Of a stretch of DNA of 41,042 nt, positions 1 to 41,042 are shown piece after piece. The notes under the pieces were generated by a model, which searched no databases, was not told where the DNA came from, and worked only from the letters and a program-made list of their open reading frames with translations. Location of the stretch: assembly GCA_022641375.1 (NCBI GenBank), contig JALCDF010000009.1:1-41042 (forward strand), in the 5' to 3' direction. Numbering within the stretch: position 1 is the first letter of the stretch; every line of letters begins with the position of its first letter. A program made the translations under genes and the position numbers. Source of the stretch: Megasphaera sp. GTDB taxonomy: Bacteria; Bacillota; Negativicutes; Veillonellales; Megasphaeraceae.

Positions 1-1374
1 GTAAAAATGTATGTTTGCGGTATTACGCCGTATAATCATTCCCATATGGGCAACGCCCGCCCGTTTGTGACCTGGGATGTCATCAAACGCTATCTGGAAC
101 ATTTGGGATATGAAGTGACGCATATCCAGAATTTTACCGATGTAGATGATAAGATCATCAATGCTGCCAATGGGGAAGGGGTATCATGGGATACGATATC
201 CAACCGGTACATCGCTTCGTATTTCGATGTGATGGACAAACTCCATATCCGCCGTGCTGATAAATATCCCCGTGTTTCCGAACACATGCCGGAAATCATC
301 CATATGGTCGAAGTACTGATTGAAAAAGGCTATGCGTATGTATTAGATCATGACGTGTATTATAGTGTCGAAAAATTTAAGGATTATGGCGAATTGAGCG
401 GCCGCAGCCTGGATGATATGATGGCCGGTGCCCGTGTCGAAGTGGATGCCCGTAAACATAATCCGATGGATTTTGCGCTCTGGAAGGGTGCTAAACCGGG
501 TGAACCGGCATGGGACAGCCCCTGGGGTCCCGGTCGTCCCGGCTGGCATATCGAATGCTCGGCCATGAGCAATAAATATCTGGGTGATACGTTTGATTTC
601 CATGGCGGCGGCAGCGACCTCATTTTCCCCCATCATGAAAATGAAATTGCCCAGTCAGAAGCATTTACCGGCAAAAAACCGATGGTACGGTATTGGCTCC
701 ATAATGGATTCATTACTATTAATTCCGAAAAAATGAGTAAGTCCCTGAATAATTTCTTCCTCGTCAAGGATGTCCTGGAACATTACAGTCCGGATGCATT
801 GCGGTATTTCCTGATTTCCAACCATTATCGCAGCCCGTTGGATTTCAGCGATGAACGGCTTGAAGAAATGACCCGCAGCCTGGAACGTCTGGGTACATCC
901 ATCGATAATGTACTGGAACTCCTGGCGATGCCGGCCGGCGCAAAATCACCGGAAGCAGCACAGCTCCTGGCCGATGCCAAAAAAGATGAAGAAGATTTTG
1001 AAGAAGCGATGTGCGATGATTTCAATACCGCGTTGGCCAGTGCGGCTATGTTTGATTTAGCTAAAAAGGTAAATATATTTAAAGATGCCGTTGTCAATGC
1101 GCATGTTTCCGTGGATTCTTCTGTCGTTTCCGAAGTAAAACGGATTTTCAAGACTATGACGGATATCCTGGGTATACTGGAAGACCGTTGGAGCGGACAG
1201 CAGGCAGAAGCATCGGATAAGGATTATAATGATTTGATGGAAGCTGTTTTGGAAATTCGTCAGGAATGCCGCGAACAGAAGCAGTATGCATTGGCTGATG
1301 CCATCCGGGATAAACTGGCAGCTCTCGGCATTACGATCGAAGATTCTGCGCAGGGAGCACGCTGGAAAAAGTGA
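1..1374 (+). CDS. cysS: Cysteinyl-tRNA synthetase (5' end outside window)
   Basis: Charges tRNA-Cys with cysteine in the cytosol. The window opens in frame inside the gene: the first two codons read Val-Lys before the Met of MYVCGITPYN, and members of this family normally have roughly 20 further N-terminal residues, so the true start lies upstream. Class I signatures are present: the HIGH-type motif as HMGNARPF, and KMSKSLNN at about residue 240. The zinc ligands of the family are visible as Cys in MYVCG, Cys in WHIECSAMS, and His/Glu in FPHHENE. The C-terminal helical anticodon region (LADAIRDKLAALGI) is intact. The stop codon overlaps the GTG start of the next gene by four bases, so the two are translationally coupled. 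Identification is certain. Confidence 0.97.
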   Translation, partial: VKMYVCGITPYNHSHMGNARPFVTWDVIKRYLEHLGYEVTHIQNFTDVDDKIINAANGEGVSWDTISNRYIASYFDVMDKLHIRRADKYPRVSEHMPEIIHMVEVLIEKGYAYVLDHDVYYSVEKFKDYGELSGRSLDDMMAGARVEVDARKHNPMDFALWKGAKPGEPAWDSPWGPGRPGWHIECSAMSNKYLGDTFDFHGGGSDLIFPHHENEIAQSEAFTGKKPMVRYWLHNGFITINSEKMSKSLNNFFLVKDVLEHYSPDALRYFLISNHYRSPLDFSDERLEEMTRSLERLGTSIDNVLELLAMPAGAKSPEAAQLLADAKKDEEDFEEAMCDDFNTALASAAMFDLAKKVNIFKDAVVNAHVSVDSSVVSEVKRIFKTMTDILGILEDRWSGQQAEASDKDYNDLMEAVLEIRQECREQKQYALADAIRDKLAALGITIEDSAQGARWKK

Positions 1375-1856
1375 AATTCAAACAATTACAGGCATTAAAA
1401 AAACGGGCATATGAAGCGTTTGCCCAGGGCTCCCGCCTGGATGTCCCCCGTCAGGACGCCTCCCGGCTGGATTCCATTACCCTGGCGTTTGTCGGCGATG
1501 CGCAGTATGCGTTGTATTTACGGCACCGCCTCGTCGATACGGCGATTCCCAATGTACAGGTCCTGCATTTACTGGCGGCAGAATTTGTTTCGGCCAAGGC
1601 GCAGGCCCATGTATACCGGCACCTGAAAACGATGTTAAACGACGAAGAAAAGGCTGTATGCCAACGGGCCCGCAATGCGCACTCGCAGGTGCCTAAAAGC
1701 GCTTCGGTCGCAGAATACCATGATAGTACGGCGTTAGAAGCATTGACAGGGTACCTGGTGATGTCCAATCAATCCAAACGCCTTGACGAAGTCCTGGACC
1801 GTGTATATGTGTTGACAAAAGAGTACTGTGCCTTGCAGCATGGAGGAAAGGTGTGA
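1371..1856 (+). CDS. mrnC: Mini-ribonuclease III
   Basis: Small RNase III-like endonuclease without a dsRNA-binding domain; in Bacillus it matures 23S rRNA precursors. The 161-residue protein has the family pattern: LAFVGDAQYALYLR (the acidic Asp in the first helix), FVSAKAQA, RARNAHSQVPKSASVAEYHDSTALEALTGYL with the catalytic-site Glu, and a C-terminal helix. Length and order match the family. The GTG start lies within the end of cysS (GTGA overlap) and its stop overlaps the next start, giving a tight cysS-mrnC-rlmB operon as in Bacillus. The call rests on motif recognition and synteny. Confidence 0.93.
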   Translation: MKFKQLQALKKRAYEAFAQGSRLDVPRQDASRLDSITLAFVGDAQYALYLRHRLVDTAIPNVQVLHLLAAEFVSAKAQAHVYRHLKTMLNDEEKAVCQRARNAHSQVPKSASVAEYHDSTALEALTGYLVMSNQSKRLDEVLDRVYVLTKEYCALQHGGKV

Positions 1857-2602
1857 CTATGAGTACGGAACGGATCATCATCGGGCGTAACAGCGTGACC
1901 GAAGCGTTGCGGGCCCATCGTACGATCAGCAAGATATATACAGTGGAAGGGAATACGGCGCAGCCCGTGCAGCAAATCTGCGATTTAGCGGCAGCAGGGA
2001 ATATCCCGGTGGAAAAGGTGGCCATGAATGTATTGAACAAACTGGCTCCGGACAGCCGCCATCAGGGGGTGATTGCCATCGCACCGCCTATAGCGTATGC
2101 GGATTTGTCGGAAGTATTGGCCGGAGCGGCAGCTAAGGGGCGCGTTCCCTTTCTGGTCCTTCCCGATGGCGTCGAAGATGTACATAACCTCGGGGCTATC
2201 ATCCGCACTGCCGAATGTGCCGGTGTCGACGCCGTTTTACTTCCTAAACGGCACAGTGCACCGATTAACGAGACGGTAAGCAAAACGTCAGCCGGGGCGG
2301 TGGAATATATGCCGCTGGTCCAGATCGGTAATATTACGCAGACGCTGAAGCAGTTGAAAAAACAGGGATTCTGGGTCATCGGTGCCGATATGGATGGAGT
2401 GGGTGATTATTTCCATAGTTCCCTGACCGAACCGATTGTTTTAGTCATCGGCAGTGAAGGAAAAGGAATCTCTCATCTGGTAAAAGAAACGTGTGATGTA
2501 TTGGTGCGAATCCCGATGTTCGGTCAGGTAAACTCTTTAAATGCGTCTGTCGCAGCGGCTCTTTTGATGTATGAAGTCGTCCGGCAGAGACAGGGAGAAT
2601 AG
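1853..2602 (+). CDS. rlmB: 23S rRNA (guanosine-2'-O-) methyltransferase, RlmB/TrmH type
   Basis: SpoU/TrmH-family SAM-dependent 2'-O-ribose methyltransferase (YacO in Bacillus). An N-terminal substrate-binding domain (IIIGRNSVTEALRAH) is followed by the trefoil-knot methylase with its three motifs: HNLGAIIRTAECAGVDAVLL, IVLVIGSEGKGIS and MFGQVNSLNASVAAALLMYE. The length of 249 residues is normal. A GGAGG at 1842-1846 is six bases from the GTG at 1853; an ATG at 1859 is the alternative start, two codons downstream. RlmB methylates G2251 of 23S rRNA in E. coli; the exact target here is inferred. Confidence 0.92.
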   Translation: MTMSTERIIIGRNSVTEALRAHRTISKIYTVEGNTAQPVQQICDLAAAGNIPVEKVAMNVLNKLAPDSRHQGVIAIAPPIAYADLSEVLAGAAAKGRVPFLVLPDGVEDVHNLGAIIRTAECAGVDAVLLPKRHSAPINETVSKTSAGAVEYMPLVQIGNITQTLKQLKKQGFWVIGADMDGVGDYFHSSLTEPIVLVIGSEGKGISHLVKETCDVLVRIPMFGQVNSLNASVAAALLMYEVVRQRQGE

Positions 2603-2605
2603 ATT

Positions 2606-3133
2606 ATGAAGGATTTACTCATTGTCGATGGGTATAACATCATCTATGCCTGGGCGCCGTTGAAAAAATTAGCAAAAGAATCATTGGAGCATGCCCGGGA
2701 TAAATTGATCGATACACTGGCCGGTTATGGTAAATCAAAAGGATATCTGCTGCTCATTGTTTTCGATGCCATGTATACGGATGAGGCAGCGAAATCCATA
2801 AAAATCGGCAGGGATTGTAAAGTTATTTTTACAGATAAAGAAGAAACGGCAGACAGCTGTATTGAACGAATCGTATATGAACATCGTCAGGACCGGCGCA
2901 ATATTTATGTGGCCACGTCAGACGGGCCGGAACAAAATCAGATCCTGGGTGCCGGAGCGTATCGGATTCCGGCACGGGAACTGGCAGAAGATGTCAGGAT
3001 GGTCCGGAAAGAGTTGTCTACGTATGCGCATACAAACGTTTTGAAACACAATGATACCCGCAATGAAGTTGTCTACCGGGTCCGCAATGAAGATGTATTG
3101 GCTAAATTGGAGAAAATTCGCAGATCAAAATAA
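2606..3133 (+). CDS. rae1: NYN-domain ribosome-associated endoribonuclease (Rae1/YacP)
   Basis: PIN-like NYN nuclease; the Bacillus homologue Rae1 cleaves mRNA in the ribosomal A site. The start LLIVDGYNIIYAWAPLKKL carries the first catalytic Asp and the YN signature. Further acidic positions are seen in IVFDAMYTDE, FTDKEETADSCIERIV and VATSDGPEQ, and FRIPAREL-type sequence follows. The length of 175 residues fits. It follows rlmB by three bases, the conserved place of this gene before sigH. Identification is strong from motif and synteny; the biological target is known only from Bacillus. Confidence 0.9.
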   Translation: MKDLLIVDGYNIIYAWAPLKKLAKESLEHARDKLIDTLAGYGKSKGYLLLIVFDAMYTDEAAKSIKIGRDCKVIFTDKEETADSCIERIVYEHRQDRRNIYVATSDGPEQNQILGAGAYRIPARELAEDVRMVRKELSTYAHTNVLKHNDTRNEVVYRVRNEDVLAKLEKIRRSK

Positions 3134-3156
3134 GAATGTGAAGACGAGGTACCTAT

Positions 3157-3855
3157 ATGATGTTGGCAGAGACAAATTCAATGGCGTATCCTGGAAATGA
3201 TAAATTCAAAGGGCTGAGCGATGAAGAAATCGTACGGATCGCTCAGGAAAACAGAAATGGAGAAGCGACAGAATATATTGTCAATAAATATCGTAATTTC
3301 GTAAAAGCAAAGGCGCGTTCCTACTTTTTGGTGGGAGCGGATCGGGATGATATCATACAGGAAGGTATGATTGGGCTATATAAGGCGACACGGGATTTTC
3401 GCGGCGACAAACTGGCTTCGTTCCGGGCATTTGCCGAATTATGCATTACCAGGCAGATCATTACGGCAATCAAGACAGCGACACGGCAAAAACATATCCC
3501 CCTGAATTCATATATTTCCCTGAATAAACCTATTTATGAAGATGAATCACAACGAACGCTTGAAGACATCCTGTCGGGCATACATGTGACCGATCCGGAA
3601 GAACTGGTCATCAGCAGGGAAGAATTCAATGATATCGAACTGAAAATGAATGAAATCCTCAGCGATTTGGAATGGCAGGTCCTTACGGCGTACCTGGATG
3701 GCAAGTCCTATAATGAAATGTCACGGGATCTGCATCGCCATGTAAAATCCATCGATAACGCGCTGCAACGTGTAAAACGTAAGCTGGAACGATATCTGGA
3801 AACGCGGAATGATGAAAATAATGGAAAGCGCCCTATTGATAGAAAACTTAAATAA
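3157..3855 (+). CDS. sigH: RNA polymerase sigma-H factor
   Basis: Sigma-70 family factor of the SigH/Sig30 group, which in Bacillus drives early stationary-phase and competence genes. The match is close: region 2 reads YRNFVKAKARSYFLVGADRDDIIQEGMIGLYKATRDF, followed by FAELCITRQIITAIKTATRQKHIPLNSYISLNKP, and region 4 ends with YLDGKSYNEMSRDLHRHVKSIDNALQRVKRKLERYL. ATGATG at 3157 follows a GAGGT-type ribosome site. In Bacillus sigH is followed by rpmG-secE-nusG; here secG follows, with a promoter of its own inside the sigH 3' end. The competence genes comEA and comEC 22 kb away are candidate regulon members (inference). Confidence 0.93.
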   Translation: MMLAETNSMAYPGNDKFKGLSDEEIVRIAQENRNGEATEYIVNKYRNFVKAKARSYFLVGADRDDIIQEGMIGLYKATRDFRGDKLASFRAFAELCITRQIITAIKTATRQKHIPLNSYISLNKPIYEDESQRTLEDILSGIHVTDPEELVISREEFNDIELKMNEILSDLEWQVLTAYLDGKSYNEMSRDLHRHVKSIDNALQRVKRKLERYLETRNDENNGKRPIDRKLK

Positions 3856-3864
3856 GTGTACAAT
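3836..3864 (+). promoter_or_regulatory. Predicted sigma-A promoter for secG
   Basis: TTGATA at 3836-3841 and TACAAT at 3859-3864 are separated by exactly 17 bases. The -35 box lies in the last codons of sigH, so secG-rnr-smpB can be transcribed independently of the upstream operon. Seen by eye only. Confidence 0.6.
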
Positions 3865-3898
3865 AACGTAGTAAGTGTGTTTTGTGAGGAGGAATAAC

Positions 3899-4135
3899 GT
3901 GATCACAGTATTAGAAATCCTGGTTACTCTGCTGGCTATTGTGTTGATCGGTATCGTCGTAGCGCAGAAGAGCAAGACGCAGGGTATGGGGGCCGGTTTT
4001 GGCGGTGGCGCAGAAGATTTATTCGGTGGCCGGGCCCGTGGCATGGATGCTTTATTGTCTAAAATGACGATTGTCGTTTCGATTGTATTTGCAGTTTTAG
4101 TATTGCTTTTGGGAAGATTGATGCATACTTTTTAA
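3899..4135 (+). CDS. secG: Preprotein translocase subunit SecG
   Basis: Small auxiliary subunit of the SecYEG protein-conducting channel. The 78-residue protein has two transmembrane helices (about residues 4-22 and 53-72) around a Gly/Gln-rich cytoplasmic loop with GMGAGFGGGAEDLFGG, the hallmark of SecG. The GTG at 3899 is preceded by a perfect AGGAGG at 3887-3892 with a six-base spacer, so I prefer it to an upstream start at 3875. A strong terminator follows directly. Confidence 0.92.
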   Translation: MITVLEILVTLLAIVLIGIVVAQKSKTQGMGAGFGGGAEDLFGGRARGMDALLSKMTIVVSIVFAVLVLLLGRLMHTF

Positions 4136-4145
4136 AACGAAAGTT

Positions 4146-4170
4146 AGCCTGCGGTGACGCAGGCTTTTTT
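4146..4170 (+). terminator. Intrinsic terminator after secG
   Basis: Perfect 8-bp GC-rich stem (AGCCTGCG / CGCAGGCT) with a GTGA loop and a run of T. It closes the transcription unit ending in secG. Confidence 0.9.
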
Positions 4171-4244
4171 CGTCCAAAAATAGTGATAAATTTTTTTGAT
4201 TAGCAGGTATCTTAATAAATAACAGCTACGAGGGGGCGGAGATA

Positions 4245-6575
4245 ATGAATTCACACCTATATCATGATATAATACAAGTATGTACTGAGAAAGGATCTGC
4301 GGGAGCAACCGTCGAAGATTGTGCAGAACGGCTTCAATTGAGGAGCGGTGAATTAGCGGACTTATTTGAGACGTTTAATGAGATGATAAGGAGTGGAGCG
4401 CTCATGAGAATTGCAGGAGAACATTATTTGGCTACGAAGACCCCTGCGGAAGTTACGGGAATATATAAAGGATATACGGCGACGTTCGGATTTGTCCTCA
4501 GTGAAAATTTACAGGAGGATGTATATATTGCTGAACAGAATCGCCATACAGCTATGAATAATGATAAAGTCGTCGTGCGGATTATCCAAAACAGCAATGG
4601 CCGGCATAAACAGGAAGGGGAAATAACCCGGATCGTAGAACGGGCCAATAAAACCCTCGTCGGTACATTTGACCGGCAGCCTCATTGCGGCTTCGTCACG
4701 GCAGATGATGAACGGATTCGCGAAGATGTATATATTCCGCTGGATAAGACCGGCGGCGCCCGCAGCAGTGCCCGCGTTCTCGTCAAAATTACCCGCTGGC
4801 CCGAAGAAGGCATGAAAGCAGAAGGGGAAATCACGGAAATCCTGGGTTATGACGGCGATAAGGATTTGGATATCAAAGTGATCATGGCCCGTCATGGCCT
4901 GCCCTTTGATTTTCCCGATGATGTGAAAAAAGAAGCGGACCATATCGACATGACCGTGACGATGCAGCCGGACCGCAGCGATTATCGGGACCGCTCGCTG
5001 ATTACTATTGACAGTGAAGATGCCAAGGATTTGGATGATGCCATCGATGTAGTCCGTCTCCCCAACGGAAATTTCCGACTGGGCGTCTACATCGCCGATG
5101 TCAGCTGCTATGTCCGTCCCGGTTCGGCGATTGACAATGAAGCCTATACCCGGGGCACCAGCGTGTATCTGGTCGACCGGGTCATTCCGATGTTGCCGGT
5201 TGCTCTTTCCAATGGCATTTGCAGCCTGAATGCTGGTGAAGACCGGTATTCCATGACGTGTGTCATGGAAATCGATAAGCAGGGCACCGTCCTCCATGCC
5301 GATATCGGCCCGGCAGTGATTCGCGTCGCCCGGCGTTGCAATTATAAAGAAATTAAAAAAGCGCTTGCGGATAACATCATCCCCGATGATTTGGCACCGC
5401 TGATGCCCATGCTCCGCAACCTGAGGGAATTGTCCCAGATCTTAAAGGATATGCGGCTGCGCCGCGGGGCGATCGATTTTGATTTCCCGGAATATAAAGT
5501 TATCCTGGATGAAGAAGGTGTGCCGCTGCGGCTGGAAAAACGGGAACGGACTATGGCGGAACAGATCGTAGAAGAAAGCATGCTCATTGCCAATGAAACG
5601 GTGGCTTCATATCTGCGTGACAGCGGCAATCCGTCGGTCTATCGTATCCATGAACTGCCGGAACCCGAACGAGTTGAAATGATGCGCACGGTTTTGTCCA
5701 GCTTTAACCTGCCGCTTCCTGATACGGAAGAGGTCAAACCGGAACAATTCCAAAAATTATTGGTGATGACGAAGGGTACCGAAGCGGAAAATGTCGTGCA
5801 GACCATTGCACTGCGTTCCATGCAGCAGGCCCGGTATTCTACGGTAAATGCCGGCCATTTCGGCCTGGCGTCCGAATGTTATACTCATTTCACATCGCCA
5901 ATCCGCCGTTATCCGGATCTGATGGTCCATCGCCTGATCCGTCAATATCAGGCGGAAGGAAAGTTGAAGGAAAAAGAAGCACAGCAGTCCTTATCGTATC
6001 ACACGATTGCTGCGGACCAGTCCAGTGTGCGGGAACGGGTCGCCGTGGAAGCGGAACGGGAAACGGATGATTTGAAAAAGGCTCAGTATATGGTACCGTT
6101 TATTGGCCAGGCCTATGATGCACATATTACAGGAATCACCGCATTTGGCATGTTCGTAGGGCTGGAAAATGGCATTGAAGGCTTGATCCATATTTCTATG
6201 CTTGCCGATGATGCGTATGAATTCGATGAAACGACATATACGATGAGAGGCCAGCATGGTGGCAAGATATATCATCTTGGTGATTCGTTGCGGGTTACGC
6301 TGGCTAACGTAAATGTAGAAAAGTATGAAATTGATTTTGCCCCCGGTGAATACGCTTCCATGGAAGAATTGCAGAATGCCATGACCAAGAGTAATGAACG
6401 GCGTCATAAAGGGCGTGGAGATAAAAAGCCGGATAAGACGAAACGAAATTGGTTCGCCGGTGCCGGCAAATCCGGCCAGGGCAAAAAGAAGAACCGGAAG
6501 AAAGACCATAAGGGAAATAAGAAGAAAGACCGCAAGAAGAAAGGCGGCAAAGGTAAGAAATCAAAAAGAAAGTAG
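4245..6575 (+). CDS. rnr: Ribonuclease R
   Basis: Processive 3'-5' exoribonuclease of the RNB family, acting on structured RNA and, with SmpB/tmRNA, in decay of stalled messages. Order: N-terminal winged-helix (residues 1-65), cold-shock domains (GYTATFGFVL and HCGFVTADDERIREDVYIP), the RNB catalytic domain with the acidic cluster DSEDAKDLDDAIDV at about 255, HFTSPIRRYPDLMVHRLI at about 545, an S1 domain (DAHITGITAFGMFVGLENGIEGLIHISM), and a Lys-rich tail over the last 60 residues. The ATG follows a purine-rich AGGGGGCGGAGA site. It is directly followed by smpB, a common pairing. Confidence 0.96.
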   Translation: MNSHLYHDIIQVCTEKGSAGATVEDCAERLQLRSGELADLFETFNEMIRSGALMRIAGEHYLATKTPAEVTGIYKGYTATFGFVLSENLQEDVYIAEQNRHTAMNNDKVVVRIIQNSNGRHKQEGEITRIVERANKTLVGTFDRQPHCGFVTADDERIREDVYIPLDKTGGARSSARVLVKITRWPEEGMKAEGEITEILGYDGDKDLDIKVIMARHGLPFDFPDDVKKEADHIDMTVTMQPDRSDYRDRSLITIDSEDAKDLDDAIDVVRLPNGNFRLGVYIADVSCYVRPGSAIDNEAYTRGTSVYLVDRVIPMLPVALSNGICSLNAGEDRYSMTCVMEIDKQGTVLHADIGPAVIRVARRCNYKEIKKALADNIIPDDLAPLMPMLRNLRELSQILKDMRLRRGAIDFDFPEYKVILDEEGVPLRLEKRERTMAEQIVEESMLIANETVASYLRDSGNPSVYRIHELPEPERVEMMRTVLSSFNLPLPDTEEVKPEQFQKLLVMTKGTEAENVVQTIALRSMQQARYSTVNAGHFGLASECYTHFTSPIRRYPDLMVHRLIRQYQAEGKLKEKEAQQSLSYHTIAADQSSVRERVAVEAERETDDLKKAQYMVPFIGQAYDAHITGITAFGMFVGLENGIEGLIHISMLADDAYEFDETTYTMRGQHGGKIYHLGDSLRVTLANVNVEKYEIDFAPGEYASMEELQNAMTKSNERRHKGRGDKKPDKTKRNWFAGAGKSGQGKKKNRKKDHKGNKKKDRKKKGGKGKKSKRK

Positions 6576-6585
6576 GTAATATATT

Positions 6586-7056
6586 TTGGCAAAAGGACCG
6601 GTAAAGGGCGTAAAATATATAACGGATAACCGCAAAGCCCGCCATGATTATTTTATCCATGAAACCATAGAAGCAGGGATTGCCCTCACGGGGACTGAAG
6701 TTAAATCATTGCGTCAGGGGCATGTGAATCTGAAGGACAGCTTTTGCCGCATTGATAATGGCGAGATGTTCCTCGTAGGGGTCCATATCAGTCCCTATGA
6801 TCAGGGGAATCGGTTCAACCATGATCCGCTGCGGACACGCAAGCTGCTTCTCCATAAATATGAAATCCTGAAATTGTTAGGGCGCATTAAAGAAAAAGGA
6901 TATACCCTGATTCCATTGAACCTTTATTTTAAAAGGGGCATGGTCAAGGTTACCGTTGGGTTGGCAACGGGGAAAAAATTGTATGACAAGCGGCAGGACC
7001 TGGCAGAAAAAGAAGCCAAGCGCGATATCGAACGGCATATGAAACAAAATTATTAG
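6586..7056 (+). CDS. smpB: SsrA-binding protein SmpB
   Basis: Binds tmRNA and brings it to stalled ribosomes for trans-translation. The 156-residue protein shows the family landmarks: [39 protein letters not shown], the [17 protein letters not shown] stretch, and the C-terminal [21 protein letters not shown] tail that reaches into the decoding centre. The start appears to be TTG at 6586; its ribosome site (GTAGGTAA) is weak, and tight spacing behind rnr suggests translational coupling. The tmRNA gene ssrA, often adjacent, is not in this window. Confidence 0.95.
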
Positions 7057-7074
7057 CATGACGAATCGATGCCA

Positions 7075-7108
7075 TAAAAAATGACCTTAATATAAGGTCA
7101 TTTTTTTA
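7075..7108. terminator. Bidirectional terminator between smpB and guaD
   Basis: A 9-bp stem (ATGACCTTA / TAAGGTCAT, loop ATA, 7081-7101) flanked by an A run on the left and a T run on the right, so it can end transcription from both convergent genes. The stop codon of the minus-strand gene lies inside the stem. Confidence 0.85.
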
Positions 7109-7548
7109 TCGCTATATGCTTGAAATACTTTGATTGCTTCCTGACGGTCCATTTGCTTTAATACCAGGGTGCTGCAGTCTTTTCGCCCATCCTCGATATA
7201 TTTATAAATGAAATCATCACGAAAACCGATAGCTGCCGCATCCTGCGCCGTATTTCCATAATATACCGTCTTGATATTGGCCCAGATGATGGCGCTGAGA
7301 CACATAGGACAGGGCTCTGCCGAGGTGTATAGTTCGCATCCGGTCAGGTCGTGGGTCCCCAGATGGCGGCAGGCATCGCGGATAGCCTGCATTTCACCGT
7401 GGCATGTCGGGTCGTGATTGACCAGGACTTCATTATGGCCGCGGCCGATGATATGACCGTCCCTGACGACGACGGCACCGAACGGGCCGCCGTCACCGGT
7501 AGCGATATTCTTAGCTGATTCTTTGATGGCTTCTTTCATAAAGTCCAT
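7087..7548 (-). CDS. guaD: Guanine deaminase (cytidine deaminase fold)
   Basis: Zinc-dependent deaminase converting guanine to xanthine in purine salvage. The 153-residue protein has GGPFGAVVVRDG, the ligand/catalytic motif DPTCHGEMQAIR (HGE where most relatives have HAE) and EPCPMCLSAIIWA. The C-terminal part, AAIGFRDDFIYKYIEDG, and the final Tyr resemble Bacillus GuaD and differ from tRNA adenosine deaminase TadA, the main alternative. It stands alone on the minus strand, convergent with smpB. A TATAAT lies on the minus strand at 7583-7588, but no good -35 box is seen. Confidence 0.82.
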   Translation of the reverse strand: MDFMKEAIKESAKNIATGDGGPFGAVVVRDGHIIGRGHNEVLVNHDPTCHGEMQAIRDACRHLGTHDLTGCELYTSAEPCPMCLSAIIWANIKTVYYGNTAQDAAAIGFRDDFIYKYIEDGRKDCSTLVLKQMDRQEAIKVFQAYSDKKMTLY

Positions 7549-7668
7549 ATGGATACCTTCTTTCTGGCGTGTTTTTACGTTTATTATATCATGAGTGCGA
7601 CGGCGGGAGAAGGATGAAGCGGACGGTAAAAATGGAAAGCGGCGCTACTGGCTACAGCTCATTCCCTA

Positions 7669-7677
7669 TGCTATAAT
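7669..7677 (+). promoter_or_regulatory. Extended -10 promoter candidate
   Basis: TGC followed by a perfect TATAAT (7672-7677), an extended -10 element, about 50 bases before the next gene. The region 17 bases upstream (TGGCTA) is a poor -35. Confidence 0.45.
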
Positions 7678-7724
7678 AATAAAGATTGGAATAATATCGA
7701 TAGTTGATTGACAGGAGGATTATT

Positions 7725-8114
7725 ATGAAATGTCGTAATTGTGATAAAGAAGCTGTGTATGATGACGGTTTGTGCGAAACGTGCCATCAACAGGCAAAGC
7801 AGCAGGAAGCGCAGGTCATGTCAGATCATGAACGGGATAATTTCAACGGCAAGACCATCGAAGAAGACGGGACTGTCCGGGAAGAACGTAATATGTATCA
7901 GGAACCGTCAGGGACGGAACAGACGACGGGAATCCATATTGTTACGAATACGTTATCCTGGCGGGTAAAACTCGCCCTGGGATTCATCATCTTCTGCATC
8001 CTGGCGGTTATCATCGGCGTGCTGGGATTTATCGTCGTCGCCATGCCGTACCTCATTGGGGCATTCCTCATTTATTTCGTTTACAATATTATAAAAGCAA
8101 TCTTAAACCGTTAG
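7725..8114 (+). CDS. Small zinc-ribbon membrane protein, function unknown
   Basis: I do not recognise a named family. The 129-residue protein begins with a compact zinc ribbon, MKCRNCDKEAVYDDGLCETCHQQ (two CxxC pairs). A polar, Glu/Gln-rich linker of about 60 residues follows, then two closely spaced transmembrane helices (about residues 78-101 and 104-124). The ATG at 7725 has a clear AGGAGG at 7713-7718, so the in-frame codon at 7704 is not the start. Zinc ribbon plus tail-end membrane helices is a common layout for small Firmicute proteins of unknown role. It is followed by polA without an obvious terminator, so co-transcription is possible. Confidence 0.75.
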   Translation: MKCRNCDKEAVYDDGLCETCHQQAKQQEAQVMSDHERDNFNGKTIEEDGTVREERNMYQEPSGTEQTTGIHIVTNTLSWRVKLALGFIIFCILAVIIGVLGFIVVAMPYLIGAFLIYFVYNIIKAILNR

Positions 8115-8165
8115 GGGCTGTCCATAAAGGGCAATCGTGTATCGCAGCATAAGGAGAAAATGAAT

Positions 8166-10745
8166 ATGAACGAAAAACTGGTCATCATCGATGGCAACAG
8201 CCTGCTGTATCGGGCTTTTTACGCAATTCCCATGTTAACCGACAGCCAGGGGCGGCCGACAAATGCCGTGTATGGTTTTTTGAATATGTTATTGAAGTTA
8301 TATGAACAGCTGGATCCACAGTACGTTGCCGTTGCTTTTGACAAGGGAAAATATACGTTCCGGAACGATTTGTTCGACGGGTATAAAGCGACGCGCAAGC
8401 CTGCACCGGATGAATTGCAGCCCCAGTTCGCCCTGATACGGGAAGTGTTGGCCTGTTTGGGAATCCATATCCTGGAAATGGAAGAATATGAGGGCGATGA
8501 TATTATCGGTACCCTGGCAAAAGGCATGGAAAAAGAAGATATGGAAATTGCCGTCGTTACTGGCGACCGGGATGCGCTGCAGCTCGTTGATGAACAGGTT
8601 ACGGTGTATCTGACTAAAAAAGGGATTACGACCATGCTCGCCGTGACCCCGGCGGTCATGAGCGAAGAATATGGATATACACCGTCCCAGGTCATCGATA
8701 TGAAGGCGCTCATGGGAGATACGGCTGATAACATTCCCGGTGTCCCCGGAGTCGGAGAAAAGACGGCATTCAAGCTAATCAGTCAATTCCAAACGGTGGA
8801 AGGTGTATATGACCATCTTGATGAAGTAAAGGGAAAAAAGCTCAAGGAAAAATTAGCTGATAATAAGGATAAGGCCATGTTATCCAAGGACCTGGCGACA
8901 ATCCGCTGCGATGTACCCGTGGAGTATACATTGGACATGTTTGCACCTCAGCCGCGCGAAGCAGATGTAGCAGAATTGTTCCGCAGCCTGGGATTTAAAA
9001 ACCTGTTGGAACGCTTTGCGTCCTTTGACCGTTTTTCGTCCCTGGCGGCAGCAGCACCGGTCCAGCAGATACACGACATACCGGCAGCACAGATGCCGCC
9101 GGCGTCTCTTGCCGGACAGGTGACAGCAGTGGAAGGTTTGTATACGGACGACATCCCGGTGCCGGCCCTGAAAGCTCTGGCTGTTGCCACAGCGGACGGC
9201 GTCTGTTCGGTTCCGGCTGAACAATTCGGTGCGTATTTAGCAGCCTTGTCCGGAGCACAGGCGGTCATTACGACGGATGGCAAGAATCTTTCGAAAGTGG
9301 CTGTGGCTTATACGCCGGCACCGCTGCCTTTGGCGGATATAGTGCTGGCAGCGTACTTGCTGGATCCGACGCGTACGACCTACGGGCTGTCCTATTTGTC
9401 GGAAAAGTTCGCAGTCCCGCTGGAAGAACATCCGGACAATCCGGCCGCGCAGCTGGTTTGTAATGCGTCTTTTTCGTATGCCGTCTGGCCTAAAGAAAAA
9501 GATCAAATGGATCAGGATGGATTGACTGATTTATATTATACGATAGAAATACCGCTGATCCATACGCTGGCCAGGATGGAAGTGAATGGATTTACGGTAG
9601 ACCGGCAGCGGCTGATGGATATGGACCGGGAACTGTCGTTAGAAGCGGATCAGTTGGAAGAAGAAATCTACGATGATGCCGGCGAACAGTTCAATATCAA
9701 TTCGACGAAGCAGCTCGGCGTCATTTTGTTTGAAAAATTACAATTACCGGTAATCAAGAAAACAAAGACGGGGTATTCGACCGATTCTGCCGTATTGGAA
9801 GCATTGAAGGACACGAATCCCATGATTCCTAAGATCCTTCGCTTCCGGGCGTTGAAAAAGCTCATTTCCACCTATCTGGATGGACTAGAACCGCTCATTT
9901 CACCGCAGACGGGGCGCATACATACGCATTTTAACCAGATGGTAACGGCGACAGGCCGTCTCAGCAGTTCGGATCCGAATCTACAGAATATTCCTATTCG
10001 GACGGAACAGGGAAAGAAAATCCGTTCCCTGTTTGTTCCCGGTGCGGGCTATGACTATATCCTATCCGGCGATTATTCACAGATTGAATTGCGGCTGCTG
10101 GCCCATTTGTCACAAGACCCGACGATGATTGATGGCTTTCTCCATGGGCAGGATATCCATCGTCGTACGGCTTCAGAAGTTTTTGGTATCCCGTTTGATG
10201 AAGTTACGCCGGAACAGCGTTCTCATGCCAAAGCCGTTAATTTCGGTATTATTTACGGTATCAGTGATTTTGGACTGGCCCGGAATATTTCTATTTCCCG
10301 CAAGCAGGCTAAAGAATACATCGAATCGTATTTTTCCCGTTACAGCATGATCCGTCAGTATATGGACAGCCTTATCGTCCAGGCGCATGAAACGGGGATG
10401 GCCCGGACGATGTTCGGGCGGCTGCGCAAATTACCGGAAATCAACAGTAAGAACTTTACGCGCCGTTCCTTTGCAGAACGCACGGCGATGAATACGCCCA
10501 TCCAGGGCAGTGCCGCCGACATCATCAAACTGGCGATGAATGCGGTCCAAAAAGAATTAGAAATACGCGGGATGCAAAGCCATTTATTGGTCCAGGTTCA
10601 TGATGAACTGGTATTGGAAGTCCCGGAAGCGGAAAAAGATGACGTGGCAGCCCTGCTTAAAGATACGATGGAACATATTGTTACCCTTTCTGTGCCGCTC
10701 ACGGTTGATATCCATTATGGCAGGAATTGGGAAGAAGCAAAATAA
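8166..10745 (+). CDS. polA: DNA polymerase I
   Basis: Repair and Okazaki-fragment polymerase. Order: N-terminal 5'-3' exonuclease (VIIDGNSLLYRAFYAIP; YEGDDIIGTLAK; VVTGDRDALQLV; DNIPGVPGVGEKTAFKLI), a central 3'-5' exonuclease-like domain (about residues 310-470), and the polymerase domain (TATGRLSSSDPNLQNIPIR; SGDYSQIELRLLAHLSQD; RSHAKAVNFGIIYGISDFGLA; VQVHDELVLEVP). The central domain has no DxE or later acidic motifs and is probably inactive, as in Bacillus Pol I. Two ATGs are possible; AAGGAG at 8151-8156 is three bases from 8160 and nine from 8166, so I choose 8166. mutM, coaE and a transglycosylase gene follow closely. Confidence 0.96.
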   Translation: MNEKLVIIDGNSLLYRAFYAIPMLTDSQGRPTNAVYGFLNMLLKLYEQLDPQYVAVAFDKGKYTFRNDLFDGYKATRKPAPDELQPQFALIREVLACLGIHILEMEEYEGDDIIGTLAKGMEKEDMEIAVVTGDRDALQLVDEQVTVYLTKKGITTMLAVTPAVMSEEYGYTPSQVIDMKALMGDTADNIPGVPGVGEKTAFKLISQFQTVEGVYDHLDEVKGKKLKEKLADNKDKAMLSKDLATIRCDVPVEYTLDMFAPQPREADVAELFRSLGFKNLLERFASFDRFSSLAAAAPVQQIHDIPAAQMPPASLAGQVTAVEGLYTDDIPVPALKALAVATADGVCSVPAEQFGAYLAALSGAQAVITTDGKNLSKVAVAYTPAPLPLADIVLAAYLLDPTRTTYGLSYLSEKFAVPLEEHPDNPAAQLVCNASFSYAVWPKEKDQMDQDGLTDLYYTIEIPLIHTLARMEVNGFTVDRQRLMDMDRELSLEADQLEEEIYDDAGEQFNINSTKQLGVILFEKLQLPVIKKTKTGYSTDSAVLEALKDTNPMIPKILRFRALKKLISTYLDGLEPLISPQTGRIHTHFNQMVTATGRLSSSDPNLQNIPIRTEQGKKIRSLFVPGAGYDYILSGDYSQIELRLLAHLSQDPTMIDGFLHGQDIHRRTASEVFGIPFDEVTPEQRSHAKAVNFGIIYGISDFGLARNISISRKQAKEYIESYFSRYSMIRQYMDSLIVQAHETGMARTMFGRLRKLPEINSKNFTRRSFAERTAMNTPIQGSAADIIKLAMNAVQKELEIRGMQSHLLVQVHDELVLEVPEAEKDDVAALLKDTMEHIVTLSVPLTVDIHYGRNWEEAK

Positions 10746-10789
10746 GCAGGCCGTCTGGGCGGCGTGTCTGAAAATCAAGAGGATAAAGT

Positions 10790-11611
10790 ATGCCGGAGCT
10801 TCCGGAAGTAGAGACAATACGTGCGTACATAGATGAAAAAGTTTCGGGACGCCGGATAGATGATATCCGGGTCTGTTTGCCGCGTCTGATTAAGAACAGT
10901 TCTGCCGGCGATATGAAAAAAACGCTGATAGGACGGACCATCACGGCCTGCAGCCGCCGGGGGAAATATCTGCTCCTTCATACGGATGGGCCGTACTCTC
11001 TTCTTATCCATCTGCGGATGACCGGAAGTCTAATCTATGATGCCGGCGGTGGTGAAGAAATCCGGGCGCAGCGCATCGTATTCCTTCTTGATACAGGGAA
11101 ACTCATATACAGGGATATTCGTACGTTAGGCTGTCTGTGGCTGGTGCCGTCTGCCGGGCTGACGCATATCAAAGGGTATGATACCCTGGGGCCGGACGGC
11201 AACAGTCCGGAATTTACGACGGCGTATGTCTATCCGAGGCTGAAGGGAACGCACCGCCGGATCAAGTCGTTCCTGCTGGATCAGACGCAGGTTGCCGGCT
11301 TAGGGAATATCTATGTGGATGAAGCCCTCTTTCGGGCCGGTATCCGCCCGTCCCGGCGCTGCAATCATATCAGCAGGGTAACAGCCGGCCGCCTTTGTGA
11401 TGCTGTCCATGCTGTCCTTGCGGAAGGACTGGCCCATGGGGGCACGACCATACGTAACTTTGTCGGCGGCAGCGGCCGTGAAGGAAACAATCAGGACTAT
11501 CTTCGTGTATATGGCAGGGAAGGCCAGCCCTGTCTTGTATGCGGCACGGAAATACGCTATGTCAAACAGGCAGGGCGGGGAACACATTATTGTCCCCATT
11601 GCCAGACGTAA
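10790..11611 (+). CDS. mutM: Formamidopyrimidine-DNA glycosylase
   Basis: Base-excision repair glycosylase/AP lyase removing 8-oxoguanine. It starts MPELPEVETI, where Pro after the cleaved Met is the catalytic nucleophile and Glu follows. The conserved Lys region (RRGKYLLLH), the HLRMTGSL strand, the H2TH segment (LLDQTQVAGLGNIYVDEALFRAGIRP) and a C-terminal zinc finger (CLVCGTEI...HYCPHCQT) are all present. The length of 273 residues is normal. It sits 44 bases after polA, a conserved pairing in Firmicutes. Confidence 0.96.
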   Translation: MPELPEVETIRAYIDEKVSGRRIDDIRVCLPRLIKNSSAGDMKKTLIGRTITACSRRGKYLLLHTDGPYSLLIHLRMTGSLIYDAGGGEEIRAQRIVFLLDTGKLIYRDIRTLGCLWLVPSAGLTHIKGYDTLGPDGNSPEFTTAYVYPRLKGTHRRIKSFLLDQTQVAGLGNIYVDEALFRAGIRPSRRCNHISRVTAGRLCDAVHAVLAEGLAHGGTTIRNFVGGSGREGNNQDYLRVYGREGQPCLVCGTEIRYVKQAGRGTHYCPHCQT

Positions 11612-11647
11612 TGGCAGGATATGCCATGTATAGAAGGAGAAATCAGT

Positions 11648-12259
11648 ATGTATACTATCGGTATTACCGGAGGAATCGCTTCGGGTAAGAGCACCGTTGT
11701 CCAGATGCTCCAAGGGTACGGAGCCGCAATCATTGATTGTGATGTATTGGCCAGGGATGTCGTGGCACCGGGATCTAAGGGGCTGCAGTCGGTCCGGGAA
11801 GCGTTCGGTCCCCAGGCGGTCCGGCCGGATGGCTCCATGGACAGGGCGTATATCGGGTCTGTCGTGTTTCATCAGCCGGCCCGTAAAGCGGAATTAGAAG
11901 GAATTTTATTTCCGCTGATCCAGCAGGGAATTGAGGATGCTGTCGATTCGTATAGTACAGATGAAAAAAAATCTGTCGTTTTTCTTGACATGCCCCTGTT
12001 GTTTGAGGTAAAATACGATGCATACGTCAATGAAACCTGGTTGGTGTACGTGGACCCGTCTACGCAGCTGAAACGGCTCATGATACGGAACGGTTTTACG
12101 GAACAGGAAGCGCTGGTACGTATCCAGGCACAGCTTCCTATCGATACCAAACGGTCGTTGGCGCAGGTCATTATTGATAATACTGGTTCATTAGAGACTA
12201 CTAAAGAACAGGTCCGGACTCAATGGGATGGATTGTTATCCCGAATACAGCATCTGTAA
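11648..12259 (+). CDS. coaE: Dephospho-CoA kinase
   Basis: Last step of coenzyme A synthesis: ATP-dependent phosphorylation of dephospho-CoA. The P-loop is GITGGIASGKSTV at residues 5-17. The core shows IIDCDVLARDVVAPGS and a lid/adenine region around RLMIRNGFTEQEALVRIQAQ. The ATG at 11648 has AAGGAG eight bases upstream, so the in-frame ATG at 11621 is rejected; it would also give an unusual N-terminus for this family. The length of 203 residues is normal. Position behind polA-mutM is typical of Firmicutes. Confidence 0.94.
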   Translation: MYTIGITGGIASGKSTVVQMLQGYGAAIIDCDVLARDVVAPGSKGLQSVREAFGPQAVRPDGSMDRAYIGSVVFHQPARKAELEGILFPLIQQGIEDAVDSYSTDEKKSVVFLDMPLLFEVKYDAYVNETWLVYVDPSTQLKRLMIRNGFTEQEALVRIQAQLPIDTKRSLAQVIIDNTGSLETTKEQVRTQWDGLLSRIQHL

Positions 12260-12269
12260 GGTGAAGGCG

Positions 12270-12845
12270 TTGAGAAAAAGCACTGGTAGAAAAGGGAAAA
12301 TTGTCATCGCATTGTTGCTAGCTTGTTTTTCTATGTGTTATTTCTATTCATGGAAAGATGATATGATGCGGAAATTCGTCTATCCTCTTCAGTATGATTA
12401 TATGGTGCGGCAGTATTCGTATACGGACCATGTAGATCCGGCTCTGGTGGCATCTGTGATCCTGGTAGAAAGTAAATTTAATCAGGCCGCGTCGTCTCAT
12501 CGAGGTGCCCATGGTTTGATGCAGATCATGCCCGAAACGGGACAGTGGATCGCCGAACAAATGGATATGCCTGATTATACGCCGGAGAAGCTGAATGATG
12601 TGCGTACTAACATCAAGATGGGTACATGGTATCTGGCGTATTTACTGAAAGAATATGACGGCAACAAGGTATTGGCGCTGGCGGCATATAATGCCGGCAG
12701 GGGACACGTGGATGAATGGGTTTCAAAGTATGGCTGGAAAAAGAATTTTTCAGAAATTGAAAAAATACCCTTTTCAGAAACGCGAGAATATGTTAGAATA
12801 GTCATGTTGAACGAAAAACAGTACAAGCAATTGTATGACTTTTGA
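12270..12845 (+). CDS. Membrane-anchored lytic murein transglycosylase (Slt type)
   Basis: Cleaves the glycan strand of peptidoglycan. A basic N-terminus and one transmembrane/signal segment (IVIALLLACFSMCYFYS) are followed by the SLT domain: VDPALVASVILVESKFNQAASSHRGAHGLMQIMPETGQWIAEQ, where the Glu of VES is the catalytic acid, then MGTWYLAYLL and ALAAYNAGRGHVDEW. The start is probably TTG at 12270 behind AAGGTGAAGG; GTG at 12261 is possible. It immediately follows coaE, and a putative promoter for the downstream tRNA lies within its 3' end. Confidence 0.9.
   Translation: MRKSTGRKGKIVIALLLACFSMCYFYSWKDDMMRKFVYPLQYDYMVRQYSYTDHVDPALVASVILVESKFNQAASSHRGAHGLMQIMPETGQWIAEQMDMPDYTPEKLNDVRTNIKMGTWYLAYLLKEYDGNKVLALAAYNAGRGHVDEWVSKYGWKKNFSEIEKIPFSETREYVRIVMLNEKQYKQLYDF
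12771..12799 (+). promoter_or_regulatory. Possible promoter for tRNA-Leu
   Basis: TTTTCA (12771-12776) and TAGAAT (12794-12799) are 17 bases apart, inside the end of the transglycosylase gene and about 50 bases before the tRNA. The match is moderate; readthrough from coaE is an alternative. Confidence 0.4.
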
Positions 12846-12849
12846 TTAT

Positions 12850-12934
12850 GCGGTTGTGGCGGAATGGCAGACGCGCTGTCTTCAGGTGGCAGTGATCATC
12901 GATCGTGCGGGTTCAACTCCCGCCAACCGCACCA
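12850..12934 (+). tRNA. tRNA-Leu (anticodon CAG)
   Basis: An 85-base type II tRNA. The acceptor stem GCGGTTG / CAACCGC is perfect, with discriminator A and encoded CCA (12932-12934). The anticodon stem is CTGTC / GGCAG with loop TTCAGGT, placing anticodon CAG at 12883-12885 (reads CUG). The long variable arm contains a GATC/GATC stem and the T arm is GCGGG-TTCAACT-CCCGC. All diagnostic leucine-tRNA features are visible. Confidence 0.97.
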
Positions 12935-12945
12935 CTATTTGCCCT

Positions 12946-13635
12946 ATGGATGAGACATTGATTGAAAGACTCAAACAATGGAATATCAATTCTGTTCTCC
13001 CACTACATGTGGGAGATTTTAAGTTACGGTCAGATTTTTGCATGATAACAGAAGACGGTAAAGATAAGGAATACCGCCTGTTTACTTATGTGAATGATGA
13101 CAAGGGATGGTCTGTCAGAGCCGTCCTGAACCCTTCATCAGAAGAGTTTTCTATCCGTACCGACATCGGTATGCTGGAATTTGCGCTCATTGAATTTATT
13201 ACTGATGATTTTGATATGTTCCGCCACATGGTAGAAACACGGCTGGAACGGATCATCGATACATATTATGTCCATGTGAGCAAAGAGTTCAGCATTATCC
13301 TGAAGAATAAGGGTATCCCTGATGTAGAGTGGGATAGTTTCCTGCCTGCGGAGCATAAAGGCTTACGCCGTCTGATTAAACCTAATGATGCCATACGCAT
13401 CATTAACGGATCGTATATGATTTTGTCATATTATGATTCGGCAAGTCAAAGCGGCTTATCTCTGATGTATAATATTTTACGGGATGATTTTTTTGCCGAA
13501 CGCCGTATTCATAATTTCCCTAATCTTGTCCATGATTTTGACAGCCGGGATATCAATGATTTGAAACAATTGCTGCAAGACAGGCTGGTGCCTGTTTTAG
13601 ATGTCATTGCTGCAACAGTAGCAGAGAAATCATAA
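12946..13635 (+). CDS. Protein of unknown function downstream of tRNA-Leu
   Basis: I do not recognise the family. The open frame extends back through the tRNA, but that part merely translates tRNA sequence; the first sensible start is ATG at 12946 (MDETLIERLKQWNINSVLPLHVGDF), only 11 bases after the tRNA CCA. No Shine-Dalgarno sequence is visible; TTG at 12958 is an alternative. The 229-residue product looks soluble, with mixed alpha/beta composition, no signal peptide and no obvious catalytic motif. The codon pattern matches its neighbours, which supports real coding. A strong promoter for rimP follows, so the gene ends its own unit. Confidence 0.7.
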   Translation: MDETLIERLKQWNINSVLPLHVGDFKLRSDFCMITEDGKDKEYRLFTYVNDDKGWSVRAVLNPSSEEFSIRTDIGMLEFALIEFITDDFDMFRHMVETRLERIIDTYYVHVSKEFSIILKNKGIPDVEWDSFLPAEHKGLRRLIKPNDAIRIINGSYMILSYYDSASQSGLSLMYNILRDDFFAERRIHNFPNLVHDFDSRDINDLKQLLQDRLVPVLDVIAATVAEKS

Positions 13636-13672
13636 TGGCTGCCCAGAGGTTGGAACGTTGGTTTGGCGCTCG

Positions 13673-13701
13673 TTGTCAGACCGGTGGGCAAGTGGTATAC
13701 T
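13673..13701 (+). promoter_or_regulatory. Promoter of the rimP-nusA-infB operon
   Basis: TTGTCA (13673-13678) and TATACT (13696-13701) are exactly 17 bases apart, and transcription would start near 13708. This gives an mRNA leader of about 80 bases before rimP. Confidence 0.7.
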
Positions 13702-13725
13702 AAAAGTAATTTTGATTTTATTTTT

Positions 13726-13749
13726 AAGAGTGAGCGTGAGCTCACTCTT
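13726..13749 (+). promoter_or_regulatory. Leader hairpin in front of rimP-nusA
   Basis: A perfect 10-bp inverted repeat (AAGAGTGAGC / GCTCACTCTT, loop GTGA) lies in the untranslated leader. Only a short CTTTT follows, so it is a weak terminator at best. An attenuator or RNase site, as known for NusA-operon leaders in other bacteria, is possible (inference). Confidence 0.55.
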
Positions 13750-13790
13750 AACTTTTACCTACGCTGTTTTTGAGATAGTTGGTGGACAAC

Positions 13791-14249
13791 ATGAGACGTG
13801 AACATATTGAAGAAATTATATCAAAAGAAGTAGAAAAACTGATTGCCGGCACGGAATTAGAGCTGGTGGATGTAGAATATGTCCGTGAAAAGAATTGGTA
13901 TTTGCGGGTCTTTATCGATAAAGAAGGTGGCATTGGGCTGGAAGATTGTCAGATCCTGAGTGAACGGCTCAGTCAATATTTGGATGAAGCGGATCCAATC
14001 CAGGATAATTATTTACTGGAAGTATCGTCACCGGGGCTGGATCGTATTTTAAAGAAGGATAAAGATTTTCTTCGGTATCAGGGCCGTGATATTGACATTC
14101 ATTTCTTTAAGCCCTATGAAGGTGTTAAAGATCTTGTTGCCAACTTGTCCGAAAAAGATGGTGATGTGCTGAAGGTTCATATTGATGGTAAAGAAAAAAC
14201 GATAGAGCTGAAAGATATAGCCCAGGTACGGCTGCATATTGATTTTTAG
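13791..14249 (+). CDS. rimP: Ribosome maturation factor RimP
   Basis: Assists assembly of the 30S subunit. The 152-residue protein has the two-domain RimP pattern: LELVDVEYVREKNWYLRVFIDKEGGIGLEDCQILSERLSQYLDE, then YLLEVSSPGLDRILKKDKDFLRYQGRDIDIHFF and a C-terminal SH3-like strand set (LKVHIDGKEKTIELKDIAQVRLHIDF). ATG at 13791 has GGTGG five bases upstream; TTG and GTG codons just before are possible but less likely. First gene of the conserved operon running to ribF. Confidence 0.95.
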   Translation: MRREHIEEIISKEVEKLIAGTELELVDVEYVREKNWYLRVFIDKEGGIGLEDCQILSERLSQYLDEADPIQDNYLLEVSSPGLDRILKKDKDFLRYQGRDIDIHFFKPYEGVKDLVANLSEKDGDVLKVHIDGKEKTIELKDIAQVRLHIDF

Positions 14250-14263
14250 TGGAGGTTATCGAA

Positions 14264-15442
14264 GTGAATAAAGAATTACTCAACGCGATTACGTATTTAT
14301 CCAAGGAAAAGGGCGTTTCTATTGATGTCATTTGTGATTCTTTGGAAGCGGTCCTGATTACGGCTTACAAAAAAGAACCGGATGCGAACCCGACAGCAGA
14401 AGTGGAACTGAATCGTTCGACCGGTGATTATAAAATCATTGCAGCCAAAACGGTAGTAGAAGAAGTAGAAAACCCACATACGGAAATTTCTTTGGAAGCA
14501 GCGAGGGAAATTAATAAAGAATATGAACCGGGCGATATTATCCAAAGGGATGTCACTCCTAAAAACTTTGGCCGTATTGCCGCGCAGTCAGCAAAACAAG
14601 TCATGATACAGCGCCTTCGCGAAGCCGAACGGAGTATTGTCTATGATGAATTTTCCAATCGTACCGATGATATCATTACCGGTATCATCCAACGGATAGA
14701 AAATAAAAATGTATATGTGGATTTAGGGAAAGCCGAAGCCGTTTTACCGGCTTCGGAACAGATACCTTCTGAAACATACCTCATTGGCGAACGGATTAAA
14801 TGTTATGTTGTCGAAGTCCGTAAAACGACCAAGGGAGCTCAAATCCTTGTATCACGGACACATCCGGGCCTGCTCAAGCGACTTTTCGAACTGGAAGTAC
14901 CGGAAATTTATGAAGGAGTCGTAGAACTTAAGTCTGTTGCCCGGGAACCGGGACGGCGTTCTAAGATTGCCGTGTATTCCCGTGATACCAATGTCGATTC
15001 CGTGGGAGCGTGCGTAGGACCTAAAGGATGCCGTGTCCAGAATATCGTTACGGAATTGCAGAATGAAAAAATAGATATCGTCAAATGGGATGAAGATCCG
15101 GCTGTATACATTGCCAATGCCCTCAGTCCGGCACAGGTCATCTCCGTTACTGTCGATGAAGCGGAAAAATCATCGAGCGTGGTTGTTCCGGATTATCAAT
15201 TATCATTGGCTATTGGTAAAGCCGGCCAAAATGCCCGCCTGGCTGCCAAGCTGACAAACTGGAAAATCGATATCAAAAGCGAATCCCAGGCAGGACTGGC
15301 AATGGATGGAAGCGATGCCGTGTCAGAAGATGATCAGAAGGAAACGGCGGAAAACGATATTCTCAGTGATTTAGCGATGCCGTCTGAAACAGTGCGTGAG
15401 GAAGATACTGCTGAAAAATCACCGGATCAGGAGGGACTATGA
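14264..15442 (+). CDS. nusA: Transcription termination/antitermination factor NusA
   Basis: RNA polymerase-associated factor controlling pausing and termination. An N-terminal RNAP-binding domain (NKELLNAITYLSKEKGVSIDVICDSLEAVLITAYKKE) is followed by S1 (DIITGIIQRIENKNVYVDLGKAEAVLP), then KH1 and KH2 (DSVGACVGPKGCRVQNIVTELQNEKIDIVKWDEDP; LSLAIGKAGQNARLAAKLTNWKIDIKS). An acidic tail of about 50 residues ends the protein. GTG at 14264 has GGAGG eight bases upstream and gives the expected N-terminus. The stop overlaps the next ATG. Confidence 0.96.
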   Translation: MNKELLNAITYLSKEKGVSIDVICDSLEAVLITAYKKEPDANPTAEVELNRSTGDYKIIAAKTVVEEVENPHTEISLEAAREINKEYEPGDIIQRDVTPKNFGRIAAQSAKQVMIQRLREAERSIVYDEFSNRTDDIITGIIQRIENKNVYVDLGKAEAVLPASEQIPSETYLIGERIKCYVVEVRKTTKGAQILVSRTHPGLLKRLFELEVPEIYEGVVELKSVAREPGRRSKIAVYSRDTNVDSVGACVGPKGCRVQNIVTELQNEKIDIVKWDEDPAVYIANALSPAQVISVTVDEAEKSSSVVVPDYQLSLAIGKAGQNARLAAKLTNWKIDIKSESQAGLAMDGSDAVSEDDQKETAENDILSDLAMPSETVREEDTAEKSPDQEGL

Positions 15443-15699
15443 AACAGAAAAAGATACCACTTCGCATTTGCGCCGGGTGTCAGCAGCAAAAAAGCAAAAA
15501 AGAAATGATCCGTGTCGTCCGTACACCAGAAGGAACTGTTGAGATAGACAAGACCGGAAAAAAATCGGGCCGCGGCGTATATATTTGTAAAAATGTGGAA
15601 TGCCTGGAAAAAGCCTATAAGGAACATCGCCTGGAGCGGTCCCTTAAATGTAAAGTATCGGATGAAATCTACGAAGATCTTCGAAAAGAATTCGTATGA
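15439..15699 (+). CDS. rnpM: RNase P modulator RnpM (YlxR)
   Basis: Small RNA-binding protein, recently linked in Bacillus to modulation of RNase P. The 86-residue protein carries the YlxR signature: PLRICAGCQQQKSKKEMIRVVRTPEG, then GKKSGRGVYICKNVECLEKAYKEHRLERSL, with the conserved Cys pairs and GRG. It overlaps nusA by four bases (ATGA) and its own stop overlaps ylxQ, so the genes are translationally coupled. Confidence 0.92.
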   Translation: MKQKKIPLRICAGCQQQKSKKEMIRVVRTPEGTVEIDKTGKKSGRGVYICKNVECLEKAYKEHRLERSLKCKVSDEIYEDLRKEFV

Positions 15700-16016
15700 C
15701 AGAACATGATAAAGTATTAAATTTGTTGGGATTGGCCTGCAGGGCTGGCAAAGTGATTTGCGGCGATTATCCGGCAGCCAACTATTTAAAGAAAAAAACA
15801 GTGCCCATGTTGTTCCTCGCTTCCGATGGGGGCAGAGATAATACTGAGAAGTATACCCGCCTGGCGGAAAGAAAAGGGATGCGCATTGTGAATGTATATA
15901 CAAAAAGTGAGCTAGGACATGCCGTCGGCAAGCCGCAGAGTGTTGTTATTTTGGTGGCAGATGGTGGTTTTGCCCGTGCGATTGATAAAGTGATGAGCAT
16001 TACAGGCAATCATTGA
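15696..16016 (+). CDS. ylxQ: L7Ae-family ribosomal/K-turn RNA-binding protein YlxQ
   Basis: Member of the L7Ae/L30e fold that binds kink-turn RNA; its precise role in bacteria is unsettled. The 106-residue protein begins VLNLLGLACRAGKVICGDYPAANYLKKK, then PMLFLASDGGRDNTEKYTRLAERKGM and LGHAVGKPQSVVILVADGGFARAI, the typical fold order. Placement between ylxR and infB is conserved across Firmicutes. Confidence 0.92.
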   Translation: MTEHDKVLNLLGLACRAGKVICGDYPAANYLKKKTVPMLFLASDGGRDNTEKYTRLAERKGMRIVNVYTKSELGHAVGKPQSVVILVADGGFARAIDKVMSITGNH

Positions 16017-16029
16017 AGGGGGTAAATAG

Positions 16030-18621
16030 ATGACGAAACGAGTATACGAAATAGCAAAGGATTATGGTGTATCAGCCAGGACAGTCATCAAAACATTAGG
16101 AGAACATTCCATTAAGGCCGGAAATTTCACCGGAGTCGACGATAAAATGAAATCAATATTAGATAAATCTTTTACAGCAAATACTAAAAAGGAAAGCCGG
16201 AATATACAAAAGATGAAACCCGTTCAAAATCAGGTCAATACCCACTCCACTTCCCCTTCTGGAAGTCAAAAGCAGAATACCCCGAATCGTCCGGTTCATC
16301 AGATGAAGCAGACGCAGACAGATACTCAGAAACCCAACGGTACGAATCATTCGGGCAATCAGGGCAATCCCAATCATGGGGATACATCCAAACCAAGCAG
16401 CAGCCGTGAAAGAAATTTCAATCGTGATCGGAAGCAGCAGAACAGTGGCAACCGGCACAATCAATATAACCAGAATAAGCAGTCTGCCGGTCAGAACCGC
16501 AATCAGCAGAACAATCGCAATGCCAGCAGCAATGGCAATACTGCGAATACCAATACGACGGGTACTGCCGGTACTGGCGCTAACAAAAATCAGAATCAGC
16601 AGAAACATACTACAGATTCGAAACGGACTAAATTCTTTGGCCGTCCCCAATCAAGCAATGATTCTCATGGCAACAAAAAGAAGCATAGCCAGAATAACCG
16701 TAATGCCTCCGGTTCCAATGCGAATTCGAAGAACAGACCTCATACACTTTTATCTAACGTATTGAATAAAGGGAAAAACAAAAATAACCGCCATAATCAA
16801 CGGAATCAACATAATCAACACAATCAACATAATAATACGGATATGAGGGGCAATGAAGCAGCGAAGAAGAAGCATTATCCGACAGCCATCGAATTGCCGG
16901 AAACCATTACGGTAAAGGACTTTGCCGACCGCTTAGGTCGTGAAGTTGGCGAAGTCATCAAAAAGCTCCTGATGGGCGGCATTATGGCTACCATCAATCA
17001 GGAAGTCGATTATGAAACAGCCTCGCTCATTGCCGATGAATTTGGTGTTACCGTTTCTCAGGAAGCACCACCGGAAGATCCGACAGAAATCGAAGAAATC
17101 ATCGATCCACCGGAAACACTGAAAAGCCGTCCGCCTGTCGTTACGATCATGGGTCATGTCGACCATGGTAAAACGAGCTTGCTGGATGCTATCCGCCAGA
17201 CCAATGTTACCAGTCATGAAGCCGGCGGCATTACCCAGCATATCGGTGCTTATCAGGTCCGGTATCATGGCAAGAAAATCGTATTCATGGATACCCCGGG
17301 GCATGAAGCTTTTACGGCGATGCGTGCTCGTGGAGCCCAGGTTACGGATATTGCTGTCCTGGTCGTTGCTGCTGATGACGGTGTCATGCCGCAGACCATT
17401 GAATCCATCAATCATGCTAAATCGGCAGGTGTTCCGGTCATCGTAGCCATCAATAAGATCGATAAAGAAAGTGCGAATCCGGAACATGTCATGCAGCAGC
17501 TGACTGAATATGGACTGGTCAGTGAAGATTGGGGCGGCGATACGATCATGGTTCCCGTTTCGGCACATAAGAAAATCGGTTTGGATGAACTTCTGGAAAA
17601 TATCCTCGTATTGGCAGAAGTCCTGGATTTAAAAGCCAATCCGAATCGTCCGGCCGAAGGGGTCGTCATCGAAGCCAAATTGGATAAAGGCCGTGGCCCT
17701 GTGGCATCCGTCCTCATCCAAAAAGGTACGCTTCGTATCGGTGAACAAATTATCGTCGGTTCCTGTTATGGGAAAGTCCGGGCCATGAATAGTGAACGGG
17801 GCGAAAGGGTCAAGAAAGCAGAACCGTCTATCCCTGTTGAAATCCTTGGTTTGAATGATGTACCGGAAGCGGGGGATATCCTGAATGTAACGGATGAAAA
17901 GACAGCGCGTTCCGTTGCGGAAAAACGTCTGGAAAAGAAACGTTCGTCCGAACTCCACGTCAATGCCAAAGTTACACTGGATGATCTGTTCAAGCAAATC
18001 CAGGAAGGGGAACTGAAAGAACTGCCGCTGATCGTCAAAGGCGACGTTCAGGGTTCTGTAGAAGCCTTAAGTCAGTCCTTGCTGGCCATCAAGAGTGATG
18101 AAGTACGTATTTTTATCGTACATGCCGGTGTCGGCGCTGTTACGGAATCAGATATCATGCTGGCGTCTGCTTCGAATGCGCTCATCATTGCGTTTAATGT
18201 CCGTCCGGATGCATCGGCGCGTAAGGCTGCTGAACATGAAAATGTAGATATGCGGATGTATCGTGTTATCTATGATGCCATTAATGATGTGGAAGCGGCT
18301 ATTAAAGGGATGCTGGAAAAGAAATTTGAAGAACATATCCTGGGCCGGGCAGAAGTGCGTAAAGTTATTACGACACCGAAAGTTATCGTCGGCGGCTCCT
18401 ATGTCAAAGAAGGCAAGATTACCAGTGCATCTAAGATTCGCCTGATCCGCAATGGAATCGTGGTCCATGAAGGGGAAGTCGGCGGGCTGCGCCGGTTTAA
18501 AGATGATGTCAAAGAAGTGGCATCCGGATTTGAATGCGGCATTACCCTGGAAAACTATCGTGATATCAAGGAAGGCGACGAAATAGAAGCGTATGAAATG
18601 GTAGAAGTGAAAGCAGAGTAA
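16030..18621 (+). CDS. infB: Translation initiation factor IF-2
   Basis: GTPase delivering initiator tRNA to the 30S subunit. A first IF2-N domain ([32 protein letters not shown]) is followed by an unusually Asn/Gln/His/Ser-rich linker (about residues 70-275), a second IF2-N domain ([22 protein letters not shown]), the G domain ([52 protein letters not shown]), beta-barrel domain II, domain III and the fMet-tRNA-binding C domain. Length 863. The linker is almost free of Glu, unlike the Lys/Glu-rich IF-2 linkers of many bacteria. GGGGGT precedes the ATG. Confidence 0.97.
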
Positions 18622-18635
18622 AGTGAGGAAATACT

Positions 18636-18983
18636 ATGGGAGAATTACGAGTACGCAAAATACAAGAATTTATTAAGCAGGAAGTTTCCAATATCCTGCT
18701 TCGTAAATTGAAGGATCCGCGTTTGGGATTCGTTACGGTTACCGATGTGCGTATTACCGGGGATCTTCGGGAAGCCACTATTTACGTCAGCCTTTTTGGC
18801 AGTGATAAACAGAAACAAGATACGCTGCAGGCTTTAAAGCATGCGACGGGCTATATTCGTACGGAAGTAGGAAGAAGCCTGGGAATCCGTTATTCGCCGA
18901 CCATTACATTCCAACAGGATACATCTCTCGATTATGGCATGAAAATAGATAAAATCCTTCATGACATAGAAAAGAAGGACTGA
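18636..18983 (+). CDS. rbfA: 30S ribosome-binding factor RbfA
   Basis: KH-like factor for 16S rRNA 5' end maturation and cold adaptation. The 115-residue protein shows RVRKIQEFIKQEVSNILLRKLKDPRLGFVTVTDVRITGDLREATIYVSLFG and the ending RTEVGRSLGIRYSPTITFQQDTSLDYGMKIDKIL, both diagnostic. It follows infB by 14 bases with GTGAGGAAA as ribosome site. Confidence 0.95.
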   Translation: MGELRVRKIQEFIKQEVSNILLRKLKDPRLGFVTVTDVRITGDLREATIYVSLFGSDKQKQDTLQALKHATGYIRTEVGRSLGIRYSPTITFQQDTSLDYGMKIDKILHDIEKKD

Positions 18984-18988
18984 TACAT

Positions 18989-19933
18989 ATGAATTGTACG
19001 TCCCACGATTTGCAAAATTTATGGAGCAGGTATCATTCAATCATGCTGACTGCTCATGTAAGTCCCGATGGTGATGCTATTGGCAGCCTGCTGGCGCTGT
19101 ATCACTGGCTGAAGGAACAAGGAAAGCAGGTCGTCATGGTTGTCGATGATGACATTGATGACAAATTCAAATTTTTGGATGGCGCAGAAGCCATTCAAAA
19201 ACCAAACGCTGTCCATACGGATGGCCAATGGCTGTATGTCGTCCTTGATGCCACTTCAGCAGATCGTTGCGGTAAGGCGGCGGATCTTATTCAAGGCAAA
19301 GTGCTCAATATTGATCACCATATTTCTAATGAACATTTTGCCGACTGGGAATTCGTGCGGCCGGATGTAGCGGCTACCGGTGAAGCCCTGACAGCTCTGT
19401 TCTTGGAATGGGGAGTCGGCATGACGGCTGCGATGGCCCAGGCATTGTATATGGCTATCGCAACGGACTGTGGCTTCTTCAAATTCAGCAATACGACGGG
19501 GCATACATTGCGCATGGCGGCGAATCTCGTCGATGCCGGGGCTGCGCCCAATACTATTTCAGAGCACCTGGAAGCTCAATCGCTGATTAAGCTCAGAGCA
19601 TTGTCGGAAGTATTGAAACATATCGAACTCTTTGCGGGCAATACGGTTGCCGGCATCAGCTTCACCCCGGAAGTATTGAAACATACGGGTGAGCATACCG
19701 GTGGATATATCGATTATGCCCGTAATGTAAAGGGTGTCGATGTAGCTTTTACAGTGAAATATATCAGTGACAATGAGACGCGGGTCAGTCTTCGTTCCAA
19801 AACCGTGGATGTGAATGCCATTGCTGCCGTTTTTGGCGGCGGCGGTCATGTCCGGGCAGCGGGATGTACGATTGCGGAACCGTTGTCAAAGGCCAAAAAA
19901 ATGTTAGTGAAGGAAATCATACGGAATAAATGA
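18989..19933 (+). CDS. nrnA: DHH-family oligoribonuclease/pAp phosphatase NrnA
   Basis: Degrades nano-RNAs and dephosphorylates 3'-phosphoadenosine 5'-phosphate (pAp). The DHH domain has the metal-binding motifs LTAHVSPDGDAIGSLLAL, VVLDATSADRCG, VLNIDHHISNEHFADWEF and AIATDCGFFKFSNT. The C-terminal DHHA1 domain ends with VSLRSKTVDVNAIAAVFGGGGHVRAAGCTI. Length 314, as expected. Its stop overlaps truB (ATGA). The operon position after rbfA is conserved in Firmicutes. Confidence 0.93.
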   Translation: MNCTSHDLQNLWSRYHSIMLTAHVSPDGDAIGSLLALYHWLKEQGKQVVMVVDDDIDDKFKFLDGAEAIQKPNAVHTDGQWLYVVLDATSADRCGKAADLIQGKVLNIDHHISNEHFADWEFVRPDVAATGEALTALFLEWGVGMTAAMAQALYMAIATDCGFFKFSNTTGHTLRMAANLVDAGAAPNTISEHLEAQSLIKLRALSEVLKHIELFAGNTVAGISFTPEVLKHTGEHTGGYIDYARNVKGVDVAFTVKYISDNETRVSLRSKTVDVNAIAAVFGGGGHVRAAGCTIAEPLSKAKKMLVKEIIRNK

Positions 19934-20811
19934 TAAATGGAATTGTAAACGTATTAAAACCGACGGGTATGTCCAGCCATGATGTAGTAGGTCAGTTACG
20001 CCGCATCTACCATATGAAAAAGGTTGGCCATGCAGGAACACTGGATCCGTTGGCGGCAGGCGTACTGCCGGTATATTTGGGACAGGCCACACGGCTTATC
20101 GAGTATGGGGACAGCAATATTAAACAATATCGTGCTGAATTCACACTGGGGCTGGCAACGGACACGGAAGATTCGACCGGTGAGGTCGTCGCTGCGGCAC
20201 CGCTGCCGGAATTGTCTGTTGAAGATATCAAAACGGCGCTGGAGATGTTTCACGGCGAAATCGAACAACGTCCGTCCCGGTATTCAGCAATCAACATCAA
20301 TGGAGTAAAGGCCTATAAACTGGCGCGCCAGCATGCTGATTTCACATTGCCGGGCCGGCAGGTCACGATTTATGATATCCGCCTGTTGTCCTATGATGCC
20401 GGATGCGGTGTCTTCGATGTCACGTGTTCGCAGGGGACGTATGTCCGGTCTCTGATTCGGGACTTGGGCGAGGCTCTCGGTACATATGGCTGTATGACCT
20501 ATCTGGTGCGTATCAAAGCAGGGTTATTTGATATTGACGAGGCGGCGACGTTGGAAGAAATAGAGGCAGAACCGATGCGCTATGTATTGTCGGTGGATAC
20601 GGCTATCCAGGAATTGCGTAAGGTCACCCTGCCGGCAGCAGGGTGTGCGTCTTTGCTGCAAGGCCGTCCGGTTCCATTTGCCGGGAAGGGATTGCCGCCG
20701 GACGTCGTGTTGCGAATTTATAATCCGGAAGATAAATTAGCGGGCATCGCTCGTTTTGATAAAGAACATCATGTCATTCGTCCTCATAAGATGTTTGCAG
20801 ATGTGTTGTGA
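19930..20811 (+). CDS. truB: tRNA pseudouridine-55 synthase TruB
   Basis: Makes pseudouridine 55 in the T loop of tRNAs. It begins INGIVNVLKPTGMSSHDVVGQLRRIY; the catalytic Asp lies in HAGTLDPLAAGVLPVYLG; the substrate-contact strands YRAEFTLGLATDTEDSTGEV, RPSRYSAININGVKAYKLAR and CSQGTYVRSLIRDLGEALGT follow. A C-terminal PUA-like part (about 225-293) is present. Length 293, normal. Confidence 0.96.
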   Translation: MINGIVNVLKPTGMSSHDVVGQLRRIYHMKKVGHAGTLDPLAAGVLPVYLGQATRLIEYGDSNIKQYRAEFTLGLATDTEDSTGEVVAAAPLPELSVEDIKTALEMFHGEIEQRPSRYSAININGVKAYKLARQHADFTLPGRQVTIYDIRLLSYDAGCGVFDVTCSQGTYVRSLIRDLGEALGTYGCMTYLVRIKAGLFDIDEAATLEEIEAEPMRYVLSVDTAIQELRKVTLPAAGCASLLQGRPVPFAGKGLPPDVVLRIYNPEDKLAGIARFDKEHHVIRPHKMFADVL

Positions 20812-20820
20812 GGTGGCCAA

Positions 20821-21759
20821 ATGCAAGTTTTTCATTCGTTTCAGGAAATAAAAGACTGTGATGGCGCCATAGTTGCGTTGGGGACCTTTGACGGTGTTCA
20901 TTTAGGACATCAGAAAGTCATGCGGACAGCTATGGAAAAAGCCGCTGTCCATAAAGTAAAATCGATTGTTGTTACCTTTGAGTCACATCCGTTGTCGGTC
21001 CTCTGTCCCGACAAAGAACCACCGCGATTAGCGACAGTGGAACAGAAGGAACAATATATAGCGGATGTGGGTATCGATGCACTGGTCCTTTTGCCGGTGA
21101 CAAAGCATCTTCTCGATGAATCACCGGAGGAATTCTGCCAACAGATACTTGATTATATCCATCCGTTGGGAATCGTCGTAGGTTCCAACTTTACATATGG
21201 TAAAAAAGCAGCAGGAAATACAGCCTCTTTAACGGCATTCATGGGAGCGTATGGCGTAGATGTCAATGTCCTGCATCTATTGGAACGGCCGGGACGGGCT
21301 GTACCTATTAGCAGTACGGTTATCCGCCGGCTGGTACTGATGGGACATATGGAAACGACAGCAGCGCTGTTGGGACGTCCGTTTGAAGTGACAGGCAAAG
21401 TTGTCGTGGGCGATCGTCGGGGACATCTGATAGGGTTTCCTACCGCCAATATGCTGATTCCCACAGATATGGCATTGCCGCCCGATGGTGTTTACATTAC
21501 GGAACTCGGCTGGGATGGTACCTTTCACCAGGCGATGACCAATATCGGTGCGAATCCGACGTTTGCCAATCAATACCGTCGTATCGAAACGCATATATTG
21601 TCTTTCCAGGGGAATATATATGATAAGAAAGTAGTACTGCGATTCTTAAAACGATTGCGGCCGGAAATGCAATTTGACAGTACCGAAGACCTGGTCAGGG
21701 AAATGAAATCAGATGAAAGTAAAACGATTAATTATTTTCAGTCGCTGGGATTGAAATAA
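20821..21759 (+). CDS. ribF: Bifunctional riboflavin kinase / FAD synthetase
   Basis: Converts riboflavin to FMN and FMN to FAD. The N-terminal adenylyltransferase domain has GTFDGVHLGHQKVMRTA and VVGSNFTYGKKAAGN, and PISSTVIRRLVLMGHMETTAALLGRPFEVTGKVVVG marks the join. The kinase domain follows with GHLIGFPTANMLIP, MTNIGANPTF and the ETHILSFQGNIYDKKVVLRFLKRLRPE region. Length 312. It ends the rimP operon as in Bacillus. It is not the gene behind the FMN riboswitch found at 36653, so flavin cofactor formation here seems constitutive with the translation operon. Confidence 0.95.
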   Translation: MQVFHSFQEIKDCDGAIVALGTFDGVHLGHQKVMRTAMEKAAVHKVKSIVVTFESHPLSVLCPDKEPPRLATVEQKEQYIADVGIDALVLLPVTKHLLDESPEEFCQQILDYIHPLGIVVGSNFTYGKKAAGNTASLTAFMGAYGVDVNVLHLLERPGRAVPISSTVIRRLVLMGHMETTAALLGRPFEVTGKVVVGDRRGHLIGFPTANMLIPTDMALPPDGVYITELGWDGTFHQAMTNIGANPTFANQYRRIETHILSFQGNIYDKKVVLRFLKRLRPEMQFDSTEDLVREMKSDESKTINYFQSLGLK

Positions 21760-21779
21760 ACTCATACCAATGATATAAT
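21751..21779 (+). promoter_or_regulatory. Strong sigma-A promoter of the aminotransferase gene
   Basis: TTGAAA (21751-21756) and a perfect TATAAT (21774-21779) are 17 bases apart, overlapping the ribF stop. Transcription would start near 21786, giving a leader of about 56 bases. Confidence 0.75.
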
Positions 21780-21841
21780 ACTGATATAGGAAAGAACAGG
21801 GAGAATTATTAGTATATGTATTTATTAAGGAGTGATTGGTA

Positions 21842-23029
21842 ATGAAGTATTCTGACCTCGCGATGGGGCTTAAAGCCTCAGAAATCCGTGAATTGCTGAA
21901 GTTGACAACCATGCCGGAAATAATTTCCTTTGCGGGTGGTTTGCCGGCACCTGAATTATTTCCGTTGGAAGAAATGAAACAGGTCGACGTAGCAATCCTG
22001 GATAAGGAAGGACAGCAGGCGGTACAGTATGGCACGACAGATGGCTATGTTCCTCTCCGTGAAAAGATTGCAGCCCGTATGAAACAGGCGTTCCAGGTAA
22101 ACTGTACTGCGGAAGAAATCGTCATCACATCTGGTTCACAGCAAGGGTTATCCTTGTTGGCACAAATTTTCCTCAATAAAGATGATATTATCCTTGTTGA
22201 AAGCCCGACATATCTGGGGGCGCTGAATGCGTTCAAGCTTTGCGATCCCCGCTTTGTAGATGTGCCGACGGACGAAAAAGGTATCATTCCCGAAGAATTA
22301 GAAAAAATCCTGGAAGAACATGGCGATCATGTTCGTCTGATGTATGTCATTCCGGAATTCCAAAATCCGACAGGGATTACCTGGCCTATCGAACGGCGTA
22401 AGGCGTTCATGGACATTATCAATAAATATGATTTCCCAGTCATCGAAGATGATCCATACGGCGAACTCCGGTATGATGGAGATGTTGTTCCGTCGTTGAA
22501 ATCAATGGATGCAAAAGGCAACATTATTTTCTTGGGATCGTTCTCTAAGATTCTCATGCCGGGCCTTCGCGTAGCCTGGATGGTTGCCGATCCGGAAATC
22601 ATTGATAAGGTCGTCAAGCTGAAACAGGCCGTCGATCTTCAATCGTCATCGTTTGCACAACGGCAGTGCTCCTATTACATCGATATGTTCGATTTGGATG
22701 GCCATGTCGAACAGATCAAGGCATTATATGGTAAACGCCGTACGCTTATGTATGATTCCATGCAGAAATATTTCCCTGAAGGTGTTACCTTTACGTATCC
22801 GGAAGGCGGCTTGTTTACATGGGTAACCTTGCCTGAATATATGGATGCAAAAGCAATCATGCCGAAAGTATTGGCTAAGAACGTTGCATATGTTCCTGGC
22901 GGACCGTTCTATGCAAATGGCGGACATGCAAATCATTTCCGTCTGAATTATTCGAATATGCCGGAAGAACGTATTGTAGAAGGCATCAAACGTCTGGCGG
23001 ATGTATTGAAAGAAGAAATGGCTAAATAA
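21842..23029 (+). CDS. PLP-dependent aminotransferase, class I/II (LysN/2-aminoadipate type)
   Basis: Fold-type I aminotransferase. Visible landmarks: ISFAGGLPAPELFP, VQYGTTDGYVPLREKIAARM, ITSGSQQGLSLLAQIFLNKDD, PEFQNPTGITWPIERR, IEDDPYGELRYDG and the PLP lysine in GSFSKILMPGLRVAWM (Lys about residue 237), then FRLNYSNMPEERIVEGIKRLADVL. This is the group that includes 2-aminoadipate, aromatic and branched-chain aminotransferases; substrate cannot be set from sequence alone. ATG at 21842 has AAGGAG nine bases upstream. A strong own promoter, a terminator and codon use biased to C/T-ending favoured codons suggest high expression. Length 395. Confidence 0.88.
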   Translation: MKYSDLAMGLKASEIRELLKLTTMPEIISFAGGLPAPELFPLEEMKQVDVAILDKEGQQAVQYGTTDGYVPLREKIAARMKQAFQVNCTAEEIVITSGSQQGLSLLAQIFLNKDDIILVESPTYLGALNAFKLCDPRFVDVPTDEKGIIPEELEKILEEHGDHVRLMYVIPEFQNPTGITWPIERRKAFMDIINKYDFPVIEDDPYGELRYDGDVVPSLKSMDAKGNIIFLGSFSKILMPGLRVAWMVADPEIIDKVVKLKQAVDLQSSSFAQRQCSYYIDMFDLDGHVEQIKALYGKRRTLMYDSMQKYFPEGVTFTYPEGGLFTWVTLPEYMDAKAIMPKVLAKNVAYVPGGPFYANGGHANHFRLNYSNMPEERIVEGIKRLADVLKEEMAK

Positions 23030-23040
23030 GAATACATGAA

Positions 23041-23078
23041 AAAGAGAGCTGTGCGAATTCGTCATAGCTCTTTTTTTG
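23041..23078 (+). terminator. Intrinsic terminator after the aminotransferase gene
   Basis: Stem with AGAGCT (23045-23050) and AGCTCT (23066-23071), flanked by A and T runs and enclosing a CGAATTCG inner palindrome, followed by seven T. Confidence 0.8.
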
Positions 23079-23137
23079 TTTTATCTGCAGATAAAAATGA
23101 ATTATAACTGGCAATGTACGAAAAGGAAGCGGTATGC

Positions 23138-24352
23138 ATGAAATGGGGGAAGCGGCCGGCGGTTCATTCGGCCATGGCATTTATTATTTTTATGGGGATT
23201 GTCAGTCTCTTTTCGGATATGACCCATGAAGGGGCACGCAGTATCTATGGTAATTATCTCAGCCTGTTGGGGGCATCGGCTGCCGTTATCGGGTTTACCT
23301 GCGGTTTTGGCGAATTCGTCGGGTATTCATTACGATTTATTACGGGATATCTGGCGGACCGGACAAAGAAATACTGGCCGATGACGATTCTCGGATATGC
23401 TATCAATGTAATAGCGATTCCGCTGCTGGCTATTTTGCCGACAGATGGATGGTTTTGGGCAGCCGTATTCATTTGTACGGAACGGATTGGCAAGGCGATT
23501 CGTCAGCCGGCGAAGAACACACTGGTTTCATTTGCGGCCTCGCAGCAGGGGATGGGGAAAGGGTTCGCGATTCAGGAATTTATGGATCAGATCGGCGCAT
23601 TTTTAGGGCCTGTATTGGTCTTTCTGGTCCTGGCATTTCATCAGGGCGATTTGTTGAATGCCTATACATTGGCGTTCGCCATTTTAGGGATTCCGGCAGC
23701 GGGGTGTATCACGGCGGTATTATTAGCGAGGAAGCATTTCCCCCATCCGGAAAGCTTCGAACCGCCGGTGAAGACCGACACAGATTTTCATGCGAAGAAG
23801 TCTTTTATATTTTATATCATCGCCGTGAGTTTGTTTGCCTTTGGGTTTACTGATTTTCCGTTGATCACGATGCATTTGGCTAATCAATCACAACTGTCAA
23901 CGGAAGTGCTGCCGTTAACCTATGCCGCGGCCATGTTGATGGATGCGTTTGCGGCGTTAGCCTTTGGCTGGCTTTTTGATACGTATGGCATGAAGACGTT
24001 GATCGTGGCGGCATTGATAGCGGCGCCATTTTCTTATTTTATCTTTATGATGCATACCTTGACAGCGGTCTGGATCGGGGTCATTTTATGGGGCATCGGC
24101 ATGGGGGCGCAGGAATCAATCATGAAGTCTGCCTTAAGCACCATCGTTCCCAAAACACACCGGTCTACCGGATTCGGCATTTTTGAAACATCCTTTGGTG
24201 TTTTTTGGTTTGCCGGCAGTTTTCTGTTAGGGGTTTTGTATGATATTTCCATTCCGCTGATGGTGCTGATATCCATAGGGGCGCAGGTGTTGTCCATTCC
24301 ATTTTTTGTATATACAAATAAATTTATGCATACTGCGAAATGCAGTTTATGA
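23138..24352 (+). CDS. MFS transporter of unknown substrate
   Basis: Major facilitator superfamily inner-membrane transporter of 404 residues with about 12 predicted helices in two halves separated by a charged loop (FPHPESFEPPVKTDTDFHAKK, near the middle). An MFS-type motif is seen after helix 2, FITGYLADRTKKYWP, and its C-half counterpart is FGWLFDTYGMKTL. The N-terminus FSDMTHEGARSIYGNYL is characteristic of a subgroup related to drug-efflux-like permeases. ATG at 23138 has AGGAAG with an eight-base spacer, so the in-frame ATG at 23114 is not preferred. Substrate is not predictable; a large inverted repeat ends the unit. Confidence 0.82.
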   Translation: MKWGKRPAVHSAMAFIIFMGIVSLFSDMTHEGARSIYGNYLSLLGASAAVIGFTCGFGEFVGYSLRFITGYLADRTKKYWPMTILGYAINVIAIPLLAILPTDGWFWAAVFICTERIGKAIRQPAKNTLVSFAASQQGMGKGFAIQEFMDQIGAFLGPVLVFLVLAFHQGDLLNAYTLAFAILGIPAAGCITAVLLARKHFPHPESFEPPVKTDTDFHAKKSFIFYIIAVSLFAFGFTDFPLITMHLANQSQLSTEVLPLTYAAAMLMDAFAALAFGWLFDTYGMKTLIVAALIAAPFSYFIFMMHTLTAVWIGVILWGIGMGAQESIMKSALSTIVPKTHRSTGFGIFETSFGVFWFAGSFLLGVLYDISIPLMVLISIGAQVLSIPFFVYTNKFMHTAKCSL

Positions 24353-24376
24353 TGCAGTTCCTTTTATGAATTATGG

Positions 24377-24438
24377 AATACTCCCGTTTCATTCAGCAGG
24401 TAACATGATTACACTTGCTGATGGAACGGGAGTATTTT
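24377..24438. terminator. Long inverted repeat/terminator between convergent genes
   Basis: AATACTCCCGTT at 24378-24389 pairs with AACGGGAGTATT at 24425-24436, and the stem continues inward with CAGCA / TGCTG. A short TTTT follows on the plus strand; on the minus strand no T run is present. It separates the MFS gene from the convergent BASS gene. Confidence 0.75.
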
Positions 24439-24486
24439 AGTATACATGACGCTGACATAGTTTATGGTACAGTGTATTTATTAGTA

Positions 24487-25479
24487 TTAATGCTGTGAAG
24501 ATACCATGTTTTTGTCGATGATGATATCCTGATCCCGGGCTTCGATTTTATCTATATTCCGGGCAAAGATGCCAGCTAAAATGGAACCGGTGATCTGATG
24601 GATCGCAGCACCTACGGCAGCGGGAATCGCAACGGCAGGAGTAAAGAAAACCGATACCAGTGAGATAGCCAGGGCATCGTTCTGCATGCCTACTTCCAGG
24701 GTTACAGAATGTTGCTGGCGTTTGCCTAAGCCCAATTTACCGGTAACAAAGTAACCGATGGCAAAGCCGAAGAGATTATGCAGCAGTACCATGACAATCA
24801 TAAAGAATCCCAATTCGATAATCTTTTCACCGTTAATGGCGATAACTCCGCCGACAATCGTTAATACGGCAAACGCAGAAATCAGTACGAGAGCCTTTGA
24901 TAATTGCATTAAATAGGATTCGCCTATGATACGATGTACGATAAGGCCCAATACTAACGGCAGGAGGATTACTTTCATGACGGTCATGGCCATGGCCATG
25001 AAGGAGACTTCCACCCACTGGCCGGCTAAGGCCCAAACCAGGAAAGGCATCATGATCGGAGCTAACAGAGTCGATACCGTAGTAATCGATACGGCCAGGG
25101 GCACATCGCCTTTAGCCAGGAAGCTCATGACGTTAGAGGCAGTGCCGCTGGGGCAGGAACCTAACAATACCATGCCTACGGCAAGTTCCGGCGGCAGTTG
25201 AAAAGCGAGGACCAGGAGATACGCGATAATTGGCATAATCGTATAATGACAGGTAGTACCGATGAGGACTTCCCGGGGCCGCTGGAAAATCAGTTTAAAA
25301 TCCGTTGCATGCAAGGTCATGCCCATGCCAAACATAACGACACCCAATAATAATACCGTATTGGGTACGGCCCATAAAAAGGCGTTAGGCATAAAGTAAG
25401 CCCAGACAACGACGGCAAGGACGATATATGTTAAATACTTGCCGACAAAACCACTTAATTTTCCGATAATATTCATCAT
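24487..25479 (-). CDS. Bile acid:sodium symporter (BASS) family transporter
   Basis: Sodium-coupled organic-anion transporter of the BASS family, 330 residues with 9-10 membrane helices. The conserved GMGMTLHATDF, GSCPSGTASNVMSFLAKGDVPLAVSITTVSTLLAP (sodium site) and TLEVGMQNDALAISL motifs are present. Characterised bacterial relatives include PanS, which takes up 2-ketopantoate; the name bile acid transporter reflects the family only. ATG at 25479 has AGGAGG at 25488-25493 (minus strand) with an eight-base spacer; the extra 12 upstream codons are rejected. A complete T-box leader lies directly upstream, so expression should respond to an uncharged tRNA, probably tRNA-Val. Transport of an amino-acid-related keto acid is my inference. 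Confidence 0.87.
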   Translation of the reverse strand: MMNIIGKLSGFVGKYLTYIVLAVVVWAYFMPNAFLWAVPNTVLLLGVVMFGMGMTLHATDFKLIFQRPREVLIGTTCHYTIMPIIAYLLVLAFQLPPELAVGMVLLGSCPSGTASNVMSFLAKGDVPLAVSITTVSTLLAPIMMPFLVWALAGQWVEVSFMAMAMTVMKVILLPLVLGLIVHRIIGESYLMQLSKALVLISAFAVLTIVGGVIAINGEKIIELGFFMIVMVLLHNLFGFAIGYFVTGKLGLGKRQQHSVTLEVGMQNDALAISLVSVFFTPAVAIPAAVGAAIHQITGSILAGIFARNIDKIEARDQDIIIDKNMVSSQH

Positions 25480-25541
25480 AAAAAATTCCTCCTCTGGAAA
25501 AAAACATAAATCCAAATACGGAAACGGCTTGATTGTCCCAT

Positions 25542-25582
25542 AAAAAAATACTTTGCCTCTATGAAAGAGACAAAGTATTTTA
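25542..25582 (-). terminator. T-box regulated terminator
   Basis: Minus-strand hairpin AAATACTTTG with CAAAGTATTT around a TCTCTTTCATAGAGG loop region, followed by a T run. It is the off state of the T-box switch. Confidence 0.85.
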
Positions 25583-25833
25583 TACTCTGCGGTACCACTC
25601 TAATTGTCAATATAATTGACCACTTTGCGGACATCTCGGGATACACCTTGTAATGCCTGGTTGGATAACGGTTACCTTGCCGGCTGCGCCTACTTGTCAA
25701 AACGTTCAGGAAGCTGCTCCTGGGCGACTTCATGTCGTAGTATCATCCTGCTTTTCACCATTGGCAGGTCTCTGTTATGACGTTACGGACATTACTACTC
25801 CCAATCAACACTGTTTTGTATTTGTTGAAGCTT
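25542..25833 (-). promoter_or_regulatory. T-box riboswitch (specifier reads GUC, valine)
   Basis: The minus strand carries a full T-box leader. The antiterminator T-box sequence AGAGTGGTACCGCAGAG is at 25601-25585. Stem I has the AGTAGTA side of the specifier loop, a distal loop with GGTGAAA closed by CCTGC/GCAGG, and the opposite loop side GAAGTCG between ACAT and CCCAG; by the usual GAA-NNN-purine layout the specifier is GTC at 25728-25726. A terminator (25582-25542) ends the leader. When tRNA-Val is uncharged the transporter should be switched on. The T-box call is firm; the specifier is read by eye. Confidence 0.9.
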
Positions 25834-25862
25834 ACTATACTCACATCTGTGTATAATGTCAA
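25834..25862 (-). promoter_or_regulatory. Promoter of the T-box leader
   Basis: On the minus strand, TTGACA (25862-25857) and TATAGT (25839-25834) are 17 bases apart, immediately upstream of the leader. Confidence 0.8.
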
Positions 25863-26175
25863 CAAAACAGGCCTATAGTTTATACTTATTTTACAATGTA
25901 TAATAATCATTTTATTTTTTAAGAATGGCGGAATAAAACATTTTTTTTTCAAGAATATAATGAAAAAATGATAATTAAACGTTTATTTGAAAAGACAAAC
26001 AGAGTATATATACAAAAAAATGATGAAACTTATTGCATAATATATGCCATAGCGTTTTAAAAAATGAGGATTATGAGAACAACATTAGAATTATGTTAGA
26101 AATCATGAAACTGGCAGGAATTAAAATGATGCGGGGCGAACATGTGAGCAAAGACTATTTTCAGGAGGTATCAGG
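25863..26175. other. AT-rich intergenic region upstream of comEA
   Basis: About 310 bases between two divergent units, very AT-rich. It holds a perfect 13-base inverted repeat (GCATA-ATA-TATGC, 26035-26047), a weak sigma-A-like pair TTGAAA (25987) / TATACA (26009), and closer to comEA an AGGAATT (26116) / GAACAT (26138) pair resembling a sigma-H site. A 28-codon open frame (26093-26179) runs into the comEA start. No gene is recognised with confidence. Confidence 0.5.
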
Positions 26176-26715
26176 ATGAAAAAAATAATTGCTCCGTTGG
26201 CAGTGCTGATTTGTGCGGCTGTATTTTCCTGGCAGAATGGATGGGGAGAAATGGCGGCATCGTCCGGTGAGTCAGCCGTTCCGACAGTAACAGAGCCGAC
26301 GCCTTGTCAGACGTATGTATATATCAGCGGGGCCGTGCGAAAACCGGGACTATATTCGTTTTCCAAGGAAATACGCGTCGGTGATGTGGTCCATGAAGCG
26401 GGGAATATCGCAGCGTATGGCGATGACAGCGCCGTGAATATGGCCGAAAAGGCCCAGGATGGCATGCATATCCATATTCCCTATAATCTGGACGGCGTAC
26501 CTGCCGGACCGGATGAGGCCAATGGCCTCATCAATCTGAATGAAGGAGATGAGAAAAAATTAACGGAATTACCGGGAATCGGTCCGGCTATGGCTAAAAA
26601 CATCATCGAGTACCGGGGGACGCATGGCGCTTTTTCAGATATTGAAGAGTTGCGCAAGGTGAAGGGAATCGGGCAGTCCAAATTCAATGCGTTGAAGGAT
26701 AAGGTAACCGTATGA
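26176..26715 (+). CDS. comEA: Competence DNA-binding receptor ComEA
   Basis: Membrane-anchored receptor that binds double-stranded DNA for uptake. The 179-residue protein has an N-terminal signal anchor (KKIIAPLAVLICAAVFSW), an SLBB domain (TYVYISGAVRKPGLYSFSKEIRVGDVVHEAGNIAAYGD), and a C-terminal double helix-hairpin-helix: LINLNEGDEKKLTELPGIGPAMAKNIIEYRGTHGAFSDIEELRKVKGIGQSKFNALKD. AGGAGG at 26163-26168 fixes the start. The stop overlaps comEC (ATGA), so the two uptake genes are coupled. Confidence 0.95.
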   Translation: MKKIIAPLAVLICAAVFSWQNGWGEMAASSGESAVPTVTEPTPCQTYVYISGAVRKPGLYSFSKEIRVGDVVHEAGNIAAYGDDSAVNMAEKAQDGMHIHIPYNLDGVPAGPDEANGLINLNEGDEKKLTELPGIGPAMAKNIIEYRGTHGAFSDIEELRKVKGIGQSKFNALKDKVTV

Positions 26716-28874
26716 TATATGCCGGGGTTTTTATTGCCGGTGCATTTTGGATTGGGATTTTAGCGGGTGACAGGCTGGGGATTTCCGTATATATATGGGC
26801 AGCCGGTGCTTTTTGTCTGGGCACAGGAATCTTATGTTACCTGGTAAAAAAAGGTTTTCTGTGGACAGAATTAAAATCGTCAGGAATGTCTGCGCCAATT
26901 CGTATCATGGCAGTCGGAACAGCCTGCCTGTGTTGTTGTATGGGTGCGTGCCGGGTCCAGTGGGATTCACAGGTATATAAGGACCTTCCCCATCATATAG
27001 CCGGTGCCGAGGTATGTATCGAAGGACGAATTGAAGAAAAAGGATATTCGTTTACCAGCGAAAAAGGACGTATGACGCGGTATGTATTGTCGCTGGACCG
27101 GTATGCTTATCGGGATGAAGGGATATTTCAAGACGGCAGCGGCAATGTATATGTGACAATTCCAGAACGGATAGCAGCGCCGCTTCATTCCTGTATATCG
27201 TATACGGGCAAGGTAAAGGCGCTGACATATTACCGTAATGAAGGAATGTATGATAGCAGGCATCGTGATCAGGAGAAGAAAATATTCCTGAAATCGTATA
27301 ATGACAAAGCTGATTGTATCCGGCTGCGGCAGGCACCAGCGGGGTGGCAGGCGGTAAGAGAACAGGTGCGTCAGCGGATAACCGCTGTCTTTTTGACGGT
27401 GCTTGATGCGGATGGAGCCCATATTTTAAGCAGTCTCCTTTTTGGCGGGTGCTATGATGAACTGCCGCCGTCCATATTGGAAAGTTTCAGCATTACCGGA
27501 TTGATCCATATCCTGTCCGTATCGGGCTCTCATGTAGCGCTCGTCCTGGCGGCGGTGCAGACGCTGGGACGGGTCCTTCGATGGAGGGAAAATCATATCT
27601 TTTTCCTGTCTTCACTGCTGGTCCTGGTCTATGGCGCATTAGCGGATTTTACCGCCCCGGTGATACGGGCTTCGGTGATGGGGTTGGTTTGTGCGTATAG
27701 TTTGGTAGCGCGGCGGGAGTATACAGCAATTCATGCGTTGGCATTAGCTGTATTGGGGATGTTGTTGTACAGTCCCTGCCTTGCATATGACCTCAGCTTC
27801 CGTTTATCTTGCGGCGCTTCGGCAGGAATCGTCCTTTTGCAGCGGCAAGTGGGACAATGGTTGTCTTTTCTTCCATCCTTTTTGCGGGATGGTGTTTCTG
27901 TCTGTATTTGTGCCCAGGTTCTCTTAGTACCGCTGCTTTTTTTCAGTTTCCATGCGTTTCCTGTCTATTCTCTTATTGCGAACATAACTGTCGGCCCGGT
28001 ACTGGATATGATCATCCTGTTGGGATTAGCAGCGGCGGTGACGGGCAGTGTGTTTTTGCCGGCAGGCCAGGCTGTTTTATGGATTATCAGGCCGTTGTTG
28101 ATGCTGGCCGTCAAGGGAAATTATTTTATTGCTGATTTGCCGCATAGCCGGTTCTGGTCGGGGGCATTGACGTTTTCTTCTGTATGCGCCTGGTATTTGA
28201 TCGTGGCCGCCGTATTCTTTTTGCCCCGTAAACGCCGCTTTCTTATAACTGCCGCCATATTGTTATGTTTGCTGCAGCCGGTATGGGAACAGCTGCATCG
28301 GGCCGATGTTACCGTGCGGGTTTTTGATATGGGAATGGATCGGGCAACCTGTGCCGTTTATAGTGATAATTCAGTGTATCTATGGTATAATAAAAGCCAA
28401 TGGGCTAACCCGGAGCAGGTTGCCAGCGTATTGACGCCGGCCTTGCGTCATGCCGGTATTTTCCGCCTTAGCGGCTGTATCGTCAGCGGCAGTAACTGCG
28501 ATAAAACAGCGGCGCAGGTGGCCAGCCAGTTTCCGATTGATGGCGGCTGTTCGGCAGCCAAGGCAGAAGAGCGGGTCATCGGCGGGGCTATTCCATACTA
28601 TATATACATGAATGAATCGCCGGAAAGGTTTCCCCAGGGAACCTGTCTGGAAATCCAGTCGCTTCGAAGCATCAGCCAGTATTCCTTTCCGCAGGATGCG
28701 GCAGCCGTTATTATACATGGTAATACCGGCCAGGGTGACCGGTATACGGAGTGGCTGGAATATGCTTATTTTTATGATATTCCCCGGTTTTCTCCGGCGC
28801 AAGATGGTGAAATTACCGGTACGTATCGGCAGGGTATATGGACGTTTAAGACCTATGGTGGTGATATGGCATGA
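26712..28874 (+). CDS. comEC: ComEC/Rec2-type DNA uptake channel with degenerate C-terminal domain
   Basis: Integral membrane channel moving single-stranded DNA into the cytosol. N-terminal helices and the extracellular DUF4131/OB-like part (VCIEGRIEEKGYSF...VYVTIPERI) are followed by the Competence domain with HILSVSGSHVALVLAAVQTL, FTAPVIRASVMGLV and LSFRLSCGASAGIVLL. After the last helix, residues from about 530 start like the usual metallo-beta-lactamase domain (VTVRVFDMGMDRATCAVYSDNS), but the DVGQGD motif and the HxHxDH-type metal ligands are absent. Length 720. The nuclease role proposed for this domain is therefore probably lost here. holA overlaps its end. Confidence 0.92.
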   Translation: MIYAGVFIAGAFWIGILAGDRLGISVYIWAAGAFCLGTGILCYLVKKGFLWTELKSSGMSAPIRIMAVGTACLCCCMGACRVQWDSQVYKDLPHHIAGAEVCIEGRIEEKGYSFTSEKGRMTRYVLSLDRYAYRDEGIFQDGSGNVYVTIPERIAAPLHSCISYTGKVKALTYYRNEGMYDSRHRDQEKKIFLKSYNDKADCIRLRQAPAGWQAVREQVRQRITAVFLTVLDADGAHILSSLLFGGCYDELPPSILESFSITGLIHILSVSGSHVALVLAAVQTLGRVLRWRENHIFFLSSLLVLVYGALADFTAPVIRASVMGLVCAYSLVARREYTAIHALALAVLGMLLYSPCLAYDLSFRLSCGASAGIVLLQRQVGQWLSFLPSFLRDGVSVCICAQVLLVPLLFFSFHAFPVYSLIANITVGPVLDMIILLGLAAAVTGSVFLPAGQAVLWIIRPLLMLAVKGNYFIADLPHSRFWSGALTFSSVCAWYLIVAAVFFLPRKRRFLITAAILLCLLQPVWEQLHRADVTVRVFDMGMDRATCAVYSDNSVYLWYNKSQWANPEQVASVLTPALRHAGIFRLSGCIVSGSNCDKTAAQVASQFPIDGGCSAAKAEERVIGGAIPYYIYMNESPERFPQGTCLEIQSLRSISQYSFPQDAAAVIIHGNTGQGDRYTEWLEYAYFYDIPRFSPAQDGEITGTYRQGIWTFKTYGGDMA

Positions 28875-29884
28875 AATCCGTGGTCATTATATATGGCACG
28901 GAAGAGTATCTGATGGAAACAGCGCGCCATCAATTTCTTGCTCAATATAGTGAAGATGGAATGGCGCAGTCCTTTTCAAAAGATGGTGCCGCAGCGAAGG
29001 TGGCGGAGGCATTCGAAGCTACGAGCCTGTTTGGCGGCGGCGGTGCGGTGATTTGGTATGATTGTCCTTTTTTACCTGTGCGCCGTGGCGGTCGTTCGCG
29101 GAGTAAATTAACGAAAGAAGAGGAATGGTTTTTAGGAAAATTAGCGGCAGTTCCCGAAGGAAATGGTATTTGTTTTTATACGAAGGGAAAAATTGATACA
29201 GGCTGTATTTTTTATAAAAAAGTCATGGCATTCGCTGATGTAGTTCACGGCGAGGCTGTGACTGAAAAAACAATCATGCCGTATGTAAATCGCTTTTTAA
29301 AACAGAAGGGCTATGTCCTGACCAGCCGGGGTACTGCGTATCTGCGGGCTTTGTTCCAAACCTGGAGTGAAATTCCCCTGTTATATGTTTTTTCTGAACT
29401 GGATAAGATGTGTATTACCTTGCCGGAAGGAACAACGCAGGTGGATGTGAAAGATTTGAAACATTTATTTGCCGGCACGATGGAAAAGAATCTGTTTACG
29501 TTCATGGATTTTTTCCTGCACCGCGATGGTATTCATACCCTTCCTTTTACAAGCAGCCTTTTTTCCAAAACAGACTCTTTTTTGATGAATACGGGATACA
29601 TGGCTTCCCGCCTGCGTCTGTTACTGTCTTATAAGGAATTGCAGCAGGCCCATATGGGGCGAAGCCAGATGGAATCGATCATGACGAAAATCAACAAGGG
29701 GCGCAGTGTAAAATATGTGCTTTTCCACTTGCAAAAAGTGGCATCTTGTTGGACAATAGAAGAGCTGGTTGAATTAATCAGCCGTATATTTATATTACAA
29801 CGCAATATTCGCAGGGGAACGGCAGCCGTAGCTGATATGGTACCGCTTATCTGTCTGTATTGCAGCAATAAAGGCAGGGTTTGA
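28871..29884 (+). CDS. holA: DNA polymerase III delta subunit (clamp loader)
   Basis: Delta subunit that opens the sliding clamp during loading. The 337-residue protein has the delta-type layout: VVIIYGTEEYLMETARHQFL at the N-terminus, then TSLFGGGGAVIWYDCPF, VPEGNGICFYTKGKIDTGCIFYKK, domain II (VNRFLKQKGYVLTSRGTAYLRALFQTWSEIPLLYVFSELDKMCI) and a helical C-terminal collar (MASRLRLLLSYKEL). Sequence is divergent, as is usual for delta. Its place directly after comEC (YqeN in Bacillus) supports the call. ATGA overlap with comEC. Confidence 0.88.
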   Translation: MKSVVIIYGTEEYLMETARHQFLAQYSEDGMAQSFSKDGAAAKVAEAFEATSLFGGGGAVIWYDCPFLPVRRGGRSRSKLTKEEEWFLGKLAAVPEGNGICFYTKGKIDTGCIFYKKVMAFADVVHGEAVTEKTIMPYVNRFLKQKGYVLTSRGTAYLRALFQTWSEIPLLYVFSELDKMCITLPEGTTQVDVKDLKHLFAGTMEKNLFTFMDFFLHRDGIHTLPFTSSLFSKTDSFLMNTGYMASRLRLLLSYKELQQAHMGRSQMESIMTKINKGRSVKYVLFHLQKVASCWTIEELVELISRIFILQRNIRRGTAAVADMVPLICLYCSNKGRV

Positions 29885-31416
29885 GATTGACGGACGAAGA
29901 AAAACAACGTAAAGAACGAATGAAAGAATACCGCCGCCGTTACCGGGAAAAGCACGGCGTGAAAGTACATACCCATCATTGGGCTGCAATTGCCGGGGCC
30001 GCGGCCATTGTATGTATCCTTGGTTTTGGCAGTTTCTTTATTGCGCAGTCGAAGGCAGCCGCTATGGTTACCTTAGGAGGCAAGCCGGTATACGAATGGT
30101 CTGAAGATAGTATTAATGAATATTTGGATCAGCATGAAAAAGAACTGAAAAATAAAAGCATCGATTTAAAAGCACAGGATGTAAGCGAAACACTGAACTT
30201 GCGTAAGCTGGATGTGTCGATTGACAAGGACCGCATCGAAGATAATTTATATCTGGTCGGACGGCAGGGTTCACCTGTCCAGCGGGTAGCGGATGTAGTG
30301 ACGACCTTACGGTTTGGTAAAGATGTGCCGTTATCTATCAAAGTAGATGATGAAAAACTGGATTCATTTATTGATGAAATGTATGATGCATATAATATCG
30401 ATCCGGAAAATGCGTATGCATCGCCGAACAATGATAATAAAACCGTAACCATATACAAGGAAAAGGCCCGTATCGTCATCAATAAAGATGCATTGAAGGG
30501 CAAAATCGAAGATGATTTGCATCAGGGGGTTACGACCGATGTGGAAGTACCTATCGAAAACAGGGAAGAAGCATCGATTAAGGCCGGTGATTTAAAGAGT
30601 ATCGATACGGTGTTATCGTATTATACGACACATTTTGATGATACGAATCAAAACCGCAATGATAACATACGCCTGGCGCAGAAAAAATTGAATCATGCGT
30701 TGGTACAGGCGCAGAAGGACTTTTCTTTCAATGATTATGTCGGTACCAGAACGACGGATAAAGGGTATAAGGATGCACCGGAGTATTTTGATAACAAACT
30801 GGTTCCCTCTCCCGGCGGCGGCGTCTGCCAGGTCAGTACGACGTTGTTCAATGCCGTCTTACGGGCAGGGTTGTTCATTGCCAGCAGGGCACCTCATTTT
30901 GCACCGGCGGCATATGTACCGGTAGGGATGGATGCGTCCGTTGCTGATGGATCTCTTGATTTTTCCTTTACCAATCCGTTCCAGCACCCGGTCTATGTGT
31001 ATACAGTGGCGGAAGCCAATTCCGTGACGACATATATCCTGGGGAACCATGCGGATACTTGTACGACTGAATTCAAGACGACGAACTTAAAAAATCTGTC
31101 TCATGACATTATTTACAAGCATGATGACACGGTGACCGAAAATAAGCGGGAACAGGAAGGGTATGACGGGCACGATATTACGATTAAACGAACCGTATCA
31201 TACAGTGATGGGGACCATTATTCCGATTTGATCGTATCGCATTATGCACCGAATGATGAAATCTTCCTTACCAATGGGGACGCATCAAAAGAAACCGTTT
31301 CTACGGCGGACCTGCAGCCTCAGGACATTCTTATCAATGCACCGCATGATATGATGCAAGCGGTTATGCCGCCTGTTGAAGAGACAGCAGATGACAGCAG
31401 CAGTGATGATGAATAG
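29881..31416 (+). CDS. VanW-family cell-wall protein with peptidoglycan-binding domains
   Basis: A 511-residue bitopic envelope protein. A short basic cytoplasmic segment (RKERMKEYRRRYREKHG) is followed by one transmembrane helix (WAAIAGAAAIVCILGFGSFFIAQ), two putative peptidoglycan-binding repeats (about 60-245), and the VanW domain with FSFNDYVGTRTTDKGYKDAPEYFDNKLVPSPGGGVCQVSTTLFNAVLRAGL. A G5-like strand region and an acidic Ser/Asp-rich tail end the protein. The name comes from a vancomycin-resistance cluster but does not mean resistance. Start is TTG at 29881 or 29887; neither has a strong ribosome site, and the overlap with holA suggests coupling. Confidence 0.87.
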   Translation: MRLTDEEKQRKERMKEYRRRYREKHGVKVHTHHWAAIAGAAAIVCILGFGSFFIAQSKAAAMVTLGGKPVYEWSEDSINEYLDQHEKELKNKSIDLKAQDVSETLNLRKLDVSIDKDRIEDNLYLVGRQGSPVQRVADVVTTLRFGKDVPLSIKVDDEKLDSFIDEMYDAYNIDPENAYASPNNDNKTVTIYKEKARIVINKDALKGKIEDDLHQGVTTDVEVPIENREEASIKAGDLKSIDTVLSYYTTHFDDTNQNRNDNIRLAQKKLNHALVQAQKDFSFNDYVGTRTTDKGYKDAPEYFDNKLVPSPGGGVCQVSTTLFNAVLRAGLFIASRAPHFAPAAYVPVGMDASVADGSLDFSFTNPFQHPVYVYTVAEANSVTTYILGNHADTCTTEFKTTNLKNLSHDIIYKHDDTVTENKREQEGYDGHDITIKRTVSYSDGDHYSDLIVSHYAPNDEIFLTNGDASKETVSTADLQPQDILINAPHDMMQAVMPPVEETADDSSSDDE

Positions 31417-31426
31417 CTAAAAGCAG

Positions 31427-31464
31427 GAGAGCAGAGAGGAGATTTGAGACTCATTTCTGCTCTC
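31427..31464 (+). terminator. Hairpin between the vanW-type gene and polC
   Basis: A 9-bp stem (GAGAGCAGA 31427-31435 with TCTGCTCTC 31456-31464) followed by TTATCAATATTT. The T tract is poor, so this is a weak terminator or leader structure. Confidence 0.45.
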
Positions 31465-31503
31465 TTATCAATATTTACGAAAATGACAGGAAAGGATCAG
31501 GAT

Positions 31504-34500
31504 ATGAAAGTTTGGCATATAATTCCCAAAGAAGAAGTCAATATTCCTGTTGCAGATAGGCGCAGTGTTCGTGTTGAAGAAATATGCGTAGGCGATAATG
31601 GGAAAAACTGGCGTATCAAAACGCAGTCTTCCTGGAATGTAACAGATGAGAAGCAGTTGACGACAGCTGTTAGTGCCTATTTGTCCCTTGATATTCCGAT
31701 TCAGGTAGAAAATCAGGTGCTGGCTATTCATCATGGCGGCGATATACCACTCATGCCGGATGAAAATGATCCTATTGATACAGTTGCGGACATGTCTGCG
31801 GATGATCTGGAAGGCTATGACATACCACATGAAGATTGTTATGAGGCCTATGATGACGATGATGCGGTCCTGTATGATGATGACTATAAGAAAGCCTGCA
31901 AAGCCGCGGAAGAAGGACCTAAAAAATCGCGGCGCACATCTTCTGCCGGCAGCGGCAATGGCTGCAGCGACAGCCGGGTATGGCTGGGGAAAAGTTTCAG
32001 CGGTGACATAACCCCTATCAACGATGTACTGACGGAAGAACGAAATGATGTCATATTCAAGGGAAAAGTCGTTAAAGTCGATACGCGGGAATTCGATTCG
32101 GGCCGGGTACTGCTGCTCTTTCAAATTGCCGATAAGACCAACGGTATTTCCGTGAAGACGTTTCTTGATGTCGGTGGCAAGGGCGGTGGTAAGTACCGCC
32201 GCAAGAACAATCTGACCCAGGAAGAATATGACCGGTTGAAGGGACACATTACCGAAGGTACCTATGTACGGGTCCACGGCAATGTGCAGTTTGATAAATT
32301 TGAAAAAGATTTCGTTTTATGGGTCAATGATATCATGGAAGCGGATGGCGGTGCGGTGGAACGCCAGGATACTAATCCGACGCCGCGCGTGGAACTCCAT
32401 CTGCATACCGTCATGAGTGATATGGATGCCCTCATTACGGTCAAACAGCTGATTAAAACCGTAAAGAAATGGAACCATCCGGCCATTGCCGTAACCGACC
32501 ATGGCGTTGTCCAGTCGTTCCCGCTTCTCCAGGAAATTTCTACGGATAAGACCAATAACATAAAAGTTATTTATGGGATGGAAGGATATCTCTTCGATAC
32601 GAAAATTGATGAATCATATCATATTATCATCTTAGCCAAAAATCAGGTAGGAATCCGCAATCTGTATAAATTAGTATCCATCTCTCATTTGAAGTATATT
32701 TACCGCGGACGGCCGCGTATTCCCAGAGCCGTGCTCAATGAATACCGGGAAGGGCTCGTCCTGGGCTCAGCCTGTGAAGCTGGCGAACTCGTCCGGTCCA
32801 TGGTACAGAAAAAACTTCCGTACGAAGAGCTGAAGAAAATCGCGTCCTATTATGATTATCTGGAAATCCAGCCGCTTACGAACAATCAGTTCCTGGTCCG
32901 TGAAGGCTGGGTAGCGGATGAGGAAGGTCTCAGGGACATCAACCGGACGATCATCAAACTGGGCGATGAACTGGGAAAGATGACAGTTGCTACGTGCGAT
33001 GCTCATTTTCTGAATCCCGAAGATAAGATATACAGGGAAATCCTGATGACCGGCAAGGGGTTCAAGGATGCTCAATTCCAGCCTGATTTGTATCTTCGTA
33101 CGACCGACGAAATGCTGGAAGAATTTTCCTATTTAGGGGAAGAAAGGGCGCGTGAAGTAGTCATTACCAATCCGAATAAGGTCAACGATATGATTGAAGA
33201 TGTCCGTCCGGTGCCGAAGGAAACGCTCTATTTTCCGCAGATTGCCGGCTCTTCCGACGCATTGAAGAATATGTGTTATGAAAAAGCACATCGCATATAT
33301 GGCAATCCCCTGCCTAAAATTGTCGAAGACCGCCTGACAGAAGAATTTACATCTATTCTGGGACATGGGTTCGGGGTATTGTATTACATTGCCCACAAGC
33401 TGGTCAAGCATTCGAATGATGATGGCTATCTGGTAGGATCGCGGGGGTCCGTCGGGTCTTCCTTTGTGGCGACTATGTCTGATATCACCGAAGTAAACCC
33501 GCTGCCGCCTCATTATGTATGTCCGCATTGCCAGCATAGCGAGTTTTTTACAAAGGGTGAAGTAGGCGGCGGCTTCGACTTGCCTGATAAGGTTTGTCCG
33601 GAGTGCGGTACGCCTATGCATAAAGACGGCCATGACATTCCGTTTGCGATTTTCCTGGGATTCGATGGCGATAAAGTGCCGGATATCGATTTGAACTTTT
33701 CCGGTGAATATCATCCTAAAGCCCATAAATATACGGAAGAACTTTTCGGTAAGGATAATGTATTCCGGGCCGGTACAATCGGCGCTGTTAAAGATAAAAC
33801 AGCATATGGATATGTGATGAAATGGGCGGAAGCGAAGGGCATCAAGGTCAATGATGCCTATATTAACAGCCTGGTCCGCGGCTGCACCGGCATCAAGAAC
33901 ACGACGGGACAACATCCGGGCGGAGTCATGGTTATTCCCCGGGATATGGATGTCCATCACTTCACGCCGGTCCAGTATCCGGCCAATAAAAAAGACAGCG
34001 GGATCATTACGACTCATTTTGATTATCATTCTATCGAAGGACGGCTGGTCAAACTGGATATCCTGGGACATGATGATCCTACGGTTATCCGTATGCTGGA
34101 AGACCTGACCGGGGTCAAAGCTACGTCTGTTCCGTTTGATGATCCGGCTACACTGAGTCTGTTCAGTTCAACGAAGGCATTGGGATTGACGCCGGAAGAA
34201 TTGGGCTCCAAGGTGGGGAGTTTTGGGATTCCTGAATTTGGGACTACGTTCGTCCGCCAGATGCTGGTGGATACGAAACCGAAGACGTTTTCGGAATTGG
34301 TCCGTATATCCGGATTTTCTCATGGGACAGATGTCTGGCTGAACAATGCGCAGGACCTTATCACATCGGGGACCGTGCCGTTAAAAGAAGCTGTTTCCAC
34401 CCGTGATGACATCATGAACTATTTGATCCAGCACAACATCAAGCCCAAGACGAGTTTTAAAGTCATGGAAAATGTCCGTAAGGGACGGGGCATCGATAAA

Positions 34501-35133
34501 CTGAATAAACTGGGGCAGAAGACTACCGATTATGAAGGCGAATTGAAGGCGGGGAACATTCCTCAATGGTTTATCGATTCCTGTCATAAAATCGGCTATC
34601 TCTTCCCGAGAGCGCATGCCGTTGCCTATGTGATGATGGCTTTTCGTATTGCCTGGTTCAAAATCAATTATCCGCTGGCGTATTATTGTGCATTCTTTAC
34701 CATCAGGGCAAAAGCATTCAAGCTGTCGGCGATGATCCATGGACTGGACGGCCAGGTGCGGGCCATGAAAGAAATAGAAGCAAAGGGAAAGAGCGCATCG
34801 AAAATCGAACAGGATCTCTATGCCGCCCTGGAGCTGGCCAAAGAGATGAGCCTGCGGGGTTTTTCCTTTATGAATGTCGATATAAATCATTCGGCGGCGA
34901 CGAAATTCACTATTTGTGATGGCAAAATCCTGCCGCCGTTTACCGCTATTGACGGCTTGGGAGGCAATGTAGCTGAACAGATCGTGGCGGCCCGTAAAGA
35001 TCATGAATTCACATCCAAAGCAGACCTGAAGCTGCGCGGCAAGGTCGCGCAATCGCTGGTAGATACGATGGGTGAAGACGGCTGTCTGGGAACATTGCCG
35101 GAAGATGAACAACTCGATTTATTTGCGATGTAA
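31504..35133 (+). CDS. polC: DNA polymerase III PolC-type alpha subunit lacking the exonuclease domain
   Basis: Replicative polymerase. Order: divergent N-terminal domain with an acidic stretch ([17 protein letters not shown]), OB domain ([28 protein letters not shown]), PHP ([27 protein letters not shown]), zinc finger ([10 protein letters not shown]...CPECGTPM), palm ([27 protein letters not shown]), [13 protein letters not shown] and a C-terminal RNPA/duplex-binding part. In Bacillus PolC an RNase T-type 3'-5' exonuclease of nearly 200 residues is inserted in PHP after the VIYGxE strand; here GMEGYLFD passes to YHIIILAKN within six residues. Length about 1209 versus about 1437. ATG at 31504 has AGGA seven bases upstream; an in-frame TTG at 31444 lies inside a hairpin and is less likely. 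Confidence 0.95.
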   Translation: [1209 protein letters not shown]

Positions 35134-35139
35134 TTTTTC

Positions 35140-35168
35140 TCGACAAATGCTCCGGCGTGTCTTATAAT
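35140..35168 (+). promoter_or_regulatory. Promoter upstream of the YerC-like gene
   Basis: TCGACA (35140-35145) and a perfect TATAAT (35163-35168) with a 17-base spacer, directly after the polC stop codon. Confidence 0.7.
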
Positions 35169-35220
35169 GTAAAATGAATTTATTACAATAACGTGTGAAA
35201 GTGAGAAAACAGGTGCTGCC

Positions 35221-35562
35221 ATGAGTGTAAATGAAAAACTGAGGGATCATCTCCATGATCAGTTGTTTGACGCTATACTGGAATTACAGGATCGGGACGA
35301 ATGTTATGAGTTTTTTGAAGACATTTGTACGATCCAGGAAATGCATGCCATTGCCATTCGGTTGGAAGTGGCCAGGATGTTGAAGGCGGGAGATATCTAT
35401 GAAGATATCGTCAAAAAAACCGGTGCCAGCACAGCGACGATCAGTCGTATCAAACGGTGCCTTATGTACGGCAGCGGTGGATACAGTAAAATCCTGGACC
35501 GCATGGCCGGCAAGAATCCTGATATATTGAAAATCGAAGGAAGAAAAAATAAGGAGCGATAG
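35221..35562 (+). CDS. TrpR-like regulator of the YerC/YecD family
   Basis: Small DNA-binding protein of the Trp-repressor superfamily; YerC-type members are of unsettled function. The 113-residue all-helical protein has the family pattern [57 protein letters not shown], in which [13 protein letters not shown] is the recognition helix of the helix-turn-helix. It has its own promoter, and mscL follows by four bases. No tryptophan genes are near, so the TrpR name should not be taken as a function. Confidence 0.88.
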
Positions 35563-35566
35563 CAGC

Positions 35567-36013
35567 ATGAAAAAATTTTTTGGAGAATTTAAAGAATTTG
35601 CTATGCGCGGCAATGTGCTCGATATGGCTGTCGGTGTTGTCCTGGGAGCTGCGTTCGGTAAAATCGTGTCTTCCCTGGTAACGAATGTCATCATGCCGCC
35701 GTTAGGTGTCGTGTTGGGAGGAATGGATTTTTCCAATTTCTTTATCTGTTTACAGAGCGGCGTACACCCGGCTTCGCTGGGTGAAGCACAGGCACAGGGC
35801 ATTCCGGTCATTGCCTATGGGATGTTTTTGAATACGGTCATTGAGTTCTTGATCATTGCCTTTGCCGTGTTCCTGGTTATCAGACAGATCAACCGCTTTT
35901 TCCCCAAACAGGAAAAGGTGGTACGGCTGTGCCCGTATTGCAAACAGCCAGTAGCAGATGATGCCGTACGTTGTCCTCATTGTACCAGTGAAATCGGTAA
36001 TCAGAGAGGGTAG
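35567..36013 (+). CDS. mscL: Large-conductance mechanosensitive channel MscL with C-terminal zinc ribbon
   Basis: Emergency osmotic-release channel. The N-terminal part is classic: [57 protein letters not shown] (helix 1), a short periplasmic loop, then [27 protein letters not shown] (helix 2). From about residue 122 the usual helical-bundle tail is replaced by [26 protein letters not shown], two CxxC knuckles of a zinc ribbon. Length 148. AAGGAG with an agcgatagcagc-like spacer precedes the ATG. The ribbon lies in the cytosol and might sense metal or redox state, or simply hold subunits together (inference). Confidence 0.93.
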
Positions 36014-36016
36014 GAT

Positions 36017-36583
36017 ATGAAGTCGAAAATAAATGTTACTATTTTCCATAACGGGGATATGGATATTTTACGGGCCTCGGTGTATGAAGAACTATGGAAA
36101 GATTATAGTACTTTTAAGCGACGGGCTTCTGTGCAGACTGATAAAGGGACGGAGAAGGGCCGGTTCCTGGCACGCCGGTATGAACGGGCGGCCTTGTTGT
36201 CGTTGTATGCTTTTTTTGAAGGCGTAGTGGATAACTGGATGGATAAGATCAGCCAGGATCAGGTGGAATATCAGGGGTTGGAACAAGTCAGCCTGGAAGA
36301 GAAATGCCGCCATATTTTGCGATATTGTTTTTTCCAGACCTATACCCGGGCCAGTTTGGATTTTTCCCGGTTGTGGGAGTTTGTCCAGCGGTATGAACGG
36401 CATGATTTGTTACTGCTGGAATATGTGGATCACACCGTATTAACGGATTTGGAACAGGATATAGACGCATATTTTCATTTTGTCGAATCCATGACGGATT
36501 TAAAGCGTTTCCCGCCGGCGGACCGGTCAACCAATCATATCATCGACTCCCTTGGGGGCATGGTAAAAGGCTGCTGTAAATGA
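36017..36583 (+). CDS. Helical protein of unknown function after mscL
   Basis: I do not recognise the family. The 188-residue product is predicted to be mainly alpha-helical and soluble, rich in aromatic and charged residues (RFLARRYERAALLSLYAFFEGVVDNWMDKI; LWEFVQRYERHDLLLLEYVDHTVLTDLEQDIDAYFHFVESM). It has no signal peptide and no clear catalytic motif; the overall helical character loosely resembles HEPN-like proteins but the RX4-6H motif is not evident. It begins three bases after mscL behind AGAGGGTAGGAT, so it is co-transcribed with yerC-like gene and mscL. Confidence 0.72.
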   Translation: MKSKINVTIFHNGDMDILRASVYEELWKDYSTFKRRASVQTDKGTEKGRFLARRYERAALLSLYAFFEGVVDNWMDKISQDQVEYQGLEQVSLEEKCRHILRYCFFQTYTRASLDFSRLWEFVQRYERHDLLLLEYVDHTVLTDLEQDIDAYFHFVESMTDLKRFPPADRSTNHIIDSLGGMVKGCCK

Positions 36584-36592
36584 TGACGGTAG

Positions 36593-36621
36593 TTGCAAAT
36601 AACGGATAATGGTGATATCAT
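36593..36621 (+). promoter_or_regulatory. Promoter of the FMN riboswitch transcript
   Basis: TTGCAA (36593-36598) and TATCAT (36616-36621), spacer 17, about 30 bases before the aptamer. A second TATAAT at 36627 is an alternative -10. Confidence 0.6.
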
Positions 36622-36652
36622 AAACATATAATTCATAATAAATATTAGTTAC

Positions 36653-36782
36653 AGTCTTTGAGGCATGGTGAGAAAGGGAAATCCTTTCGTATTCCTGACC
36701 GGCGGTATAGTCCGCGACCTCTTTTTAGAGTTGACCCGGTGTGATTCCGGGACCGACAGTATAGTCTGGATGGGAAAAGACT
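36653..36782 (+). promoter_or_regulatory. FMN riboswitch (RFN element)
   Basis: The conserved RFN blocks are present in order: GAGGCATGGTGA, the core TGACCGGCGGTATAGTCCGCGACC, a P4/P5 region with TTGACCCGGTGTGATTCCGGG, and the 3' block ACCGACAGTATAGTCTGGATGGGA. P1 closes with AGTCTT (36653) and AAGACT (to 36782). P2 carries an extra hairpin (36672-36688). A terminator follows at 36825. High FMN should end transcription before the kinase gene. The aptamer call is firm. Confidence 0.93.
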
Positions 36783-36824
36783 TAGGGCGCAGAAGCGTTT
36801 GTTTGCTGTGCCGTTCTCATGCAT

Positions 36825-36852
36825 AAAAGACTGGCTTGCCAGTCTTTTTTTT
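36825..36852 (+). terminator. FMN-controlled terminator
   Basis: An 11-bp stem (AAAAGACTGGC / GCCAGTCTTTT, loop TT) with a T run. Its 3' arm AGTCTTTT repeats the 5' strand of riboswitch P1, so it can pair instead with the P1 3' strand AAAAGACT: a simple switch. Confidence 0.88.
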
Positions 36853-36898
36853 ATTTATTCAAATCAAAATGCCCCAGGGATGGAAAGGCGGGAGCAAT

Positions 36899-38422
36899 AT
36901 GGGAAAAAAATATTATATTGGATTTGATGCGGGGACACAGAGCGTGAAGGTCGCTGTCTATGACGAGGAAGGCAATTGTGTTGCCATGGACACGGATAAA
37001 ACGCATTTGTCGTATCCTCATCCCGGCTGGGTCCAAATGGATATCGATGAATATTACCAGCTGGTCAAACAGTGCATGGCGTCATGCAGCCGGCAGATGA
37101 GGGAAAAGAAGCTGGATGTCAAAGCTGTGCAGTCATTGATGGGCGATGGCATCATCTGCGGTATTGCCGGTATTGATGATGACGGCCATGCCGTAACTCC
37201 TTTCGTTAACTATCTGGACAGTCGAACGGCGGAAGATGTGGAAGCATTAAAACAGCAGCAGCTGCCTATTTGGGCAACAGAAACGGGAAATGCTGAACCG
37301 AATGTCATGTTTCCGGCAATGTTTGCCCGTTGGTTCATCAAAAATGTCCCTGCATTTCATGATAACGGTGTAAAATTCACCCATAATTGTCCGTATATCA
37401 TGATGCATCTGGCAGGACTCCGGGGACAAGACGCGTTTATCGACTGGGGCACCATGTCCGGCTGGGGATTGGGATATAATGTACTTACGAAAGAATGGTC
37501 ACAAGCCCAATTGGATATTTTGGGGATTGACCGGAAATATATGCCCCGTATTGTAAAGCCCTGGGATATTATTGGCAGGTTGTGTGAAAAAGATGCGGCG
37601 GAAACGGGTTTTCCGGCGGGAATCCCTATCTGTGCCGGTGCGGGAGATACCATGGAATCCATGATGGGCAGCGGCATATTAGAACCGGGACGGGCTGTCG
37701 ATGTGGCCGGCACGTGTGCCATGTTCTGTGCGGCTACGGATGGAATCGTGCCTGAATTATCTGTACCGGGGAGCAACCTCATCTTCAATTCCGGGACACT
37801 TCCTAACACCTATTTTTACTGGGGGATGGTCCGTACCGGCGGGTTGGCGTTGCGGTGGTTCAAAGATAACGTTGCCAAACATGAAGAGGACGAATATTAT
37901 AGCAAACTGGATGAGCTGGCCCAACGATTTCCTGCCGGCTGCGATGGCGCCATGTTCATTCCGTATCTGACGGGTGGAAATGGATCCTATCCGCATGTAC
38001 GCGGTACGTTCACGGGACTGACACTGGATTCGGATCAGGGTGCGATGTGGCGTTGTGTCCTTGAAGGAATCGGCTATGATTATATGGAAATAACGGATCG
38101 CTACCGTCATGCAGGGATTGACCTGACGCGGCTTATCATCACCGAAGGCGGCAGTCATGATGCGTTGTGGAATCAAATAAAAGCGGATATGCTGGATACG
38201 GAAGTAGGTACACTGGAAGTTGCCGGCGGGGCTGTTCCCACCAACTGCATCGTGGCAGCCTATGCGGCCGGGGATATACAGAGCCTGGATCAGGCATTGC
38301 GCCGCAGGTTGATCGTCAAACAGACGTTTTTGCCGCGCAAGGAAATTACGGCGATGTACCGCCAGCAATATCTACGACGTGAAGTCGTATTAAAGTCCTT
38401 GAATGAAGCGGAAAAAATGTAA
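36899..38422 (+). CDS. FGGY-family carbohydrate kinase (xylulokinase-like)
   Basis: ATP-dependent sugar or polyol kinase of the FGGY family, 507 residues. The N-terminal phosphate-binding loop is YYIGFDAGTQSVKVAVYDEEG, followed by PGWVQMDIDEYYQ, then GDGIICGIAGIDDDG and NYLDSRTAEDV. The catalytic Asp is in PICAGAGDTMESMMGSG (about residue 248), and the C-terminal ATPase motif is LIITEGGSHDALWNQIKADML. It is closest in general pattern to xylulokinases, but ribulose, xylulose or a polyol could be the substrate. ATG at 36899 follows GGCGGGAG. It sits directly behind an FMN riboswitch and terminator, an unexpected regulator for this family; a ribulokinase would supply ribulose-5-phosphate, a riboflavin precursor (speculation). 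Confidence 0.88.
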   Translation: MGKKYYIGFDAGTQSVKVAVYDEEGNCVAMDTDKTHLSYPHPGWVQMDIDEYYQLVKQCMASCSRQMREKKLDVKAVQSLMGDGIICGIAGIDDDGHAVTPFVNYLDSRTAEDVEALKQQQLPIWATETGNAEPNVMFPAMFARWFIKNVPAFHDNGVKFTHNCPYIMMHLAGLRGQDAFIDWGTMSGWGLGYNVLTKEWSQAQLDILGIDRKYMPRIVKPWDIIGRLCEKDAAETGFPAGIPICAGAGDTMESMMGSGILEPGRAVDVAGTCAMFCAATDGIVPELSVPGSNLIFNSGTLPNTYFYWGMVRTGGLALRWFKDNVAKHEEDEYYSKLDELAQRFPAGCDGAMFIPYLTGGNGSYPHVRGTFTGLTLDSDQGAMWRCVLEGIGYDYMEITDRYRHAGIDLTRLIITEGGSHDALWNQIKADMLDTEVGTLEVAGGAVPTNCIVAAYAAGDIQSLDQALRRRLIVKQTFLPRKEITAMYRQQYLRREVVLKSLNEAEKM

Positions 38423-38642
38423 GAAAATTTCAAAATTCACCATACATATCAGGAAAGAAAATGAAAAAATAAATTGTGAATGCATGCTAAAAGTTCATAG
38501 TATCACATAGTTTGATGACATTTTTCTATTGAATAATGAGAAATATGTATTTGACTACGCACATTTTGCGTAAAACGCATATAACATATTATGATTTTTT
38601 AAAATACGAGCTTTTTTTAGTGGATTTTTTCACAAAACGTGT
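38423..38642. other. AT-rich intergenic region upstream of hbd
   Basis: About 220 bases, strongly AT-rich, no open frame worth calling and no obvious terminator after the kinase gene. It holds alternating repeats ACGCA (38557), TGCGT (38567) and ACGCA (38575), the last two forming a perfect inverted repeat around AAA, upstream of the hbd promoter. Confidence 0.5.
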
Positions 38643-38648
38643 TATACT
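38643..38648 (+). promoter_or_regulatory. -10 element of hbd
   Basis: TATACT preceded by TGT and followed by a purine start about seven bases on. The -35 region (TGGATT, spacer 16) is a weak match, so an activator or upstream A/T tracts may assist. Confidence 0.5.
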
Positions 38649-38656
38649 ATGAATGT

Positions 38657-38695
38657 AAGCAGTGCATCTTATTTAAAACGTGCGTGCTTTTTTTT
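38657..38695 (+). promoter_or_regulatory. Terminator-like hairpin in the hbd leader
   Basis: AAGCA-g-TGCA (38657-38666) pairs with TGCG-TGCTT (38681-38689), followed by at least six T. It begins within a few bases of the predicted transcription start, so it is either an attenuator or a 5' stabilising stem. Confidence 0.55.
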
Positions 38696-38742
38696 GAGAA
38701 GTATAAAGTGAAAAAAATCACGCGAATAAGGAGGAGTTTGAA

Positions 38743-39603
38743 ATGTTTTGTAAAAAAGTAATGGTAATTGGTGCTGGCACTATGGGTTCAGGTATTGCTC
38801 AGGTATTTTTGCAACATGGTTGCTCTGTTGTTTTCAATGATATTAAAGATGAATTCATTGAAGGTGGCAAAGGCAAATTGAAAAAATCCTTTACTAAATT
38901 GGTTAGCAAAGGCAAAATCGACCAGGCTGAAATGGATTCCTGCATGGGCCGTGTTTCCGGTTTTGTAACACGTACAAAAGAAAATATGGCTGATATCGAT
39001 CTCGTTGTAGAAGCAGCTATTGAAAACTTGAAAATTAAATCTGCTATCTTCAAAGAACTCGATGAACTCTGCCGTCCGGATGCTATTCTTGCTTCGAATA
39101 CTTCTTCCCTGGCTATCACGCAGATTGCTGCTGCTACCAAACGCCCGGACAAAGTTATCGGCATGCACTTCTTCAATCCGGCACCTGTCATGAAATTGAT
39201 CGAAGTTATTAATGGTATTGCTACTTCTGAAGAAACATATGAAAAAGTTGCTGAATGCTCGAAAGCACTCGGTAAGACTCCTGTTAAAGTTGCAGACTTC
39301 CCGGGATTTGCTGGCAACCGTATCGTTATTCCGATGTTGAACGAAGCAATTCAGGCTTTGATGGAAGGCGTAGCTTCCAAAGAAGATATCGATAATGTTT
39401 GCAAACTCGGTTTCAATCATCCGATGGGACCACTCGCTCTTTGCGATTTGATTGGTAACGATGTTGTTCTCCATGTTATGGAAGTTCTTTATGAAGGCTT
39501 CGGCGATTCTAAATATCGTCCGTGCCCGTTGTTGAAAAAATATGTAAACGCTGGTTACCTCGGCCGTAAGACTGGCAAAGGCTTCTACGATTACAATAAA
39601 TAA
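38743..39603 (+). CDS. hbd: 3-hydroxybutyryl-CoA dehydrogenase
   Basis: Reduces acetoacetyl-CoA to 3-hydroxybutyryl-CoA with NAD(P)H in butyrate formation and chain elongation. The Rossmann motif [21 protein letters not shown] is at residues 6-26; the catalytic His is in [17 protein letters not shown] (about residue 140), and [20 protein letters not shown], then [21 protein letters not shown] follow. Length 286. AAGGAGG precedes the ATG. Codon use is sharply biased (GCT for Ala, GTT for Val), unlike the GCG/GCC-rich neighbours, indicating very high expression. crt follows after 141 bases with a hairpin between. Confidence 0.96.
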
Positions 39604-39655
39604 GTTTTATTTAATCTGTGGTGGTATTGAATAAGGTTTATTTCGTGTACGACAT

Positions 39656-39700
39656 ACAAACAGGGACGTGGGATATCACGATATCACGTCCGCTGTTTGT
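39656..39700 (+). terminator. Strong hairpin between hbd and crt
   Basis: ACAAACAG-GGACGTG pairs with CACGTCC-g-CTGTTTGT, about 15 bp with one bulge. It is followed by CTCAATAAC and not by a T run, so it looks more like an mRNA-stabilising or processing structure than a full terminator. Confidence 0.6.
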
Positions 39701-39744
39701 CTCAATAACATTGTAAACTGATTGAAACAGGAGGGTCTCATAAT

Positions 39745-40530
39745 ATGGCATATGAAAATATTATTTACACGGCAGAAGATGGCATCGCTACTATTACCAT
39801 TAATCGTCCGAAGGCACTGAATGCGTTAAACCTGGCTACTGTTTTGGAATTAAAAGATTGCGTTGCTAAAATCGCTAAAGATACAGACAACGTTAAAGTT
39901 GTTATCATCACCGGTGCAGGTGCAAAATCCTTTGTTGCTGGCGCTGATATCACGGAAATGGCAACCATGAATCCGCCTCAGGGCCGTGCATGGGCACAAG
40001 TAGGGCAGGGCGTATTTACCGATATTGAAAACATGCCTCAGCCTGTTATCGCTGCTATCAACGGTTTCGCTCTCGGCGGCGGCTGCGAATTGTCCTGCGC
40101 TTGCGATATTCGCTATTGCGCTGAAAACGCTAAATTTGGCCAGCCTGAAGTAGGTCTTGGCATTACTCCTGGGTTTGGTGGTACACAGCGTTTGGCTCGT
40201 ACTATCGGCCGCGGCGTAGCAAAAGAATGGATCTACACAGGTTCCATGTATGATGCTGCTGAAGCATATCGCGTTGGTTTGGTCAACAAAGTAGTTCCTC
40301 AGGAAGAATTGATGCCTGCAGTTACTAAATTGGCTAAGACAATCGCTAAGAAAGCTCCAGTTGCTGTTCAGATGTCTAAAGCAGCTATCGTAAACGGCAT
40401 GAACTGCGATGTTCATACAGGTATCAATTACGAAGCTGAAGTATTTGGTATTTGCTTCTCCACTTCTGACCAAAAAGAAGGCATGGGTGCCTTTGTTGAA
40501 AAACGTAAACCTGCTTTCACAGGTAAATAA
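39745..40530 (+). CDS. crt: Short-chain enoyl-CoA hydratase (crotonase)
   Basis: Dehydrates 3-hydroxybutyryl-CoA to crotonyl-CoA, and probably the C6 homologue. The crotonase fold is clear: ITINRPKALNALNLATVLEL, the oxyanion-hole segment KSFVAGADITEMA, NGFALGGGCELSCACDIRYCAENAKFGQPEVGLGITPGFGGTQRL with the two catalytic Glu (in GGCEL and QPEVGLG), then GSMYDAAEAYRVGLVNKVV. Length 261. AGGAGG precedes the ATG. Same strong codon bias as hbd. No separate promoter is obvious, so it is likely part of the hbd transcript. Confidence 0.96.
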   Translation: MAYENIIYTAEDGIATITINRPKALNALNLATVLELKDCVAKIAKDTDNVKVVIITGAGAKSFVAGADITEMATMNPPQGRAWAQVGQGVFTDIENMPQPVIAAINGFALGGGCELSCACDIRYCAENAKFGQPEVGLGITPGFGGTQRLARTIGRGVAKEWIYTGSMYDAAEAYRVGLVNKVVPQEELMPAVTKLAKTIAKKAPVAVQMSKAAIVNGMNCDVHTGINYEAEVFGICFSTSDQKEGMGAFVEKRKPAFTGK

Positions 40531-40557
40531 TCGATTCATTGTAAACATGTAAACCCA

Positions 40558-40602
40558 AATAGTGTGATGGTTATCTTTTGATAATCATTGCACTATTTTT
40601 TA
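40558..40602 (+). terminator. Intrinsic terminator after crt
   Basis: Two-part stem: AATAGTG / CACTATT outside and TGGTTATC / GATAATCA inside, followed by a T run. Confidence 0.85.
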
Positions 40603-40748
40603 TGACAGCAGATGCTCCAAAAGTCTGGGGAATAGGCGTCCGTATTAATTAGAGGAATGTATGGTCCATGTGTAAGAAAGAGAAATATATCACACGATAT
40701 GGTACGTATTGGATACAACAAAAATATTTGACTTTTTGACTTTATGTA
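40603..40748. other. Intergenic region before the hrcA promoter
   Basis: About 145 bases with no gene. It includes a direct repeat TTTGACTT-TTTGACTT (40729-40744) just upstream of the promoter; otherwise nothing stands out. Confidence 0.5.
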
Positions 40749-40777
40749 TTGACAAATGGTCAATGGTATGCTATCTT
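40749..40777 (+). promoter_or_regulatory. Promoter of the hrcA heat-shock operon
   Basis: Perfect TTGACA (40749-40754) and TATCTT (40772-40777), spacer 17. Transcription starts near 40784, just before the CIRCE operator. Confidence 0.82.
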
Positions 40778-40788
40778 ATACATAGAAA

Positions 40789-40815
40789 TTGGCACTCATA
40801 TATACAGAGTGCTAA
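40789..40815 (+). promoter_or_regulatory. CIRCE operator (HrcA-binding site)
   Basis: TTGGCACTC-N9-GAGTGCTAA; one base differs from the consensus TTAGCACTC-N9-GAGTGCTAA. It lies between the promoter and hrcA, the standard autoregulatory position. Confidence 0.96.
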
Positions 40816-40836
40816 TAGGGAACAGAGGTGATATCA

Positions 40837-41042
40837 ATGGAGTTGAATGAAAGAAAACAAAAAATATTGCAAGCTATCATTCAAGACTATATCACGTCTG
40901 CCGAACCCGTAGGATCCCGGACTATTGCCCGTAAATATGGGCTGGGTGTCAGTGCGGCGACCATTCGTAATGAAATGTTTGATTTAGAAGAAATGGGATA
41001 TTTACGGCAGCCTCATACGTCAGCCGGCAGGGTACCTTCTAT
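40837..41042 (+). CDS. hrcA: Heat-inducible transcription repressor HrcA (3' part outside window)
   Basis: Represses class I heat-shock genes by binding CIRCE. The visible 68 residues form the N-terminal winged helix: [66 protein letters not shown], a textbook HrcA start. AGAGGTG six bases upstream fixes the ATG. The gene is cut by the window end; grpE-dnaK-dnaJ are expected downstream from general knowledge. Confidence 0.97.

Follow-up and report, generated by a model that had tools for sequence, protein, structure and literature searches.

A putative riboflavin-pathway FGGY kinase behind an FMN riboswitch in Megasphaera and other bacteria, and its probable bypass of RibB

The window analyzed here, 41,042 nucleotides of Megasphaera sp. 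DNA, is a whole contig (JALCDF010000009.1) of a 1.69-Mb genome assembly (GCA_022641375.1, genome G000) that is 79% complete. In this window an FMN riboswitch lies directly ahead of a gene for a kinase of the FGGY carbohydrate kinase family, an observation that we regard as real beyond any practical doubt. The elements of the locus, and a riboflavin gene found elsewhere in the window, are as follows.

36593-36621, plus strand: promoter-like site TTGCAA-N17-TATCAT with a TG ahead of the -10 element (extended -10), from a promoter scan.
36650-36785, plus strand: FMN riboswitch aptamer of the ribD type, with a long P2, from the RF00050 covariance match.
36652-36659, plus strand: P1 5' strand (CAGTCTTT), whose alternative partner is the terminator 5' arm, from predicted pairing.
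36776-36782, plus strand: P1 3' strand, from the aptamer match and predicted pairing.
36814-36833, plus strand: downstream half of the predicted antiterminator (TTCTCATGC spacer plus AAAAGACTG), from predicted pairing.
36825-36852, plus strand: intrinsic terminator, a 10-bp stem (36825-36848) followed by a T run, from a terminator scan.
36899-38422, plus strand: FGGY kinase of 507 amino acids, intact from ATG to stop; almost certainly a flavin-regulon member and proposed as a RibB bypass enzyme.
20821-21759, plus strand: ordinary RibF (riboflavin kinase/FAD synthetase), a context gene elsewhere in the window.

A preliminary description of this DNA had reported a complete FMN riboswitch with a terminator, leading straight into an FGGY kinase gene, and this reading holds, no rib gene being present between the two; the start that it gave, 36593, takes in the promoter-like site ahead of the aptamer. 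The kinase ATG at 36899 is preceded by GGCGGGAG and is a sensible start, while a listed TTG start at 36836 was rejected for its position inside the terminator. A scan between 36852 and 36899 for a promoter that would drive the kinase independently of FMN, a possibility raised in the same description, found no promoter-like site, and no transporter gene directly follows the kinase: a 320-bp gap separates it from hbd and crt, both unrelated. Upstream (36017-36583, plus strand) lies a gene for a 188-amino-acid protein that has no Pfam or NCBIfam match and is conserved in Megasphaera after a TrpR-like gene.

The aptamer belongs to RF00050 by both its covariance score (96.7 bits against a gathering threshold of 66.2; E value, 2.8e-21) and its completeness, the match covering positions 1 to 138 of 138. 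The expression platform appears able to switch with P1: besides the terminator, the leader contains a P1 5' strand that is predicted to pair either with the P1 3' strand or with the terminator 5' arm AAAGACTG, and the predicted whole-leader energies are -69.8 kcal/mol for the P1 state versus -69.0 kcal/mol for the antiterminator state. With FMN bound, P1 would close and the terminator would form; without FMN, the P1 5' strand would pair with the terminator 5' arm and the kinase would be transcribed. The design of the leader, as predicted from pairing, is that of an FMN-off transcriptional switch, and the kinase is presumably under FMN control in vivo. The riboswitch also precedes the kinase in four other Megasphaera genomes, whose leaders are predicted to have the same competition between P1 and antiterminator; in two of them the two states lie within about 1 kcal/mol, and the other two favor P1 by about 5 and 9 kcal/mol. 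A similar promoter-like site ahead of the switch was recognized by eye in all four. Genome G000 has two further FMN riboswitches, on ribBA and ribD. Since the kinase switch shares the long P2 and P1 with the ribD-type switch of Megasphaera, it is most likely a duplicate of that switch.

The protein scores above the gathering thresholds of both FGGY_N (PF00370, 126 bits) and FGGY_C (PF02782, 66.4 bits) and has kept the catalytic Asp, D250, in a GAGDTM motif that is invariant across 42 homologs and lines up with GGGDN in XylB; it is therefore a member of the FGGY family. It is not a xylulokinase by the XylB model TIGR01312 (212.1 bits against an equivalog cut-off of 380.25), and every other named kinase model scores lower still. 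The FGGY fold was confirmed by an AlphaFold model (pLDDT, 90.8), which resembles xylulose, gluconate, and glycerol kinases and the autoinducer-2 kinase LsrK about equally, so that a substrate was not discernible from the model and its structure matches. The aligned family is 54 to 87% identical to the window protein, with more than 100 invariant columns. Given the low scores with named families and the even structural resemblance, this is a conserved FGGY subfamily of its own, without an assigned substrate. In Megasphaera sp. NM10 (L016/L091) a stop breaks the kinase gene into two frames, and the nearby PolC is also split, which may reflect sequencing error or decay.

FMN riboswitches were found directly ahead of orthologous kinase genes at 27 of 83 loci, in several families and with differing switch sequences. 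In five further Megasphaera genomes, the kinase comes straight after the same 188-amino-acid gene, with a few tens of bases between them and no switch. Outside the genus, switch-led related kinases (54 to 62% identity) are present in Clostridium magnum, C. aestuarii, two Desulfosporosinus, and three Anaerotignum-type genomes, as well as in Coprococcus catus and many other Lachnospiraceae, a family of which few members carry the kinase (3 of 200 genomes). C. magnum has three FMN switches, one on a rib operon, one on a gene judged by eye to be ribU-like, and one on the kinase. In three Anaerostipes genomes, the kinase is the final gene of an operon that runs FMN switch-ribD-ribE-(ribBA or ribA)-ribH-kinase. 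On well-supported branches of the kinase tree, the presence of the switch requires at least 10 changes. Thus, both marks of a flavin regulon, a switch in several lineages (27 of 83 loci) and a place in rib operons (three genomes), were observed, and the gene arrangements leave little doubt that the kinase belongs to this regulon.

The same distribution bears on the idea that a riboflavin transporter or rib gene was deleted and the kinase came under the switch by accident, without functional meaning. Such fusions can happen, and the Megasphaera switch, as a copy of the ribD-type switch, would suit one; however, the pairing occurs in many genera with differing switch sequences, and the kinase sits in the rib operon of Anaerostipes, which makes an accident scarcely credible. 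The loss of a ribU-like gene from between switch and kinase, suggested in the preliminary description, is likewise unsupported, as the arrangement recurs in several lineages with switches of different sequence; the five switch-less Megasphaera genomes, with the kinase straight after the same upstream gene, hold no trace of a transporter, and the lost-transporter reading was rejected on both grounds.

Carriers of the kinase appear to make riboflavin, because RibH and RibF are nearly always present: among 20 genomes with switch and kinase, RibH was found in 17 and RibF in 19, the exceptions being small or incomplete assemblies. The presence of RibF also speaks against the idea that the kinase phosphorylates the ribityl chain, as an additional riboflavin kinase or in place of the usual one. 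Such an enzyme would logically be induced by FMN shortage, and FGGY kinases do act on polyols, but with RibF in all but one of the carriers tested, including this window, the kinase is no substitute for riboflavin kinase, and replacement was rejected. To our knowledge, no FGGY enzyme acts on a flavin, and a riboflavin kinase would leave the loss of RibB described below unexplained; we consider this role very improbable.

Among the 43 RibH-containing genomes that carry the kinase, 12 are missing the whole RibB domain (3,4-dihydroxy-2-butanone 4-phosphate [DHBP] synthase, PF00926). The ribBA gene of A. butyraticus and A. avistercoris is reduced to its RibA half, within the kinase-bearing operon; in strain TWA4 and four Synergistaceae only RibA is left, adjoining RibH; and Anaerostipes 992a retains no more than a truncated piece of RibB. 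No RibB was found in Sutterellaceae (Dakarella, Mesosutterella, and Duodenibacillus) or in Succinatimonas, and it is absent too from the rib clusters read there. Four more genomes (those of loci L094, L098, L100, and L109) encode a full-length RibBA whose RibB half lacks the acidic loop RENEGD and the GHTE histidine; this half is 40 to 46% identical to intact ones, versus 69 to 72% for the RibA half, and appears from these changes to be ruined. The control was drawn from Lachnospiraceae only: RibB is missing from 1 of 72 kinase-free genomes with RibH, and in that single genome the contig ends 194 bases from RibH. RibB loss is therefore commoner in carriers that keep the pathway than in noncarriers, with a Fisher P value of 2e-5 for 12/43 versus 1/72 and of 9e-7 when the four dead RibB halves and two further intact carriers are counted (16/48), both significances being inflated by relatedness. 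Some of the genomes compared are metagenome assemblies. On the kinase tree, RibB status nevertheless requires at least six changes. An intact RibB is kept by Megasphaera and by about two-thirds of kinase carriers. One Megasphaera genome, G010, has RibH, no kinase, and no match to RibB; only 70 bases separate the end of its ribBA-type switch from a contig end, so an assembly gap probably accounts for the missing RibB.

That the kinase is tied to riboflavin synthesis, as the preliminary description had proposed, is borne out by the recurrence of the switch, by rib operon membership, and by these losses. The particular tie that it envisaged, a feed of ribulose-5-phosphate to RibB, fares less well. 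A pentulose kinase of this kind would be induced by FMN shortage to phosphorylate D-ribulose or D-xylulose and so supply the RibB branch. XylB is indeed the closest named family, though the score is well under its cut-off; most carriers keep RibB; and the supply of ribulose-5-phosphate limits riboflavin production in engineered strains. However, RibB, the consumer of ribulose-5-phosphate, is gone or dead in 16 carriers that keep RibH, where any extra would be useless for riboflavin, and the kinase neighborhoods contain no linked pentose transporter or isomerase. We therefore disfavor this route and regard it as unlikely.

The FMN switch, the membership in rib operons, and the repeated loss of RibB lead us instead to read the kinase as a substitute for RibB. 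On this genomic evidence we propose, with moderate confidence, that it is a riboflavin-pathway enzyme, most likely one that provides DHBP by a route that bypasses RibB. It would supply L-3,4-dihydroxy-2-butanone 4-phosphate, the four-carbon precursor used by lumazine synthase. The product of RibB is a phosphorylated 1-deoxy-tetrulose, and FGGY kinases phosphorylate ketoses at terminal hydroxyls. In its simplest form, the reaction would thus be the ATP-dependent phosphorylation of 3,4-dihydroxy-2-butanone, a 1-deoxy-tetrulose, to DHBP. We propose this reaction because FGGY kinases such as XylB act on ketoses and because 1-deoxyketoses can be formed: according to PMC3424233 (its references 40 and 39), 1-deoxy-D-xylulose is a substrate of E. 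coli XylB, and 1-deoxyketoses can be products of pyruvate and acetoin dehydrogenases. The choice of 3,4-dihydroxy-2-butanone as the substrate is tentative, resting on chemical analogy. Its origin is a matter of guesswork; it might arise by carboligation of a pyruvate-derived unit to glycolaldehyde, and clustering of the kinase neighbors gave no consistent partner gene for its production, a result that, like the intact RibB of most carriers, counts against the proposal. In Megasphaera, which has kept RibB, the kinase would open a second way to DHBP, one repressed by FMN, while in A. butyraticus and other lineages it would have made RibB dispensable and so allowed its deletion or decay.

At five loci (L089, L098, L137, L139, and L140), a gene for a Cof-type HAD phosphatase (PF08282) adjoins that of the kinase or its rib operon; this phosphatase is a candidate for the phosphatase step of the riboflavin pathway. 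This adjacency would fit another reading, in which the replacement for RibB was another enzyme and the kinase has a different flavin-related job, such as ribityl salvage or the re-phosphorylation of a precursor from which the HAD phosphatases of the pathway have wrongly removed the phosphate; dihydroxybutanone itself could be such a by-product. Yet the phosphatase link is confined to few loci, no other gene tracks the loss of RibB in the neighborhoods read, and repair of DHBP would be the very reaction proposed above while leaving RibB loss unexplained. A separate job of this sort seems doubtful.

Among known systems, XylB (TIGR01312; PDB 2itm) shares the FGGY fold, and its substrate 1-deoxy-D-xylulose (via PMC3424233) is a close chemical analogue of the one proposed here; the kinase differs from it in falling well short of the XylB cut-off (212 against 380 bits), in having 24% identity in the structure match, and in forming a conserved subfamily of its own. 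LsrK (PDB 5ya0-5ya2) is also an FGGY kinase with a similar fold score, and its substrate is a small deoxy-ketone ending in CH(OH)-CH2OH; the present kinase scores 144.6 bits against the LsrK cut-off of 528, and no lsr genes were seen nearby. RibB would deliver the same product, DHBP, but is unrelated in protein and chemistry, converting ribulose-5-phosphate to DHBP and formate. An alternative RibB, RibB2, has been postulated in Sinorhizobium meliloti (PMC9478397); like the kinase, it is a proposed replacement for RibB in a bacterium, although its host belongs to the Alphaproteobacteria. A C. ljungdahlii gene, CLJU_c14910, was listed in 2015 as a 'carbohydrate kinase' behind an FMN riboswitch without an obvious role in riboflavin metabolism (PMC4418817). 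It resembles the Megasphaera kinase in both respects, as a carbohydrate kinase and in the riboswitch that precedes it; it stood there as a single case, and the passage concerned does not mention recurrence, rib operon membership, or a link to RibB. In the literature covered, which was partial, this gene and the Sinorhizobium RibB2 hypothesis were the only matches for a kinase-based DHBP route or a lack of RibB in these taxa.

RibB is treated as indispensable for riboflavin synthesis, and its presence is demanded by rules for predicting vitamin phenotypes of gut bacteria (PMC6593275). The kinase probably represents a second, hitherto undescribed source of the building block that RibB contributes to riboflavin. 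If it supplies DHBP, the riboflavin pathway has a second entry point, some genomes scored as auxotrophs may be prototrophs, a drug directed against RibB would meet a natural bypass, and the riboswitch-controlled kinase listed in 2015 would acquire a role. It is tempting to assume that gut anaerobes possess an alternative branch of riboflavin synthesis, in which an FMN-riboswitched FGGY kinase makes DHBP from unphosphorylated 3,4-dihydroxy-2-butanone and has permitted the loss of RibB in several lineages, an extension that we put forward as a possibility a little short of probable.

Several further regulatory elements were encountered. In Desulfosporosinus acididurans (L243, G064:C25:5500-9500), a fourth FMN riboswitch is followed by RibB-domain fragments with the middle missing, apparently what is left of a second ribBA. 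A weaker FMN riboswitch (80.6 bits) in an Anaerotignum genome (L208, G068:C42) precedes a gene for a transporter that looks MATE-like by eye and is a candidate flavin transporter. In the Megasphaera window itself, a T-box leader (117 bits; 25563-25817, minus strand) stands ahead of a membrane transporter gene (24487-25515, minus strand) that has, judged by eye, the look of the bile acid:sodium symporter family and would be amino acid responsive.
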